A stretch of DNA of 64,000 nucleotides from Synechococcus sp. RS9909. GTDB taxonomy: Bacteria > Cyanobacteriota > Cyanobacteriia > PCC-6307 > Cyanobiaceae. Where the stretch lies: NCBI RefSeq assembly GCF_014279595.1, contig NZ_CP047943.1, positions 1,364,001 through 1,428,000 on the forward strand, in the 5' to 3' direction. Under the pieces are notes generated by a model, which had not been told where the DNA came from, made no database searches, and saw only the letters and a list, made by a program, of their open reading frames with translations. Every line of letters starts with the position of its first letter. The stretch's first letter is position 1. Positions 1 to 64,000 of this stretch are shown in pieces. A program made the position numbers and the translations under genes.

Positions 1-2
1 AT

Positions 3-197
3 CGCTTGCGTATCTGCTTCTACAGCAGATACGCAAAAGCTAAAAAGACCGTCAGCACAAGGATATCCAATGGCACTGCGTGGCCTGGACAAGGACAACC
101 GCCGTCATGGACGCTGCCTGGGGAAACAATGGCCGCACATCACCCCACGCCTGCACCCCGTGGTCGCCAGCGCAAATCACCTGAAAAGTACAACTAG
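3..197 (+). CDS. Possible 3' end of an H-NS-like DNA-binding protein (partial or remnant)
   Basis: This frame is open from the left edge and stops at a TAG. Around its middle it reads NGTAWPGQGQPPSW, which resembles the W-x-G-Q-G-x-x-P core of the H-NS C-terminal DNA-binding domain (TWTGQGRTP in E. coli). The part after the core does not resemble H-NS, and the sequence before it carries a perfect inverted repeat, so this could equally be a decayed copy or a chance match. The 5' part, if any, lies outside the window. Treat as a weak similarity only. Confidence 0.22.
   Translation, partial: RLRICFYSRYAKAKKTVSTRISNGTAWPGQGQPPSWTLPGETMAAHHPTPAPRGRQRKSPEKYN
6..36. repeat. Perfect 12-bp inverted repeat with 7-nt loop
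   Basis: TTGCGTATCTGC (6-17) is exactly complementary to GCAGATACGCAA (25-36), with the loop TTCTACA between them. No T-run follows on either strand in the orientation needed for an intrinsic terminator; the A-rich sequence lies on the right side. It could be an operator, a structured RNA, or the end of an element continuing to the left. Confidence 0.8.
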
Positions 198-269
198 AAA
201 GCCAACCCTACTACTAAGCCCGGACCCGCCGATTAAAACTGCACGATTTTTCATTGTTGATGAGAAACA

Positions 270-302
270 GAGAGTCTCAGGCATCTCTAACAAGACACTC
301 TC
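270..302 (-). terminator. Weak candidate terminator of the RHH/J-domain gene
   Basis: Just downstream of the minus-strand J-domain gene, two 9-nt arms (294-302 and 270-278) pair at eight of nine positions around a 15-nt loop, followed on the minus strand by a short T-rich stretch. The loop is long and the T-run interrupted, so the call is weak. Confidence 0.25.
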
Positions 303-337
303 TCGGTCCAGGTATGCATCTCATCAGGGATACATGA

Positions 338-1348
338 TCAGTGATCGCGATAGAGCTCGCGCAGCATCTGATAGGCCTCATTCAGACGGCGCATGCCATC
401 GGTGGATCCACCCGCGTCGGGATGGCTCTGCATCGCCTGCTGCTTGTAAGCTTCGCGAATCGCACGCAGGGTCAATGACGCACCCGCCTGCGTCGGCAGG
501 CCAAGAAGCCGCAGGGCACCATGCACCGTCATCGTGGATTCGAGCGTTTCGAAGGAAGTGATCCGGCGACTGCGCTTGAAGCGATTGACGAAGCGGCGAA
601 TCAGGGTGGGGATTCGGTTCTGGAGATCAGAGGTGGCGAAGGGGTCTTCCAGCACGCCGGCCACCACCATCACCTGGGCAAAGGAAGGCTCAGCCAGAAG
701 CCAGCCCGGGCAGCGGGGCTGAAGTTGTCGCCCCAGCTCCGACCAGGTGAAGATCCGGCCCTCCAGGCCTTCCGCATGTGGCCAGATGTCGCGCGCCAGC
801 CAGAGCATGGCGGCTTCCAGCACGGTGGCACCCGGAGCCTGGCCATAGAGGTTCACCCAGTGCGCCTGGGCCAACTCGGCGCAATGCTGCAACAGGTCCG
901 GCTCAATTGCCGGCAACACCATCGCCTCCTCCAGCGACTCTGGTGCTTCTGGCTCGCGCCGCAAGCTCTCGCGCAGAGTGCGACTCTTGCGTCGCACAAA
1001 GCCGGGCAGGTCAATCCCAGGGCGTGTCGCAGGCTCAACAGGCGGGAGTGAATCTGCGGCGTCGGCGGAGGATTGGCCATCCAGACGGCGCAACACCTGA
1101 CCTCCGATCAACACCAGGGCCCGATCGTCGCGATAGGTGCCTGGCTCGTTCGCTTCTGGTGCGGGATCCTGTGGCGAGGGCAGCACGTCCTCACCATCCG
1201 TGGGGAACACCTCTTCCAGCAGACGGGTCAGACAATCACCCCGACCGCGCAGTCCCCACTCGCTGCGCAGGGAATCAAGCCATTCGACGAGATGTTCCGG
1301 CAGCTCGACACTGATGCGTCGACGACCGTCTCCTGCAGGCGCGCTCAC
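338..1348 (-). CDS. Protein with ribbon-helix-helix-like N-terminus and C-terminal J-domain
   Basis: 336 aa from a GTG start. Residues about 10-50 (RRRISVELPEHLVEWLDSL and the following helix) look like a ribbon-helix-helix DNA-binding fold. The last 60 or so residues form a J-domain: helix II is basic, the HPD motif is at about 309-311, and the final helix ends at the C-terminus. J-domains stimulate the ATPase of Hsp70 (DnaK). The central part (about 150-270) is rich in Trp and hydrophobic residues and I do not recognise it. Such proteins occur in picocyanobacteria as 'DnaJ-like'; the role is unknown. No G/F-rich region or zinc finger is present, so this is not DnaJ itself. The pairing of a possible DNA-binding fold with a J-domain hints at chaperone-controlled regulation, which is inference. 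Confidence 0.65.
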   Translation of the reverse strand: MSAPAGDGRRRISVELPEHLVEWLDSLRSEWGLRGRGDCLTRLLEEVFPTDGEDVLPSPQDPAPEANEPGTYRDDRALVLIGGQVLRRLDGQSSADAADSLPPVEPATRPGIDLPGFVRRKSRTLRESLRREPEAPESLEEAMVLPAIEPDLLQHCAELAQAHWVNLYGQAPGATVLEAAMLWLARDIWPHAEGLEGRIFTWSELGRQLQPRCPGWLLAEPSFAQVMVVAGVLEDPFATSDLQNRIPTLIRRFVNRFKRSRRITSFETLESTMTVHGALRLLGLPTQAGASLTLRAIREAYKQQAMQSHPDAGGSTDGMRRLNEAYQMLRELYRDH

Positions 1349-1374
1349 TCAGCCGTCGTCGCTTGCGGCCAAGA

Positions 1375-3054
1375 CTATCGGCCCTGCAGACGTTTGAGCC
1401 ACTCCTGCTGGGCACGGATCGCATCGCGATAGCGCTGTTCCAGCGATTGATTGAGGCGATTGGGCATGATCATCGCCGGCGGCATCGGATTGAGACCACC
1501 GCTGGGGGCCACCAGCACGGGCGGCGGTGGTACGGGGGCCGTCGGTGGCTGACGCTTGGGCTTGGCCACCGGCTGGGCGGCGGGCTTCACGGCAGGCTGG
1601 GCGACAGGTTTCGCGGTGGGTTTGGCTTTCGTTGTGGCGGGCTTGTCGGTGGCGGGCTTCGGTGCGGCGTTGAGATTGGGCGGAGCCTGGGCTGGGGTGA
1701 CCTGACGCTTTTTCGCCTCCTGCTGAGCCCGTCGCGCCGCCTGTAACATCTCCTCGCGCTTGCGGAGCATGGCCAGCTGCTGCACTGGCACCACACTGAG
1801 CAGGTGGCCCGGTGTGGCATCGGCGGGATAGACCAGGCTGACGCGCACCGGGTTCACCTGGCCGCCCTTGAGATTGAGCTGGGCGATCGGCAGGCTCTGG
1901 CCCGACTTGAGACCCACATGGACTTCCTGATAGCCCTCCTCGGTTTTGATGCCGATGGAGCCACGGAAGGCGGTGAATGGCGCCCGGCCGGAGGCGACGG
2001 GATGGCTGAACACCAGCTCGTAGGGACCCTCGCCGGTGAGATTCAGATCCACATCAAAGCGAACGCCATAGGTGCCCACATTGTTCACGGCAGAATCCAC
2101 CATGCGGGTCTTCAGTTGGTTGACCTGGATGTCGCGGGTGCCGAAATGATGCTTGCGGGTGCTGGTCAAGGGCACGTGCAAAGGCCCCTGGCCGAGGTCA
2201 TGGCGGATCGACGCTTCGTATTCATCGCCGAGGGCCACCCCCGCCACCCGCGAGAAGATCTGACCGGCCTGAATTTCTCGGATCCGATTCAGATAGATCC
2301 GGCCGGGAGCAAGCCGACCTTGATCCAGCACGGCCACCAGATCCTGATCGCGTTTCGTTTCCTCTGCCGCCACAACAGCCATCTGGAAGGGTCCATCACT
2401 GCGGCCCTTGAGCAAGCCGTTGGCGATTCCCCTTGCCGGTAACACCGTGCTCACAATCACTTTGCGGCTCCTGGGCGGAATCACCACTTCGCGTAGCAAA
2501 CGACGATCCAGTTCACCGCGGAGCATCTGCACAGCGGTGGCATCACCCGGGCCGGTGTTCCAGGGCCTGGGACCAAGGGGTTTGACCCCCATCAATTTGT
2601 TGGGGTGATAAGGAGCCTCGAAACTGTTTTTCACCGACCCCCGCTCGAATGTGAGGGTCACTGGCTGATCGCCCGGATTGATCGCAATCGCCGCAATAGT
2701 TAACAAGCCGCGTTGACGGCGTCCTCCCAACTTGCTGGCATCACTTGGATAATATTTGTGATGCATATGCAAGCCAAATTCACCATTGAACGTGTAACTG
2801 GCGTTTCTTAATGGTTGATTGTTTTCGCTGGCGATCGCCGACCCCGGTGTGGTGCTCACAAGAATGCCCGGCCCCTCGACAATCTCCGGTTGGTTGGAGT
2901 GAAGAACGGGCACATTGTTGAAACTGCCGTTGAGCGGCTTGGCCCGCTGGCCAGCCATCAAGGGCACGTAAGCCCGTGAGGGCGCCATCCACACCGCCTC
3001 GACCGTTGCAAGCGAGACGCCCGCCAAGACCAGGAGTGGGATTCGCTGAGACAC
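1375..3054 (-). CDS. DUF3370 family exported protein
   Basis: A long secreted or anchored protein of the cyanobacterial DUF3370 family; function unknown. A frame opens with TTG at 3108 (577 aa), but a GTG at 3054 gives a protein (559 aa) starting MSQRIPLLVLAG that looks like a signal peptide, so I prefer the latter. After the signal, the conserved body carries VPVLHSNQPE and HMHHKYYP near its start. The last 110 residues are dominated by Pro, Ala and Lys (for example AKPTAKPVAQPAVKP), a low-complexity tail expected to be extended in the periplasm or at the surface. The DUF3370 assignment is from memory of the family; the Pro-Ala-Lys tail is directly visible. Confidence 0.65.
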   Translation of the reverse strand: MSQRIPLLVLAGVSLATVEAVWMAPSRAYVPLMAGQRAKPLNGSFNNVPVLHSNQPEIVEGPGILVSTTPGSAIASENNQPLRNASYTFNGEFGLHMHHKYYPSDASKLGGRRQRGLLTIAAIAINPGDQPVTLTFERGSVKNSFEAPYHPNKLMGVKPLGPRPWNTGPGDATAVQMLRGELDRRLLREVVIPPRSRKVIVSTVLPARGIANGLLKGRSDGPFQMAVVAAEETKRDQDLVAVLDQGRLAPGRIYLNRIREIQAGQIFSRVAGVALGDEYEASIRHDLGQGPLHVPLTSTRKHHFGTRDIQVNQLKTRMVDSAVNNVGTYGVRFDVDLNLTGEGPYELVFSHPVASGRAPFTAFRGSIGIKTEEGYQEVHVGLKSGQSLPIAQLNLKGGQVNPVRVSLVYPADATPGHLLSVVPVQQLAMLRKREEMLQAARRAQQEAKKRQVTPAQAPPNLNAAPKPATDKPATTKAKPTAKPVAQPAVKPAAQPVAKPKRQPPTAPVPPPPVLVAPSGGLNPMPPAMIMPNRLNQSLEQRYRDAIRAQQEWLKRLQGR

Positions 3055-3123
3055 CTGAGATGTGGCGAGGGTCGGATTGGGGCGGTTGAGGCTTACCAAC
3101 CCGCGCAAGCCCCAACGTTAAAC

Positions 3124-3390
3124 ATGACCACCCCGGAAGCCAAGCACTCCCCCAACGACCTGATCGATTCGACAGGATGGAGGCGAGATCTTCCTAGCGA
3201 CATGCTGCCTCCCTTCTGCGCCTCCAGTTGCCAAAGCACCGATTGGCGCCACAAGCACCAGAAACGGAAGTTGGAGATGCTGCGGTTCTGGCGCGATGGC
3301 ATCGAGCGCCAGCTCGCCGCCATCAATGCAGCGATCAGCACCCTGGAGGGACAGATCGAGCGCGATCAGCCAACCGTCACCCAGGGCTGA
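3124..3390 (+). CDS. Small conserved hypothetical protein
   Basis: 88 aa from an ATG. I do not recognise a family. The N-terminal third is Ser/Pro-rich with two Cys (FCASSCQS); the middle is strongly basic (WRHKHQKRKLEM); the rest is a predicted amphipathic helix (RQLAAINAAISTLEGQIE). It is divergent from the DUF3370 gene and convergent with the sigma-factor gene, ending two bases before that gene's stop. Its helical C-terminal half suggests a small protein-binding factor, but no function can be assigned. Confidence 0.55.
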   Translation: MTTPEAKHSPNDLIDSTGWRRDLPSDMLPPFCASSCQSTDWRHKHQKRKLEMLRFWRDGIERQLAAINAAISTLEGQIERDQPTVTQG

Positions 3391-3392
3391 GT

Positions 3393-4034
3393 TCAGCTCA
3401 CCAGCGGGCTGCAGGTCGTGGCCAGACGCTGCAGCCCCCGGCGCAGGCGCCGTTGCACCGTCATGGCGCTGACGCCCTGCTCCCGGCCGCACTGCCTGAG
3501 GCTGAGGCCTTCCAGCACCACGCTGCGGACACTGCGCTGCTCAACCACCGGCAATCGCTTCAGTTGCCGCGCCAGTTGTTCGCGCGTCTCCCGCTGGCTC
3601 AGATCCGACCAGCCACCATCTGCCGGCGGCGTCATCGCCTCCACATCACGGCCCTGGTCGTCCAACGACCACCAGCGCCCCTGGTTCCGGTACAGCGCCA
3701 TGGCGAGAGCGTCGCCCCGTTGCTCAGTTCCATCCTCACCACGGTTCAGACGCTGGGCCCGTTCCTGCAGGCGGCGCGGCAGTTTCACCAAGCCCCGGCT
3801 GTCACGCAGGTAGTGCAGGATCGCTCCCCGCACATGCGGCCGGGCAAAGGCCTCGAACGGCACCCCCTTGGCGCCGTCATAGAGCCCGGCGGCTCGAATC
3901 AAACCGAGACAGCCAACCTGGAGCAGGTCATCCCTGTCTTCGCCGCTGCGCTGGGCGTAATGGCGGGCAATCGGCTGCACCAGCCGCAGGTGTTGTTCCA
4001 CCCGCCGGTTGCGTTGTTTGGTTGAGGTTTTCAT
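3393..4034 (-). CDS. Group 3 (SigF-like) sigma-70 family RNA polymerase sigma factor
   Basis: 213 aa, shorter than primary sigma factors (over 300 aa) and lacking region 1. Region 2 is clear: VQPIARHYAQRSGEDRDDLLQVGCLGLIRA covers 2.1-2.2 and PFEAFARPHVRGAILHYLRD covers 2.3-2.4. The C-terminal region 4 helix-turn-helix is SLRQCGREQGVSAMTVQRRL. The middle, usually region 3, is compact. This arrangement fits the SigF/FliA-like alternative sigma factors of cyanobacteria, which in Synechocystis control pili and motility and stress genes; what it controls here is unknown. No anti-sigma factor gene is adjacent. Confidence 0.85.
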   Translation of the reverse strand: MKTSTKQRNRRVEQHLRLVQPIARHYAQRSGEDRDDLLQVGCLGLIRAAGLYDGAKGVPFEAFARPHVRGAILHYLRDSRGLVKLPRRLQERAQRLNRGEDGTEQRGDALAMALYRNQGRWWSLDDQGRDVEAMTPPADGGWSDLSQRETREQLARQLKRLPVVEQRSVRSVVLEGLSLRQCGREQGVSAMTVQRRLRRGLQRLATTCSPLVS

Positions 4035-4076
4035 GGGTCTGAAGCGTCGACGTCAGCTCGATCTGCCGCCGTCTCT

Positions 4077-5003
4077 TCAGCGATTCATATTCACATCAGC
4101 GCTGCCAACCGTGGAAGCACGGATATTAGGAACCACCTCCCGCAGCAAGGCCTCCGGTCCGTGGCGCTCAAGCCAGTTGGCATCGGCGTGGTCGGTGAGC
4201 AACAGATAGCCGGCAAAACCGAGGCCATTGATGCTGAAGCCGTGGCTGTGTTCACGCTCGCGGTGAATCAGGGCCATCCACTGCGGCGTCAGCAACAGGT
4301 TGTAGGGATGGGCTGGGGCAGCGGCGCTCTCCGGATCACCCAGCTCCAGGCTCAGCGCCAGGCGCCTGTAGAGCCGCTGCAGGGTCAAAGCGGGATCGGA
4401 ATCGGCTGACAGTCTCTCTCGAGCCAGAACGGCGCAGGCGGCCCGCAGCGGATCGCCTGCCAGGCGCTCGTGGCCCCGCCCCCCCGGCTGGTCGTTGGTG
4501 AATCGAATCTGAGTCTCGAACCAGTGCTGCCTCGGGCAAAGGGCCTCCGAGGCGCTGCGGGGCAACAACTGCAGATGGCGATGGGGCTGGCTGGCACCGG
4601 CCAAAGGGCCGCTGTTGAAGAACCACAGCCCCGTGGTGTCGGCATCCACCTGCGCCACGGCACGCCAATCGTTGGCGGTGAGCCAGGCTGCCTGGGGCAC
4701 CCAGTCGCGACTGATCAACAACAGGTGACCGCGTTGCACGGGGTATTTGTTGAGAATCAGCACGTGGTCGTCCGCCACAGGCTCCACTTCAAGGCGGTGA
4801 TCCCAGGGCCGGAATGGATTCGGTTTCGGTCCGGCAGGGCGGAGATGGCGGGGTAGGCGACTGCGCAGACGACGGCACTCAAAGCCGGCGTCCTGCTGCG
4901 AGGCCAGGGGAAGCAGCTCGGTGTCGAGCGGTTGCAGGGCCCCCTGCGCCAAGGCCGAGGCACTGCGCTCCAGGGCCCGCTGCCAGATCCTCGCCTCAGC
5001 CAT
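4077..5003 (-). CDS. ATP adenylyltransferase / diadenosine tetraphosphate phosphorylase
   Basis: 308 aa from the ATG at 5003; a TTG at 5012 is an alternative because a strong AAGGAGG lies just before it. The protein belongs to the HIT-superfamily Ap4A phosphorylases, which split Ap4A with phosphate into ATP and ADP. The signature SGPLAGASQPHRHLQLLPR holds the His-x-His-x-x-x catalytic block, and ILNKYPVQRGHLLLI is the upstream conserved strand. It lies 18 bases (or 9) downstream of the SpoIID gene on the same strand, so the two are probably co-transcribed. Ap4A is a stress nucleotide made by aminoacyl-tRNA synthetases. Confidence 0.85.
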   Translation of the reverse strand: MAEARIWQRALERSASALAQGALQPLDTELLPLASQQDAGFECRRLRSRLPRHLRPAGPKPNPFRPWDHRLEVEPVADDHVLILNKYPVQRGHLLLISRDWVPQAAWLTANDWRAVAQVDADTTGLWFFNSGPLAGASQPHRHLQLLPRSASEALCPRQHWFETQIRFTNDQPGGRGHERLAGDPLRAACAVLARERLSADSDPALTLQRLYRRLALSLELGDPESAAAPAHPYNLLLTPQWMALIHREREHSHGFSINGLGFAGYLLLTDHADANWLERHGPEALLREVVPNIRASTVGSADVNMNR

Positions 5004-5021
5004 CCCCCTCAACCACCTCCT

Positions 5022-5990
5022 TCAGCCATCCGTGCGCAGCCGGGCCAAGGCAGCGCCGGTGTAGTAACGCCCGAGGATCTCATTGAAACGTAGTCCCTCG
5101 CTTGCCAGTTGCTGGGCACCGGTCTGGCTCATGCTGGCACCGAGATGGCCATGGGCTTCGCGGCTGATCTCGCTCGAGGCGGCATAGAGGCTCTCCACCA
5201 GCCCGCCGCGATAGCTGAGCACCATGCCGCGGGTGGCGGCTGTTGCCTGGCGGGTCGCGTCGGTGCTGGTGGCCTGGCCGCCATAGGCCTGCCAGCGGGT
5301 GGTGTCACCGAGGTTGTAGAGGCGGCTCGCCGGACGGACCAGATGCACCAGCGCATAGGAGCGTGCGGCGACGGCCTGGGCTTTCAAGGCTTCGCTGCGC
5401 CAGTGGCTGGGCATCTCCGCCCCCACGACCGAGGCGACATAACGCTCGAGATCGAGCACATTCACCGCCAGCCAGCCGGCGTCCTGGCGATGGAATTCGA
5501 TCAGACCCGGGTAGGCACGTCCATTGAGAACCAAGGCGCCATCTGCAGGGGCCTCACAGAACCAGCGCCCGTCGCCCCGCTCCAACCAGAGCGGCAGCTG
5601 ATCCAAGGCCAGGCGCTGGCCAGCCGCCGTGCGGCAGCTGGCGGAGCCGCTGCTACGCACGGAGCGAATCGGCGCCTGACTGAGCAGGGCCACCCGCAGA
5701 CGCGGATTGGGGGATGCCCCGGCGGGAGGCACCTTCGGGACCGGGAAGCCGCGCGGCTGCGCCGGCTGTGCCGATTGGGCCTCCGCCTCTGTTGGGCGCG
5801 CGCCAGGCTTGGTGCTGGGATCCGATGCCGCCTCGCCATGCAGCAGCGCCTCCAGGAGGGGCTCCTGCCCCGACCCTGGCGACGGGGGCTGATCAACGCT
5901 CAACCAGGGCCTCCGGCCCAGGGCCAGGCCCCCCAGCGTCAGCACGGGGAGCAATCCCACCAGCGCCCATCGGCGAAGCATCCAGGCCAA
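5022..5990 (-). CDS. SpoIID/LytB domain protein
   Basis: 322 aa. A single N-terminal membrane segment (LVGLLPVLTLGGLALG) is followed by about 80 residues rich in Pro, Ala and Gln, then the SpoIID/LytB domain. Hallmarks are ERYVASVVGAEMPSHW and LKAQAVAARSYAL, which in the family carry the Glu used for glycan cleavage. SpoIID proteins are lytic transglycosylases acting on denuded peptidoglycan; in non-sporulating bacteria they are also called amidase enhancers. The likely site of action is the periplasm. The stop codon overlaps the ribosome-binding site of the following Ap4A phosphorylase gene. Confidence 0.85.
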   Translation of the reverse strand: MAWMLRRWALVGLLPVLTLGGLALGRRPWLSVDQPPSPGSGQEPLLEALLHGEAASDPSTKPGARPTEAEAQSAQPAQPRGFPVPKVPPAGASPNPRLRVALLSQAPIRSVRSSGSASCRTAAGQRLALDQLPLWLERGDGRWFCEAPADGALVLNGRAYPGLIEFHRQDAGWLAVNVLDLERYVASVVGAEMPSHWRSEALKAQAVAARSYALVHLVRPASRLYNLGDTTRWQAYGGQATSTDATRQATAATRGMVLSYRGGLVESLYAASSEISREAHGHLGASMSQTGAQQLASEGLRFNEILGRYYTGAALARLRTDG

Positions 5991-6032
5991 GCGGAAGCGC
6001 CACCATCATCGCTGCTTCGCTAAAGGTTGGCG

Positions 6033-6752
6033 ATGACAAGCAGCTCCTGGAACGGACTGGCCCTGGTGGTAGGCGCCGGTGGCATCGGCCGGGCCCTGGT
6101 GCCGGCCCTGCGACGCCGCTGCGGGGACCTGACCGTGGTGCTCTGCGGTCGCCAGCTCGCGGCGTCAGAGGGCTGGTGTGTGGATCTGGAGGATCCGCGA
6201 TCACTCGAGGCCTTGCGGCAACGGGTGGGAGAAGCGCTTCAGCCGCTGCGGCTGGTGGTCAACACCAGCGGTCGCCTGCATGGCCCCGGCCTGCAGCCGG
6301 AAAAGCGGTTGCAGCAGGTGCGTGCCGAAGCCCTCGCCGCCAGTTACGCCATCAACGCCATGGCACCGCTGCTTCTGGCCCAGGCGCTCGAACCCTGCCT
6401 GGAGCGGCAGCGGCCGTTTCATTTCGCCAGCCTCAGCGCTCGGGTGGGCAGCATCGGCGATAACCACAGCGGTGGTTGGTATGCCTATCGCGCCGCCAAA
6501 GCGGCCCAGAACCAGCTCCTGCGCTGCCTCAGCATCGAGTGGGCCCGCCGCTATCCCCAGGCCTGCGTCACCCTGCTCCATCCCGGCACCACCGACACGG
6601 CCCTGTCGCGCCCCTTCCAGAGCTTTGTCCCGCCAGGCAAGTTGTTTGCGCCGGCACGGGCCGCCGAACAACTGCTCGATGTGCTCCTGAGCCAGTCAGC
6701 GGCCGACAGTGGTGCCTTTCTCGCCTGGGATGGTCAGGCGATCCCCTGGTAG
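6033..6752 (+). CDS. Short-chain dehydrogenase/reductase (C-factor-like)
   Basis: 239 aa from the ATG at 6033, which has AAAGG six bases upstream; a TTG two codons earlier is less likely. The Rossmann motif is VVGAGGIGRAL, the structural NTSGR follows strand 4, and the catalytic Tyr and Lys are in YAYRAAKAA, with Ser in FASLSARVGS. HPGTTDTALSRPFQ is typical of the CsgA/C-factor branch. The substrate is unknown. The gene's 3' end overlaps the convergent DUF2237 gene by 19 bases. Confidence 0.85.
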   Translation: MTSSSWNGLALVVGAGGIGRALVPALRRRCGDLTVVLCGRQLAASEGWCVDLEDPRSLEALRQRVGEALQPLRLVVNTSGRLHGPGLQPEKRLQQVRAEALAASYAINAMAPLLLAQALEPCLERQRPFHFASLSARVGSIGDNHSGGWYAYRAAKAAQNQLLRCLSIEWARRYPQACVTLLHPGTTDTALSRPFQSFVPPGKLFAPARAAEQLLDVLLSQSAADSGAFLAWDGQAIPW

Positions 6753-7183
6753 ACGTGCTCCTTGAGGATCTCAAGGGGAACCACCTGAAGGGTCGACTGC
6801 TCTGTGGCCTCCAGGCGCACCAGCGGTGCCATGCCGTCGTCGTAGGCCTGTTTCCAACGTGGCGCACACACGCACCAATGGTCACCGGGCTGGAGCCCCG
6901 GGAATCCGAAGGCCGGCACCGGCGTTGAGAGATCGTTGCCCTGGGCTTTGCTGTAGCTCAGAAAGGCCTCCGTCATCACACAGCAGACGCTGTGCTGGCC
7001 GAGATCAGAGGCTTCCGTGCGGCAGTGGCCGTCGCGGAACCAGCCGGTCATGGGCGAACAGCCGCACAGCGCAAGCGGCTGGCCGAGAACATTGAGATCC
7101 TCGCTTGGGGACTGGCTTTTCACGGCAGCTGGCGGCGATCGTCGAGCAGGAGTCTGCCGAATCAGTGGCACATTGCGCGACAA
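6734..7183 (-). CDS. DUF2237 family protein
   Basis: 149 aa. The conserved block runs from NVLGQPLALCGCSPMTGWF through ASDLGQHSVCCVMT to GDHWCVCAPRWKQAY, the pattern of DUF2237 proteins, found widely in bacteria and of unknown function. Conserved Cys and Trp positions suggest a metal or redox site, which is inference. The first 30 residues are not conserved in appearance, so the true start may be further in. Convergent with and overlapping the SDR gene. Confidence 0.75.
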   Translation of the reverse strand: MSRNVPLIRQTPARRSPPAAVKSQSPSEDLNVLGQPLALCGCSPMTGWFRDGHCRTEASDLGQHSVCCVMTEAFLSYSKAQGNDLSTPVPAFGFPGLQPGDHWCVCAPRWKQAYDDGMAPLVRLEATEQSTLQVVPLEILKEHVYQGIA

Positions 7184-7240
7184 GATGGTTGACGGATCCC
7201 GGGGGCGAGGCGTTAAAGGTCAATCAGTTATGCCTCCTCG

Positions 7241-7471
7241 ATGGATTGGGAGTTCACGGAAGACGCGGCCTTCATGGCCCTCTGCGATGCCTTTCGCGAG
7301 AGCGGTGAAAGCTCGGCGATCGAATTTCTCGCCAACGGGGAGGGGGCCTTCCATTTTCAGGAGCTCACCCAGAATGCAGCGGGTGAGGGCGTGGACCTGA
7401 GCGATTCCGACGATCTCGAGGCCTTTCAGCAGGATGTGATCGACACGATGGAATCGCTCTGCCAGGACTAA
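7241..7471 (+). CDS. Small acidic conserved hypothetical protein
   Basis: 76 aa, strongly acidic (many Asp and Glu, few basic residues), e.g. DLSDSDDLEAFQQDVIDTM. It begins MDWEFTEDAAFMALCDAF. I do not recognise the family; length and acidity suggest a soluble partner protein. Its stop codon abuts the stop of the convergent gene, with no base between them. Real coding is supported by codon use matching neighbours and absence of a better competing frame. Confidence 0.6.
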   Translation: MDWEFTEDAAFMALCDAFRESGESSAIEFLANGEGAFHFQELTQNAAGEGVDLSDSDDLEAFQQDVIDTMESLCQD

Positions 7472-7744
7472 TCAGCCGTAGAAGAAGCTGATCTCCTTGT
7501 CCTTCAGGCCTTCCCAGCCGGCCGACACCAGCCGCTGGTTCAAGGTGTCCTGATCGAAATGCTTGGCTCCGGTGCGCACGATTCGATTGCGCATCGATTT
7601 CCGCACCCCACTGCGCTGGCGCTGCGCCTCGAGGTCCATCACCTCGCGGTAGAGCGTCAGCATCGGCTCGGGCAAGGGTGAGCCGTCGAGGTCGAGGCCA
7701 GCGGCAATGGCCTGGTCAATCGCATCGGGACCGCTGAGATCCAT
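7472..7744 (-). CDS. Small conserved hypothetical protein
   Basis: 90 aa from an ATG at 7744; a GTG two codons upstream is possible. It is mostly helical in appearance, with LTLYREVMDLEAQRQRSGVRKS in the middle (a basic amphipathic segment, shown here only in outline) and ends WEGLKDKEISFFYG. No family recognised. It lies 57 bases upstream of the metH stop on the same strand, downstream of metH in transcription, so it may be the last gene of that unit. Confidence 0.6.
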   Translation of the reverse strand: MDLSGPDAIDQAIAAGLDLDGSPLPEPMLTLYREVMDLEAQRQRSGVRKSMRNRIVRTGAKHFDQDTLNQRLVSAGWEGLKDKEISFFYG

Positions 7745-7801
7745 GGGCACAAGGTGGAGGCCATACCAGTCTGCTGCTGCCGGCCCCGCAGCGGCGCCGA
7801 T

Positions 7802-10800
7802 TCAGGCGCTGAAGTAACGCGCCTTGCTGTGCAGGGCCACCAAGGCCGTGGTGCTCTGCTCGGGGTGGAGCTGCTCCGACTCATCCATCTCCAGGCCGAT
7901 CCGCTCAGCGCCGAGCCAGGCGAGCTGTTGCCTCGAATCACCCACATTGGGGCAGGCCGGATAGCCGAAGGAATAACGGCTGCCGCGATACCGCTGCGCC
8001 AACACATCGCGGATGGGCAGACCCTCCGGATCAGGGAAACCACACTCCCGGCGGATCCGGGCATGGGTCCATTCCGCCAGGGCCTCGGCCATCTGCACCG
8101 CCAAGCCGTGAAAGAAGAGATAGTCGCTGTAGGCATCCCGCTGGAACAGATCCTGAGCGAAGCGACTGGCCTCCTCGCCCATGGTCACCGCCTGCATCGG
8201 CAGCACATCGGTTGGTTGGCCGTCGCGCAGGTCAGCGAAGAAATCGGCGATGCAATAACGATTGCCGCTGCGTTGGCGCGGCAGGGAGAAGCGACCGAGC
8301 TCCACGGCGCCATCGGTGGAGAACACCACCAGATCGTTTCCCCCCCGGCCGCAGGGGAAGTAGCCATAGGCCACGGCCGGCCTGAGCAGCTGCTCCGACC
8401 GCACCCGCTCCAGCCAGCTCTGCAGGATCGGCTCCGCCTTCTCCTGCAGCTCCGCCTCATAGGCCTCGCGCGTTTGTTCCCGGGTTTTGCGCATCTGCCA
8501 TTGCCCGGCGAAGAGAGCCTGACGGTCGAGATAGGCGATCACGTCCTCGAGCGGAATGGCCTCCGGGCCCTCGAGCAGACTGGCACCCAGGAAAGGGGGC
8601 TGGATCGGGGCTTCGGCTGGAACAGCCTCGGAGCGCTCAGAGCTCACTGGCAGGGATGCGGCTGCCTGAGGGGTGGCCTCACTGGCCTCAGCCGTGGCTT
8701 CACCGGTAACAGCCTCGCCAGAGGCAGGATCCTCGCCACCGATGCTGAGGCCTTCAGGCGTGCCATCCAGGAAGCCGCGTCGATCATCCCAACGCTCCTC
8801 GGCCCGAGCTTTCACATAGGCATCCATGAAACGCAGATCGGTGAAGGCATCACGGCCATAGATCACCTTGCCCTCATACACCTCGCTACAATCCTTATTG
8901 ACGAATCGGGGGGTGAGTGCAGCACCACCGAGCACCACGGGCACGCTGATTCCAGCATCATTGAACGCCTGCAGGTTGTCTTTCATGAAGGCAGTGGATT
9001 TAACCAACAAGCCGCTCATGGCGATGCAATCGGCCTGGTGCTCCTGCTGGGCCGCGATGATCGCGCCCACCTCCTGTTTGATGCCGAGATTGATCACCTC
9101 ATAGCCATTGTTGGTAAGGATGATGTCGACCAGGTTTTTACCGATGTCGTGCACATCGCCCTTCACAGTGGCGATCAGAAACTTCGCCTTGGCCGACCGT
9201 TTGCCATCGGATTTCTCCATATGGGGCTCGAGGAAAGCCACGGCGGCTTTCATGGTTTCGGCGGATTGGAGCACGAAGGGCAGCTGCATCTGGCCGGAGC
9301 CAAACAGATCGCCCACCACCTTCATGCCGTCGAGGAGAAATGTGTTGACAATCTCCAGGGGTGGATACGACTGGAGGCCTTCCCTGAGCGCCTCCTCGAG
9401 GCCAATGCGTTCCCCATCGATGATGTGCTGTTTGAGGCGCTCCTCCACCGGCAGATCGGCCAGGGACGGCCCCGATTGGCGGGCCTCCTTGGCACTCACC
9501 CCTTCAAACAGGGTGGTGAGTTCGGTGAGTGGGTCGTAGGTGCAAACGTCGCCATCAAAGCGACGCCGATCAAAGATCAGATCACGGCAGACCTGCTGGT
9601 GCTCCTCGGCGATCTTCATCAAGGGCAGGATCTTGGCGGGCGACACAATCGCCGCGTCCATGCCGGCCTCACAGCAGTCGTGCAGAAACACGGAATTGAG
9701 GCTGATGCGCGCCGCCGGTGAGAGGCCGAAACTCACATTCGAAACACCGAGCACCACGTGCACACCGGGCAGTTCGTCGCGGATGCGCCGGATCGCCTCG
9801 ATCGTTTCCAGACCGTTGCGGCGATCCTCCTCGATACCCGTGGAAATCGGCAGGGCCAGAGGGTCGTAGAAGATCTCACGGGCAGGAATTCCGAATTCCA
9901 CTGCATCGCGATAGGCCCGTTTGGCGATCGCCAGCTTCTTCTCAGCTGTGCGCGCCATCCCCTCTTCATCGATGGTTCCCACCACCACGCCAGCGCCATA
10001 GCGCCGCGCCAGTTCGAGCACCTTGAAGAAGCGCTCATCGCCGTCTTCGTAGTTGGTGGAGTTGAGGATGCACTTGCCACCCGCCACCTTCAGGCCCGCC
10101 TCCATCTTCTGCCACTCGGTCGAATCGAGCATCAGCGGCAGGTTGATGTTGGTGACCACACGGGTCACCAATTCGTGCATGTCCTTCTCACCATCACGCC
10201 CCACATAATCGACGTTCACATCGAGCACGTGGGCGTTTTCCTTCACCTGGCCGCGGGCCACCGCCACCAGTCCATCCCAGTCCTCAGCATTGAGCAAGTC
10301 CCGCACTTTCTTGGAACCGCTGGCGTTGAGGCGCTCACCGATGATCAGAAACGAATTGTCCTGGTGATACGACGTGGCGCCATAAATCGAGGCCGCCGCT
10401 GGGTCGTAGCTGAGCTGCACCCGCTGGCGGTGCTCCGTGCGGCAGGGACGCTGCGCAGGCTTGAGTTCTTCGGACAACTCCGCAAGCGCCTGGATGTGGG
10501 CCGGTGTGGTGCCACAGCAGCCACCGATCACCTGCACGCCAAGATCCTCCACGAAGTGCATCAGCTGCATCTTCAGCTCCAGCGGCTGCAGGCGGTAATG
10601 CGCCACGCCACCCACATTTTCAGGCAGGCCGGCATTGGGAATGCAACTGACCACAAAGGGGGAATGCTCCGCCAGATAACGGATGTGGTCCTTCATCTGC
10701 TCCGGACCCGTGGCGCAGTTCAGGCCGAGAATGTCGATGGCGAAGGGTTCCAGAATCGCCACCACAGCGGCGATGTCGGATCCCACCAACATGGTGCCGG

Positions 10801-11428
10801 TGGTTTCCATCGTCACCGACACCATCAGGGGCCGGCGTTCTCCGGCGTCGGCGAAGGCGGCCTCCACCCCCTGGAGCGCCGCTTTGATCTGCAGCACGTC
10901 CTGGCAGGTTTCGATGATGAACAGATCCACATCACCGGCCAACAGCCCAGCGGCCTGTTCGCGGTAGGCCTCTTTCAGGGTGTCGAAGCCGATGTGGCCC
11001 AGGGTCGGCAGTTTCGTGGTCGGTCCCATCGAGCCGGCCACGAATCGGGGCTTCTCCGCAGTGCTGTACTCCTGCGCCACCGTGCGCGCCAGTTCCGCCG
11101 CCCGTTTGTTGAGCGCAAACGCCTGATCCTGAAGCCCGTATTCCGCCAACACCACCGAGGCGGCACCGAAGGTGTCGGTTTCGATCACATCGCAGCCGGC
11201 CTCCAGAAACTGGCGATGCACGGCCTGCACTGCATCCGGACGGGTGACCACCAGATTCTCGTTGCAGCCCTCCAGTTCGGGACCGCCGAAATCCGCAGCG
11301 GTGAGATTGAGTTGCTGCAGAGAGGTGCCAGTGGCACCGTCAAACACCAGAACCGGGCGTTCAGGGGAATGGAGGCGAGAAAGAAAGCGGGAAACAACGG
11401 GGGTCGGCGCCACCAGTTCTGCCTGCAT
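7802..11428 (-). CDS. metH: Cobalamin-dependent methionine synthase
   Basis: 1208 aa, full length. It methylates homocysteine using 5-methyltetrahydrofolate via bound cobalamin. Domains in order: homocysteine-binding barrel (about 15-330), with zinc ligands in GLNCATGP and GGCCGTTP; pterin-binding barrel (about 355-620), starting at [15 protein letters not shown]; cobalamin cap and binding domains (about 640-890) with the axial His in GDVHDIGKN; and the SAM-dependent reactivation domain (about 990-1208), ending [11 protein letters not shown] near its last quarter. Between the B12 and activation domains is a low-complexity linker of some 55 residues rich in Ala, Glu, Ser and Pro. The ilvE gene lies 38 bases upstream on the same strand, so the two may be co-transcribed. 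I saw no cobalamin riboswitch. Confidence 0.97.
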
Positions 11429-11466
11429 TCCATTTGCTTGCCTCTGGGGCCATCCTAAGAATCGCC

Positions 11467-12384
11467 TCAGCCGTTGAGGTCGATTCGCGTGACCCAGTGC
11501 TCATAATCGGGGTCGCGCCCTTCGGTGATCGCCACCAGTCGCTCGCGAAGGGCATGCATCAGCGGCCGCTCACTGGAGAGCGTGGTGGATTCCAGCTGGC
11601 GCACCGGTGTGATCTTGGCGGCCGTGCCGGTGAGAAACACCTCATCAGCGATGAACAGCTCCGTCTTGTCGACCGGGCGCTCCACCACCGTGATCCCCAT
11701 GCTGCGGGCCAGCTCGATCACGCTGGCGCGGGTGATGCCCTCGAGGATGTCCTGATCCACACCGGGGGTGATCAGGACGCCATCGCGCACGATGAACAGA
11801 TTCATGCCGCTGGCCTCGCTGATCTTGCCGCGGCTGTTGAGCAGCAGGGCTTCGTCGAAACCACTGAGCACCGCTTCAGTCTTGGCCAGGGAGCTGGTGA
11901 TATAAGCGCCACTGATCTTGCCGCGCAGGGGCAGGGAGCGGTCTTCCTGACGGGTCCAGGAGCTGATCCGGCAACTGACGCCCTCGGGCGAGAGGTAGTC
12001 ACCCAGCTCGAGGCCGTAGATCAGGAAATCGGTTTCGATGTTGTGCAACCGAGGGGCGATGCCGAGGTCACTCGTGTAAACAAACGGCCGCAGGTAGATC
12101 GGTGTGGTGGGCCGATTCGCCCGCAGCATCGCGGTGAGGGCCTCCATCACAGTGGTTTCACTCAAGTCAGTCAGCAGCAGCCGGGCGCTTTGACTGAGGC
12201 GACGGGCATGGCGATCGGCGCGGAACAGAAGCACGTGATCGGCCCTCTGCGGATCGGGAATCGCCCGCATGCCACCAAACGCGCCCGTGCCGTAGTGGAG
12301 CGCGTGGGTGGCCACCGACACCTTCGCTTCTGAGAAGGGGATGCAACGGCCTTCAAACCAGGCGTACGGCAGGAACTGATGCAT
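11467..12384 (-). CDS. ilvE: Branched-chain amino acid aminotransferase
   Basis: 305 aa from the ATG at 12384; the frame extends far upstream but that part is antisense to cobN. A class IV PLP aminotransferase making Leu, Ile and Val from their 2-oxo acids. The opening [20 protein letters not shown] and [14 protein letters not shown] are typical. The PLP lysine is in [22 protein letters not shown] and [12 protein letters not shown] complete the cofactor and substrate site. Divergent from cobN with 66 bases between starts and 38 bases upstream of metH. Confidence 0.95.
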
Positions 12385-12450
12385 GGCTGACGGGGCCGTT
12401 CGCCAAATCTTCTCACCCACCATCCCACCGGCACGACCGACAATGGCGCC

Positions 12451-15400
12451 ATGCACCGACTGAGCAGCGTCCCTGGATCCGATGAAGGCGGCGAGGTGGT
12501 GCTCGTGGAGCAGCCAACGGCACCGCTGTTGCTGCTCACCAGCGCCCAGACCGACATCAGCACCCTCGCCAGGGTGTTGGAGGCAGCGGAGGCGGCCCCC
12601 TGGCGCGATCGGATCCGCGCCCTGCCGCTCGATGCCCTGCAGCACCAGGCCCAGATCGATCACTATCTCGCCAGCACCGCTGCCGACGCACGCTTGATCG
12701 TGGTGCGTCTGCTCGGGGGCCGGGGCCACTGGTCCTATGGCTTCGAGCAAGTGCTGCGCTGGCAGGAGGCCCGCAGCGATCGCCAGCTGATTGTTCTGGC
12801 CGGCACCCCGGATCAGGACCGTGCCCTGCACGGCCTGAGCTCGGTTCCCGAACCTCTCTGCGATGCCCTCGCCGCCCTGATGAGGGAAGGAGGCCCGGAG
12901 AATCTCAAGCGTTGCCTCGATGCCCTGGCGCTGCTGCTGGCAGGAGAGGAACCCGAGGCCTCGGCGCTGGAGCCGCTGCCGATGGCTGATCCGGCCCCTT
13001 GGCAGTGGCAGGACACCCCCGGCCCTCGGGTGGGGGTGATCCTCTATCGCGCCCTGGCCCGTGCCGGTGACACGGCGTTGGCGGAGGCGCTGCTCAGCAG
13101 CCTGCGCCGGCGTGGCCTGGTGCCGCGAGCGCTCTGGGTGAGCAGCCTGCGCGATCCGGTGGTGCAGCAGGGCGTGTTGGATCTGTTGCAGCACCAGCAG
13201 GTGGAGCTGGTGATCACCACTACCGCCTTCGCCTCGGTGCAATTCGAGGAGGCCGGTCTCGGCAGTCCGCTCTGGGATCAGCTCGATCGCCCGGTTCTGC
13301 AGGTGCTCAGCAGCGGTCGCTCCCGCCAGGTCTGGGCCGACTCCTCCCGGGGCCTCGACCCACTCGACCTCTCACTCCAGGTGGTGCTGCCCGAGCTTGA
13401 TGGACGCATCACCACCCGGGTCGGTGGCTTCCGGGAACAGCAGCAGGCCCACCCCAGCCTGGCCACAGCGGTGCATGTCCTCGAACCGAACCCCACCGGA
13501 CTGGACTGGGTGGTGCAACACGCCGAGGCCTGGATTGCGCTGCGGCGCAGCTCGGCCCATGAGCGTCGTGTCGCCCTGGTTCTGGCCAACTATCCAATTC
13601 GCAATGGGCGTGTGGCCAATGGCGTCGGTCTCGACACCCCCGCCTCATTGCACAACGCCCTGCACTGGTTGCAGGAGTCGGGGCACAACCTCGGTGTCGT
13701 CCCTGTCCCTGCCACACCGGAGGCCTTGATGCAGGCTCTGCTGCGGGGGCGCAGCAACGATCCCGAGAGCCACCATCGCCCAGCCCTCGCCCACCTCCCC
13801 CTGCGCGATTACCAGGCCTGGTGGCAGCACTTGCCCACCGCGGCACGCCAGGCGGTGGAACGGCGATGGGGGCCACCGGAGCAGGCGGTGGATCTCGACA
13901 GGGCGTTGGATGGCTCCCCCGGTTTCGCCATCCATGGCCTCCGCTTCGGCCATGTGGTGGTGCTGATTCAGCCCAGTCGGGGCTACGACCCGGATCAGCT
14001 CAGCGATCTCCACTCCCCCGACCTGCCGCCACCACACCGCTACCTGGCCCAATACCTCTGGATGCGCCAGGTGCACGGCTGCCAGGTGATGGTGCATCTG
14101 GGCAAACATGGCAGCGCCGAATGGCTGCCCGGCAAGGCGGTGGGCCTGAGCGCGTCCTGTGCTCCGGCTCTGGCCCTGGGGCCGATTCCCCATCTCTATC
14201 CCTTCATCGTCAACGATCCGGGCGAGGGATCCCAGGCCAAACGGCGAGGCCATGCCGTGATCCTCGATCACCTCACGCCGCCGCTGGGGCGCGCTGGATC
14301 CCATGGCGACCTGGTGAGCCTGGAGCAGCTGCTCGATGAAGTGGTCGAGGCCCGGCAGCTTGGGTCGGAGCGCTGTGGCGTGCTCGATGAGCAACTGCTG
14401 GCGCTGCTCACTCGCCTCAACTGGCCGGGTCTGCCCAGCGGCAGCGTCCACAGGGCCCAGGAGCGCCAGGCCCTGTTTGCTGCGCCGGCGTGGAGCCATT
14501 GTCTGGACCAGGTGGAGACCTATCTCTGTGAACTGAAGGAGGCACAGATCCGCACCGGCCTGCATCGACTCGGCGCGATGCCGGAACCCGACGCCCTGGT
14601 GGAACTACTGCTGGCGATCGGCCGCTGCCCCGGACCGGATCGCCCCGGCCTCACCCAGGCGATGGCCAGGCGGCTCGACCTCAGCTGTGATCCCTGGGCT
14701 GATGAGGATGGCCAGGCTCTCCACCCAAGCGATCAGGCCTGGTTGGAGGGCCATGGCGTGGAGCGGGCGCGACGCGTCGCCGATGCCGTCGACTGGTTGG
14801 AGCGTCAGGCCTCCACGCTGATTCAGCGGCTGATTGAGCCTGAGCACCTCAACCCGGCCGGCAGCCGAGCTCTCCATCCCGATCTGGAGCGCTGGCTGCT
14901 CGATGGCAGCGACCCCAGTCTGCTGCATCTGAGGCAGACGTTGATCCCCCGCCTGCGGGCCTGCGCCGATCGGGAGCGGGCGGGATTCCTCCATGCCATT
15001 GCCGGCGGCCGGATCGCCAGCGGTCCCTCCGGCGCGCCGACACGGGGGCGACCGGATGTGCTGCCCACTGGCCGGAATTTCTATTCAGTGGATCTACGCG
15101 GACTGCCGACGGAAGCCGCCTGGGATCTGGGCCGGCGCAGTGCTGAACAGTTGCTGGAGCTTTACCTGCTGGAGGAGGGGGAGCCCCTGCAGCATCTTGC
15201 CCTGTCGGTGTGGGGGACGGCGACGATGCGCAACGGCGGCGAGGACATCGCCCAGATGCTGGCCCTGATGGGTGTGAGACCGGTGTGGGATGGACCGACC
15301 CGGCGCCTGGTGGATCTGGAGGTGATTCCCCTCGCCCTGTTGCAACGCCCCCGCGTTGATGTGACGCTGCGGATCTCCGGCCTGTTCCGCGATGCCTTTC

Positions 15401-16239
15401 CCCAGCTGGTGCGCTGGGTGGATCGGGCGCTGGCGTTGGTGGCCGGCCTGGAGGAAGACGCCCACGACAATCCCCTGGCAGCCCGCAGCCGCGCGAGCGG
15501 TCGTCCGCCGCGGGTGTTCGGCTCCGCTCCCGGTGCCTATGGCGCTGGCCTGCAGGCCCTGATCGATTCAGGCCAATGGGAGGAGCAGGGCGACCTGGCC
15601 GACGCCTTCCTGAGCTGGAGCCGCTGGGCCTACGACGGGCAGGGGGAACCCCAGGAGGATCGAGAGGGCCTGGAGCGCAGCCTGAGCGAGGTGCAGGTGG
15701 TGCTCCACAACCAGGACAACCGGGAGCATGACCTGCTCGATTCCGACGATTACTACCAGTTCCAGGGCGGTCTGGCCGCTGCCGTGACGGCGGTGCGCGG
15801 CAGACCTGCCGCGCTCTGGTTCGCCGACCACTCCCGGCGGGAGCGGCTGCGCCTGCATCCGCTCGGCAAGGAGATCGACAAGGTGATGCGCAGCCGGCTG
15901 CTCAATCCCCGCTGGATCGAGGGCATGCGCGGCCATGGCTACAAGGGAGCCTTCGAGATGGCCGCCAGTCTCGACTACTTGTTTGCCTACGACGCCAGCA
16001 GCGGCGTGGTGCAGAACTGGTGTTATGCCGCCGTTCAGGACGCCTGGCTCGATGACAGCGAGAACCGGACGTTTCTGATCCGCCATAACCCCTGGGCCCT
16101 GCGCGACATGGCGGAACGCTTACTGGAAGCGGCTAACCGCCGGCTCTGGTCGGATGCGACTCCGGAGCGGCTGGAACGGCTGCGTCAGTTAGTGCTGGAA
16201 GCCGAGACGCGCGTGGAGCACGACGGCCTCAGGGAATGA
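12451..16239 (+). CDS. cobN: Cobaltochelatase subunit CobN
   Basis: 1262 aa, the usual CobN length. This is the large subunit that inserts cobalt into hydrogenobyrinic acid a,c-diamide (or the corresponding corrinoid) during cobalamin synthesis; it is related to the Mg-chelatase H subunit. The central CobN/BchH signature MVHLGKHGSAEWLPGK and the downstream FIVNDPGEGSQAKRRGHAV are intact, as are the C-terminal GTATMRNGGEDIAQML and RGHGYKGAFEMAASLDY. It is alone on its strand here; in cyanobacteria the Mg-chelatase I and D subunits probably serve as its partners. The 60 or so residues before the first conserved block vary between species, so the start could be later. Confidence 0.95.
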   Translation: MHRLSSVPGSDEGGEVVLVEQPTAPLLLLTSAQTDISTLARVLEAAEAAPWRDRIRALPLDALQHQAQIDHYLASTAADARLIVVRLLGGRGHWSYGFEQVLRWQEARSDRQLIVLAGTPDQDRALHGLSSVPEPLCDALAALMREGGPENLKRCLDALALLLAGEEPEASALEPLPMADPAPWQWQDTPGPRVGVILYRALARAGDTALAEALLSSLRRRGLVPRALWVSSLRDPVVQQGVLDLLQHQQVELVITTTAFASVQFEEAGLGSPLWDQLDRPVLQVLSSGRSRQVWADSSRGLDPLDLSLQVVLPELDGRITTRVGGFREQQQAHPSLATAVHVLEPNPTGLDWVVQHAEAWIALRRSSAHERRVALVLANYPIRNGRVANGVGLDTPASLHNALHWLQESGHNLGVVPVPATPEALMQALLRGRSNDPESHHRPALAHLPLRDYQAWWQHLPTAARQAVERRWGPPEQAVDLDRALDGSPGFAIHGLRFGHVVVLIQPSRGYDPDQLSDLHSPDLPPPHRYLAQYLWMRQVHGCQVMVHLGKHGSAEWLPGKAVGLSASCAPALALGPIPHLYPFIVNDPGEGSQAKRRGHAVILDHLTPPLGRAGSHGDLVSLEQLLDEVVEARQLGSERCGVLDEQLLALLTRLNWPGLPSGSVHRAQERQALFAAPAWSHCLDQVETYLCELKEAQIRTGLHRLGAMPEPDALVELLLAIGRCPGPDRPGLTQAMARRLDLSCDPWADEDGQALHPSDQAWLEGHGVERARRVADAVDWLERQASTLIQRLIEPEHLNPAGSRALHPDLERWLLDGSDPSLLHLRQTLIPRLRACADRERAGFLHAIAGGRIASGPSGAPTRGRPDVLPTGRNFYSVDLRGLPTEAAWDLGRRSAEQLLELYLLEEGEPLQHLALSVWGTATMRNGGEDIAQMLALMGVRPVWDGPTRRLVDLEVIPLALLQRPRVDVTLRISGLFRDAFPQLVRWVDRALALVAGLEEDAHDNPLAARSRASGRPPRVFGSAPGAYGAGLQALIDSGQWEEQGDLADAFLSWSRWAYDGQGEPQEDREGLERSLSEVQVVLHNQDNREHDLLDSDDYYQFQGGLAAAVTAVRGRPAALWFADHSRRERLRLHPLGKEIDKVMRSRLLNPRWIEGMRGHGYKGAFEMAASLDYLFAYDASSGVVQNWCYAAVQDAWLDDSENRTFLIRHNPWALRDMAERLLEAANRRLWSDATPERLERLRQLVLEAETRVEHDGLRE

Positions 16240-16256
16240 GGCTCAGGTGTTGAGAC

Positions 16257-16808
16257 TCAACTGTTGAGATCCCGCACCATGGCACGAAAGGGATCGATCG
16301 AGCCGGGAGCGGCCGACTGGGCGCTGCTGGGCTTGGACGCGCTGGCTTCCGGCTTCAGTTCCGTTTTGCGGGCCACGGGAGCGGCATCGGCTGCGGCCGG
16401 AGCGTTGACGCCCGACAGAGCGCTGCCTTTGAGGCGTTGATTCAGCTCCTGCTGACTCATCGGTTCAGCGAAGGTTTTCTTCACCGGTTTGGGCACGCCC
16501 TGGGTCACCGAGACGGTCGCCTCGGTTTTGCTCACGCCGCCGAGCCCCTCAGAGGCCACGTCCACCTTCAGGTCCATGGCATCCACCTCGGTCACCAGTT
16601 CCTTGCTGCCGGGGCTGTCGGCGGTGCCGGGGAAGGTGCGGCGGATCGTCTTCGCCTCACGCATGTAGCTGAGATCCCCCAGGGAGGTGGAGGTGTCGCT
16701 GTCGAGGAAGAAGGCGTCCTGCTTTTTCGCGGGCTTCGGCTGGGCCTGGCTGTTGTCGGTGCGCGGCGCTGCAGCGCGGGGATTCAGGAGACGATCGAAG
16801 AAACCCAT
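16257..16808 (-). CDS. Conserved hypothetical protein
   Basis: 183 aa, not recognised. It starts MGFFDRLLNPRAA, has a conserved-looking middle with DSDTSTSLGDLSYMREAKTI, then an Ala/Ser/Lys/Pro-rich low-complexity part, and ends DPFRAMVRDLNS. No signal peptide or membrane segment. The pattern of a short structured N-terminus, a flexible middle and a conserved C-terminal peptide suggests a scaffold or partner protein. It follows cobN on the opposite strand, the two stops 17 bases apart, and lies 27 bases downstream of the PHP gene. Confidence 0.6.
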   Translation of the reverse strand: MGFFDRLLNPRAAAPRTDNSQAQPKPAKKQDAFFLDSDTSTSLGDLSYMREAKTIRRTFPGTADSPGSKELVTEVDAMDLKVDVASEGLGGVSKTEATVSVTQGVPKPVKKTFAEPMSQQELNQRLKGSALSGVNAPAAADAAPVARKTELKPEASASKPSSAQSAAPGSIDPFRAMVRDLNS

Positions 16809-16835
16809 GCCCGATCAACAGGAAGTGGAACGAAC

Positions 16836-17492
16836 TTAGCGACCCTTGAGGTCGTGGCCGTGGGTATCGGTGCCACACGTACGCAAAAGGCCAAGGTTCT
16901 TCAACTGGGCATCGATCGCCTCGCACACCAGCGGTGTCGGGCTCCAATGCGGTTGCATGTCGTAGTCGTACCAGGCCTCGCCGCCATCGAAGCCCAGCTC
17001 AGCCGCCGCAGCGATCAGCTCGGGGTAACCGAGGCGATACCGGGCCGGATGGGCCAGCACCGCCAGCCCGCCAGCGGCATGAATCGCCTTGCGGACCGCC
17101 TCCGCCCGCAGCGGTTCTCCCACCGCCGCATCCCCCTGGCTGTAAACGTGCAGCGCCGGGTGATCGAGCTCGAAGCCCAGGGCCAGCACGTGCACCAGAC
17201 AGCCGCGAAGCACGCAACTGATCTCCATGCCGCTCCAGAGGGTGGGCACCGCGTGGCCGGCGTCCAGCTCCCGCTCCAACCAGGCCTGCATCGGGCGGAA
17301 CGCCGCTGCACTGTGGTGATCGGTGACGGCGAGATGCTGCAGGCCCTGATCGCGGGCCTGACGAATCAGGGCGTCGGGGGAGAGGCTGCCGTCGCTGCAA
17401 AGCGTGTGGCAGTGGAAATTGAGGGCGGCCGGGCAGCTCTCGGGGCCCACCGTTTCGAGGATGGACCTCAGGGGGTGGCGATCAGTGGCCAT
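16836..17492 (-). CDS. PHP domain phosphoesterase
   Basis: 218 aa from the ATG at 17492, which overlaps the hemJ stop by 11 bases. The polymerase-and-histidinol-phosphatase fold supplies metal ligands in FHCHTLCSDGSL (His-x-His), VTDHHSAAAF and the C-terminal CGTDTHGHD; LVHVLALGFEL and VLAHPARYRLGYPEL are also typical. Such stand-alone PHP proteins in bacteria resemble the TrpH/YciV group (5'-3' exonuclease or 3',5'-nucleotide phosphatase), but the substrate here is not known. Likely part of a hemJ-PHP transcript. Confidence 0.8.
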   Translation of the reverse strand: MATDRHPLRSILETVGPESCPAALNFHCHTLCSDGSLSPDALIRQARDQGLQHLAVTDHHSAAAFRPMQAWLERELDAGHAVPTLWSGMEISCVLRGCLVHVLALGFELDHPALHVYSQGDAAVGEPLRAEAVRKAIHAAGGLAVLAHPARYRLGYPELIAAAAELGFDGGEAWYDYDMQPHWSPTPLVCEAIDAQLKNLGLLRTCGTDTHGHDLKGR

Positions 17493-18075
17493 GGGCTTCG
17501 GCAGGCTCGGCTGCGAGGGCTTCGGCCTTGAGCCGCCGCCAGCGGGCATAGAACTGAATCGAGGCGGCCATGAACACCACCAGGGCGAACACGAACCAGG
17601 TGGCGGCGCCGGTCGGAAACTGGGTCTTGAACACCACCAGCATCACCACGATCACCAGAAGCAGGGTGGGGAGCTCGTTGAGGGCGCGCAGCTGGCGTCC
17701 GGTCCAACGGCAGTCGCCTCGTCGCAACTGCCCCATGAGGCGGTAGCAAAAGGCGTGATAGATGAGGAGTGCGGCGACGAACGCGAGCTTGGCGTGCATC
17801 CAGCCCTGATGCAGCCAACTGGGTTGCACCACCAGCAGGCCCACCGCCATCGATACCGCCACCACCATGCCGGGAGTGGTGATGATGTTGGCCAAGCGCC
17901 GTTCCATCAGGGCGTATTGCGTCTGGAAGGGCGTGCGCAACTCAGGGGCCAGCTCCTCCGCTTCCACGTGGTAGATGAACAACCGCACCAGGTAGAAGAG
18001 CCCGGCAAACCACACCACCACGCCCACGATGTGGAGGGTTTTGAACCAGAGGTATGCCTCGGGCGGCAGGGTCAT
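17482..18075 (-). CDS. hemJ: Protoporphyrinogen IX oxidase HemJ
   Basis: 197 aa integral membrane protein. HemJ oxidises protoporphyrinogen IX to protoporphyrin IX, the branch substrate for heme and chlorophyll; most cyanobacteria use it instead of HemG or HemY. Four to five membrane helices are visible, e.g. TLHIVGVVVWFAGLFYLVR at the start, TPGMVVAVSMAVGLLVV, KLAFVAALLIYHAFCY and LLLVIVVMLVVF. The conserved first-helix His and the RLFIYH motif, ERRL and HAKL are present. It overlaps the downstream PHP gene. The acidic and His-rich C-terminus (AEPAEAHGH) is likely cytosolic. Confidence 0.9.
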   Translation of the reverse strand: MTLPPEAYLWFKTLHIVGVVVWFAGLFYLVRLFIYHVEAEELAPELRTPFQTQYALMERRLANIITTPGMVVAVSMAVGLLVVQPSWLHQGWMHAKLAFVAALLIYHAFCYRLMGQLRRGDCRWTGRQLRALNELPTLLLVIVVMLVVFKTQFPTGAATWFVFALVVFMAASIQFYARWRRLKAEALAAEPAEAHGH

Positions 18076-18110
18076 GGGAGAAACGTCAACGCGGTGACCC
18101 TACGCAGCAT

Positions 18111-19559
18111 TCAGGCCAGGCCGTCAAGAAACCGCTTGGCCCGCTCGCGATGCTCCGCCAGGGTCGCCTCGCCCATGCGATCGAGATGGCGCGCCATCAT
18201 CGCCAGACGCACCTGGCTGCGGAAAAAGTCGCCATGGCGATCAATGAAGCTCCAGAAGAGACTGTCCCACACGTCGCACCAGGGCCCCTTCGGGTAATCG
18301 GACATCTTGCGCACGTAGTTGGAGCCGGAGACGTAGGGCTTGGTGGTGAACAGCCCCCCATCGGCGAACTGACTCATGCCATAGACATTCGGCACCATCA
18401 CCCAGTCGTAGGCATCGAGGAACAGCTCCATGAACCAATTGCAGATCCGGGTGGGATGGAAGCCGCAGAGGAGCATCACATTGCCGAGCAGCATCAAGCG
18501 CTCGATGTGGTGGCAATAGCCACTGCGCCGCACCCGTTGAATCACCGCATCGATCGGGGGAAGGCCGGTATCACCGGTGGAAAAGGCCTCGGGGATCGGC
18601 CGATCCTCCAGACCCCAGAAATTGCCGTTGCGCAGGGTCACCCCGTGATGGCGATACATCAACGCCATGAATTCACGCCAACCGATGATCTGGCGCACAA
18701 ACCCCTCGAGTGAATTGTGCGGCACATCCCCCGCCTCCGCCCGGGCCAGGGTGCGATCGAGCACCTGTTGCGGGGTGAGCAGACCGATGTTGAGCATGGG
18801 GGTGAGCACGCTGTGCCAAAGCACGTGATGCTCCCGGCTGATGGCATCTTCGTAGGCCCCGAACTGCTGCAGGCGTTGCGCGAGAAAAGCATCGAGCCAA
18901 CGCTCCGCCCCGCTGTGATCGATCGGCACCAGGCAAGTCTCCGGATCCGCCTGGGGATCAGCGCCAAGCGGATGCAGTGGATTCGGTGGCAGCTGGATCT
19001 GCTTCGGCAGCTTCTTGCGATTGTCGGCATCGAAACTCCATCGACCGCCCACGGGCTGACCCTGCGGATCGATCAACACGCCCAGGCGCCGCCGCTGGCG
19101 CTCGTAGAACCGGGCCATCGAGGGTTTCTTGCCGCGGGCCAGAAAGGCAGCGCCCTCCTCCACCGGCGTCAGCAGCATCGGCGTGGCGTACCACGTGAGC
19201 CTGAGGCCCTCCCGGGCCGACCAGCGGCGGATGCGGCGCTCCAGCCAGTCATCGACGGGATCAACCAGGTGGAGGTGACGCACCCCCTGCGCCAGCAGCA
19301 GGGCCAGATGGTCATCCGTGCTGGCAGCCTGATCGTGGCGCTGCAGCCGCACCGGATGCCCGGCCGTCTCAAGCCGACGCCTGTAGGCCTCGAGCGAGTG
19401 ACGATGCAACGCCAGCTTCTGGGGATGGAGCTGCAGCGGCCAGGAGGGATCCGTGCCCAACAGCAGCGGTTCCTCCACCAGCACCACCGCACGGCCGGGG
19501 GCCAGTCCGGGATGGTCGGCAAACAGCTGGTGGGGATAGATGAGGGTGATTTCCTCCAT
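18111..19559 (-). CDS. Photolyase/cryptochrome-related flavoprotein (FeS-BCP-type family)
   Basis: 482 aa from the ATG at 19559. It matches the 'deoxyribodipyrimidine photolyase-related' (CryB/PhrB) family: N-terminal Rossmann domain starting ITLIYPHQLF, middle PSMARFYERQRRRLG, and the FAD-binding helical domain with QIIGWREFMALMYR, HHIERLMLLGNVMLL and DAYDWVMVPNVYGMSQFADGG. Family members repair (6-4) photoproducts or act as photoreceptors and usually carry a 4Fe-4S cluster. Here the usual Cys pair after SDY is replaced (SDYPKGPWCD) and the following loop is shortened, so the cluster is probably absent. Located upstream of hemJ on the same strand, 35 bases away. Confidence 0.85.
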   Translation of the reverse strand: MEEITLIYPHQLFADHPGLAPGRAVVLVEEPLLLGTDPSWPLQLHPQKLALHRHSLEAYRRRLETAGHPVRLQRHDQAASTDDHLALLLAQGVRHLHLVDPVDDWLERRIRRWSAREGLRLTWYATPMLLTPVEEGAAFLARGKKPSMARFYERQRRRLGVLIDPQGQPVGGRWSFDADNRKKLPKQIQLPPNPLHPLGADPQADPETCLVPIDHSGAERWLDAFLAQRLQQFGAYEDAISREHHVLWHSVLTPMLNIGLLTPQQVLDRTLARAEAGDVPHNSLEGFVRQIIGWREFMALMYRHHGVTLRNGNFWGLEDRPIPEAFSTGDTGLPPIDAVIQRVRRSGYCHHIERLMLLGNVMLLCGFHPTRICNWFMELFLDAYDWVMVPNVYGMSQFADGGLFTTKPYVSGSNYVRKMSDYPKGPWCDVWDSLFWSFIDRHGDFFRSQVRLAMMARHLDRMGEATLAEHRERAKRFLDGLA

Positions 19560-19564
19560 CGGCT

Positions 19565-19873
19565 TCAGCTCAGTTCACCGGCCAGCCGGCAGGCCCGTCG
19601 CCCCAGGGCGGTGGCGTAGCCCCGATCCACCTGGCCCGCCCTCGGGCTGAGCACCAGGGCGCGGCAATCCATCACCACCTTCTCCCGATGGCCGAGCTGG
19701 TCGTTGAGACGCAGCACCAACTGCCAGTGGTTCTTGGCGCTGCGGGTGATGTGATCGGCGCAAACCGGTCCGGTGCAGAGGCCGGGAGCGGCCCAGGCGG
19801 CCTGGCCAGCGCAGAGCGCACCGCTCCACACCAGCGCGAGCAGGGTGCACAGCAGCGACCTCAGGCACCTCAT
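19565..19873 (-). CDS. Small exported conserved hypothetical protein
   Basis: 102 aa with a clear signal peptide ([15 protein letters not shown] followed by AGQAAWA) and then about 70 residues with paired Cys ([25 protein letters not shown]). The even number of mature cysteines suggests disulfide bonds in the periplasm. No family recognised. It overlaps the uvrC stop by four bases (ATGA), so it is translationally coupled to uvrC, and it ends five bases before the photolyase-family gene, forming a uvrC - small protein - photolyase string. Confidence 0.65.
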
Positions 19874-21849
19874 CGCGGCGGAACATCGGAGTGATCACTC
19901 TGGCCCCCAGCCGCCGGCGGGGTGGCCTCCGCCTCGGCCTCATCGAAGCCAGGGTCATCCTGGGGATGGAAGAAGGCATGGATCTGCTCGGCGAGGGAGC
20001 GGCCGATTCCTGGAGCCGCCGCCAGACGCTCAATGGGCGCCAGCTGGATGGCATCAATGGAGTGGAAATGGCCCAGCAGGTCGCGCACCCGTTTCGGCCC
20101 CAGACCGGGTATGTCGGAGAGACGGGAGCGTTTCATCCGTTCGCCCCGTTGCTGCCGATGGAAGCTCACGGCAAAGCGATGGGCCTCATCGCGGAGCCGT
20201 CGCAGCAGGGCCACCCCCAGTTGATCCGGCTCGCTCTCCAGGGGCTGCCGTTCCCCCGGCAGAAAAATCTCCTCCCGTTGTTTTGCCAGGGAGCAGACGG
20301 TGAGGTCCTGATCCAGATCCAGTTCCCGCAGGGCCTCCATCACGGCTGAAAGCTGACCCTTGCCGCCGTCGATCATCACCACATCGGGCCAGTCGTTGAG
20401 GCCATCGGTCTGCAGAGCACTGCCACCGCGATGACGCAGCGCCCCCAGGTCAGCCCCCTCCGCCTTGGCCCGCGCCCAGCGCCGGAACCGGCGCCGGATC
20501 ACCTCCGCCATCGACATGAAGTCATCGCTGTGGCCCGCACGGACGCTGCTGCTGCGGATCTTGTATTTGCGGTAGTGCTGCTTGGCGGGCAGACCATCGA
20601 TGAACACCACCTGAGAGGCCACCGCATCACTGCCCTGGATGTGGCTGATGTCATACCCCTCGATCCGTCGAGGCGGGCGGGGCAGTTCGAGCAGCTGGGC
20701 CAGATCCTCCGTCGCCAGCGCCTGCTGTTCCTGACCGCGTTGGGCCCGCAACAGCTCGAATTCGGCATTGCGTTGCACCAGCTCGATCAGATCCGCCTTC
20801 TGGCGTCGCTGCGGACAGTGGATCTGCACCCGCCGCTCCCGCTGCTCCCCCAACCAGTCCTCCAGCAGGAGCCGCTGCGGCAACGGATATTGCACCAACA
20901 GCTCCGGTGGAATCTCCACCGCATCCAGCTGGCTGTAGTGCTCCTCGATCACCCGCTGCAGGATCAATCCCGGCTCCAGGCCCGCGGCGTCAGCGGTGAA
21001 ACCGAGGCGGCCCACCAACTTGCCGGCGCGCATCTGGAACAACTGGACGGCAGCCACCCGTTGATCACAGGCCAGGGCGAGCACATCCCGACTCACCGAG
21101 GAATCGGGCAGGCTCATCTTCTGATCGGCGGTCAGTTGATCCAGCCCCTGAAGCTGATCGCGGATCCGGGCCGCCGCTTCGAAATCGAGCCGTTCGGCGT
21201 AGCGCTCCATCTGCTCGGTGAGCAGGGTCTGCAGCTCATCGCTACGGCCCTGGAACACCATCGCCACCTTGCGCAGGATGCGGTGATACTCCTCCGAGCT
21301 GATCTTCTCCTGACATACGCCCGGGCAGCGGCCGATGGCATGGTTCAGGCAGGTGCGGTCGGGATACAGGGGCCGCGGACGCTGCCGCAGGGGGAACACC
21401 CGTTTCACCAGAAACAGGGTGCGGCGCAGCAGGCCAACATCCACATACGGTCCATAAAACCGATCGAGGGGGCTACGAAAACGGCGGCGGCGGGTGATAA
21501 ACAGACGCGGATAGGGCTCACTCCAGGTGATGCACAGATAGGGGTATTTCTTGTCGTCCTTCAGCAACACGTTGAAGTGGGGCTGATGGTTCTTGATCAG
21601 ATTCGATTCCAGCGCCAGCGCTTCCGCCTCGCTGTCGGTCACGATGAATTCGATCTCGCACACCTGCCGTGTCATCAGGCGGATGCGGGGGGAGAGGTCG
21701 TGACGACTGCGGAAATAGCTGCGCACCCGGCTGCGCAGACTCTTCGACTTGCCGACGTAAAGAATGCGATCGTCCTGATCGCGCATCAGGTAGCAGCCGG
21801 GCTGGGCCGGGATCTCCTTGAGGCGGCGATCCAGCCGCTCCGGTTGCAT
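19870..21849 (-). CDS. uvrC: UvrABC excinuclease subunit C
   Basis: 659 aa from the ATG at 21849 (TTG and GTG further up are possible). UvrC makes both incisions in nucleotide excision repair. The GIY-YIG nuclease domain starts [19 protein letters not shown]; the UVR motif that binds UvrB lies around residue 210-240; the RNase H-like endonuclease with [16 protein letters not shown] and [11 protein letters not shown] (Asp residues) follows; and the C-terminal helix-hairpin-helix is [13 protein letters not shown] / [12 protein letters not shown]. The order uvrC, small exported protein, photolyase-family protein suggests a UV-repair transcript. Confidence 0.95.
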
Positions 21850-21934
21850 CAGCAAGGGTGATCGCACCGACGGTGAAGCCAAAGAACCATCCGCTCCGCA
21901 CCTTCATAAGATCCTGGCTCGCCCGTCGCCGCGC

Positions 21935-22432
21935 ATGCGTGCCCTCTACCCCGGCAGCTTTGATCCGCTCACCCTGGGCCATCTGGATCTGATTGAGCGG
22001 GGCTGTCGCCTCTTCGGCGAGGTGGTGGTGGCCGTGTTGCAGAACCCTGGCAAGACGCCGGCCTTCAGCCTCGAACAACGCCTCGCCCAGATCGAAGCCT
22101 CCACCGCGCACCTCAGCGGCGTGCGGGTCACCAGCTTCGACGGCCTCACCGTGCGCTGCGCTGAGGAGATCGGCGCCGATCTGATCCTGCGGGGTCTGCG
22201 GGCGATGAGTGACTTCGAATACGAGCTCCAGATCGCCCACACGAATCGATCGCTGCAGCCGGAGATCGAAACCGTGTTCCTGGCCACGTCAGCCCACCAC
22301 AGCTTCCTCAGCAGCTCGGTGGTGAAGGAAGTGGCCCGTTTTGGCGGCCGCGTCAGTCACATGGTGCCGGAGGTGGTGGCGCAAGACCTCGCCAGGCTCT
22401 TTAATTTGCCTTTCCCACCTGAACAGCGATGA
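21935..22432 (+). CDS. coaD: Phosphopantetheine adenylyltransferase
   Basis: 165 aa from the ATG at 21935, the normal length; the frame extends upstream over the uvrC start and that part is not coding. CoaD makes dephospho-CoA from 4'-phosphopantetheine and ATP. The nucleotidyltransferase T/HxGH motif is in [29 protein letters not shown] and the C-terminal SSSVVKEVA are also characteristic. Divergent from uvrC with 85 bases between starts; its stop overlaps the start of the Cdv3-like gene by four bases. Confidence 0.95.
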
Positions 22433-23370
22433 GCGAGATCCGGTTTCCCGTGCTCGACCAGCTTGATCAGCTGGAGGAGATCGTCCTGGAGGGGAGTCGC
22501 ATTCCCTTCAGCGGAGGCCGGTTGGTCAATGAGCAGGATGCGATCGAGATCCTCGACAGCGTGCGAGAAGCGCTGCCGGCGCAGATCACCCAGGCCGATG
22601 CGCTGATCGAACAACGCGACAGCTTCATCGCCACGGCTCGCCAGCAAGCCGAGGAGATCGTGCAGAAGGCGCAGCAGCAGCGCGAGCAGATGGTGAACGC
22701 TGCAGCGATTCGCCAGGAGGCGGAACGCCAGGTGAATGAACTGCGGGAGCACACCCGTCAGCAGTGTGAACAGCTGCTTCAGTCCACCCGGCAGCAGTCG
22801 GCCCAGATGGAGCACGACATGCAGGCGAAGCTCGCCCAACTCGAGCAGCAGTTCGCCGGTCGTCGTCAACAGCTCGAACAGGAGGCGCTGCAGCGACGGC
22901 AACAGCTTGATCAGGACGCGATGGAGCTGAAGCGGCAACTAAGCGAACAGCACGAGCGCAACCGCACCCAGGCGATGCAAGAGCTGGAGCAGATCCGGCA
23001 GGAAGGTCTGCGCCTGCAGAAGGAAGCCCAGGCCGAAGCGGAGCGGCTGCATCAGGACGCCCTCAACTACCGGCAACAGACCCAACAGCAGTGCGAATCC
23101 TTGATTCAACGCAGTCGCCAGGAGGCCGCTTCGGTGCAGGACGGCGCCAACCGCTATGCCGAGCAGACCCTGGGCGAACTGGAGACCCGCCTCAAGGAGA
23201 TGGCCCAGGTGGTGCTCGCCGGGCGGCAGGAGCTGGTGAAAATCCAGACCCTGAAAACCGAGCCGGCGCAGTCCAGGCCTGCTGCCGAGAACGAAAGGGA
23301 GAAGGCGGTGCCGATCTCGCGGGCCCGCCGCGCCGCCTCACGCCTCAGACAGATCCGGGGCACGGGCTGA
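22429..23370 (+). CDS. Cdv3/DivIVA-like coiled-coil protein
   Basis: 313 aa. The first 55 residues contain a conserved motif ([19 protein letters not shown], then [17 protein letters not shown]), followed by a very long Gln- and Glu-rich coiled coil (about 65-270) and a basic tail. Position directly after coaD with ATGA overlap matches the cyanobacterial gene next to coaD that encodes the DivIVA-like division protein Cdv3 in Synechocystis; I make this link from memory of gene order and the N-terminal motif. If right, it acts at the septum or pole. The convergent dacB gene overlaps its 3' end by 26 bases, and dacB is itself a cell-wall enzyme. Confidence 0.65.
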
Positions 23371-24652
23371 GGCGCTGCACCGACCGCAACACGGCCCCGA
23401 TCGTTGGATTCGGGGCCCCGGCACCATTGGAGATCAGGCTCACGAACCGAGGCCCATCGGCGGTCTGGAGAATGCCGCTCACGGACCGGACGCCGCGCAG
23501 GGTGCCGGTCTTGGCCCATAAGCGTCCCTCCAGGGACGTGCCTCGGAAGTAATTGCGCAAGGTGCCCCGTCGGCCGGCAATCGCCATGGAGGCCTGGTAA
23601 TAGGGCCCCAGTGGGTGTTGATGCATGTGCAGCAACAGAGCCGCCAGGGTCTGGCTGCTGACCCGATTCGAACGGGACAGGCCGCTGCCATCAGCGATCC
23701 GGAGTCCCTGCACCGGCAGATTCTGGGCCGTCATCCAGGCCATCGCCTCACGGGAGGCGGCCTTCACGTCCCACTGGTCCGCTGCCGCCCGCAGCAGCAC
23801 CTCAGCGGTGAAATTGTGGCTCTCGGTGTTGGCAAGGCTGAGCAGGGCATGCATGGGCGCTGAGGTTTCCTCGTGCAGCAATGTCGTGCCCTCGCCATCA
23901 ATTCCGCTCAGATCGGGCCTGACCCGCAGCGGTTGGGGCGCCGCAACCGAGAGCTGCACCGCACCGCCCTGCCGTTGCACCTGTTTGCTGAACAGGGTCT
24001 TGAACCGGGCGGCCGGGTTCTGCACCGCCATGTCGAGGGCGTTGCTGGTGAGCGCCAGGCGGGTGATCGGGGCGCCATAGGCATAGGCGCGATCAGCGGG
24101 CTCCCAGTCGCGGGGCCACCAGCGTTGCGGTGGTTCCTCCCGCAACATCAGCTTGATCGGCCCCGTTCCGGTGTCCGGGTTGCGGGAGCCCCCCTGCCCC
24201 AGGGCAGCCATCGCCAGCCGCTGCAGACCGGCCAGACCGAGGTCGGGATCGCCCTGACCCCGTAGCTCCAGCACCCCATCCGGCCTGCGCACCAACTGGG
24301 TGCGCAGGCGGAAGTCTGGGCCGAGGCGATCGAGGGCGAAGGCGGTGCTGATCAACTTCTGATTCGACGCGGGGACGCGAGCGACCCGACCGTTCACATC
24401 CGCCTGCAGCTCCCCGTTGCCATCGACGATGCTGATGCTCCAGGCCTGCTTGCCGGCACCCAGATCGGCCTCGACAGCCCGCTGCAGCGCCGGGCAACGC
24501 TGGCCATCGCGCAAGGAGGGCAGGCCACGCGCCTCCTGGGGGCCCGGGGGACTGAGCAGGGGCACCGGCGGGGGTGCGGCCATCGCCGGGGTCGCGATGG
24601 TCAGCAGGCTCAGGAGGGGAAGACTGCGGCGAAGCGGTTGAATCGGGATCAT
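23345..24652 (-). CDS. dacB: D-alanyl-D-alanine carboxypeptidase/endopeptidase (PBP4 type, S13)
   Basis: 435 aa from the ATG at 24652 with GGAG five bases upstream; a GTG at 24658 overlapping the preceding stop is an alternative. A signal peptide (LSLLTIATPAMAAPPP) exports it to the periplasm, where S13 enzymes trim or cleave peptide cross-links. Active-site motifs are present: SxxK in PASNQKLIS, SxN in DGSGLSRSNRVS, and KTG in WAKTGTLRGVRS. The long insert between SxxK and SxN typical of class C PBPs is there. It follows the DUF4330 gene on the same strand. Confidence 0.93.
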   Translation of the reverse strand: MIPIQPLRRSLPLLSLLTIATPAMAAPPPVPLLSPPGPQEARGLPSLRDGQRCPALQRAVEADLGAGKQAWSISIVDGNGELQADVNGRVARVPASNQKLISTAFALDRLGPDFRLRTQLVRRPDGVLELRGQGDPDLGLAGLQRLAMAALGQGGSRNPDTGTGPIKLMLREEPPQRWWPRDWEPADRAYAYGAPITRLALTSNALDMAVQNPAARFKTLFSKQVQRQGGAVQLSVAAPQPLRVRPDLSGIDGEGTTLLHEETSAPMHALLSLANTESHNFTAEVLLRAAADQWDVKAASREAMAWMTAQNLPVQGLRIADGSGLSRSNRVSSQTLAALLLHMHQHPLGPYYQASMAIAGRRGTLRNYFRGTSLEGRLWAKTGTLRGVRSVSGILQTADGPRFVSLISNGAGAPNPTIGAVLRSVQRLSPCPGSV

Positions 24653-24654
24653 GG

Positions 24655-25170
24655 TCACTCCACCTCAACGCCGCTGACGGTGCCGTTCACCCGATAACGC
24701 GGCCCCTCGAGCTCCACCGGGGTGCCGATCTTCAGATTGGTGCCGGCCATCACCACACCGCTCTTGGAGACAGTCGCTTCCCCTTCCAAGACAAAACGAG
24801 CATCGAGGGTGCTTTGCCTGAGCCGGTTCGGATCCTCCGCCGTCACCACCCGCCCCTCGGGGGTGAGAGTCACCAGTTGTCGGGTGATGTCGTCAACTTT
24901 CACCAGACGAACCGAGCCATGGGGCTGGTTGCGGATCACGATGCTGGTGCGGCCGTTGGCGAGCGCCTCCTGAATCAACCTGGAGGGATCAGCCGCCGGC
25001 ACACCGCGCACATCAACACTGATCTGCACGGGCTTCACAGAGCCGGTGGCGCGAGCGACGGTGTTGCTGAGCTTCGGACTCCACAGCACACCGGCCAGGG
25101 CAGCGAGGCCGACCACGGCAGCGACGCCATCGATGACGCTGATCGATCTGAAGCGGGGTCCGCTGGCCAT
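24655..25170 (-). CDS. DUF4330 domain protein
   Basis: 171 aa with one N-terminal membrane segment (VIDGVAAVVGLAALAGVLW) and a periplasmic-facing or extracytoplasmic domain of about 130 residues (VQISVDVRGVPAADP, TVSKSGVVMAGTNLKIGTPVEL). This matches DUF4330, a cyanobacterial family of unknown function; family assignment is from the sequence pattern. Directly upstream of dacB, whose start touches its stop, so the two are almost certainly one transcript and the protein may work at the cell envelope. Confidence 0.7.
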   Translation of the reverse strand: MASGPRFRSISVIDGVAAVVGLAALAGVLWSPKLSNTVARATGSVKPVQISVDVRGVPAADPSRLIQEALANGRTSIVIRNQPHGSVRLVKVDDITRQLVTLTPEGRVVTAEDPNRLRQSTLDARFVLEGEATVSKSGVVMAGTNLKIGTPVELEGPRYRVNGTVSGVEVE

Positions 25171-25233
25171 CTGCAGTGCTCTGGAATTGACAGGTTACGG
25201 AGGTCAGCCCCAGGCTTCAAGCGCCAGGGGCGA

Positions 25234-25929
25234 TCACCCGCTCAGGTCTTTGAGGAAGCGATCCATGGCCCCGATCTGTTGCCCCAGAGCTACTGCACCG
25301 TCGTGGAGAGCGCTGTCGATCTGATCCACGTCGGGACGCTGATCAAAGCTGGTGACCTCGCGGTAGCCATCGGCATCCTGTCGGAACAGGGTCCAGGAGG
25401 CGGGATAGCGACCGAGCAGTGCCGCTCCGGCCAGGGGCTCTAGCCAGTAGGCCACCTGCCAGGTGGCGACAAAACCGCGGCGACGGGCTCGGGCCACACT
25501 GCCGATGCCCACGGCGGCATCCTCGAGGCGACCATTAAGCATCACCACCGGACCGGTCCAGCGTTCACACACCTGTTCCAGCGTGTCGTAATCGCTCGGT
25601 TGAGGGGTGACGGTGATCAGCAGATCACCCTGGCGCTGATCCATCCGACCGGCGAGCACATCCTGCAACGAGGCATTGGCGCTCGCCAGCGCACCGCCAT
25701 CGCGGCGCGCCAGGGCCGCCGCACCGGCATCGGGCCAAACCAGCAGCGGTGCGTGCCCTTGGGCGGCGAGGGCCTGGGCAAAACGAAGTGCCACCGGAAG
25801 AATGCGCAGACCCTCAAAGCGCCAGTGCACCGACCAACGCCGTTGCTTCGGCTCGGCGAGGGCCTCGAGCAGGGCCTGCTGAGCCTGATCTTCAGCCTCG
25901 AGCAGATCGGCGGGAAGACGAAGACTCAC
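25234..25929 (-). CDS. DUF1995 family protein
   Basis: 231 aa from a GTG start at 25929; the frame extends upstream into the preceding gene but that is not likely coding. It has the DUF1995 pattern: VSLRLPADLLEAEDQAQ at the start, RILPVALRFAQALAAQG, the strand GDLLITVTPQPSDYDTLEQV, and the C-terminal ATWQVAYWLEPLAGAALL. DUF1995 proteins occur in cyanobacteria and chloroplasts, where a member is linked to photosystem II accumulation; the molecular role is not settled. It lies 37 bases after the cysteine desulfurase-like gene on the same strand. Confidence 0.7.
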   Translation of the reverse strand: MSLRLPADLLEAEDQAQQALLEALAEPKQRRWSVHWRFEGLRILPVALRFAQALAAQGHAPLLVWPDAGAAALARRDGGALASANASLQDVLAGRMDQRQGDLLITVTPQPSDYDTLEQVCERWTGPVVMLNGRLEDAAVGIGSVARARRRGFVATWQVAYWLEPLAGAALLGRYPASWTLFRQDADGYREVTSFDQRPDVDQIDSALHDGAVALGQQIGAMDRFLKDLSG

Positions 25930-25966
25930 GGTCTGGTGCTGGTTGCAGGCCGGAGGGTACTGCGGC

Positions 25967-27190
25967 TCAAGGCGGCGCCGACGTGGCGGCGACCCGCTCA
26001 AGTGCCCCTTGCACCAGTGCGGCCACACGATCGAGATCGGCTGCGCTGAGCCAGGGGCCGAGGCTGAGGCGAAGGCCGGATCGACACCAATCCGGTGCGA
26101 TTCCCATGGCCGCCAGCACTGGGCTGCCACCATCGCGGCCGGAGGCGCAAGCACTGCCACTGCTGATCGCCACACCCTCAGCGGCCAGAGCCCGCACAAC
26201 GGACCGTCCAGGCAGCGGTCGTCCCTGCGGATCAGCCGCCAACAGGGCGATGTGGTGCGGCAGACGCTGCACAGGAGCACCGAGCCGCTGCAGCGGAGCG
26301 AGGTCGAGCAACTGCTGCAACAACCGATCGCGCCGTTGCTGAACGGCGCCCATGCGGCTGAGGCCTGGATCGACTCCAGGTGCCTGCGGATCCAGCCAGG
26401 GCTCCAACAGGCTGATCGCCCGGGCCATCCCGGCCATCAGGACCACCGGCTGGGTTCCGCCCCGGAGTCCCCCCTCCTGGCCACCACCAGCCTGGATGGG
26501 GCCATGCCTCTCCCGGAGAGTCCGGCGTCGCAACAGCAACCCCACCCCTTTCGGACCTCCACACTTGTGGGCTGAGGCACTGAGCAGGTCCACGGGCAGG
26601 CGGCGCCAAGCGGGCCGACCCTGGCTCACCACCTGGGTGGCATCCACATGCAACGAAATCCCCCGCGCACGACAGGCTTCCCCCACCCGCTGCACCGGTT
26701 GGAGCGTTCCCACTTCGCTCTGTCCCCAGATCAACGACACCAGCCGCGTTGGCGGCGCCAGCAGGGCCTCGAGCTGATCGAGGCGAATGGTGCCCTCTCC
26801 ATCCACGGGCCAACGGGCGATCTGCCAACCCCGCTCCACCATCTGGGAGGCGGCAGCCTCCACCGCCGGATGTTCCACCGCGGAGATCACCAGCCGCCCT
26901 GGAGGCTGGCAACGCGCCACACCGAGCAGGGCGAAATGGATCGACTCGGTGGCGCCGGACGTGACGATCACCTCATCGAGATCGGCCTCGAAGGCCTGGG
27001 CGAGCTCGAGGCGGGAGCGCTCCAGCTGTTCAGCGGCCCGCAGCCCCTGGGGGTGCAGACTCGACGCGTTGCCCCAGGCCGATCGCTGCACGGCCACCAT
27101 GTGCTGCAGCACGTCAGCCCTGGGGGGGGCGGTGGCACAGGCATCGAGGTAGAGCCCGGCTCCCAGATCAGGGGTGAGCTCAAGCACCAC
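25967..27190 (-). CDS. Cysteine desulfurase-like class V aminotransferase
   Basis: 407 aa from a GTG start (a second GTG follows at once). PLP-dependent enzymes of the NifS/IscS family take sulfur from Cys for Fe-S and other cofactors. Present are LYLDACATAPPRADVL, SGATESIHFAL, the PLP lysine in SASAHKCGGPKGVG, and the catalytic Cys loop SSGSACASGRDG. It is longer in parts than a typical IscS and is one of several such genes expected in a cyanobacterium. The start overlaps the dapF stop by 11 bases, so it is translationally coupled to DapF. Confidence 0.88.
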   Translation of the reverse strand: MVLELTPDLGAGLYLDACATAPPRADVLQHMVAVQRSAWGNASSLHPQGLRAAEQLERSRLELAQAFEADLDEVIVTSGATESIHFALLGVARCQPPGRLVISAVEHPAVEAAASQMVERGWQIARWPVDGEGTIRLDQLEALLAPPTRLVSLIWGQSEVGTLQPVQRVGEACRARGISLHVDATQVVSQGRPAWRRLPVDLLSASAHKCGGPKGVGLLLRRRTLRERHGPIQAGGGQEGGLRGGTQPVVLMAGMARAISLLEPWLDPQAPGVDPGLSRMGAVQQRRDRLLQQLLDLAPLQRLGAPVQRLPHHIALLAADPQGRPLPGRSVVRALAAEGVAISSGSACASGRDGGSPVLAAMGIAPDWCRSGLRLSLGPWLSAADLDRVAALVQGALERVAATSAPP

Positions 27191-28262
27191 GATCCCGATC
27201 CATCCGCGCCCGCGTGCGCTGTTCCAGGCTTTCGCCTGCCAGATTGATCATGGCGTCGAGCGACATGGACGACAGCAGCGATTGCACCTCCTTCTGCGCT
27301 TCCTCCCGTAGGCAGCGCTCCGGTTGCTGACAGGTGTCGCTGCAGTCGCGGGCGCAATCGAGGGAACTCGCCGAGGCTGCGTCAGGGCTGGGCCCATCGG
27401 TGGGCTCCAGCTCCGGCACCAGAACGCCATCAAACACCGCCTCTGCCGGACCGGTCATCAGGATCGAACCGGAGCGATCCGGCCAGCTGATCGTGAGCGG
27501 GCCGCCGGGGAGCAGCACCTCCGCTGTGGCCTCCGCCAGACCGAGCAGGTGGGCCGCCACGAGGGTGGCGCAGGCACCGGTGCCGCAGGCCAGGGTTGGA
27601 CCCGCACCCCGTTCCCAGACGCGGATTTGCAGGCGGCTTGGACTAAGCACCTGGAGAAAATGCACGTTGGTCTTGGCGGGGAAGAGGGGATCCACCTCCA
27701 GGGCCGCCCCCCAACGTTCAAAAGGGATCTGATCCAGATCGTCCACCGTCACCACCACATGGGGATTGCCCATCCCGGCGGCGGCCAGTGCCAGGCGGCG
27801 GCCATCCAGCTCCACCTCCCCCTGCGGCAGGCCCGCAGCCCCCACCGGCAAGGCGGTGGGCACCTGCTCCGGCTGCAGAAAGGGGCGCCCCATGTCGACC
27901 TGGATCTGCCCATCGGCCAGCAAGGTGGGGATGATCAGTCCGGCGGCGGTTTCGATCCGCCAGGTGCGACCGGAGGCATCGCCGTCGCTGTCGGCGAGGA
28001 AGCGGGCGAGACAGCGGATGCCGTTGCCACACATCTCGGCCTCACTGCCATCGGCGTTGAAGATGCGCATCCGCAACTCACCCGCCGCCGCTGGGGGAAG
28101 CGCCACGATGAGGCCGTCGGCGCCGATGCCGAAGCGTCGATCGCACAAACGCCGCACCCAGGCGGGGTCCGGCTCACAGATCGCCGCAGACAGCTGTCCC
28201 GAACGCCCCTCGAGCAGGATGAAATCGTTGCCGAGACCCTGATACTTGCTGAACTGGAGCAT
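27180..28262 (-). CDS. dapF: Diaminopimelate epimerase with Cys-rich C-terminal extension
   Basis: 360 aa, about 75 longer than usual (about 280). It converts LL- to meso-diaminopimelate for lysine and peptidoglycan. The two catalytic Cys are in EMCGNGIRC and LACGTGACA; KYQGLGNDFILLE and GAGMGNPH-like AAAGMGNPHVV complete the site. After the normal end (FDGVLVPELEP) comes an extra tail containing CARDCSDTCQQPERC (Cys spacing x3, x3, x5) and a helical end with SLDAMINLAGESLEQRTRA. The tail's Cys block could bind metal; this is inference. Divergent from hfq with 23 bases between starts; overlaps the next gene, a cysteine desulfurase-like enzyme. Confidence 0.92.
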   Translation of the reverse strand: MLQFSKYQGLGNDFILLEGRSGQLSAAICEPDPAWVRRLCDRRFGIGADGLIVALPPAAAGELRMRIFNADGSEAEMCGNGIRCLARFLADSDGDASGRTWRIETAAGLIIPTLLADGQIQVDMGRPFLQPEQVPTALPVGAAGLPQGEVELDGRRLALAAAGMGNPHVVVTVDDLDQIPFERWGAALEVDPLFPAKTNVHFLQVLSPSRLQIRVWERGAGPTLACGTGACATLVAAHLLGLAEATAEVLLPGGPLTISWPDRSGSILMTGPAEAVFDGVLVPELEPTDGPSPDAASASSLDCARDCSDTCQQPERCLREEAQKEVQSLLSSMSLDAMINLAGESLEQRTRARMDRDRGA

Positions 28263-28285
28263 GGTTGTTCGCGGCGGCAGGATCG

Positions 28286-28507
28286 ATGGAATCCACCAGT
28301 TTCGACCCCAGTCTGCCGGGGGTGCGACTGCTCCAGGACTGGTTGCGACAGGGCCGTGTGCTTCGCATTGAATTGAACGACGGCCAATGCCTGGAGGGTT
28401 CCCTGCGCTGGCAGGACCCGGAATTTCTGGCGCTCAATCGTTCAGACAGTGACCAACCGGTGCTTCTCAGTCGCCGCGCCATCGCCCTGATCCGCACCCT
28501 CGGCTGA
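28286..28507 (+). CDS. hfq: Cyanobacterial Hfq-like protein
   Basis: 73 aa from the ATG at 28286; an upstream in-frame codon at 28265 would add seven residues. The Sm fold pattern fits the divergent cyanobacterial Hfq: PGVRLLQDWLRQGRVLRIEL, the turn GQCLEGSLRWQDPEFLAL, and the closing RRAIALIRTL. In Synechocystis Hfq works with type IV pilus ATPase PilB and affects motility, rather than as a classical RNA chaperone. Divergent from dapF, so each promoter must lie at least partly in the other's coding region. Confidence 0.85.
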   Translation: MESTSFDPSLPGVRLLQDWLRQGRVLRIELNDGQCLEGSLRWQDPEFLALNRSDSDQPVLLSRRAIALIRTLG

Positions 28508-28584
28508 CGCGAAGGCGCTCGCTGCTGGCGGCCAATGGGGGCGGGGTGCGGTTGTGTCACGATCGCCCCAGGTGAGCCCTGCCC

Positions 28585-31215
28585 GTGACCGCCGCGACCC
28601 CGTCGAATTCCGCCCCAGCCCAGCCCGGTGGCCAGCGCTACACCCCCCTGGAGCTGGAGGAACGCTGGCAGCGTCAATGGAAGGCTGACGGGGTTGATCG
28701 CACCCAGGAGCCGGCCGAGGGGCAGAAGGCTTTTTATGCCCTTTCGATGTTCCCCTATCCCTCGGGAACACTGCACATGGGGCATGTGCGCAACTACGTG
28801 ATCACCGATGTGATCGCCAGGGCACAACGGATGCGCGGCGATGCGGTGCTTCACCCGATGGGCTGGGATGCCTTCGGACTGCCAGCCGAGAACGCAGCGA
28901 TCGAGCGCGGTGTGAATCCGGCCGACTGGACCGATCGCAACATCGCCCAGATGAAAGCCCAGCTGAATCGGCTCGGCCTCTCGATCGACTGGGAGCGGGA
29001 ACAGGCCACCTGCCACGACGACTACTACCGCTGGACCCAGTGGCTGTTCCTTGAGCTGCATGCGGGCGGACTCGCGTATCAGAAGGAAGCGACGGTCAAC
29101 TGGGATCCGATCGACCAGACCGTGCTGGCCAACGAACAGGTGGATGGCGATGGCCGCTCCTGGCGCTCCGGCGCCCTGGTGGAGCAACGCAAACTGCGTC
29201 AGTGGTTCCTGCGGATCACCGACTACGCCGACGCCCTGCTCGACGATCTCGAGCAGCTCCAGGGCTGGCCGGAACGGGTTCGCACCATGCAGGCGAACTG
29301 GATCGGTCGCTCCCGCGGCGCAGAAATCGACTTCGCTGTGGTCGAGCCGGGTGGTGCCACGACAGCTGAACGCATCACCGTCTTCACCACCCGCCCCGAC
29401 ACCCTGTATGGCGCCAGTTACGTGGTGCTCGCTCCCGACCACCCCCTGGTGGAGGCCCTGACCAGCGAGGCCCAGCGTGACGCCGTCACCGCTTTCCGTG
29501 ACCTGATGGAGACCCTCTCCCAGGACGAACGCACAGCGGAGGATCAACCCAAACGCGGCCTGCCGCTTGGCAGCCATGTGATCAATCCGGTCAACGGTGA
29601 ATCGCTGCCGATCTGGATCGCCGACTACGTGCTGTCGGACTACGGCACCGGCGCCGTGATGGGAGTGCCCGCCCATGACCAGCGCGACTTTCTGTTCGCG
29701 CGGCGGCATCAGCTGCCGCTGCGCCAGGTGGTGCAAGCCCCCGGCCATGAGGGTCCTGAGCCCCTGGGGGAAGCCTGGACCGAAGCCGGTGTGCTGGTGA
29801 ACTCAGGCCGGTTTGATGGCCTGGCCTCCAACGACGCCAAAGCCGCCATCACCGCCTTTGGCGAGGAGCAGGGCTGGGCGCGGGCGACCGTGCAATACCG
29901 CCTGCGCGACTGGTTGATCTCCCGCCAGCGCTACTGGGGTTGCCCGATTCCGATCATCCATTGCCCATCCTGCGGGGCGGTGCCCGTGCCCCGGGAGCAG
30001 TTGCCGGTGGAATTACCGCGCACGGTGGAGCTGTCGGGTCGGGGCGGTTCGCCCCTGGCCCAGCTGGAGAGCTGGAAAGCGGTGGCCTGTCCGTGTTGCG
30101 GTGCCGACGCGCAGCGGGAAACCGACACCATGGACACCTTCATGTGTTCCTCCTGGTATTTCCTGCGCTTCGCCGATCCCCACAATCAGGAGAAGCCCTT
30201 CAGCGCCGAAGCGATTGCGCGCTGGCTGCCGGTGCAGCACTACGTGGGCGGCATTGAACACGCGATCCTGCATCTCCTGTATGCCCGCTTCTTCACCAAG
30301 GCCCTGCACGATCGCGGTCTGCTCACGATCCGGGAACCGTTCCAGCGGCTGCTCACCCAGGGCATGGTGCAGGGGGTGACCTATCGCAACGCAAGCACCG
30401 GTCGCTACGTGCCCGGCACCCAGGTGAGTGATCCCGCCGATCCCCGCGATCCAGACGACGGCAGCCGTCTGGAGATCCTGTTCGAAAAAATGTCGAAGTC
30501 GAAGCACAACGGCGTCGACCCAGCGGCGGTGATCGATCGCTACGGGGCCGACACGGCGCGGATGTTCATCCTGTTCAAGGCACCGCCGGAAAAGGATCTG
30601 GAATGGGATGACGCCGATGTGGAAGGGCAGTTCCGCTTTCTGCAGCGGCTCTGGCGCCTGGTGGATCAGGCCGACGGCTGCGGCGTGGCACTCCCCACCC
30701 CCCTGCCCCTGCCAACCGAGCTCAGCAGCGAAGACCGCGAGGCCCGCCGGGCCGTCCACAGCGCCATCGCCGCCATCGACGAGGACCTGAGCGGCGAGCT
30801 GCAGTTCAACACCGCGATCTCTGAGCTGATGAAGCTCGCCAATGCCCTCGGAGGGAGCCTCGACCAGCTCTCCGAACCGGTGCGCCAGGAGGCGCTCTCG
30901 GCGCTGATCCGCCTGTTGGCGCCCTTTGCTCCCCACCTGGCCGAGGAGTTCTGGCAGCGTCTCGGCGGTCGCGGCAGCGTGCACCGGCAACCCTGGCCCA
31001 GCCACGATCCGGAAGCCCTGGTGCAAGACAGCATCGAATTGGTGATTCAGGTGAAAGGCAAGGTGCGGGGCAGTGTGACCGTGCCTGCTGACGCCGATCG
31101 CGACACCCTGCAGCGACTGGCCCTGGCCAGTGATGTGGCCCAGAAATGGCTGGAGGGCCAGCCGCCCCGACGGGTGATTGTGGTGCCGGGGAAGCTGGTG
31201 AATCTGGTGCCCTGA
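28585..31215 (+). CDS. leuS: Leucyl-tRNA synthetase
   Basis: 876 aa from a GTG start. Class I synthetase charging tRNA-Leu. The HIGH-type motif is [15 protein letters not shown], the KMSKS motif is [12 protein letters not shown], and the CP1 editing domain includes [19 protein letters not shown] zinc-like knuckle is visible ([11 protein letters not shown] and ACPCCGAD). The C-terminal anticodon and leucyl-specific domains are complete, ending [13 protein letters not shown] and GKLVNLVP. Convergent with pgi; only two bases separate the stops. Confidence 0.97.
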
Positions 31216-31217
31216 GC

Positions 31218-32816
31218 TCAGGCCTTGCTGAAACGCAGCGAGGCGGGTTGGTCCCAGCTGCCCTGGGCGATGTAGCCCCGCTTGTTGGCGCAGAGGTGAC
31301 GCAGGATCCAGAAAATCGGCTCCACGGGACTCGCACCGATCGCCTGCTGCACATCCGCGGCGGAGCGGCTCACACCGTCAGCGAGCAGAGCTTCCACCTG
31401 ACCCTGCAACTTGAGGATGGCAGCCGCCGCTTTTTTGCCGGCCTCCACACCCGGTTGGTGATAGGCATTGATGTTCACCAGTTCGCCGTAGAAGCCCACC
31501 GCCCTCTCGAACAGAGCGATCAGGGCACCAAGGCGGCGAGCATCAAGGTGGCGCATGCTGATGCTGATGCTCTGGCGACCGCCCTCCGTGAGGGCCGAGC
31601 GGGTGCCCTGCAGGAAGCCATCGAGGAAATCGCCGGGGCGTTCGCCGTTGATCTCCGGGATGTCCTCCACATCGGTGAGCTCTTCGATGAAGGTGACGAA
31701 GAAATTGTCGACACCGTCCCGCAGTTGCTGCACGTAGGCGTGCTGATCGGTGGAGCCCTTGTTGCCATACACGGCAATGCCCTGATGCACCTCGGCGCCG
31801 CTGCGATCGAGACGCTTGCCCAGGGACTCCATCACCAGTTGCTGCAGGTAGCGGCTGAACACCTCGAGCCGATCGCGGTAAGGCAGCACCACCATGTCGC
31901 GCTTGCCCTTGCCCTCACCGGCCACAAACCAGGAGGCGGCCATCAGGGCGGAGGGATTGCGGCGCAGATCGGCGAGCCGGGTCGCCTCATCCATCTGGGC
32001 GGCACCGGCAAGGAAATCGCGGATGTTGGCACCGATCAGGGCGCCGGGCACAAGGCCCACGGCGCTGGTGATGCTGGTGCGTCCCCCCACCCAGTCGAAC
32101 ATGTCGAACCGTTGCAGCCACCCCTCCTGCTGGGCTTGCTGATCGAGGTGGCTGTTCTTCATCGTGATAGCCACCGCCTGCCCTGGCCAATCACCCCCAC
32201 AGGCCTCGAGGCGATGACGGGCCTGCTCCATCCCCAGGTGCGGCTCCGGCGTGCCACCGGACTTGCTCACCGTGATCACCAGCGTGGTCTTGATCGCCTC
32301 GCCCAGGCCAGCCAGCACCCGGCTCATGCCGTTGGGATCGACGTTGTCGAAGAAGTGAAAGGGCAGGCCTTCCCCTTGGTTCTGCAGCGCCCGGATCATC
32401 AGCAGGGGACCGAGGCCGCTGCCGCCGATGCCGATCCAGAGCACATCGGTGAAGGCCGCACCATTGGGAGCCTTGATCTCTCCCGCGATCACCGCCTTGC
32501 CGAACTGCTCGATCTGGTCGATCTCGGCGCTGATGTGGTCGGCTACGTCTGGGCTGGGAGCCAGCTGGGGATGGCGCAGCCAGTAGTGGCCCACCTGCCG
32601 CTGTTCATCAGCATTGGCGATGGCACCGCCCTCCAGCGCCTGCATCGCCTGGAAGGCCTGGTCAAACTGGGGAGCGAGGGCGTCGAGGTCGGCGCTGTTC
32701 ACGTGCATGCGACTCACATCGAGCCACATCCCCAGATCATCGTGAAACCAGAGCAGATCACAGAAGCGCTGCCACTGGGTCTGGGCATCGCTTGCACTGA
32801 AATCCGGAAAGCTCAT
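31218..32816 (-). CDS. pgi: Glucose-6-phosphate isomerase
   Basis: 532 aa from an ATG. Interconverts glucose-6-phosphate and fructose-6-phosphate, joining glycolysis, the oxidative pentose phosphate path and glycogen or glucosylglycerol precursors. Motifs: IGIGGSGLGPLL, DWVGGRTSITSAVGLVPGAL-type signature, and the active-site GIAVYGNKGSTDQHAYVQQL. The cyanobacterial N-terminus WQRFCDLLWFHDDLG is typical. An inverted repeat of six bases (GCTGGT / ACCAGC, 32818-32844) lies over and upstream of the start. Confidence 0.96.
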   Translation of the reverse strand: MSFPDFSASDAQTQWQRFCDLLWFHDDLGMWLDVSRMHVNSADLDALAPQFDQAFQAMQALEGGAIANADEQRQVGHYWLRHPQLAPSPDVADHISAEIDQIEQFGKAVIAGEIKAPNGAAFTDVLWIGIGGSGLGPLLMIRALQNQGEGLPFHFFDNVDPNGMSRVLAGLGEAIKTTLVITVSKSGGTPEPHLGMEQARHRLEACGGDWPGQAVAITMKNSHLDQQAQQEGWLQRFDMFDWVGGRTSITSAVGLVPGALIGANIRDFLAGAAQMDEATRLADLRRNPSALMAASWFVAGEGKGKRDMVVLPYRDRLEVFSRYLQQLVMESLGKRLDRSGAEVHQGIAVYGNKGSTDQHAYVQQLRDGVDNFFVTFIEELTDVEDIPEINGERPGDFLDGFLQGTRSALTEGGRQSISISMRHLDARRLGALIALFERAVGFYGELVNINAYHQPGVEAGKKAAAAILKLQGQVEALLADGVSRSAADVQQAIGASPVEPIFWILRHLCANKRGYIAQGSWDQPASLRFSKA

Positions 32817-32906
32817 GGCTGGTCAAACGCTGACGCTCACCAGCTGAAGGTATCCATGATCGGCCGGCCTGCCCATCAACTGCGACACCTCAGCTAACGT
32901 CGCGCC

Positions 32907-33722
32907 ATGGATCGAATGCGTTCACATCTAAGTGGGCTGATTCGCCCGGTCGTCTGGTCGCCCCTGGTGGCCCTTGTGGTGCTGCTTCAGCTCCTGCAGG
33001 CCCTGCGCCAGCCCCAACCTCTGCCCATCGCCACCGCCGATGATGGGCTGGTAACGCCCCAGACCCTGCAGCCGGAAGCGGAACCCACCGACTTTTCTCC
33101 CGAAGAGCTGGCCTACCTGCAGCGGCGATTCGGGGTACATGGCCCCCAGACCCCCCTCGCCCAGTTGTTCACCCGCGGCGTCGATCAACTCGAACCGCTC
33201 CGCGCCAACACGCTCCTTCGCCTCAGGGAGCTGAAACCGGTGATCCTGCGCGAATCAAACCGGTTGCGGGTGAACCCGATGCTGATCAGCGGCATCCTCT
33301 ACGACGAGATCCAACACTCCAAACCGGGCGAGGGGCTTCCCTTCGTGGCTCACTCCGGCCTGGTGAGCACCCTGGGACCGGCCCAGCTGGGCGTTAGCGA
33401 ACTGATCCATCAGGGCAAACTGCCACCGGAACCCAGCGATGCCGACATCGCCGCCGCCCGCGAGTTGCTGCTCGATCCCGAATCGAATGTGGCGTTGCTT
33501 GCCGGCAAGATGGCGCGTCTCAAGGCCGAACTCGGCTTTTCCACCCGTTCGCCCCTGATCGCCAGCCGTTCGCCGATGGAAGCGAAAGCGATCGCCACCC
33601 TGGCCTATCTCCACAACGGCAAGCTCGACTACCCAGCGCGAATCCTCCGCTACATGCAGGATCCGGCCCTGCATGGCCTCATCTATTCGCAGCAACGTTC
33701 CGCCCTCGGTGGCTTGATCTGA
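32907..33722 (+). CDS. Putative membrane-anchored lytic transglycosylase-like protein
   Basis: 271 aa. One N-terminal membrane anchor (VVWSPLVALVVLLQLLQAL), a linker, and a soluble domain of about 190 residues. NPMLISGILYDEIQHSKPGEG provides a Glu after a helix, and STLGPAQLGVSEL resembles the G-x-x-Q-(I/L) motif of lysozyme-like lytic transglycosylases. YLHNGKLDYPARILRYM is the closing helix pair. The lysozyme-like fold is inferred from these motifs, not proven; a cell-wall role in the periplasm fits. It follows pgi divergently and is convergent with the amidase gene, 17 bases between stops. Confidence 0.55.
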   Translation: MDRMRSHLSGLIRPVVWSPLVALVVLLQLLQALRQPQPLPIATADDGLVTPQTLQPEAEPTDFSPEELAYLQRRFGVHGPQTPLAQLFTRGVDQLEPLRANTLLRLRELKPVILRESNRLRVNPMLISGILYDEIQHSKPGEGLPFVAHSGLVSTLGPAQLGVSELIHQGKLPPEPSDADIAAARELLLDPESNVALLAGKMARLKAELGFSTRSPLIASRSPMEAKAIATLAYLHNGKLDYPARILRYMQDPALHGLIYSQQRSALGGLI

Positions 33723-33739
33723 GCGTCTGCTTCAGCAGC

Positions 33740-34675
33740 TCAGCCGGCGCAGAGATCACCGAGGGCGGCGAGGCGCTGCTGCAGGGCCGACCAGTCGAAG
33801 CTGCGCGGATCAGCCCGCTCTCCGCCCAGATCCACGTGTTCATGGGTGGTGATCGCGGCGGGCGGGATGCCGAAGCTGCGGATCCAGTCGTGCAACACCA
33901 GGGCCAGCGCGTCGTATTGCGCCTCGGTGTAACCGCTGTGGCCCGGGTTGTTGTGCTGACCGTCCTCCGGCGTTTCCAGGCTGAGATGCAGGGCGAAGTT
34001 GTTCACCGATCCCTGGAAGTTCGGGTTGGTGGCCGCCCATTCCCCCAGAAAAGCGGAATATCCCGCGCCAAAGGCCCGCTTGAGGGGGTCCACCACATCC
34101 ACCACCGTGCCATCGAGGCCGATCAGGGTGTGATAACTCACTTGATCTTCATCGCGGGGGTGGGGGGTGCGGAAGGTGTTGAGGGCGGAGGAGAGTGAAT
34201 AGACGGTTTCATGCAGCACCACCACCCGGGGGCTGGGATTGAGGTTGCGGCCCCAGGGGTCGCGGCGGTAGCGGTCACCGAAGTTGGTCGGATCGATGGC
34301 GATTCTCTGACGGCGACCAGGCAACTGGCGGCGTTCCTGTAGGAGGCGCTGGCGCAGCTTCGGGTCGATGCCGCTGCATTGCTGCGCCAGGGGCGATGAC
34401 CAGGCGACGGCCCGCGGCTGCTTCGGTGGGGCTTGATCCGGTTGCGCCTGCTCCGGCCGGCCCTGCTCCGTCACCTCCTCCAATAACTCCAGCAGGGAGG
34501 GGCGACGCTGCTCCGCACCGGTCTTGGGGTCCTCGGCGCTGAGCCAGAGGGCTCCCATCAGGCCAATCGCCACTCCCGCAGCGACCACGGGCAACCAACG
34601 CCAGGGATCACGGCCCTCAGAGCCCCAGCCGGCACGCCAGCGACTCCACAGCCTGGTCAGATGATCTGGAACCAT
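33740..34675 (-). CDS. N-acetylmuramoyl-L-alanine amidase (Amidase_2 family)
   Basis: 311 aa with a membrane anchor (LPVVAAGVAIGLMGALWLSA) and a Gln/Pro-rich linker before the amidase domain. Zinc ligands are in VVVLHETVYSL (His), NNFALHLSLE (His region) and the C-terminal HEHVDLGGERADPRSFDW (His and Asp). It cleaves the bond between muramic acid and the stem peptide in peptidoglycan, and with the transglycosylase-like gene next door and murQ in the window may feed a recycling route. Its start overlaps the end of the M61 peptidase by 19 bases. Confidence 0.85.
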   Translation of the reverse strand: MVPDHLTRLWSRWRAGWGSEGRDPWRWLPVVAAGVAIGLMGALWLSAEDPKTGAEQRRPSLLELLEEVTEQGRPEQAQPDQAPPKQPRAVAWSSPLAQQCSGIDPKLRQRLLQERRQLPGRRQRIAIDPTNFGDRYRRDPWGRNLNPSPRVVVLHETVYSLSSALNTFRTPHPRDEDQVSYHTLIGLDGTVVDVVDPLKRAFGAGYSAFLGEWAATNPNFQGSVNNFALHLSLETPEDGQHNNPGHSGYTEAQYDALALVLHDWIRSFGIPPAAITTHEHVDLGGERADPRSFDWSALQQRLAALGDLCAG

Positions 34676-36363
34676 GCGTCGCGGAGTGCGCAGGCGGAGG
34701 GGGACGCCTCAGGATCACAACGGAGTTGCCAATGGTCCAGGGGCGGTTCCGCTTTGATGAGGGTCGCTGTGGCCACCACGCCGCGACGCGCCAGCACGAT
34801 CGGCACCGCATCATCGCCGCGCAGGAGCTGCGGCCATTGCTCGAGCGTGCGCAGCCGGCGACCCCGCACCGCCACCAACTCGTCGCCCGGCACCAGGCCG
34901 GCCCCATGGCCGGGGCTGTGGCGACGCACCCGTTCCACCACCACCATCTCGCGGTCTTGCCGAAGCTGCAGACCGGTGTCGTCCTGGTCTGAGCGCACCG
35001 GCTCCAGACGCAGGCCGATGGCCTGGACGCAGGCCTCGATCGGCATGGTGCCCCGGTGGTCCAACCAGCCGGGCAGGGATGCGGCGAGCTGGGGGGAGAC
35101 CCGGGCGATCTGGGCCTGGATGTCGGCACGGCCGTAACCGCGGCCGCACCGGCCGAGCCGGCTCCAGAGATCGCGCAACACCTCGGCCAGGCTGGACTCC
35201 GCCTGACGCAAGTGCACATCAAGGCAGAAGGCGAGGGCGGCGCCAAGCAGGTAGTAACTGATCTGGCTGTCGGCAGCAGCAGGGGTTCGTTTATAGAGGC
35301 GCACCCAGGCCTCGCGGGAACTGTCCGCCAGGCTCTGCATTTGCAGACCGGGACTGAGCAACACCCGGGAGAGATCCCTGCCCAGATCCTTCAGCAGCTG
35401 ATCGCCATCGGAGCGACCTGCCAGCAGGGGCAGGGCCAGGTCGTAGTAACTGGTGACGCCTTCGGCAAACCACAAGCCATCGGAGAGCACCGCAGCGCCG
35501 TGGTCGTAGGGCACGTACTCCTTCGGGCGCAGGCGGCGCACATTCCACTGGTGCAGATATTCATGCCCCACCAGCTGAAGCAGCTCGTGATAGCCGCTCT
35601 CAGACGCCAGGGCCGACCAGGAGAACTGGAGCACGGCGCCATGATCATGTTCCAGACCGCCATAACCCTGCTCCAGCATCTGGATCACCAGCTGATAGCG
35701 ATCACCGGCCGCCGGGGGCTCAGCCATGAGGCGACAGGTGGCGGTGCAGACGGCCTCAATGTCGGCCAGAAGTGTGGTGGGCCAGCCCTGGGGTGGGGCG
35801 CCGATCAGCACCAGCTCATGACGGCACCCCTCCACCTCGAAGGGCTGGGCCGGAAAGGGACCGGCATGCACCGGGCTGTCCACCAACGCATCAAAATGCT
35901 CAGCGCAATACCAACCCGACGCCAGCGGCAAGGGCACATGGGCCTGCCATTCGCCAGGCAACTGCAGCTGCAGCCGGTGTTCGCTCCAGCGCTCCCCCTC
36001 CACCAGCATCGCCACCGCCGAGAGGCAGAGAGAGGCGAAGTCGGGATCGAGGTAACAGGTGCGCACCGTGAGCTGACGCGCCTCCAGCTGATAGCTCAGA
36101 TGGAGCGGCAAGCCCGGTTCAACGGTGGCGGACCACCGCGACGGGGAGCAGCGCTGCGGCGTCAGAACCTGATCGCCCTGGCGCAGGCTGAGTGAGTGCA
36201 GGTGCTGCACAGGATCGCGCACCGTGTAGGAACCCGGCGTCCAGATCGGCAGTTGCCATTGGGCCTGGTCATGACGCGGGAACCAACTCTGCTCAACGCA
36301 CAGCGTCTGGGAGGCGGCATCCCGCAGATCGAGCCGGAGTGTGACGACAGGAGCGGCAGACAA
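34657..36363 (-). CDS. M61 family metallopeptidase with C-terminal PDZ domain
   Basis: 568 aa from a TTG start (no better start nearby). Family M61 (glycyl aminopeptidase-like). The N-terminal beta-domain begins TLRLDLRDAASQTLCVEQSW; the thermolysin-like zinc motif is HEYLHQWNVRRLRPKEYVPYD; the third ligand Glu is in WFAEGVTSYYDL. A PDZ domain follows (HSPGHGAGLVPGDELVAV). It is expected to be cytosolic or loosely periplasmic since no clear signal is present. The end overlaps the amidase start; the ycf35 stop lies four bases upstream of its start. Confidence 0.9.
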   Translation of the reverse strand: MSAAPVVTLRLDLRDAASQTLCVEQSWFPRHDQAQWQLPIWTPGSYTVRDPVQHLHSLSLRQGDQVLTPQRCSPSRWSATVEPGLPLHLSYQLEARQLTVRTCYLDPDFASLCLSAVAMLVEGERWSEHRLQLQLPGEWQAHVPLPLASGWYCAEHFDALVDSPVHAGPFPAQPFEVEGCRHELVLIGAPPQGWPTTLLADIEAVCTATCRLMAEPPAAGDRYQLVIQMLEQGYGGLEHDHGAVLQFSWSALASESGYHELLQLVGHEYLHQWNVRRLRPKEYVPYDHGAAVLSDGLWFAEGVTSYYDLALPLLAGRSDGDQLLKDLGRDLSRVLLSPGLQMQSLADSSREAWVRLYKRTPAAADSQISYYLLGAALAFCLDVHLRQAESSLAEVLRDLWSRLGRCGRGYGRADIQAQIARVSPQLAASLPGWLDHRGTMPIEACVQAIGLRLEPVRSDQDDTGLQLRQDREMVVVERVRRHSPGHGAGLVPGDELVAVRGRRLRTLEQWPQLLRGDDAVPIVLARRGVVATATLIKAEPPLDHWQLRCDPEASPSACALRDAWFQII

Positions 36364-36367
36364 GGCT

Positions 36368-36703
36368 TCAGTCGACGCTGACGACAGCGCGAGCGTCGAC
36401 GCTGTTCAAGGCCTGAATCAAGGCGTAACGCCGCAGGATCTTCCGCAGCCGCAGCTGGGTCGCGGCACTCCACACCTGGCGCTGCAGGTCAGTGACAAGG
36501 TCGAGGGGCTGCTCCGGCGACGGGCGGCGCCAGGCAAAACAGGGCCGACCGTGGTGAGACGCCACCAGATCAACGGGCAGGACGCCGGAGGCGAGCGTGG
36601 CCACCGTGCCGTTTCGGCTGACGCTGTAGCCCTCAGCCTCCAACGCTGCCGCCAGACCCTCGAGGTCGGTGAGCACGGTGGGCAGGATGGAGAGATGGGA
36701 CAT
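36368..36703 (-). CDS. ycf35: Ycf35-like protein (DUF1257)
   Basis: 111 aa from the ATG at 36703. The start MSHLSILPTVLTDLEGLAAAL matches the MSHFSxxxT opening of Ycf35/DUF1257, a family of cyanobacteria and red-algal plastids with no known function. The frame upstream of this ATG overlaps purN and is not likely coding. The C-terminal end carries LRLRKILRRYALIQAL. The purN start lies six bases away on the opposite strand, so regulatory signals of both must overlap coding sequence. Confidence 0.8.
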   Translation of the reverse strand: MSHLSILPTVLTDLEGLAAALEAEGYSVSRNGTVATLASGVLPVDLVASHHGRPCFAWRRPSPEQPLDLVTDLQRQVWSAATQLRLRKILRRYALIQALNSVDARAVVSVD

Positions 36704-36709
36704 GAACCA

Positions 36710-37393
36710 ATGCCCGCTTTTTCGAACCCTAGCCAGGCAGCGCAACCCGGGGATCAGACTTCAGCCTCTCTGTTCGTGCCGGCGATCGACCGCTGGCCCC
36801 AGTTCGATCCGCCCTTGCGCCTCGGGGTGATGGCCTCAGGCGAGGGAACCAATCTCGAGGCCCTGGCCCAGGCTTGCAGCCAGGGGCTGCTGCAGGCCCA
36901 GCTGCTGCGCCTGGTGGTGAACAAGGCCGATTGCGGCGCCCAGGCGCGGGCGGATCGGCTCGGCATTCCCTGGGTGCTGCACGACCACCGACACTTCGAA
37001 ACGCGAGAGGACCTCGATCGTGCCCTGGTGACCAGTTTCCAGGCCGATGCGGTGGAAGCGGTGGTGATGGCGGGATGGATGCGCATCGTCACCAAGGTGC
37101 TGATCGAGGCCTTCCCGCAACGGCTGATCAACCTGCATCCATCCCTGCTGCCCAGCTTTCGGGGCCTCGATGCGGTGGGACAGGCCCTGGCTGCCGGTGT
37201 ACCGATCAGTGGCTGCTCCGCCCACCTGGTTTGTGGAGACGTGGATTCCGGTCCACTGTTGGCCCAGGCCGCCGTCCCGGTGCTTCCCGGCGACGATCCC
37301 ACCCGGCTGGCGGCGCGGATCCGGGTGCAGGAACATCGACTCCTGCCCTGGGCCGTGGCGCTTGCCGCGCAGCGATGGCGCGCTCAGGGGTAG
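36710..37393 (+). CDS. purN: Phosphoribosylglycinamide formyltransferase
   Basis: 227 aa from the ATG at 36710; an in-frame ATG at 36695 has a better ribosome-binding site (GGATGGAGAG) but overlaps the start of ycf35. PurN adds a formyl group from 10-formyl-THF to GAR in purine synthesis. Motifs: LGVMASGEGTNLEALAQ, the catalytic Asn-His-Asp set in NLHPSLLPSFRG (His) and SAHLVCGDVDSGP (His and Asp). About 30 residues precede the catalytic domain. The 3' end overlaps argC by 10 bases, convergently. Confidence 0.93.
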   Translation: MPAFSNPSQAAQPGDQTSASLFVPAIDRWPQFDPPLRLGVMASGEGTNLEALAQACSQGLLQAQLLRLVVNKADCGAQARADRLGIPWVLHDHRHFETREDLDRALVTSFQADAVEAVVMAGWMRIVTKVLIEAFPQRLINLHPSLLPSFRGLDAVGQALAAGVPISGCSAHLVCGDVDSGPLLAQAAVPVLPGDDPTRLAARIRVQEHRLLPWAVALAAQRWRAQG

Positions 37394-38478
37394 AAGGGTG
37401 CCAGAGGCAAGCCCGTGGCCACGGGCAGACCCGCCATCAGGTTGAGGCACTGCACCCCCTGACCGGCCTGCCCCTTGATCAGGTTGTCGACAGCGCTCAT
37501 TAGCACCAGACGGCTGTTGCGCTGATCCACCTGCACCGACAGCAGGGAGAGATTGGTGTGGCGCACCCACTTCGTTGCGGGGTAGGTGCCCACAGGCAGC
37601 ACCCGGATGAAGGGGTGATGGCGATAGAAAGCCTCCAGCACGGTGGTGCAGTCTTCAGCGGTGAGGCCGGGGTCGCGCAGGCGGCCATACACGGTGGCCA
37701 GCAAACCGCGCACCATCGGCACCAAATGGGGTGTGAACTGCAGCTCGATGCCACACCCGGCGGCCTGGCTGGCGAGCTGTTCGATCTCGGAGGTGTGGCG
37801 ATGGCCGATCACGCCATAGGGCGCGATCGATTCCGACGCCTCCGAGAGGAGCAGGTTTTCCTTGGCGGCCCGACCACCACCGGAGGTGCCGGTTTTGGCA
37901 TCGATGATCAGCCCTTCGGTTTCAATCAGGCCCTGCTTGAGGAAGGGAAGCAGGGGCAACAGACTGGCGGTGGGAAAACAACCGGGAGCGGCCACAAGCG
38001 GCGCTGTGGCGATCGCCGGTCCATTCCATTCCGGCAATCCATACACGGCCTGCTCGCAGAGATCGGCATCCTGCCGCTGGCGCTGGGATGCCTCCTGCAC
38101 ATACACCTGACTCCATTGCTCCAGTGAGCGATAGCGGTAGTCAGCGGAGAGATCCACCACCCGGACACCTCGCTCCAGCAACGCCGGCACCAGGTCACTG
38201 GCCAGACCGTTGGGAAGGCTCAGAACGGCGTAGTCAGCCTGCTCGGCGATCCGATCCGGATCGGGCTTCTCGACGATCGGGTCATCCGCCAGGGGCAGAA
38301 AGGCACACAGTTCACTCCAGCGTTGGCCGGCACTGCGTTCACCACCGAGAAAGGTGACCACCAGGCCAGGATGGTTCAGCAGCAGGCGAAGCGTCTGCAA
38401 ACCGCCGTATCCGGACGCCCCGATCACAGCAACCCTGCCAACGGGCGTGTCGGGAAGGGCGGGGGTAACGCTCTGCAT
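37384..38478 (-). CDS. argC: N-acetyl-gamma-glutamyl-phosphate reductase
   Basis: 364 aa from the ATG at 38478; the longer frame to 38586 runs antisense into ribBA. ArgC reduces N-acetylglutamyl phosphate in arginine synthesis. NADP-binding [14 protein letters not shown], the catalytic Cys in [12 protein letters not shown], and the conserved [10 protein letters not shown] and [11 protein letters not shown] are all present. Convergent overlap with purN and divergent from ribBA with 40 bases between starts. Confidence 0.95.
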
Positions 38479-38518
38479 GAGCCGGGCTGGACGCCGGCCG
38501 ATCGTAACGGTGTCGATA

Positions 38519-40195
38519 ATGACCACAGCGCGAACAACAGCCATTTCCTTCGATTCGATTTCTGATGCCCTGGCGGCGATCCGCAACGGAGAGTGTGTCG
38601 TTGTTGTCGATGACGAACGTCGGGAGAACGAAGGCGATCTGATCTGTTCCGCCCAGTTCGCCTCACCGGATCAGATCAATTTCATGGCCACCCATGCCCG
38701 GGGGTTGATCTGCCTGGCGATGGAGGGGGAACGCCTGGACGCCCTCGATCTGCCCTTGATGGTGGATCGCAACACCGATGCCAATCAGACCGCCTTCACG
38801 GTGAGCATCGATGCCGGCCCGGAGCATGGCGTGAGCACGGGCATTTCCGCCGACGACCGCTCACGCACCATCCAGGTCGCCCTACGTCCGGATGCCCGCC
38901 CGGCCGATCTGCGCCGCCCAGGCCACATCTTTCCCCTGCGCGCACGCCAGGGCGGGGTGCTCAAACGGGCGGGGCATACCGAAGCCGCGGTGGATCTGGC
39001 CCAGTTGGCGGGCCTCATCCCCGCCGGGGTGATCTGCGAAATCCAGAACGCCGATGGCTCGATGGCGCGGCTGCCGGAACTGCGCGACTACGCCCGTCAG
39101 TGGAACCTGCGCCTGATCAGCATTGCCGACCTGATTCGCTATCGCCTCAACAACGAGCGATTCGTGCGTCGCCAAGCCCAGGCCACCCTGCCGAGCCTGT
39201 TCGGCAGCTTCCAGGCGATCGGCTATCGCAACGAACTCGATGGCAGTGAACATGTGGCGATCATCAAGGGCGATCCGCAACAGCTGCAGGAACCGGTGTT
39301 GGTGCGGATGCACTCCGAATGCCTCACCGGTGATGCCTTTGGCTCCCTGCGCTGCGACTGCAGGCCCCAGCTGGAATCGGCCCTGGCCCGCATCGAAGCC
39401 GAAGGCGAAGGCGTGGTGGTGTATCTCCGTCAGGAAGGTCGTGGTATCGGCCTGATCAACAAATTGAAGGCCTACAGCCTGCAGGATGGCGGGCTCGACA
39501 CGGTGGAAGCGAACGAGAAGCTGGGCTTTCCGGCGGATCTGCGCAACTACGGCGTCGGGGCCCAGATCCTCAGCGACCTGGGCATCCACCGCCTGCGCCT
39601 ACTCACCAACAATCCGCGCAAGATCGCCGGCCTCGATGGATACGGACTCGAGGTGGTGGAACGGGTGCCCCTGGTGATCGAACCCGGTGATCACAACGCC
39701 GACTACCTCGCTGTGAAACGGGACAAGCTCGGCCACTGGATCCACGAGGCCTCCACGGTGATCTGCTGGGACGGTACCCTGCCGGCGGACGCCCTGCCGC
39801 AGCCTCTGGCCATGGCCTCGGAGGCCGCCGCGATCGAAGGATTGGTGCTGGTGCCCGTGCAGTCGCCCCGACTGCTGGCCCTGTGGGAACGCCCCCAGTT
39901 CGCCTGGCGGCTGGCGGAGGCAAGCGCTGAAGCAACGGGTGAGGGCCAGACCAGCCAAGCGGAACCCTTGGACAGCCGACTGAAGCGTTTGCTGAGCGCC
40001 ATGGCGACCTGGCCGATCACGCGCCGGATCGGCCTGTATCACACATCAAGGCCAGACCAGCTGAACCACCCGCCCCAGACCCTGGAGCGAGAGGAACGGC
40101 CGCTGGAGGAGCTGCGGACCAGCTCGCCTGAGCGGAACGGAGCCACGGAATTGCCGCTCTGCAGCAACGACGTCGCCCTGATTCAGTGGAGCTGA
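38519..40195 (+). CDS. ribBA: Bifunctional DHBP synthase / GTP cyclohydrolase II
   Basis: 558 aa from the ATG at 38519. The first half (to about 205) is 3,4-dihydroxy-2-butanone-4-phosphate synthase: [13 protein letters not shown] with acidic metal ligands, [12 protein letters not shown]. The second (about 210-410) is GTP cyclohydrolase [22 protein letters not shown] supplies the three zinc Cys, and [11 protein letters not shown] and LTNNPRKI follow. Both supply the two building blocks of riboflavin. A 150-residue C-terminal extension after the cyclohydrolase is typical of cyanobacterial RibBA and makes it longer than the B. subtilis enzyme. Confidence 0.95.
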
Positions 40196-40230
40196 ACCCC
40201 GCAGCGGCGGTGCTCAGTCTTGGAAGCTGG

Positions 40231-40671
40231 TCAGTCTTCGACGTTCACCTTGGTGATCCGGGAGCCGTTCTTCAGAGCCAGCACCACGGCCATGTCACCG
40301 GTCTGACCGAAGACGGTGTGGACCCCATCGAGATGGGGCTGGGCCTCATGCACGATGAAAAACTGACTGCCACCGGTGTTTTTGCCGGCATGGGCCATCG
40401 AGAGAGCACCGGGCACATGCTTGCGGCTGTTGATCTCACAGTCGATCGTGTAGCCAGGGCCGCCGGTGCCGGGCATGCCCTTGGCACCCTCACGGGAGTT
40501 GGGGCAGCCACCCTGGGCCATGAAGCCATCGATAACGCGATGGAAGGCAAGACCGTCGTAAAAGCCGTCGCGGGCCAGTTTGACGAAGTTGGCCACGGTG
40601 TTCGGAGCATCGGCATCGAACATCTCCAGCCGGATCAGGCCAGCGTCCGTCTCCATCAGAACAGTCGTCAA
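40231..40671 (-). CDS. Cyclophilin-type peptidyl-prolyl cis-trans isomerase
   Basis: 146 aa from a TTG at 40671; an ATG five codons further in (40656) gives 141 aa, while the longer frame to 40737 is unlikely as it overlaps the mtnP start. It catalyses proline isomerisation during folding. Conserved are [15 protein letters not shown], the active-site Arg in [32 protein letters not shown] and DGVHTVFGQ. No signal peptide, so it is probably cytosolic. Confidence 0.92.
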
Positions 40672-40736
40672 GGCGTGAGTTGTGCAAACAGCAAGCCTAA
40701 ACAGGTGATGATGGTCGTCGACGACAACATCAGCCA

Positions 40737-41675
40737 ATGAAGGCTTCGGCAGGCACGGCGCCCCTCGATGCGGCCCGGGTGGGAGTGATCGGTGGCAGCG
40801 GTCTCTATGCCATCGACGGGCTTTCAGGTGTGGAGGAGGTGGTGGTGGACACCCCCTTCGGCAGCCCCTCGGATCCCCTGCGGGTCGGTCGCCTCAACGG
40901 CGTGGATGTGGTGTTTCTGGCCCGCCATGGGCGCGGCCATCACCTGCTGCCGAGTGAGGTGCCCTATCGCGCCAACATCTGGGCGCTGCGCTCCCTCAAT
41001 GTGCGCTGGCTGGTCTCCGTCTCGGCGGTGGGTTCCCTGCGGGAGCATCTGCGCCCCCGCGACATGGTGGTGCCCTCCCAGTTCATTGATCGAACGATGC
41101 AGCGGCCCCAGTCGTTCTTCGGCGAGGGTTGCGTCGCCCACGTCAGCCTGGCGGAACCCTTCTGTTCCCGCCTCAGCTCCCTGCTCGCCAACGCCGCCGA
41201 AGCGGAGATGCCAGCCGGGCACCACCTGCATCGGGGCGGCACCTACCTCTGCATGGAGGGGCCGGCGTTCTCGACCCGGGCGGAAAGCGAGCTGTACCGC
41301 AACTGGGGCTGCGATGTGATCGGCATGACCAATCACACCGAAGCGCGACTGGCACGGGAGGCGGAAATCGCCTACGCCTCCCTGAGCATGGTCACCGACT
41401 TCGATTGCTGGCACAACGACCACGATGCCGTGTCGGTGGAGATGGTGGTGGGCAATCTGCGCGCCAATGCGGTGGCCACCGGTCCGATCCTCCATCAGTT
41501 GATGGAGTCTCTGAAGCAGCAGCGGCCCGATTCCGTGGCCCACACAGCCCTCAAGGACGCCCTGATGACGGCGCCGGAGGCGGTTCCCGCTGAAACAAGG
41601 CAGCGACTTGATCTGTTCACCGCCCCCTATTGGGGCACGGTGAGCGCCAACACGGCGAGCGCCAGCGCCGATTAG
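40737..41675 (+). CDS. mtnP: S-methyl-5'-thioadenosine phosphorylase
   Basis: 312 aa. Splits methylthioadenosine, the by-product of polyamine synthesis, into adenine and methylthioribose-1-phosphate. Phosphate and base-binding signatures are [47 protein letters not shown] and [16 protein letters not shown]. It is longer than the human enzyme by about 20 residues at the C-terminus (a Thr/Ala/Ser tail). Its stop overlaps that of the convergent murQ by four bases; methionine from this salvage would complement metH in the same window. Confidence 0.92.
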
Positions 41676-42610
41676 GGCGACACCAGCGCGGCGCCGCAGG
41701 AGGTCAGCGCGGGCCGCAGTTGTTCGTTGTGCTCCCGCAGACAGACTCGCGCCGGCTCCGCCTCCAGGCCCGTGGCGGCCATCAGCAAAGCGAGCTTCAC
41801 CGAGCCTCCCGCTGCCTGCAGCAAGCGTTCCCCGTCCTCGCGGGGCACCCCTGCCAGATCACGCAACATGCGCAGGGCCCGGTCCACCAGCTTGCTGTTG
41901 CTGGCGGCCACATCCACCATCCGGTTGCCATACACCTTGCCCAGGCGCACCATCACGCCGGTCGAGAGGATGTTGAGAGCCATTTTGGTGGCGGTTCCGG
42001 CTTTGAGCCTGGTCGAACCGGTGAGCAGTTCCGGCCCCGTGAGCAGACGGATGTCGATCGCGCAGGGCAACACTGCCTGGGCGCTGGGGACACAGGCCAT
42101 GCCGATCGTGAGTGCGCCGAGGGAACCGGCGAACGCGAGCGCCCCGTGCACGTAGGGCGTGGTGCCGCCCGCAGCAATGCCCACCACACAATCGGCCGCG
42201 CTGACGCTGCGATCACGCAGAGCCTCGGCTCCGGCATCGCGCTGATCCTCCAAACCCTCCGAACTGCGCAGCAACGCCGGTGTACCACCGGCGAGCACGC
42301 CCTGCACCAGCTCCGGCGGGCTGCAGAACGTGGGGGGACATTCAGCCGCATCCAGCACCCCGAGCCGTCCGGACGTGCCGGCGCCCACATAGAAGAGCCG
42401 GCCACCCTGGCGCAGCCGATCAGCGATCTGATCAATCGCCTCGGCGAGGGCCGGGGCGGCGCCGGCCACCGCCTCCTGGGGGCGACGATCCTCCGTGACA
42501 AACAGATCGACCAGGTCTGCGGTGCTGAGGCGATCGAGAGCGTGACTGCGCGGATTGGCCTGCTCCGTCATCAGATGGCCGCGGTCTTCCGAGGCTGAAA
42601 TGGACGTCAT
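41672..42610 (-). CDS. murQ: N-acetylmuramic acid 6-phosphate etherase
   Basis: 312 aa; an internal ATG at 42571 would give a slightly shorter protein. MurQ removes the lactyl ether from MurNAc-6-P so the amino sugar can be recycled. The SIS-domain signature is YVGAGTSGRLGVLDAAECPP, and GIAAGGTTPYVHGAL and RLKAGTATKMALNIL are conserved. It lies 11 bases downstream of the DUF3110 gene, as the last gene of the dnaK - J-protein - DUF3110 - murQ string. MurQ needs a MurNAc kinase or PTS for its substrate, which I do not see in the window. Confidence 0.93.
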   Translation of the reverse strand: MTSISASEDRGHLMTEQANPRSHALDRLSTADLVDLFVTEDRRPQEAVAGAAPALAEAIDQIADRLRQGGRLFYVGAGTSGRLGVLDAAECPPTFCSPPELVQGVLAGGTPALLRSSEGLEDQRDAGAEALRDRSVSAADCVVGIAAGGTTPYVHGALAFAGSLGALTIGMACVPSAQAVLPCAIDIRLLTGPELLTGSTRLKAGTATKMALNILSTGVMVRLGKVYGNRMVDVAASNSKLVDRALRMLRDLAGVPREDGERLLQAAGGSVKLALLMAATGLEAEPARVCLREHNEQLRPALTSCGAALVSP

Positions 42611-42621
42611 CAGATGGCTCC

Positions 42622-43011
42622 TCAGAGCAGATTTTCAAGCTGACGGCGAAACGCCTCCAGCTGGGCCGATTCATCGGAGGGCGCGACGGGTTCGGCGTCC
42701 TGCCAGCCCGTCAAATCCCGGTTGGCCGTGGGCGGCGACAACAACAGCCGCTCCTCGTCGGTTTTGGGGACGAAACCACTTTCCACAAACCGCGCCACGT
42801 AACCAGCCTCCCGGCAGAAGATCTCGATGTCGTCCCGTTCGATCGCCTCCAGACTGGGCACAGGGAAATCCTGGGCCTCGAGCAGACCGGCATAGCGCTC
42901 CGCGTCATCCCGGTTCTCGAACATCAACACCACGGTGGATCCAGCCAGTTCGAGCGAATGGATCCCTTCACTTTCACCGCCGGCGTCGTAAAGCAGCACG
43001 TGAACGAGCAT
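42622..43011 (-). CDS. DUF3110 family protein
   Basis: 129 aa from the ATG at 43011. The opening MLVHVLLYDAGGESEGIHSL and LMFENRDDAERYAGLLEAQ match DUF3110, a cyanobacterial and plant family of unknown function. The C-terminal 30 residues are acidic and variable (DAEPVAPSDES). Placed between the dnaJ-like gene and murQ on the same strand, it may be a chaperone accessory, but only gene order points to that. Confidence 0.75.
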   Translation of the reverse strand: MLVHVLLYDAGGESEGIHSLELAGSTVVLMFENRDDAERYAGLLEAQDFPVPSLEAIERDDIEIFCREAGYVARFVESGFVPKTDEERLLLSPPTANRDLTGWQDAEPVAPSDESAQLEAFRRQLENLL

Positions 43012-43052
43012 GGCTGTTGGCAAAGCGCAGGCAGTTTGGCACCGGCCGGCGC

Positions 43053-43946
43053 TCACTCCTCCAGGGCCAGCTCCTGAAGCCGTCGATAGAGGGCCCGTTC
43101 CGCCTCCGTCAACGCCGACGGGATCACCACCACGATTTCCACCAACTGATCACCACGCTGACCATCCAGCTCGAGACCCCGGCCGCGCAACCGGAGCAAA
43201 CGGCCGCTGGAGGAGCCCGGCGGCACCTGAAGGGTCACCGGGCCACGCAGGGTGGGCACCTCCACGGCGCATCCGAGCGCCGCGTCCGGGGGCAGCAGTT
43301 CGAGGCGATACAGCACCCGCAAACCCTCAATGCGCAGGCCCTCGTCGGTCTGCACGCGCAGGTGCAGAAAGTGATCACCCCCGCCCGGCGTTACCCCCGC
43401 CAGGCGCAGACGCCAACCATCTCCGGCCCTTGGTGGAGTCTGCACCTCCACCAGCGTGCCGTCGGCCAGCTCCAGTTCCACGGCGGTGCCGTGCAGCGCC
43501 TGATCAGGGCTGAGCCACACATCGGTTTCCAGACTTTCAGCGGCCTGGACCGGGGGAGGGGGCGGCGGTGGTGTGGCAGCGGGCCAATCGGCATGCGTCT
43601 CCAGCTCCGGTTCCGATCGATCCGTCGGTTCTGGCTCGGCCATGCCGAGCACCACGGCGAGGTAGTGCTCAAAACTGGGAAAGCCGCTGGCGAAGGGATC
43701 CGCACCGGGGTCTGCCGCGCCCCCCTGCTGACGCGACTCCCAGGCCTGGCGACGCCTCGGGTCGCTGAGCACCGCATAGGCCTCATTGACCAACTTGAAG
43801 CGTTCCTCGGCCCGAACGTCGTTGCCATTGAGATCGGGGTGCCACCGACGGGCTTCCCGCCGGAAGGCTCGCTTGAGGGCCTGGCTGTCGCTGTCCGGAG
43901 GAAGACCGAGCAGCGCCCAGTAATCCGTTTCAGCGGTAAGGGTCAT
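43053..43946 (-). CDS. DnaJ-like chaperone (J-domain plus C-terminal substrate-binding domain)
   Basis: 297 aa from the ATG at 43946, which overlaps the dnaK stop by 17 bases. The J-domain is at residues about 8-70 (DYWALLGLPPDSDSQALKRA, HPD in RWHPDLNG). The rest resembles the beta-rich C-terminal domains of class B J-proteins (ALHGTAVELELADGTLVEV, DHFLHLRVQTDEGLRI, GRLLRLRGRGLEL). There is no Cys-rich zinc finger and only a Pro-rich linker in place of a G/F region, so it is not a classical DnaJ. Coupled to the DnaK just before it, it is the likely dedicated partner. Confidence 0.88.
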   Translation of the reverse strand: MTLTAETDYWALLGLPPDSDSQALKRAFRREARRWHPDLNGNDVRAEERFKLVNEAYAVLSDPRRRQAWESRQQGGAADPGADPFASGFPSFEHYLAVVLGMAEPEPTDRSEPELETHADWPAATPPPPPPPVQAAESLETDVWLSPDQALHGTAVELELADGTLVEVQTPPRAGDGWRLRLAGVTPGGGDHFLHLRVQTDEGLRIEGLRVLYRLELLPPDAALGCAVEVPTLRGPVTLQVPPGSSSGRLLRLRGRGLELDGQRGDQLVEIVVVIPSALTEAERALYRRLQELALEE

Positions 43947-45924
43947 CGTCCCAGGGGTCGAAGCCTTGTCGGGTCGGGCCGTAGCGAGCGGATGGCCGGC
44001 CACGCGGTGCCGCCCAGGGATCGTCATCCCAGTCGTCATCGGCGAAGAGCTCATCCTTCAGCGACCCGAGCGTGTTGCGGATGCCCTGCAAGGGGCTGGC
44101 CTCACTGCGCCGTTCCGCCGAAAGGCGTCGGTTGAGTCCGAACAGCGCCTCCTCCAGGGCACTCACGCTCAGTTCAAGCTCCTGCAGATCCCCCTGTTCG
44201 AGCGTGTCCTGCACATCGCGCATGGCCATTTCCACAGCGCGCTGCTGCCGTTCAGCGCCGTAGGGACCCAGCTCCAGCGCCGCGTCCCGCAAGCGACGCT
44301 CCGCCTGGGCCACCAGAGTGAGGGCTCGGTTGCGCCGTTCGATCCCGGCCCGCTTGCGCCGATCCTCGTCGGCCCGCTCCTCCGCCTCCTTGAGCAGGGC
44401 CTGCAGTTCGTCTTCGTTGAGGGTGGAGCCACCCTGAATCGTGACCGATTGCTTCCGGCCCGTGGTGCGGTCGGTGGCACTGACCTGAAGGATGCCATTG
44501 GCATCGATATCAAAGGCCACCTGGATCTGGGGCACACCGCGGGGCGCCGGCGGAATGCCGGAAAGGCGGAAGCGTCCGAGGGATTTGTTGTCGGCCGCCA
44601 TCTGTCGCTCGCCCTGCCACACATGAATCTCCACCGAGGATTGATTCGGCTCCGAGGTGCTGAACACATCGGATTGCCGCACCGGAATCGGCGTATTGCG
44701 GGGGATCAGCACCTTCATCAGCCCGCCCACGGTCTCCAGGCCAAGCGAGAGGGGCGTCACATCATTGAGCAGCAAATCGCGCAGTTCACCGGTGAGAATC
44801 CCGGCCTGCACCGCTGCACCGATCGCCACGACTTCATCGGGATTGACCGACTGGCAGGGGTCGTGGGGAATCAGGGTGCGCACCAGCTGTTGCACCATCG
44901 GCATCCGGGTGCTGCCACCAACGAGCACCACATCGTCCACATCTTCGGCGGCCCAGCCGGAGTCGCGCAGAGCCGCCTGCACCGGGAGCAGCAGGCGGTC
45001 GAGCAGATCGGGGCAGAGGGCTTCGAATGTGGTGCGATCCAGCCGGGTTTCGATGTGCAGAGGGCCATCCGCACCGGTGGCGATGAAGGGCAGGGAGATG
45101 GGCGTGCTGGCCACTCCGGAGAGCTCCTGCTTCGCCTTTTCCGCCGCCTCGGTCAGGCGTTGCAGCGCCTGGCGATCCCGGCGCAGGTCGATGCCGTGCT
45201 GCTCCTGGAACGCAGCGGCCAACCAGTCGACGATGCGCTGGTCAAAATCGTTGCCGCCCAGCTGGGTGTCGCCATTGGTGGCTTTCACATCAAACACGCC
45301 GTTCGCGATCCGCAGCAACGACACATCGAACGTGCCGCCGCCCAGGTCGAACACGAGCACCCGTTTCACCGCGCTGCGGTCGAAGCCGTAGGCGAGGGCT
45401 GCCGCTGTGGGTTCGTTGAGGATCCGCTCCACCTCGAGGCCGGCCAGGCGCCCCGCATCCCGGGTGGCCTGACGCTGGGCGTCGTCGAAGTAGGCGGGAA
45501 CGGTGATCACCGCGGCTTCGATCGGTTCACCTAAATAGGTGGAGGCATCGTCCACTAGCTTGCGCAGGATTGCGGCCACCAGTTCTTCCGGCGCATACTC
45601 CCGCTCCATCTGGGGGCAGGCGACCCGCACATTGCCGCGGTCATTGGCGCGGATCGTGTAAGGCACCGAGAGGCTGGAGTCATCGAGCTCATCCCAGGCG
45701 CGCCCCACGAAGCGTTTGAGGTTGGCGAAGCTGTTGCGGGGGTTGAGCACCAGCTGGCGACGGGCGGCCTGCCCCACCAGCAACTCACCCTCTTTCGTGT
45801 AGCCCACCACCGAAGGGGTCGTGCGCATCCCCTCGGCATTGGCGATCACCTGGGGGCGACCGGCCTCCAGCACGGCCACGACGGAATTGGTGGTTCCCAG
45901 ATCAATCCCGACGATTCGGCCCAT
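43930..45924 (-). CDS. dnaK: Hsp70 chaperone DnaK (variant paralogue)
   Basis: 664 aa from the ATG at 45924 with AGG six bases upstream (a GTG at 45930 is less likely). ATPase domain motifs are intact: [50 protein letters not shown] and [14 protein letters not shown]. The substrate domain follows. The end lacks the EEVD-like or usual acidic-Lys tail and instead carries Asp/Trp/Pro repeats ([23 protein letters not shown]). Cyanobacteria have two to four DnaKs; this one is probably not the general-purpose copy, an inference from the tail and the odd J-partner. Divergent from pstC. Confidence 0.93.
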
Positions 45925-46003
45925 AACCACCTGAAGGTCGACCCCACGCTACCGAGGCCACCGCTGGCGTTCAGACGAGCATGGACAGGGCAATCCCCGC
46001 CCT

Positions 46004-46022
46004 TTTAAAGGGACCTTAGTGA
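46004..46022 (+). promoter_or_regulatory. Candidate degenerate Pho box upstream of pstC
   Basis: Two 8-base units TTTAAAGG and CTTAGTGA are separated by three bases, the architecture of cyanobacterial Pho boxes (two tandem units of the form (C/T)TTAA(C/T)(C/T)(T/A) with a 3-base gap). Only part of each unit matches. It overlaps a near-palindrome (CCCTTTTAAAGGG, 46000-46012). Predicted, not shown. Confidence 0.3.
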
Positions 46023-46035
46023 TCCGGCACCCCTA

Positions 46036-46053
46036 CCAGCATTAGTTTGCTGG
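46036..46053. promoter_or_regulatory. Inverted repeat upstream of pstC
   Basis: CCAGCA and TGCTGG pair perfectly around a six-base spacer, 18 bases before the pstC start. It could be an operator in the dnaK-pstC divergent region or an mRNA hairpin near the pstC ribosome-binding site. Confidence 0.35.
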
Positions 46054-46071
46054 GGTTTGTTGCTGAGCAGA

Positions 46072-47022
46072 ATGTCTCCCGATACCGGAGAGCAGTATCT
46101 CCTGAGGCGTCGGCCGGCTTCCGAGAAGCTTGTTGATGTCAGTTTCAAGAATCTGGCGATCGCGCTGGCCTCGATGGTGGCGATCGTGCTGTTCGCCATC
46201 CTCGTGGTGGTGTTCTGGGGTTCCCTGGAATCCATGGGCCGTTACGGCTGGAAGTTCCTGGTGACCTCCAACTGGAATCCGGTCGACGATGAATACGGTG
46301 CCTTCACCGCCATTTACGGCACGATTGTCACGTCGTTGTTGTCACTGGCGATTGCCGTGCCCCTCGGCGTGGGAACGGCTGTGTTCATCACCGAAAACAT
46401 CATTCCACCCCGAATCCGCAATGTGATCGGCGTGATGGTGGAACTTCTGGCGGCGATCCCCTCGGTCGTGCTGGGCCTCTGGGCCATCTTCGTGCTTGAG
46501 CCCTTCATTCGGCCCTTCCTCACCTGGCTGAATCAGGCCTTCGGTTGGCTGCCCTTTCTCAGCACCGCTCCGATGGGTCCTGGCATGGCGCCGGCGATTT
46601 TGATTCTCGTGGTGATGGTTCTGCCGATCATCACCGCCATCGCCCGCGATTCCCTCAATCAGGTGCCGATCAAGCTGCGGCAAGCCGCCTATGGCGTCGG
46701 CACCACCCGTTGGGGCGCCATTCTCAACGTGATCCTGCCGGCTGCCGTGTCCGGGATCGTTGGTGGTGTGATGCTCGCCCTGGGTCGCGCTATGGGCGAA
46801 ACCATGGCCGTGACCATGATCATCGGCAATTCCAACAATTTCAGCTGGTCGCTCCTGGCCCCCGGCAACACGATTGCAGCCATGTTGGCGAACCAATTCG
46901 GTGAAGCTGATGGCAGCCAGGTGTCGTCGTTGATGTATGCCGCCTTTGTGCTGATCGTGTTGACCCTGGCGGTCAACGTGTGCGCCCAGTGGTTGGTGAA
47001 GCGTCTCAGCCTCAAGTACTGA
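46072..47022 (+). CDS. pstC: Phosphate ABC transporter permease PstC
   Basis: 316 aa from the ATG at 46072 (the frame also has a TTG at 46057). One of two membrane subunits of the high-affinity phosphate importer. Six hydrophobic spans are visible, e.g. LAIALASMVAIVLFAILVVV, SLLSLAIAVPLGVGTAVFI and VELLAAIPSVVLGLWAIFV. The EAA loop that contacts PstB is QAAYGVGTTRWGAILNVILP. Starts the pstC-pstA-pstB operon; phoU and pstS are not adjacent. Confidence 0.96.
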   Translation: MSPDTGEQYLLRRRPASEKLVDVSFKNLAIALASMVAIVLFAILVVVFWGSLESMGRYGWKFLVTSNWNPVDDEYGAFTAIYGTIVTSLLSLAIAVPLGVGTAVFITENIIPPRIRNVIGVMVELLAAIPSVVLGLWAIFVLEPFIRPFLTWLNQAFGWLPFLSTAPMGPGMAPAILILVVMVLPIITAIARDSLNQVPIKLRQAAYGVGTTRWGAILNVILPAAVSGIVGGVMLALGRAMGETMAVTMIIGNSNNFSWSLLAPGNTIAAMLANQFGEADGSQVSSLMYAAFVLIVLTLAVNVCAQWLVKRLSLKY

Positions 47023-47030
47023 TTGAGATC

Positions 47031-47924
47031 ATGACTGTTTCCAGTTCCGCCCGTCCGATTCCCGATCTCAGCTACAAGCCGGGCTTGCAACGCAACCTGC
47101 TGAGTCGCCTGCTCACCTTGATTGCCGGGCTGTTTTCGGCCATCTGCGTGCTTCCCCTCGTGCTGGTGTTGGCCTACGTGCTGATCATGGGTGGCGGCAA
47201 GATCAGCCTGGCGTTGTTCACCCAACTGCCCCCGCCGCCGGGACTGGAAGGCGGCGGTATCGGTAACGCCATCATCGGCACGATCATCGTGTCGATCATC
47301 GCCGGGCTGATTGCCATTCCGGTGGGTGTGGGCGGAGGCATCTTCCTGGCGGAATATTCCAAGGGCGGATCCTTCGCTCAGTTCATACGCTTCGGCACCA
47401 ACGTGCTCTCCGGCGTTCCCTCGATCATCGCCGGTGTGTTCGTCTACGGCATCATTGTTTCGACTCGGATCTTCTTCGGTAATTCCTACAGCGCCCTCGC
47501 CGGTGGTATCGCCCTCTCGATCCTGATGCTGCCCACGGTGATCAAAACCACCGACGAGGGCCTGAAGCTGGTGTCCGACGACCTGCGCAGGGGTGCCCTT
47601 GGCGTCGGCGCCTCCCGATTCGTCACGATCGTGCGGATCACACTGCCGACGGCCTTCACCCCGATCGCCACGGGGGTGGTGCTCTCGATCGCCCGTGCGG
47701 CCGGTGAAACGGCACCACTGATTTTCACCGCCCTGTTCTCTCCCTTCTGGCCGGAGGGAATTTTCAATCCGATCGCCAGCCTGTCGGTGCTGATCTACAA
47801 CTTTGCGATCATGCCCTACCAGGCCCAGAACGAATTGGCCTGGGCAGCCTCGTTCGTTCTGGTGATGTTCATCCTCGCCATGAACCTCTTCGCCCGTTGG
47901 CTCGGTCGATTTGCTGCCAAGTAA
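47031..47924 (+). CDS. pstA: Phosphate ABC transporter permease PstA
   Basis: 297 aa from the ATG at 47031, eight bases after pstC. Second membrane subunit of the phosphate importer. Hydrophobic spans include LIAGLFSAICVLPLVLVLAY, IGTIIVSIIAGLIAIPVGVG and VLSGVPSIIAGVFVYGIIVS. The EAA-type coupling loop is LRRGALGVGASRFVTIVRI followed by TLPTAFTPIATG. The last span ends FVLVMFILAMNLFARWLG. The start and spacing indicate one transcript with pstC and pstB. Confidence 0.96.
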   Translation: MTVSSSARPIPDLSYKPGLQRNLLSRLLTLIAGLFSAICVLPLVLVLAYVLIMGGGKISLALFTQLPPPPGLEGGGIGNAIIGTIIVSIIAGLIAIPVGVGGGIFLAEYSKGGSFAQFIRFGTNVLSGVPSIIAGVFVYGIIVSTRIFFGNSYSALAGGIALSILMLPTVIKTTDEGLKLVSDDLRRGALGVGASRFVTIVRITLPTAFTPIATGVVLSIARAAGETAPLIFTALFSPFWPEGIFNPIASLSVLIYNFAIMPYQAQNELAWAASFVLVMFILAMNLFARWLGRFAAK

Positions 47925-47991
47925 TCGGCATCCCGAACGGTCGCTTCGGCACCCCCTTCTCTGACACCTCTACCAATCACCCTCCAGGGTC

Positions 47992-48810
47992 ATGACTCTC
48001 TCCACTGCCATTCCCAGCCAGCAGGTGTCAGAAGATACCTGCATCTCCCTGCAGAACGTCACGATCAGCTACGGCAGCTATGAAGCTGTCCGCAACGTCT
48101 TCTGCGACATCCCCCGCGGCAAGGTCACCGCCTTCATCGGCCCATCCGGTTGCGGTAAATCCACCGTGCTGCGGGCCCTGAACCGCATGAATGACCTGAT
48201 TGAAGGCTGCTCACTCAAGGGAAGGGTGGTTTTCGACGGGGCCGACCTCTATGACCCCAACGTCGATCCTGTGGAGGTGCGCAGGCGCATCGGCATGGTG
48301 TTCCAGCAGCCGAACCCCTTCCCCAAGAGCATCTACGAAAACATCGCCTTCGGGGCAAGGATCAACGGCTACACCGGCGACATGGATGAGTTGGTCGAGC
48401 GCTCCCTGCGCCAGGCCGCCGTGTGGGATGAGTGCAAGGACAAGCTCAATGAGAGTGGCTATTCCCTCTCCGGAGGCCAGCAACAGCGCCTCTGCATCGC
48501 CCGCACGATCGCCATCCAACCCGAAGTGATTCTGATGGACGAGCCCTGCTCGGCCCTCGACCCGATCTCCACCCTGAAGATCGAGGAAACCATGCATGAG
48601 CTCAAGAAGAGCTTCACGATCGTGATCGTGACCCACAACATGCAACAGGCCGTTCGCGTCAGCGACATGACCGCCTTCTACAACGCCGAGGCCCAGGAAG
48701 GAGGGTCCGGCAAGGTGGGTTACCTGGTGGAATTCAACGAAACCGAGAAGATTTTCAACGCCCCCACCCAACAAGCCACCCAGGATTACGTGTCTGGCCG
48801 CTTCGGTTGA
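47992..48810 (+). CDS. pstB: Phosphate ABC transporter ATPase PstB
   Basis: 272 aa. ATP-hydrolysing subunit of the phosphate importer. Walker [17 protein letters not shown], signature [18 protein letters not shown], Walker [15 protein letters not shown] and the switch His in [15 protein letters not shown] are intact. It lies 67 bases after pstA; a short palindrome ACCCTCCAGGGT sits just before the ATG. The operon ends 17 bases later at a strong terminator. Confidence 0.97.
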
Positions 48811-48827
48811 TCCAGATCGCCCTGCCA

Positions 48828-48854
48828 AGCCCCGCTCCAGCAGCGGGGCTTTTT
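48828..48854 (+). terminator. Intrinsic terminator of the pst operon
   Basis: AGCCCCGCT and AGCGGGGCT form a perfect 9-bp GC-rich stem around a 5-base loop, followed at once by a run of Ts (counting the last stem base, five). It starts 17 bases after the pstB stop. Confidence 0.9.
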
Positions 48855-48878
48855 GATGGCAATAATCCGGTCGTTAGC

Positions 48879-48903
48879 AAAAAAAACCGGCCTCTTGGGC
48901 CGG
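48879..48903 (-). terminator. Intrinsic terminator of the tRNA-Ser gene
   Basis: On the minus strand CCGGCC / GGCCGG forms a 6-bp stem with a 5-base loop, followed by eight Ts. It begins ten bases after the tRNA 3' end and faces the pst terminator, so the two units converge. Confidence 0.88.
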
Positions 48904-48912
48904 ATCCTGCAA

Positions 48913-48999
48913 CGGAGAGGGAGGGATTCGAACCCTCGATAGAGTTGCCCCTATACAGCATTTCCAGTGCTGCGCCTTCGACCACTCGGCCACCTCTCC
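48913..48999 (-). tRNA. tRNA-Ser (GGA)
   Basis: 87 nt, long as expected for a serine tRNA with an extended variable arm. The acceptor stem is GGAGAGG / CCTCTCC with discriminator G; the D-arm region is TGGCCGAGTGG; the anticodon loop CTGGAAA carries GGA; the T-arm is GAGGGTTCGAATCCCTC. CCA is not encoded. A terminator follows, and an extended -10 lies upstream. Confidence 0.95.
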
Positions 49000-49022
49000 A
49001 GAGGCTGGGTGTGGCAAGTGAG

Positions 49023-49031
49023 AATGTAGCA
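49023..49031 (-). promoter_or_regulatory. Extended -10 promoter element of tRNA-Ser
   Basis: On the minus strand TGCTACATT fits TGn plus a -10 hexamer (TACATT), about 24-32 bases upstream of the mature 5' end. No clear -35 is visible. Confidence 0.4.
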
Positions 49032-49053
49032 GGGCGTTCCCTCACCAGCAGCC

Positions 49054-49422
49054 ATGTCACGCAGCCATCGGGTCACAATTCATTGGCGTCAGGCGCATCG
49101 CACGATCACCCATGAGGTGCCTGAGGGGGAGTACATCCTCAAAAGCTTCGAAGCGCAGGGTGATCCGCTGCCCTTCTCCTGTCGGAATGGCTGCTGCACC
49201 GCCTGCGCTGTGCGCGTGCTGAGCGGTGAACTCGACCAACGCGAAGCGATGGGCCTTTCGAAGGAGTTGCGTGCAAAAGGTTATGGCCTGCTCTGCGTGG
49301 CGCGGGCGGTGGGACCGCTGGAGGCCGAAACCCAGGATGAAGATGAGGTCTATGACCTCCAGTTCGGGCGTCACTTCGGACGGGGACAGGTGCGCCCGGG
49401 GCTGCCGCTGGATGAGGACTGA
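49054..49422 (+). CDS. 2Fe-2S ferredoxin (plant type)
   Basis: 122 aa. Electron carrier with the plant-type cluster loop SCRNGCCTACAVRV (Cys x4 Cys x2 Cys; an additional Cys sits next to the second) and the distal Cys in GYGLLCVARA. It is longer than photosynthetic PetF (about 97 aa), with an acidic and then Gly/Arg-rich C-terminal tail, and does not have the PetF N-terminus, so it is a non-photosynthetic ferredoxin subtype. Followed by the IMPase-family gene after four bases. Confidence 0.88.
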   Translation: MSRSHRVTIHWRQAHRTITHEVPEGEYILKSFEAQGDPLPFSCRNGCCTACAVRVLSGELDQREAMGLSKELRAKGYGLLCVARAVGPLEAETQDEDEVYDLQFGRHFGRGQVRPGLPLDED

Positions 49423-49426
49423 CGGG

Positions 49427-50272
49427 ATGGACCAGCAACAGATCAATGATCTGCACGCGATTGCGCGCCAGGCTGCCGAGCTGGGCGGCGCCGTGCTGAT
49501 GACCCATTACGGTCAACTCACCTCGATCCGCAGCAAGGGACGCATCGGCGATCTGGTGACGGAGGCCGACCTGGCAGCCGAAGCCGAAGTTCTGGGATTG
49601 CTGCGGCAGCGCACGCCTGAGGTCGGCATCCTGGCGGAGGAATCGGGGCTCAGTGGCCCGAACCAGGGTCTGCAATGGGTCGTCGACCCGCTCGATGGCA
49701 CCACCAACTTCGCCCACGGTTATCCCTTTTTCGCCACGTCCGTGGGGCTGACCCTGGAGGGTCAGCCCCTGCTGGGAGCCATCGCCGTTCCCTACCTGAA
49801 GCAGACCTATCACGGTGGCCCTGGCCTCGGCGCCCTCTGCAACGACGTCCCCATCCATGTGAGCGACTGCACCAGCCTGCAGGATTCCCTGCTGGTCACT
49901 GGCTTTGCCTACGACCGTCACAGCCGCCTCGACAACAACTACGCCGAGTTCTGCACGTTGACGCACCAGAGTCGGGGTGTGAGACGGGGCGGCGCAGCGG
50001 CGGTGGACCTGGCCTTTGTGGCTGCAGGACTTGTGGATGGCTACTGGGAACGGGGACTGGCCCCCTGGGATCTGGCGGCCGGCGTGGCTCTGGTGGAGTT
50101 GGCCGGTGGTGTGGTGAGCGGCTACGGCGACGCCCCGTTCGATCTCCACGAGGGTCGGATCGTGGCGGCGGGGCCAGGTCTGCATGCCCCGCTGCGGCAG
50201 TGCCTGGCCGGCATCGCCCCCCTGGATGGGGCCAGCTATGGGGCGGCAGCGCTGGGGGCCATGGGATCCTGA
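49427..50272 (+). CDS. Inositol monophosphatase family protein
   Basis: 281 aa from the ATG at 49427. Mg2+-dependent phosphatase. Metal-site motifs: LAEESG (Glu), WVVDPLDGTTNFAHGYPFF (Asp residues) and the C-terminal WERGLAPWDLAAGVALVELAGG. Such enzymes act on inositol phosphate, histidinol phosphate or 3'-phosphoadenosine 5'-phosphate, and the sequence does not settle which. The gene hisZ follows after 23 bases, so histidinol-phosphate phosphatase activity would make sense; this is inference from position. Confidence 0.88.
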   Translation: MDQQQINDLHAIARQAAELGGAVLMTHYGQLTSIRSKGRIGDLVTEADLAAEAEVLGLLRQRTPEVGILAEESGLSGPNQGLQWVVDPLDGTTNFAHGYPFFATSVGLTLEGQPLLGAIAVPYLKQTYHGGPGLGALCNDVPIHVSDCTSLQDSLLVTGFAYDRHSRLDNNYAEFCTLTHQSRGVRRGGAAAVDLAFVAAGLVDGYWERGLAPWDLAAGVALVELAGGVVSGYGDAPFDLHEGRIVAAGPGLHAPLRQCLAGIAPLDGASYGAAALGAMGS

Positions 50273-50295
50273 GAAGGCCCAGTGGACCGATCGCG

Positions 50296-51474
50296 ATGGC
50301 CCTTCAACCGGCGGCGGGAGCCCGCGATCTGAATCCCCAGCAGGTCGAACACAACCATCGGCTCAGGGAGCGCCTTGCGGCGGTGTATCGCCGTTGGGGC
50401 TACGAGGAAGTGGCGCCACCACGGGTGGAGCGGCTCGACACCCTCAAAGCCGGCGGCGGCATCGCCAGTGAAGACATCGTGCGACTGGTGGCAGATGAAC
50501 CTCTCGGTCTCAGGCCGGAGATGACGGCTTCCATCGCCCGGGCAGCCAGCACCCGCTTTGCCAAGCGCAGCCGGCCCCTGCGGCTGTGGGCGTCGGGCAC
50601 GGTATTTGAAAACCGCCAGGCCGATGAGGGCCGCCAGTGCATTGAAGAGAAACTGCACAGCGGTGTGGAACTCTTCGGTGCCAACGCGATCAGCGCCGAA
50701 CTGGAGCTGCTGACGCTGTTGATGGATGCCCTCGCCAGCCTCGATCTTCAGGGCGATCCGCAGGTGCGGCTGCTGCTGGGCCATGCCGACCTGATGACCC
50801 TGATTCTGGCCCCCTTCCGCAGCCCGGAACGGGAAGCGATCCGCATCGCCCTGATGCGCTACGACCGCCTCAGCCTTGAGGCCCTGGATCTGGATACCAC
50901 CACCATGGAGCGGTTGACACGCCTGATGGATCTGCGGGGTGAACCGAACACCGTGCTCGAAACCCTGAAGCGATTGTTCGGGCCTCAACCCTCCCTGAGC
51001 GAACTGGAGCGCCTGTTTGAGCACCTGACACCCCTGGCCCAGGAGCAGGGCGTCACCCTGCAGCTGGATCCGAGCTTCCAATCCCATTACGGCCTCTATG
51101 ACGGGCTGGTGTTTCAGCTGATCTGCCAGGGACAGTCAGCGCCCGTGGTGGTGGCCCGGGGTGGTCGCTACGACGGCCTGGTGAAACGCTTCGGCGCCAG
51201 AGGCGGTGATGGAGCGGGTGTTGGCTTCAGCTTCTGTCTCGATGACATCCGCGATCTGCCCTACTCCCTGGCCGCCTCCGCTGCATCGGAGCGCCGGGTG
51301 CTGGTATGCCATGGCCCCAACCAGCGCCTGGAGGAAGCGATCGCTGAGCAACGTCGCCTGCATGGCCAGGGTCACCAGGCCGAACTGGCACTGGAACCCT
51401 GCAGCGACCGCACGGAGGCGGAGCAGCGGCTACGGGACCGGCAATGCGACGACCTGGTCTGGCTTGGTGCCTAA
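50296..51474 (+). CDS. hisZ: ATP phosphoribosyltransferase regulatory subunit
   Basis: 392 aa from the ATG at 50296; the frame upstream is antisense-free but overlaps the IMPase gene and is not coding. HisZ is a catalytically inactive paralogue of histidyl-tRNA synthetase that partners short HisG in the first step of histidine synthesis. HisRS-like motif 2 is RLWASGTVFENRQADEGR, and LRPEMTASIARAAST, ARGGRYDGLVKRFG and GVGFSFCLDDI are typical. The HisRS anticodon domain is missing, as expected. hisG is not in the window. Confidence 0.93.
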   Translation: MALQPAAGARDLNPQQVEHNHRLRERLAAVYRRWGYEEVAPPRVERLDTLKAGGGIASEDIVRLVADEPLGLRPEMTASIARAASTRFAKRSRPLRLWASGTVFENRQADEGRQCIEEKLHSGVELFGANAISAELELLTLLMDALASLDLQGDPQVRLLLGHADLMTLILAPFRSPEREAIRIALMRYDRLSLEALDLDTTTMERLTRLMDLRGEPNTVLETLKRLFGPQPSLSELERLFEHLTPLAQEQGVTLQLDPSFQSHYGLYDGLVFQLICQGQSAPVVVARGGRYDGLVKRFGARGGDGAGVGFSFCLDDIRDLPYSLAASAASERRVLVCHGPNQRLEEAIAEQRRLHGQGHQAELALEPCSDRTEAEQRLRDRQCDDLVWLGA

Positions 51475-51498
51475 AGTTGTCGTTGCTTGAGTCACGGC

Positions 51499-51723
51499 AT
51501 GGCCCACACAATCGTCACCGATGTCTGCGAGGGGATTGCCGACTGCGTCGATGCCTGCCCGGTGGCTTGCATTCAACCCGGCCGAGGGCGCAACAAGAAG
51601 GGCACAGAGTTTTACTGGATCGATTTCGACACCTGCATTGATTGCGGCATCTGCCTGCAGGTGTGCCCGGTGGATGGGGCGATTCTCGCCGAGGAGCGGG
51701 CCGATCTCCAGCGCCGCTCCTGA
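51499..51723 (+). CDS. Ferredoxin with two 4Fe-4S/3Fe-4S clusters
   Basis: 74 aa from the ATG at 51499. Bacterial-type ferredoxin with two cysteine sets: VCEGIADCVDACPVACI (the first resembling a 3Fe-4S or 4Fe-4S loop) and DTCIDCGICLQVCPVDGAI (a standard 4Fe-4S motif). It is short, with a 20-residue insertion between clusters containing PGRGRNKKGTEFYWI, as in cyanobacterial FdxB-like proteins. The partners are unknown. Follows hisZ after 24 bases. Confidence 0.9.
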   Translation: MAHTIVTDVCEGIADCVDACPVACIQPGRGRNKKGTEFYWIDFDTCIDCGICLQVCPVDGAILAEERADLQRRS

Positions 51724-51752
51724 ACGGTTCGGTCACCACCCCACGGACTGTC

Positions 51753-51780
51753 TTGTTTCGGCCTTCGCTCCTGCCATAAG
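51753..51780 (+). promoter_or_regulatory. Candidate promoter of htpG
   Basis: TTGTTT (51753-51758) and CATAAG (51775-51780) are separated by 16 bases, a sigma-70-like pair, with the htpG start 26 bases after the -10. No CIRCE-like repeat is seen. Confidence 0.35.
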
Positions 51781-51805
51781 TTCTGACGGTTATTGACCCA
51801 GGGCA

Positions 51806-53716
51806 ATGCTGGAACAAGGCCAGATTCAGATTCATACCGAGAACATCTTCCCGATCATCAAAAAGGCCGTGTATTCCGGCCATGAGGTGTTCCTCCGTGA
51901 ATTGGTCAGTAACAGCTCTGACGCGATCAGCAAGCGCCGCATGGCCTCCATGGCCGGCGACTGCTCCGAAGGTTCGGATGGCCTGATTCAGATTCGGATC
52001 GATCGCGAGAAGAAAACGATCACCGTGTCTGACAACGGCATCGGCATGACGGCCGATGAAGTGAAGCGCTATATCAACCAGGTGGCGTTTTCAAGCGCCG
52101 AGGATTTCCTGGAGAAATACAAACAGGAAAGCGATGCGATCATCGGCCACTTTGGCCTCGGATTTTATTCCAGCTTCATGGTGGCCAGGCAGGTTGAACT
52201 GGTCACGCTCTCCGCTCGGCCAGAGCAACAAGCCGTGCGCTGGAGTTGTGATGGCTCTCCCTCCTTCACGCTGGATCAGGCGGAACGCTCGGAACCGGGC
52301 ACCGATGTGATTCTGCATCTGCTAGAGGAGGAGCTCGAGTATCTGGAGCCAGCCCGCCTTCGCACGCTGATCACCCAGTACTGCGATTTCATGCCGGTGC
52401 CGGTGCAGCTGGAGGGTGAAACGATCAACAAGCAAACAGCTCCCTGGCGTCAGAGCAGTCGGGAGCTGTCTGATCAGGACTACATCGATCTTTACCACTA
52501 TCTCTATCCCTTCCAGGGAGATCCCCTGCTCTGGGTGCACCTCAACACCGACTATCCCTATGCCCTCCAGGGAATTCTATATGTCCCGAAATCAACTGGA
52601 CGCGCCGACTGGGAAAAGGGTGAGATTCGGTTGTATTGCAACCAAGTGTTCGTGAGCGACTCGATCAAGGAGGTCGTGCCTCGTTACCTGCTGCCCCTGC
52701 GTGGCGTGATTGATTCCCCCGATATCCCTCTGAATGTGAGTCGGAGTGCCCTGCAGACCGACCGGCGGGTGCGCTCGATCGGCAATTTTGTGGCCAAGAA
52801 GGTGGCGGATCGGCTCAAGGCGTTGAAGCAGGACGATGCGACGGCTTACGCGGAAGCCTGGGAAGCCCTGGCGCCCTTCGTGAAGATCGGGGCCATGGAG
52901 GATGAAAAGTTCGCTGATCAGGTCGAGCCCCTGGTGCTGTTCGGCACCACCGCCGAGAGTGACGATGGGGAGAACGATGCCGGGGCGTCCATCCTGCGCA
53001 GCGGTGAGAAGGTTTACACCACCCTGGCGGGGTACACCTCGCGCCTGCCCCAGAGTTCCGACAAGCAGCGCGTGCTCTATTGCAGCGATGAGATCGCTCA
53101 GGCCGGCGCCCTCAGTCTCTGGAAGGGCCAGGGCGCCGAAGTGCTCTTTGCCGACACGGTGATCGACAGCCAATTCCTTCCCTGGTTGGAGTCGCGCCAT
53201 GACGAGCTCCGCTTCCAGCGCGTCGATGCGGAACTGGATGACAGCCTCAAAGACGACGCACCGGACCTGGTGGATCAAGGCGGTGAGACCCAGGCGGAAA
53301 GTCTGCGCAACCTGATGAAGGAGGCCCTCGCCAACGACAAGGTGACGATTCAGGTGCAGGCGCTGAAGGGAGGAGCCGACGCTCCGGCGGCCCTCATCCT
53401 CCTGCCCGAACAGATGCGCCGGATCAACGACATCGGTGCGCTGATGGAACAGCGGCTGCCAGGCCTTCCGGAGCATCACGTTCTGGTGGTGAATCGCAGC
53501 CATCCGATGGTGGAAGGCCTGCTCAAACTCGAATCCGGCGGAGTGCTGGTGGGCGCTGGCAGCAGTTCCCCCAGCAAAGCGCTCGCCCACGACCTCGCCG
53601 TTTATCTCTACGACATGGCCCGTCTGGCGGTCGGTGGCCTCGAGCCGAAGGAGCTCAGCGGTTTCCAGACCCGTAGCAGTCGCCTGATGGCCTCACTGAT
53701 GGAACGGGGACTGTGA
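51806..53716 (+). CDS. htpG: Hsp90 chaperone HtpG
   Basis: 636 aa from an ATG. ATP-dependent chaperone; in cyanobacteria it matters for heat and oxidative stress and binds tetrapyrrole and phycobilisome proteins. GHKL ATP-site motifs: FLRELVSNSSDAISK, VSDNGIGMTADEVKRYI and GHFGLGFYSSF. The middle domain has the Arg loop region SRSALQTDRRVRSIG. The C-terminal dimerisation part is present and no EEVD tail exists, as in bacteria. Promoter elements lie just upstream. Confidence 0.95.
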   Translation: MLEQGQIQIHTENIFPIIKKAVYSGHEVFLRELVSNSSDAISKRRMASMAGDCSEGSDGLIQIRIDREKKTITVSDNGIGMTADEVKRYINQVAFSSAEDFLEKYKQESDAIIGHFGLGFYSSFMVARQVELVTLSARPEQQAVRWSCDGSPSFTLDQAERSEPGTDVILHLLEEELEYLEPARLRTLITQYCDFMPVPVQLEGETINKQTAPWRQSSRELSDQDYIDLYHYLYPFQGDPLLWVHLNTDYPYALQGILYVPKSTGRADWEKGEIRLYCNQVFVSDSIKEVVPRYLLPLRGVIDSPDIPLNVSRSALQTDRRVRSIGNFVAKKVADRLKALKQDDATAYAEAWEALAPFVKIGAMEDEKFADQVEPLVLFGTTAESDDGENDAGASILRSGEKVYTTLAGYTSRLPQSSDKQRVLYCSDEIAQAGALSLWKGQGAEVLFADTVIDSQFLPWLESRHDELRFQRVDAELDDSLKDDAPDLVDQGGETQAESLRNLMKEALANDKVTIQVQALKGGADAPAALILLPEQMRRINDIGALMEQRLPGLPEHHVLVVNRSHPMVEGLLKLESGGVLVGAGSSSPSKALAHDLAVYLYDMARLAVGGLEPKELSGFQTRSSRLMASLMERGL

Positions 53717-53724
53717 ACTTGCTT

Positions 53725-53733
53725 TGCTAAAAT
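53725..53733 (+). promoter_or_regulatory. Extended -10 promoter of rpmB
   Basis: TGCTAAAAT is TG-n-TAAAAT, an extended -10, located nine bases after the htpG stop. The likely start of transcription lies near 53740, at the edge of a hairpin. No matching -35 is seen. Confidence 0.5.
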
Positions 53734-53740
53734 AGTTGTT

Positions 53741-53756
53741 TGATCCGTTTGGATCA
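53741..53756 (+). promoter_or_regulatory. 5' leader hairpin of rpmB mRNA
   Basis: TGATCC and GGATCA pair perfectly around the tetraloop GTTT. It would form the very 5' end of the rpmB mRNA if transcription starts from the extended -10. Possible stability or translation-control element for ribosomal protein synthesis. Confidence 0.45.
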
Positions 53757-53778
53757 GCGATCAGTCACGGAGTCGATC

Positions 53779-54015
53779 ATGTCCCGGGTATGTCAGCTCA
53801 CCGGCACGCGCGCCAACAACGGCATGGCTGTGAGCCACTCCCATATCCGCACCAAAAAGCTGCAGCAGGCCAACCTGCAGCAGCGTCGCCTCTGGTGGGC
53901 CGAGGGCAAGCGCTGGGTCAACCTGCGCATCACCACCCGCGCTCTGAAAACAATCCAGAAGAAAGGTCTCGGCGCCTACGCCCGCTCCCTTGGCATCGAT
54001 CTCAGCAAGATCTGA
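53779..54015 (+). CDS. rpmB: Large ribosomal subunit protein L28
   Basis: 78 aa from the ATG at 53779; the frame upstream contains no better start. The pattern [23 protein letters not shown] and [21 protein letters not shown] is that of bacterial L28; the sequence here lacks a Cys-x-x-Cys zinc pair, the 'C-minus' form. Preceded by its own promoter and hairpin, followed 40 bases later by the peroxiredoxin gene. Confidence 0.95.
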
Positions 54016-54055
54016 GATCTGTCTAGGGTCTCGAGATTGTCAGGGTCCCTTACTC

Positions 54056-54610
54056 ATGCAGCGTCGCACGCTCCTCCAACTGCTTCTGGTCGGAGGGGTT
54101 GTGTTGTGGCGCACCCCCCAGCAGGCTCTCGCCCTCGGCGGCACACTCCCGAGATTGAACCAACCGGCGCCAGGATTTGATTGTCCGGGCACATCACGCC
54201 GCGATCCCAGCCGCTCCCAGTGGTCACTGCGGGATTTTCGTGGGCAGTGGCTTGTTCTTTATTTCTATCCACGCGATTTCACCTCCGGCTGCACCCTTGA
54301 AGCCCATGGTTTTCAAGCCGCCCTGGCCGAATTTGAAGCTGCCGGAGCATCCATCGCCGCTGTGAGCGCCGATCCCGTCGATGAGCATGCCTCGTTCTGC
54401 AGCAGCGAAGGCCTCGATTTCGTGTTGCTCTCCGATCCGAAGGGCCAGGTGAGCCAGCGCTATGGCTCCTGGATGGCACCCTTCTCGATGCGCCACACCT
54501 TCCTGATCGATCCGCAGGGTGTGTTGCGTCAGATCTGGACCGGCGTGCGCCCAGCCGGACACGCCCGCGAGGTGCTCGCTTCGCTCCAGACGGTTCAGGC
54601 CGCAGGCTGA
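54056..54610 (+). CDS. Peroxiredoxin of the BCP/PrxQ family, probably exported
   Basis: 184 aa from the ATG at 54056. The first 26 residues (MQRRTLLQLLLVGGVV, then QQALALGG) look like a signal peptide, and the paired Arg hints at Tat export, so it may act in the periplasm or thylakoid lumen. The peroxidatic Cys is in YPRDFTSGCTLEAHGF. In many PrxQ proteins a resolving Cys follows five residues later; here that position is His, so another Cys (for example in SFCSSEG) or an external thiol must resolve it. Removes peroxides. Confidence 0.85.
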   Translation: MQRRTLLQLLLVGGVVLWRTPQQALALGGTLPRLNQPAPGFDCPGTSRRDPSRSQWSLRDFRGQWLVLYFYPRDFTSGCTLEAHGFQAALAEFEAAGASIAAVSADPVDEHASFCSSEGLDFVLLSDPKGQVSQRYGSWMAPFSMRHTFLIDPQGVLRQIWTGVRPAGHAREVLASLQTVQAAG

Positions 54611-54669
54611 CCCCGCCTCAGGTTTGACAAAGAGCCCGCTTTAAGGAATGGTGGAGATAGATGTAAAGC

Positions 54670-54690
54670 GTTGGATTGAAGCAATCCAAC
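54670..54690 (+). promoter_or_regulatory. Perfect 9-bp hairpin next to the ggpS Shine-Dalgarno
   Basis: GTTGGATTG (54670-54678) pairs exactly with CAATCCAAC (54682-54690) around the triloop AAG. The ggpS Shine-Dalgarno GAGGAG starts two bases later (54692-54697), and the ATG is at 54709. Either a DNA operator or an RNA structure controlling translation of the salt-stress gene. A TTGACA at 54624-54629 might be a -35 but no convincing -10 follows. Confidence 0.6.
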
Positions 54691-54708
54691 CGAGGAGAAA
54701 TCGCTTCC

Positions 54709-56208
54709 ATGTTGAAAGAAGAAGGCAAAAGCTCATTCATTCTTCTCTACCACCGCACCCCTTTTGACGAGGGAAAGGATGAGCAGGGTAAGCGAATCTG
54801 GATCGATCAGAAAAGCCCCAACGGCATCATTCCAACCCTGCGGAACCTGTTTCGCAGCCGCCTCGATGGCACCTGGATCGCCTGGCGTCAGGTTGAATCG
54901 ACCGAAGGGGTCGAAGACGAGCGCATAGCCATGAAGGCGCCGGCAGAATTCACATTGCGACGCATTCCGCTCGAGCAGGAGCAGATCTCAAGTTTTTATC
55001 ACGTCACATCGAAGGAATCGTTCTGGCCGATTCTTCACACTTTTCCCACCTATTTCGACGTCAACAACACGGACTGGACCATCTTTCAGGACGTCAATCG
55101 ACGTTTTGCCCAAGCCGCCTGCCATGAGGCTGGTCACGGGGCCACCGTGTGGGTGCACGACTACAACCTCTGGCTAGCCCCCGGCTACATCCGAGAGCAA
55201 CGCCCTGATCTGAAAATCGCCTTTTTCCATCACACCCCCTTCCCCGGGAATGATGTGTTCGCGATTCTGCCCTGGCGGGAGCAGATCCTGGAAAGTCTGC
55301 TCAGTTGCGATCTCGTTGGTTTTCATATCCCGCGTTACACCGAAAACTTCGCCCGAGCCGCCAATTGCCTGCTGGGCGCCCGCAAGGGACCGAAGCAGCC
55401 GGTCAACGCCCGCTTCCTCTCCACCGGCTCCGCCCTCACGGAACCGTCGGAAACCCCCTGGCTCGACTACAAAGGCCGGCGGATTCAGCTGCTCTCGTCG
55501 CCGGTGGGCACCTCACCGGATGTGATTCAGGCCCTGGTGAATCGCGACGACATTCAGGACTATGCCGCCCGCATCGAAGATGACACCCGCAAGGGTCGTC
55601 AGCTGATCCTCTCGGCCAGCCGGGTGGATTACACCAAGGGCAACGAGGAGTTGTTGCTGGCCTTCGAGCGCCTGCTGGAACGTCGCCCGGAATTGCACGG
55701 CCAGGTGGTGCTCATGCTTGCCTGTGTGTCGGCTGCCAGTGGGATGAAGATCTACGACGACACGCAGCGTTCCATCGAAGAAATGGCCGGGCGGATCAAT
55801 GGGCGCTTCAGCCTCATGGACTGGGTGCCGATCCGCTTCTCGACCCGCCGGATTCCCTACGAAGAAATGGTGGCCTGGTTCAGCAAAGCCGATGTTTGCT
55901 GGATCACCCCCCTGCGGGATGGTCTCAACCTGGTGGCCAAGGAATACGCCGCTGCCCGCCGCGATCACGGCGGCGTTCTGGTGCTCTCCGAATTCACCGG
56001 TGCCTCGGTGGTGCTGGATGGTGCCGTGCTCACCAATCCCTATTCCCATCGCCGGATGGATGAGGCCATCGATCAGGCCCTGGCGATGCCTCCCGAGGAA
56101 CAGCAACAGCGCATGCGCAAGATGTCGGCCGCCGTGGAGGCGTTCACCGTCAGTGACTGGGCTGAAGAGCAGATGGGAGCCCTGCGCGAGGAGTCCGCCG
56201 CGGCATGA
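54709..56208 (+). CDS. ggpS: Glucosylglycerol-phosphate synthase
   Basis: 499 aa from the ATG at 54709, the known GgpS length; a TTG at 54676 sits inside the hairpin and is unlikely. It joins ADP-glucose and glycerol-3-phosphate to give glucosylglycerol phosphate, the first step to the main compatible solute of moderately salt-tolerant and marine cyanobacteria. GT20 motifs: VHDYNLWLAPGYIRE, FFHHTPFPGNDVFAIL, SASRVDYTKGNEELL, PLRDGLNLVAKEY. First gene of a five-gene operon. The second enzyme, the phosphatase (GgpP/StpA), is not in the window. Confidence 0.93.
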   Translation: MLKEEGKSSFILLYHRTPFDEGKDEQGKRIWIDQKSPNGIIPTLRNLFRSRLDGTWIAWRQVESTEGVEDERIAMKAPAEFTLRRIPLEQEQISSFYHVTSKESFWPILHTFPTYFDVNNTDWTIFQDVNRRFAQAACHEAGHGATVWVHDYNLWLAPGYIREQRPDLKIAFFHHTPFPGNDVFAILPWREQILESLLSCDLVGFHIPRYTENFARAANCLLGARKGPKQPVNARFLSTGSALTEPSETPWLDYKGRRIQLLSSPVGTSPDVIQALVNRDDIQDYAARIEDDTRKGRQLILSASRVDYTKGNEELLLAFERLLERRPELHGQVVLMLACVSAASGMKIYDDTQRSIEEMAGRINGRFSLMDWVPIRFSTRRIPYEEMVAWFSKADVCWITPLRDGLNLVAKEYAAARRDHGGVLVLSEFTGASVVLDGAVLTNPYSHRRMDEAIDQALAMPPEEQQQRMRKMSAAVEAFTVSDWAEEQMGALREESAAA

Positions 56209-57485
56209 CATCCGCCCTGCGCCGTCTTCGGCCCTGGATGGTGGTAGCTCTGACCATGGCCCTGCTGCTCGCGGGGAGCGTCGCCTGGCTGCAAGCTCGG
56301 TCGATCGAACCGGTCAACATCCTGATGCCGGCGCCGTTCGCCGATGCGACCCAGCCACTGGTGCAGCGGTTCAACCAGGAGCATCGCGGCCGCATTCGGC
56401 TCACGGTGACGCGAGGCCCGTTGGAAACAGAGGCGATCTCCGATCTGGCCATCAGCAGTCTGCTGCTGGGCGACACCCCCTTCGATGCCCTGTTGATGGA
56501 CATCACCTGGGTGCCTAAATATGTGGCCGCGAATTGGCTGCAACCCCTCGATCCCTGGTTTGGCACCGAGGCCATCGAGGCCCTGGCCGAGGGCGTCCGC
56601 GCTGGCAACAGCGTCAACGCTGTGCTCTACCGCTGGCCCCTCGTCGCCAGCATGGGTCTGCTCTACTGGCGCACGGATCTGATCGATCAACCACCCCGCA
56701 CGCCGCAGGAGCTGGTGACGATCAGCCGGCAGCTCCAGGCCGATGGCCAGGTGCCCTGGGGCTACGTGTGGGAAGGGCGCCAATACGAAGGGCTCAGCTG
56801 TGTGTATTTAGAGCTGGTGCACGGCTTTGGGGGGTTCTGGTTCCACCCCAACCAGCCAGCAGTGGGCCTCAACCAACCCCAGGCGATCGCCGCTGCCGCC
56901 TGGCTGCGTCAACTGATCAGTGAAGGGATCAGCCCTGAGGCGGTGACCAACTACGCCGAACCGGAAGCCCTGCAGAGCTTCAAGGCCGGGGATGCCGCCT
57001 TCATGCGCAACTGGCCCTATGCCTGGGCCGAACTGCAGCAGCCGGGCAGCGCCGTGCGCGGTCGGGTGGGGATCACCACGATGGTGGCCAACAGCGGCGA
57101 TCCCTCCACCGCCACCCTGGGCAGTTGGGGGCTCTCGATGCTGCGCGGTAGTGCCCACCCGGAAGCCACCGCCACGGCGATCCGCTATCTCAGCTCCACC
57201 GAATCGCAGAAGGCGCTGTTTCTCTCCCACGGCTACACCCCCACCGCCGCAAGCTTGTATCGCGATCCCGAGTTGATCGCTGTGAATCCGATCCTCCCCC
57301 AACTGGAGGAGGCCCTGGAGCACGCCCTGCCCAGGCCGGAAACGCCCCTCTACGCCCAGATCAGCGACGTGCTGCAGCGAGACCTGAGCGCCAGCCTCAC
57401 CGGCCAGCAGTCCGCCTCGCAAGGGATGGAGCGGGCCAGCGCCGGCACCGAGGCGATCCTGCTGGCTGCCGGAGAAACGCCGTGA
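56205..57485 (+). CDS. ggtB: Glucosylglycerol ABC transporter substrate-binding protein GgtB
   Basis: 426 aa; its start overlaps the ggpS stop by four bases (ATGA). A hydrophobic N-terminus (MVVALTMALLLAGSVAWL) anchors or exports it, without a lipobox Cys. The fold of carbohydrate-binding extracytoplasmic proteins is seen in VNILMPAPFADATQPLVQRF, DALLMDITWVPKYVAA and SMGLLYWRTDLI. In the Ggt system this protein captures glucosylglycerol, sucrose or trehalose leaking from cells. The assignment rests on the operon as much as sequence. Confidence 0.88.
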   Translation: MTSALRRLRPWMVVALTMALLLAGSVAWLQARSIEPVNILMPAPFADATQPLVQRFNQEHRGRIRLTVTRGPLETEAISDLAISSLLLGDTPFDALLMDITWVPKYVAANWLQPLDPWFGTEAIEALAEGVRAGNSVNAVLYRWPLVASMGLLYWRTDLIDQPPRTPQELVTISRQLQADGQVPWGYVWEGRQYEGLSCVYLELVHGFGGFWFHPNQPAVGLNQPQAIAAAAWLRQLISEGISPEAVTNYAEPEALQSFKAGDAAFMRNWPYAWAELQQPGSAVRGRVGITTMVANSGDPSTATLGSWGLSMLRGSAHPEATATAIRYLSSTESQKALFLSHGYTPTAASLYRDPELIAVNPILPQLEEALEHALPRPETPLYAQISDVLQRDLSASLTGQQSASQGMERASAGTEAILLAAGETP

Positions 57486-58348
57486 TCCTGCTGCTTGGGC
57501 CCGCCGGCCTGCTCCTTCTCCTGGTGTTTGTGGCGCCGCTGCTGCATTACGCCTGGCTGAGCAACCACGCCCAGTCGGTGGTCACCGGCCTCGAGCCGGT
57601 GCTCAATCACGGCGCCAACTGGATCCGACTGCTCCAGGATCAACGCTTCTGGCAAGACGCCGCCCAGACCCTGCGCTTCGCCGTTGTGTCGGTGGGGGTG
57701 GAACTGCTGCTGGCCCTGGCGATCGCCCTGTTGCTCGATCAACGCTGGCGCGGCCGTGGTGCCGTGCGGGCCATCGCCCTGATTCCCTGGGCCCTGCCCA
57801 CCACCGTGATGGCCCTGGGTTGGCGCTGGATCTTCAACACCCCCTACGGCCCCCTCGATCAACTCGCCCAGGCACTCGGTTGGCCATCCCTGAACCTGTT
57901 GGCCAATCCTGCGACCACCTGGATCGCCACGGTGGTGGGTGATGTGTGGAAAACCACGCCGTTTGCGGCCCTGATCCTGTTGGCCGGCTTGCAGACCATT
58001 CCCGGTGATCTCTACGAAGCGCTGCGCCTGGAAGGGGGCAGCAGCTGGGTCTGCTTCCGACGCATCACCCTGCCCCTGTTGCGCCCTTACCTGGCCCTGG
58101 CTCTGCTGTTCCGGCTGGCCCAGGCCTTCGGCGTGTTTGACCTGATCCAGGTGATGACCGGCGGCGGACCGGCCAGCAGCACCGAAAGCCTGGCGCTGTA
58201 TGCGTACCTCAACGCGATGCGATTCCTCGATTTCGGCTACAGCGCCACCGTGGTGAGCGGAAGCTTCCTGCTCTTGCTCGGTTGTTGCCTCGGCGGTTGG
58301 CTGCTGGCCCTCAGCCTCTCCAGGCCCCAGGGGCAGCAGGAGGTGTAA
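57482..58348 (+). CDS. ggtC: Glucosylglycerol ABC transporter permease GgtC
   Basis: 288 aa from a GTG overlapping the ggtB stop by four bases. Membrane subunit of the MalF/UgpA type. Hydrophobic spans include LLGPAGLLLLLVFVAPLLHY at the start and VELLLALAIALLLDQ. The EAA loop is EALRLEGGSSWVCFRRITLP. Forms a heterodimeric channel with GgtD, powered by GgtA. Confidence 0.9.
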   Translation: MILLLGPAGLLLLLVFVAPLLHYAWLSNHAQSVVTGLEPVLNHGANWIRLLQDQRFWQDAAQTLRFAVVSVGVELLLALAIALLLDQRWRGRGAVRAIALIPWALPTTVMALGWRWIFNTPYGPLDQLAQALGWPSLNLLANPATTWIATVVGDVWKTTPFAALILLAGLQTIPGDLYEALRLEGGSSWVCFRRITLPLLRPYLALALLFRLAQAFGVFDLIQVMTGGGPASSTESLALYAYLNAMRFLDFGYSATVVSGSFLLLLGCCLGGWLLALSLSRPQGQQEV

Positions 58349-58352
58349 GCGG

Positions 58353-59171
58353 ATGCCACACCAACGTCGCTTCTGGATTGTGCTGTTGCTGGCATGGTCG
58401 CTCGGCCCCCTGCTCTGGCAGCTTTACACCTCTTTTTGCAGCAATCAGGCCCTGGTTTCGCCCTTCGCCGCCACGCCGGAGCGCTGGACCCTGGCCCATT
58501 ACCGGGCCGTGCTCAACAGTGAACCACCGTTTTGGCGCTATCTGCTCAACAGCCTGATCGTGGGCACGAGCAGCACGGTGCTCACCCTGGTGATCGCCCT
58601 CCCCGCCGCCTATGCCCTCACCCGGCTCAAGCCCTGGATTGCGCGCCCGGCGCGGCTGCTGCTGCTGGCGGCCGCGCTGTTTCCCTACGTGTTGCTGTTT
58701 CTGGCCCTGTTGGAAGTGGCGCGGAGCCTGCACCTGGGCAATCACCTGCTCGCCCTGAGCATTCCCTATGCCGCTCTCTCCCAGCCCCTGGCGATCCTGC
58801 TGCTCACCGCAGCCTTCCTGGATCTGCCTCTCGACCTGGAGGATGCCGCCCGTCTTGAGGGCATGGGGCTGTGGCAACGCCTGCGTTGGGTGCTGATCCC
58901 CCTGATCGCACCCGCCACCACCAGCACAGCGATTCTGGTGTTTCTGTTCTCCTGGAACGAATACCCGATCGCCCTCACCTGGATCAGCGACGCCTCCCTG
59001 CTCACCCTGCCGGTGGCGATGGCCCGGATCGCCGGCTCCTCGATTTACTCCGTTCCTTACGGTGCCTACGCAGCCGCCACCGTGCTGGGGTCGATTCCGC
59101 TGGTGCTCCTGGTGTTGCTGTTCCAGAAATCGATCGTTTCAGGTCTGACCAGCGGAGCCGTGAAGGGATGA
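58353..59171 (+). CDS. ggtD: Glucosylglycerol ABC transporter permease GgtD
   Basis: 272 aa, four bases after ggtC. MalG/UgpE-type partner permease: WIVLLLAWSLGPLLWQLYTS at the start, LVIALPAAYALTRLKPW, and the EAA loop EDAARLEGMGLWQRLRWVLI followed by PLIAPATTSTAILVFLFSW. Its stop overlaps the ggtA start (ATGA). Confidence 0.9.
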   Translation: MPHQRRFWIVLLLAWSLGPLLWQLYTSFCSNQALVSPFAATPERWTLAHYRAVLNSEPPFWRYLLNSLIVGTSSTVLTLVIALPAAYALTRLKPWIARPARLLLLAAALFPYVLLFLALLEVARSLHLGNHLLALSIPYAALSQPLAILLLTAAFLDLPLDLEDAARLEGMGLWQRLRWVLIPLIAPATTSTAILVFLFSWNEYPIALTWISDASLLTLPVAMARIAGSSIYSVPYGAYAAATVLGSIPLVLLVLLFQKSIVSGLTSGAVKG

Positions 59172-60139
59172 GTCTGAGCCTCTCAAACATCGGTCGCCGC
59201 GCCGGCCAGCAGTGGATTCTTCGCCATCTGGAGCTGACGGTGAGCGATGGCGAATGTCTCGCCCTTGTCGGCCCGAGCGGCTGCGGCAAAAGCACCACCC
59301 TGCGGCTGATTGCCGGGCTTGATCCAGCCGATGAGGGCACCATTGAACTCGGGGGACGCGATGTCACCCGCCTGCCTGCTGTGCAACGCCGCATCGGCAT
59401 GGTGTTTCAGAGCTATGCCCTGTTCCCCCACCTCAGCGTCGCCGACAACCTCGATCTGGGCCTGAAGATTCGCGGGATCGCCATCCAGGAACGACGCCGT
59501 CGGGTGAGCGACGTGCTGGAACGCATGCGGCTGAACGAACGGGCCGCCCACAAACCGGCCCAGCTCTCCGGTGGTCAACGCCAGCGCGTCGCCCTGGCCC
59601 GGGCCCTGCTCCGCGATCCGCTCATCTATCTGATGGATGAGCCGATGAGCAATCTCGATGCCCAGCTGCGGGAAGACCTCCGGCCGGAATTACGCCAACT
59701 GGTGTTGCGCGATCAGAAACCGGTCCTTTACGTGACCCACGATCAACACGAAGCGATGGCGATGGCGGATCGGATCGCCGTTCTGCATCAGGGCAGGTTG
59801 GAACAGATCGGCACACCGAGCGAGCTGTATCTCGATCCGGTGTCGCTGTTTGTGGCCACCTTCATCGGTCGCCCCCAGATCAACCTGCTGCACACCGAGT
59901 CCAACATCGTGCGTGGCGTCCGCCCGGAGACCCTGCAGCTGCAAGACGACGGCCTGCCCTGCCGGCTCACCCATCTGGAGTGGCTCGGTGCCTCCCAACT
60001 CTGGTACCTCGACAGCCCGCAGGGGGCCTTGCGCATGGTGGTGGCCGCCGACAGCCGCGTTCCAGAGACGCTCCGGGTCGGCTGGCGGCCCCAGGACGAA
60101 CTGCGGTTTGATGCAGTCAGCGGCCGCCGCCATCGCTAG
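59168..60139 (+). CDS. ggtA: Glucosylglycerol ABC transporter ATPase GgtA
   Basis: 323 aa from the ATG at 59168. MalK-like ATPase: Walker [18 protein letters not shown]-loop FQSYALFPHLSVADNL, signature AQLSGGQRQRVALARAL, Walker B LIYLMDEPMSNLDAQ, and switch His in YVTHDQHEAMAMADRI. The C-terminal regulatory (TOBE-like) part is short (about 90 residues) and includes VRGVRPETLQLQ. In Synechocystis ggtA lies apart from ggtBCD; here all four genes and ggpS form one run. Confidence 0.92.
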   Translation: MSLSLSNIGRRAGQQWILRHLELTVSDGECLALVGPSGCGKSTTLRLIAGLDPADEGTIELGGRDVTRLPAVQRRIGMVFQSYALFPHLSVADNLDLGLKIRGIAIQERRRRVSDVLERMRLNERAAHKPAQLSGGQRQRVALARALLRDPLIYLMDEPMSNLDAQLREDLRPELRQLVLRDQKPVLYVTHDQHEAMAMADRIAVLHQGRLEQIGTPSELYLDPVSLFVATFIGRPQINLLHTESNIVRGVRPETLQLQDDGLPCRLTHLEWLGASQLWYLDSPQGALRMVVAADSRVPETLRVGWRPQDELRFDAVSGRRHR

Positions 60140-60163
60140 GTTGATCGCGGCAGTGCTGCGGTC

Positions 60164-62062
60164 ATGGGCGACGGCGGTTCCGGACCGATCCTGATCTGCG
60201 GCATTGGCTCTCTCGGTCAGATCTGTCTGGAACGGCTCCGCCATTTCGACGTCCCTCTGATCTGCATCGACCGGGATCCACCCGTCTGGCGCTCCGACCA
60301 GCTGGAACAGGCGGTGGCCGGCCAGCTGGTGATCGGCGACATGCGCCGGCCCGAGATCCTGGAGCGCGCTCAGGTGCGGCTCGCCCGCAGCGTGTTGCTG
60401 CTCAGTTCGAACAGCACGGTGAACCTGGAAGCGGCGCTGCAGGTGAGGATTCTCAATCCCGACACCACGATCGTGGTGCGCTCGAGCAGTCAGCAAGCTT
60501 CCCTGAACACCCTGCTGCAGAGCCGGCTACCGAAACTGACGGTGGTGGATCCGCTGCTGCTCTGCGCCGGAGCGATCGCCCAGTCGCTGCGGCCGGACCG
60601 GGCACCCGCCACCTTCCGCATCGGTGGGGAGCGGCTGCGCCTGGAGCGCCTGTCCATCGACGCTGGCCACGGCAACAGCCACCGGATCCGGCCCCTGCAA
60701 CTGCACAGCGGTGACCCGCCCACGCAGGGCTCCCCCCTGGTGGTGAGCTGGGAAGCCAGCAGCAGCCGATCGCGGCAACGTCGACGCACCGCCTGGAGAA
60801 GCTTTGGCGCCGTGCGGCTGATGGCCCTGCGGGATCGCCTCCGCCGGCAACTGAGATCACGCCTGGCCCAACCCCGCGCCTGGGATCTGGCCATCCTGCT
60901 GATGGTGAGTCTCTTGGTGGTCGGTGTGCAGTATTTCGCCACCGGCAGGGGTCTGCAGGAAGGCCTGTTCATCACGGTGGCCTTGCTCAAGGGGGAACTG
61001 GTCGACCCCGTGAACATGCTGATCGAGGCCAGCGGTCAGTCGCTGAACCAACTGCCCCTGCTGGCGCTGGTCACCTCCTTGCTCTACGCCCTGCTCGGCA
61101 CCGTGCTCACCTCGGCGATTGTGGCCTTGATCCTCGATCAGGTGCTCAGCCGTCGTCTGGGCCTGCAACGGCGGCGGGCGCCGAAACGGGGCAGTCGCAC
61201 GGTGTTGCTGCTGGAGGGAGGTGCCCTGGCGGCACCGGTGACGGAGCAGTTGGCCCTCGATGGCCTCGATGTGGTGCGGGTGGAAGCGGGAGATGGCGAG
61301 GGCGACCAACAGCTGAACCGCAGCCTCGAGAGTTTGCGACGCACCCAGTGCCTGGGTGCCGGATTGCTCTCCAACGACCTGCTGCGCAACCTTCGGATCG
61401 GCCTGGAGCTGCAGCAGAGCCTCCCCAACACCCGATTGGCGATCGTGACCAAGGACCTCGATGCAGCCGACGCCCTCGGCGATCTGCTCGGCGGCATCAC
61501 CCTGATCTCCACCCTCGACCTGGCGGCGGATGCCTTCGTGGCGACCGCCTTCGGCGAGAAAGTGGAGGAGGTGCGCCGCTTGGATGGCAACAACCTGCTT
61601 CTCGTGCGCTACCGAGTCGAAACCGACGACAGCCTGCATGGCCTCAGCATTGCCAGGTTGCAATGCGGCTTCGGGGTCACCGCCGTCGCCCTGCGCCGCC
61701 AGCTCCACGCCGCTTACACCCTGCTGCCCGGCCTCGACTGGACGCTCTCACCCGGCCAGGAGCTGGTGGTGCTTGCCGACCTGAAGGGACTGCGCCGGAT
61801 TGAACGCAACGACATCCGGCCACCGCGCTGGCGGTTGCGCTATCAGGTGCATCATCGATCGGCCCAGAGCTTCGACACCCAGCAGGTGCTGGCCCGCAAC
61901 CTGGGCCAGGCGCCGGGATCCTTTGCCGAGGCAATGGATGGTGCCTGGCACTGCACCCCCGCCCTGGATCTGCCCCTGGCCGAACAACTGCAGGCGGAAC
62001 TCCGTCGCATGGCGGTGCGGACGGAACGGCTGGCCATGGACGACGGTGCGATGTGCTGCTGA
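60164..62062 (+). CDS. Two-TM protein flanked by two RCK/TrkA-N-like domains
   Basis: 632 aa. Residues 8-140 form a Rossmann RCK/TrkA-N domain (ILICGIGSLGQICLERL, then GDMRRPEILERAQV). A basic linker (about 200-238) precedes a membrane segment at about 239-258 and a second at about 299-325 (LVTSLLYALLGTVLTSAIVA). A second Rossmann-like domain (about 344-480) with RTVLLLEGGALAAPV follows. It resembles VIC-type potassium channel proteins, but the TVGYG selectivity filter is absent between the two spans (VALLKGELVDPVNMLIEA). It may be a K+ or other ion pathway, a gating subunit, or a sensor. It follows ggtA after 24 bases. Confidence 0.7.
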   Translation: MGDGGSGPILICGIGSLGQICLERLRHFDVPLICIDRDPPVWRSDQLEQAVAGQLVIGDMRRPEILERAQVRLARSVLLLSSNSTVNLEAALQVRILNPDTTIVVRSSSQQASLNTLLQSRLPKLTVVDPLLLCAGAIAQSLRPDRAPATFRIGGERLRLERLSIDAGHGNSHRIRPLQLHSGDPPTQGSPLVVSWEASSSRSRQRRRTAWRSFGAVRLMALRDRLRRQLRSRLAQPRAWDLAILLMVSLLVVGVQYFATGRGLQEGLFITVALLKGELVDPVNMLIEASGQSLNQLPLLALVTSLLYALLGTVLTSAIVALILDQVLSRRLGLQRRRAPKRGSRTVLLLEGGALAAPVTEQLALDGLDVVRVEAGDGEGDQQLNRSLESLRRTQCLGAGLLSNDLLRNLRIGLELQQSLPNTRLAIVTKDLDAADALGDLLGGITLISTLDLAADAFVATAFGEKVEEVRRLDGNNLLLVRYRVETDDSLHGLSIARLQCGFGVTAVALRRQLHAAYTLLPGLDWTLSPGQELVVLADLKGLRRIERNDIRPPRWRLRYQVHHRSAQSFDTQQVLARNLGQAPGSFAEAMDGAWHCTPALDLPLAEQLQAELRRMAVRTERLAMDDGAMCC

Positions 62063-62118
62063 GTACTGCAACGCCTCAACTGGATCGATGAAATGGAGCG
62101 TCGCTCGGCCGACTTCCG

Positions 62119-62298
62119 ATGACAACGCTGCTGTGGAAACATCGCAACGACGTGATCGCTTGCCTGGTGCTCCAGGGGTTGCTGCTGCTGATCGGCGCCG
62201 CGCTGCACGCCCTGCTGCTCTCCCAGCCCCTCCCCTCTGACTCCGGACGCCACAGTCTGGTGCTGCCAAGATCGGGCCAAGCCATGCCAACGCCATGA
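62119..62298 (+). CDS. Small single-span membrane protein upstream of corA
   Basis: 59 aa, too short for most ORF filters. It begins MTTLLWKHRNDVIACLVLQG, has one long hydrophobic span (residues about 13-37, very Leu-rich with LLLLIGAALHALLL), and ends in a short polar tail with PLPSDSGRHS and QAMPTP. The stop overlaps the corA start by four bases (ATGA), a strong sign of translational coupling and of real coding. A weak purine stretch (GACTTCCG) precedes the ATG, so the ribosome-binding site is poor. Family not recognised; an accessory subunit or regulator of CorA is possible. Confidence 0.55.
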   Translation: MTTLLWKHRNDVIACLVLQGLLLLIGAALHALLLSQPLPSDSGRHSLVLPRSGQAMPTP

Positions 62299-63431
62299 CG
62301 ACGGCGTCCAACGCCTCGATCAGTTATCAGGACAGCATTCCGGAACCGATCCGACTCCCGGACAGGCCGGGGGAGATGCCCTCCCACCTGTTCGTCCATG
62401 GGGGTCTGGCACCGGTGAGTTGCCGGGCTCTGGACCTCAGCGACACCGCCGTCGGCTGGCAGCCGATTCGCAACGGAGCCACGCTCCGGGCCCTGCGCCA
62501 GGAGGGACAACCGCTCTGGGTGCAGATTCGCGGCCTGGGCGATCGCCCCCTTCTCGAAGACCTGCTCAGCGGCCTCCACCTGGATCACGAGCTCTGGCCC
62601 CTGCTCCTCGATGCCCCCCAACAGGCGCGGGTCGACTCCTTCCCCCAGGCCGTGCTGGTGGTGCTGCATCAGTTTTCCCTGGCGTCCAATCAGGTGCATC
62701 TGATCAGTGAGCAAATCGCCCTGTTGTTGGTGAATGATCTCCTGATCAGCATTCACGAAAATCCCCGCAGCGATTTCAGTGATCTTGAGGCCTGGATTCA
62801 GAGCTTGGAAGCACCAGAATCCGATCTTGATCTTGACAATCTGCTCCATTATCTGATTGACGAAGTGCTCGACACCCAGTTGCCCATGCTGGAAATCATG
62901 CGCAGCTCTTTCGATGATCTGGAGGAGGCGGCCCTCATGAGGCCGAAGCCATCACTCCTGAATCGCGCTTTTCAGCTGCGGATGAATCTGCGTCGCACCC
63001 GGCGACAGCTCTGGCCCCTGCGCAATCAGCTGATCCGCCTGCTCAGGCAGAGCCAGCGCCTGCTCGGCCCCGGCGCTCGCCAGGGCCTGCATGAGATGGC
63101 CGAACACGTGAACACCCTGCTCGACATCGGTGAACAGATCCAACGCCAGGCTGACGCCGTGACGGATGCCTACTTGGCGAGCACAGGCAACCGGATGAAT
63201 CAGATCATGAAAACGCTCACCATTGTGAGCACAATCTTTGCTCCGCTCACATTCATCGCTGGGATCTATGGCATGAACTTCGAGAACATGCCCGAACTCA
63301 AGTGGAAATACGGCTACGCCTATTCCCTTCTCTTGATGACGATCATCGCCGCTCTCCAGGCCTATTTCCTCTGGCGACGGGGTTGGTTTCAGGACTGGAC
63401 CGGTGGTCGACAAGGAAAACGGCTGCCATAA
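62295..63431 (+). CDS. corA: Magnesium/cobalt transporter CorA
   Basis: 378 aa from the ATG overlapping the preceding small gene. Pentameric Mg2+ and Co2+ channel: long cytosolic N-terminal domain, a stalk helix (about 235-300, e.g. RMNLRRTRRQLWPLRNQ), and two C-terminal spans. The selectivity motif GMN is in AGIYGMNFENMPE, followed by the second span YSLLLMTIIAALQAYFLW. It closes the run that starts at ggpS on the same strand. Supplies Mg2+ for chlorophyll and ribosomes and possibly Co2+ for cobalamin. Confidence 0.94.
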   Translation: MTTASNASISYQDSIPEPIRLPDRPGEMPSHLFVHGGLAPVSCRALDLSDTAVGWQPIRNGATLRALRQEGQPLWVQIRGLGDRPLLEDLLSGLHLDHELWPLLLDAPQQARVDSFPQAVLVVLHQFSLASNQVHLISEQIALLLVNDLLISIHENPRSDFSDLEAWIQSLEAPESDLDLDNLLHYLIDEVLDTQLPMLEIMRSSFDDLEEAALMRPKPSLLNRAFQLRMNLRRTRRQLWPLRNQLIRLLRQSQRLLGPGARQGLHEMAEHVNTLLDIGEQIQRQADAVTDAYLASTGNRMNQIMKTLTIVSTIFAPLTFIAGIYGMNFENMPELKWKYGYAYSLLLMTIIAALQAYFLWRRGWFQDWTGGRQGKRLP

Positions 63432-63468
63432 CGCTGCATTAACCCTGGTTCGGAACGCACCGTTCAAG

Positions 63469-64000
63469 ATGGAAGTGTTGAACCGACTCCTGATGGCCTT
63501 CCGCAAGCCTCTGGGTGCCTTCGCCGTGACCGCTACGGCCCTGACGTCGTTGCTGGCTGTTGCAGCCCAACAGCCGCTGCTGGCTCAGGCGACCATCCGG
63601 ATCAGTGGGTCAAGCACCGTGTATCCGATCACGGCCCGGGCGATTCAACGCTTCGAGAAGACAAGCGAAGGCAAAAACGTCAAATTTGATCTGAAGGAAA
63701 CGGGGTCGAGTGCCGGCTTCCGCGACTTCTGCAGCGGCAAGGTGCCGATGGCCAATGCCTCCCGGCCGATTTCCAGCAAGGAGATCAAGGCCTGCAAGGC
63801 CAAAGGGATTCAATTCATTGAACTGCCGATCGCCTTTGATGCGATCACCGTGGTAGTGAATCCCAAGAACACCTGGGCCACCACGGTGACCCCGAAGGAG
63901 CTGTCGCGCCTCTGGCGCAAGCAGGCCCAGGGAACCGTGACCCGCTGGAACCAGGTGAACCACGATTTTCCCGATCAGCCGATCCGGCTCTGCGGCCCTG
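63469..64000 (+). CDS. Phosphate ABC transporter substrate-binding protein (PstS/SphX-like), partial
   Basis: 177 complete codons are visible; the frame runs off the right edge. ATG at 63469 or the one at 63493 may start it. A signal peptide (FAVTATALTSLLAVAA, then PLLAQA) is followed by the phosphate-binding opening IRISGSSTVYPITARAI and ETGSSAGFRDFCSGKVPMAN. The Cys-containing pattern (FCSGK, RLCGP) fits the SphX branch of PstS proteins in cyanobacteria, which complements pstCAB about 15 kb to the left. Only 37 bases separate it from corA; they include ATTAACCC (63438-63445), which resembles one Pho-box half. Confidence 0.88.
   Translation, partial: MEVLNRLLMAFRKPLGAFAVTATALTSLLAVAAQQPLLAQATIRISGSSTVYPITARAIQRFEKTSEGKNVKFDLKETGSSAGFRDFCSGKVPMANASRPISSKEIKACKAKGIQFIELPIAFDAITVVVNPKNTWATTVTPKELSRLWRKQAQGTVTRWNQVNHDFPDQPIRLCGP

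Follow-up and report, generated by a model that had tools for sequence, protein, structure and literature searches.

The window analysed here is a stretch of 64,000 nucleotides from Synechococcus sp. RS9909 (contig NZ_CP047943.1), and it contains the glucosylglycerol-phosphate synthase gene ggpS followed by four ABC sugar-transporter-like genes (Table 1). The identity of ggpS, assigned beforehand in a sequence-only reading of the window, was upheld by a TIGR02398 score of 807.7 bits, which exceeds the cut-off of 569. The order of the four transporter-like genes is as expected for ggtB, ggtC, ggtD, and ggtA. Directly after them, positions 60164-62062 encode a 632-aa protein whose TrkA-like matches score 29.7 bits, a long way short of the cut-off of 293; this protein is possibly ion-related.

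Table 1. Features of the ggpS locus, in window coordinates.
Feature	Position	Strand	Basis or remark
-35-like element TTTGACA	54623..54629	+	common to many ggpS loci
-10-like element AATGGTGG	54647..54654	+	17 nt after TTTGACA; too unlike the sigma-70 consensus for a standard scan
Variable segment separating the promoter block from the hairpin block	54656..54665	+	L083 has other bases at 5 of the 10 positions
Predicted transcription start (about ±2 nt)	54659..54659	+	placed from the -10-like element
9-bp stem with 3-nt loop, GTTGGATTG-AAG-CAATCCAAC	54670..54690	+	read from the sequence; -9.6 kcal/mol
Shine-Dalgarno sequence GAGGAG, outside the stem	54692..54697	+	read from the sequence; predicted pairing with the coding sequence
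ggpS, glucosylglycerol-phosphate synthase, 499 aa	54709..56208	+	TIGR02398
Four ABC sugar-transporter-like genes (56205-57485, 57482-58348, 58353-59171, 59174-60139)	56205..60139	+	general transporter matches, below curated cut-offs

The hairpin and its promoter-like neighbour

The stem-loop before ggpS is real. Its arms, at 54670-54678 and 54682-54690, form nine of nine pairs around an AAG loop. The perfect 9-bp stem, the loop, the GAGGAG starting at 54692, and the ATG at 54709 were all described in the sequence-only reading, and these coordinates are borne out by the sequence. The stem had also been placed two bases before the Shine-Dalgarno sequence; it does adjoin that sequence, but the gap is a single base (C54691). 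When the 98-nt spacer was shuffled 20,000 times with its dinucleotide content preserved, 26 of the shuffled sequences had a perfect stem of 9 bp or longer and a loop of 3-8 nt. Such stems are found at six places in the 64-kb window, which count as 11 entries, as registers of one hairpin were counted separately; the mean over 20 shuffles was 2.95 entries. As the window has further perfect hairpins, the stem is unusual for its own spacer, not for the window. Among the 31 gene starts, crudely called, that have a spacer of at least 45 nt, ggpS has the lowest shuffle p (0.010).

Upstream of ggpS lies a promoter-like element, TTTGACA-N17-AANGGTGG (54623-54654), which is conserved among ggpS loci. 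With a score of at least 10.5, the element was found before ggpS in 55 of the 114 distinct loci with a GgpS identity of at least 60%, and the spacer is 17 nt in 52 of these and 18 nt in the other three. The score was devised after the sequences had been viewed, so that the base counts are partly built in; the comparison with shuffled sequences is a fairer test, and the best score among 303 shuffled upstream regions was 9.8. Read as a promoter, the element combines a consensus -35 with an unusual -10, AATGGT, which has GGT in the -10 position. Only 27 of the 55 loci have T as the third base of AATGGT. A consensus scan for sigma-70-type promoters called none within 54500-54800, and the location assigned to the stem in a 5' untranslated region depends on the start of about 54659 that is predicted from the conserved element. 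From this start, the leader would be about 50 nt long, with the hairpin beginning at +12. As the conserved element implies a start near 54659, the hairpin is probably transcribed.

With up to two mismatches, the element occurs at eight places in the RS9909 genome (two for a reversed-pattern control); the copy before ggpS is a perfect match, and the other seven each have two mismatches. With up to one mismatch, 31 genomes of the genus gave 39 places in 23 genomes, nine of them before ggpS by position. The 30 places not before ggpS compare with 26 control matches, and a promoter regulon is therefore not claimed. In five of the genomes (G277, G289, G300, G302, and G303; loci L129, L128, L133, L135, and L136), a near-identical stretch away from ggpS fits the promoter pattern. 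Inverted repeats span the promoter spacer in single lineages (L012, L037, L161, and L007); in L012, one of 10 bp surrounds the -10. No clear overall enrichment of such repeats was found, with p<0.05 in 7 of 70 loci.

The closest of the relatives examined, L083 (GgpS identity of 97%), is identical to the window at 54603-54655 and 54666-54731. The two share 85.2% of their third codon positions in ggpS. At that level, the chance of no change is about 0.035 for the 21 bases of the hairpin and about 0.001 for the 43 bases from 54666 to the ATG, although the latter include the ribosome-binding site, which is expected to be kept regardless.

Hairpins in the predicted leaders of ggpS and rpmB

The relatives comprised 80 of 576 encoding relatives and 108 matched genomes out of 300 of the family, with 30 loci among the matches listed; 28 of the 31 genus genomes and 40 more stretches were added. 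Of the 129 distinct upstream regions obtained, 114 have a GgpS identity of at least 60%. The leader test kept 63 of the 129, namely those with this identity, a leader of at least 15 nt, and a promoter score of at least 9.7 within 130 nt, or membership of sister group B as recognised by its own box. Loci with a promoter farther upstream were left out, for example L050, L052, L187-L191, and Cyanobium L054, L056, and L059. The promoter scores of sister group B, 8.0-9.5, are within the shuffle range, and its leader length rests on a shared GTTAGAGATGG box. In each leader, taken from the predicted start to the ATG, the best hairpin was compared with 200 shuffles and called significant at p<0.05.

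Predicted leaders of at least 34 nt exhibit a significant hairpin in 19 of 25 sequences, or in 8 of 13 lineages when counts are collapsed to lineages grouped by hand, compared with 2 of 38 sequences among shorter leaders; the 34-nt cut was picked after the sequences had been viewed. Control segments of equal length gave lower counts. Those ending 100 and 160 nt before the ATG reached significance in 0/13 and 2/13 lineages (1/25 and 6/24 sequences), and those taken from 60, 200, and 500 nt inside ggpS in 0/13, 3/13, and 1/13 lineages (0/25, 3/25, and 2/25 sequences). The recurrence persists when sister group B is removed, with significance in 11 of the 16 remaining sequences and in 7 of the 12 lineages. 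Long leaders with no significant hairpin are those of L007, L107, L179, L018, L192, and L004. WH7803 (L017), which has the same promoter element, shows no stem in its leader. A shuffle test applied to the last 45 nt of the leaders of other genes gave p<0.05 in 3 of 44 cases for htpG and 4 of 68 for rpmB; it is an imperfect control, as it misses short stems such as the covarying stem of rpmB.

The stems themselves differ from lineage to lineage. Sister group B exhibits TGGCTC-N4-GAGCCA, L084 exhibits GCGCC-N6-GGCGC, L105 and L022 exhibit a 10-bp stem, and RCC307 and its kin exhibit a stem of 9-10 bp that is farther from the start. Among the relatives examined, the arms of the window stem are kept only in L083. 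The hairpin before ggpS looks like one lineage's version of a stem that recurs, with changing letters, in the longer predicted ggpS leaders of marine picocyanobacteria. In sister group B (L087, L089, L093, and kin), a second hairpin is predicted within codons 4-10 of ggpS, with the form AAAGGGAC-AAA-GTCCTTT in L087.

The sequence-only reading had suggested looking for covariation of the stem in relatives, and the outcome is divided. For the window stem, no compensatory change is observed, because its only near relative, L083, is identical. Pairing is kept in sister group B, with modest statistics. In the nine leaders of that group, all 54 stem cells are paired while the loops vary, with one compensatory cell and three G-U cells. 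This pairing was equalled by 108 of 500 column shuffles, and only 28-43% of cells pair when the partners are slid by 1-3 columns. The variation in the sister group thus appears to preserve RNA pairing, with modest support. A joint alignment of unlike leaders was set aside, as the stems failed to align.

A comparable leader is found in the same genomes before rpmB, which encodes L28 and lies two genes upstream of ggpS. In the window, a TTTGCTAAAAT box and a short hairpin (53723-53757) precede its ATG at 53779. The hairpin, TTGATCCGTTTGGATCAG at 53740-53757, covaries in an alignment of 29 sequences that includes the window: 91.4% of 116 cells are paired, nine cells are changed on both sides, and the covariation score was reached by none of 500 shuffles, whereas 35 of 500 reached the changed-pair count and 212 of 500 the pair-type count. 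One of the four pairs is broken in 10 of the 29 sequences. Rfam gave no match to this hairpin, which may represent a leader structure of L28. The leaders of rpmB and ggpS share an arrangement in which a -10-like box is followed by a short hairpin of changing letters and then by the start codon. However, the rpmB stem is shorter (4-7 bp), its box is unrelated, and its covariation is stronger. As box, stem, and start codon come in the same order before rpmB, leader stems are not special to the salt gene.

Proposed function and rival explanations

Rfam 15, searched over the whole window at the gathering score, gave one tRNA only, and a search of 54550-54800 up to E=10 gave one irrelevant match on the other strand. 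No terminator-like sites were found within 54500-54800, and no T run follows the stem, as an intrinsic terminator or attenuator would require. With no T run, no Rfam family, and a palindrome that is not repeated in the genome, a leader RNA stem is the best reading. We propose, with confidence scarcely above even, that the mRNA of the ggpS operon has this hairpin as a stem-loop in its 5' untranslated leader, where it acts constitutively and stabilizes the transcript. Transcription would proceed from the TTTGACA-N17-AATGGT promoter and start near 54659. About 11 nt after the start, the RNA would form the 9-bp stem that ends one base before the Shine-Dalgarno sequence. The stem would act through its fold rather than its letters, and relatives with a similar leader length often have a different stem. 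Being near the 5' end, it may retard 5'-end-dependent decay and give a set structure to the part of the leader that precedes the ribosome-binding site; we infer the stabilizing action and the lack of salt dependence. Decay of this 5'-end-dependent kind is of the RNase E type.

That the palindrome is an accident, i.e., a stable stem with no function, is in our opinion rather unlikely. In its favour, hairpins of -7 kcal/mol or lower precede 14 of the 31 crudely called gene starts of the window, against 6.6 expected, and many relatives have no stem. Moreover, the 130-nt region folded as a whole shows nothing unusual relative to shuffles (z of 0.07), a result that is uninformative. However, chance does not account well for the rarity of such a stem in the shuffled spacer (26 of 20,000), for its unchanged state in L083, or for the presence of stems in 8 of 13 lineages with long leaders, where the control segments reach 0-3 of 13. 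Slightly less probable still is a stem that belongs to a leader switch, in which ribosome access varies with salt, ions, temperature, or a small RNA. The stem adjoins the Shine-Dalgarno sequence, and an RNAfold prediction from 54659 leaves that sequence mostly paired with the downstream coding sequence, with an unpaired probability of 0.02-0.27, which is ill-suited to a leader that merely keeps the Shine-Dalgarno sequence open. Breaking the stem in this fold frees three of its six bases (54692, 54693, and 54697, at 0.79-0.81), while the GGA core at 54694-54696 is not freed (0.01-0.22). The ggpS mRNA is also responsive to salinity in Synechococcus, as it goes up at 50 PSU in RS9907 and WH5701 (PMC12834511) and down in HK05 upon transfer to low salinity (PMC9948718), and the small RNA IsaR1 acts on ggpS in Synechocystis (PMC6753628, PMC8670252). 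For a switch that sequesters the Shine-Dalgarno sequence, or an RNA thermometer, the picture is mixed: the stem ends at 54690 and GAGGAG is not inside it, and the pairing predicted for GAGGAG elsewhere shifts with the assumed 5' end, its unpaired probability being 0.16-0.60 for other assumed starts with the stem intact. Relatives such as WH7803 have the same promoter element and no stem. The salinity data, furthermore, are mRNA levels, and such changes could be explained by the promoter alone.

The sequence-only reading had offered two roles for the stem, an RNA element next to the ribosome-binding site and an operator for the whole operon. The RNA half is supported in part, by a stem that is probably transcribed, adjoins the ribosome-binding site, and recurs in long leaders, whereas the operator half is not supported. 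An operator would bind a dimeric regulator of the operon, and the perfect dyad lies 15 bases from the promoter-like element, a possible position for a repressor. We nonetheless consider this very improbable. A search of the RS9909 genome allowing up to three mismatches found no second copy of the palindrome, and an operator regulon was rejected on this basis; of the relatives examined, L083 alone retains the arms; and among the 25 best stems in long leaders, 11 contain G-U pairs, which speaks against an operator since G-U is a mismatch in duplex DNA. The changing arms, the G-U pairs, and the pairing in the sister group together fit an RNA structure better than a conserved operator. It is even harder to credit a short upstream frame of the GgpR type, in which a reading frame opened by the ATG at 54648 would cross the hairpin and continue into ggpS. 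Synechocystis has a small ORF that overlaps its ggpS promoter (PMC6753628, PMC8670252), and the frame from 54648 is open up to the ggpS start, as judged by eye, in the window, L083, L062, and L096. However, this ATG belongs to the AATGGT of the -10-like element, in which scarcely half of the loci have T at the third base; the frame stops, by eye, after five codons in L017 and after two in L106; and it would open upstream of the predicted mRNA start.

Beyond the leader stem proposed above, a broader scheme can be put forward as speculation that we think unlikely to hold as a whole, in which ggpS control in picocyanobacteria would have two parts. The salt response would reside in the unusual promoter (TTTGACA-N17-AANGGTGG, whose -35 is near consensus and whose -10 is of the GGT type), by way of an alternative sigma factor or of open-complex formation that is sensitive to ions. 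The leader stem, conserved as a fold only and present according to leader length, would set a matching mRNA lifetime or translation.

Comparison with known systems

In marine Synechococcus, salinity-dependent ggpS mRNA levels (PMC12834511, PMC9948718) and a computational assignment of ggpS to the sigma-38 regulon in WH8102 (PMC2874817) have been reported, with no mapped control region in the available portions of these papers. In the literature searched for ggpS leaders, starts, or salt in Synechococcus, in which subscription papers were mostly not covered, we found no described ggpS leader hairpin. In Synechocystis, the regulation of ggpS involves GgpR, LexA, SigF, and IsaR1 (PMC6753628, PMC4390839, PMC8670252). 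The two systems share the gene and a salt-dependent mRNA level. In contrast to Synechocystis, no GgpR-like frame is conserved among the ggpS loci viewed, and clear GgpR homologues are missing from databases according to the portion of a review available to us (PMC6753628). Neither TTTGACA-N17-AANGGTGG nor a leader stem is mentioned in the available portions of accounts of ggpS regulation in Synechocystis (PMC6753628, PMC4390839, PMC8670252).

The layout offered here combines a promoter element common to picocyanobacterial ggpS loci with a leader stem that seemingly keeps its fold and not its letters. The more telling findings are that ggpS loci share a promoter-like element and that long ggpS leaders tend to exhibit stems of free sequence, and a palindrome next to a start codon, even a perfect one, is not necessarily an operator. 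Among bacterial mRNAs, the ompA type of Escherichia coli has a stabilizing stem-loop at the 5' terminus, with few unpaired nucleotides before the stem. The ggpS leader differs in that about 11 unpaired nucleotides are predicted before its stem and in that it comes from a different phylum. The likeness, which is one of predicted structure, consists of a short stable stem near the 5' end of the mRNA, upstream of the Shine-Dalgarno sequence, in which the fold would matter more than the sequence.
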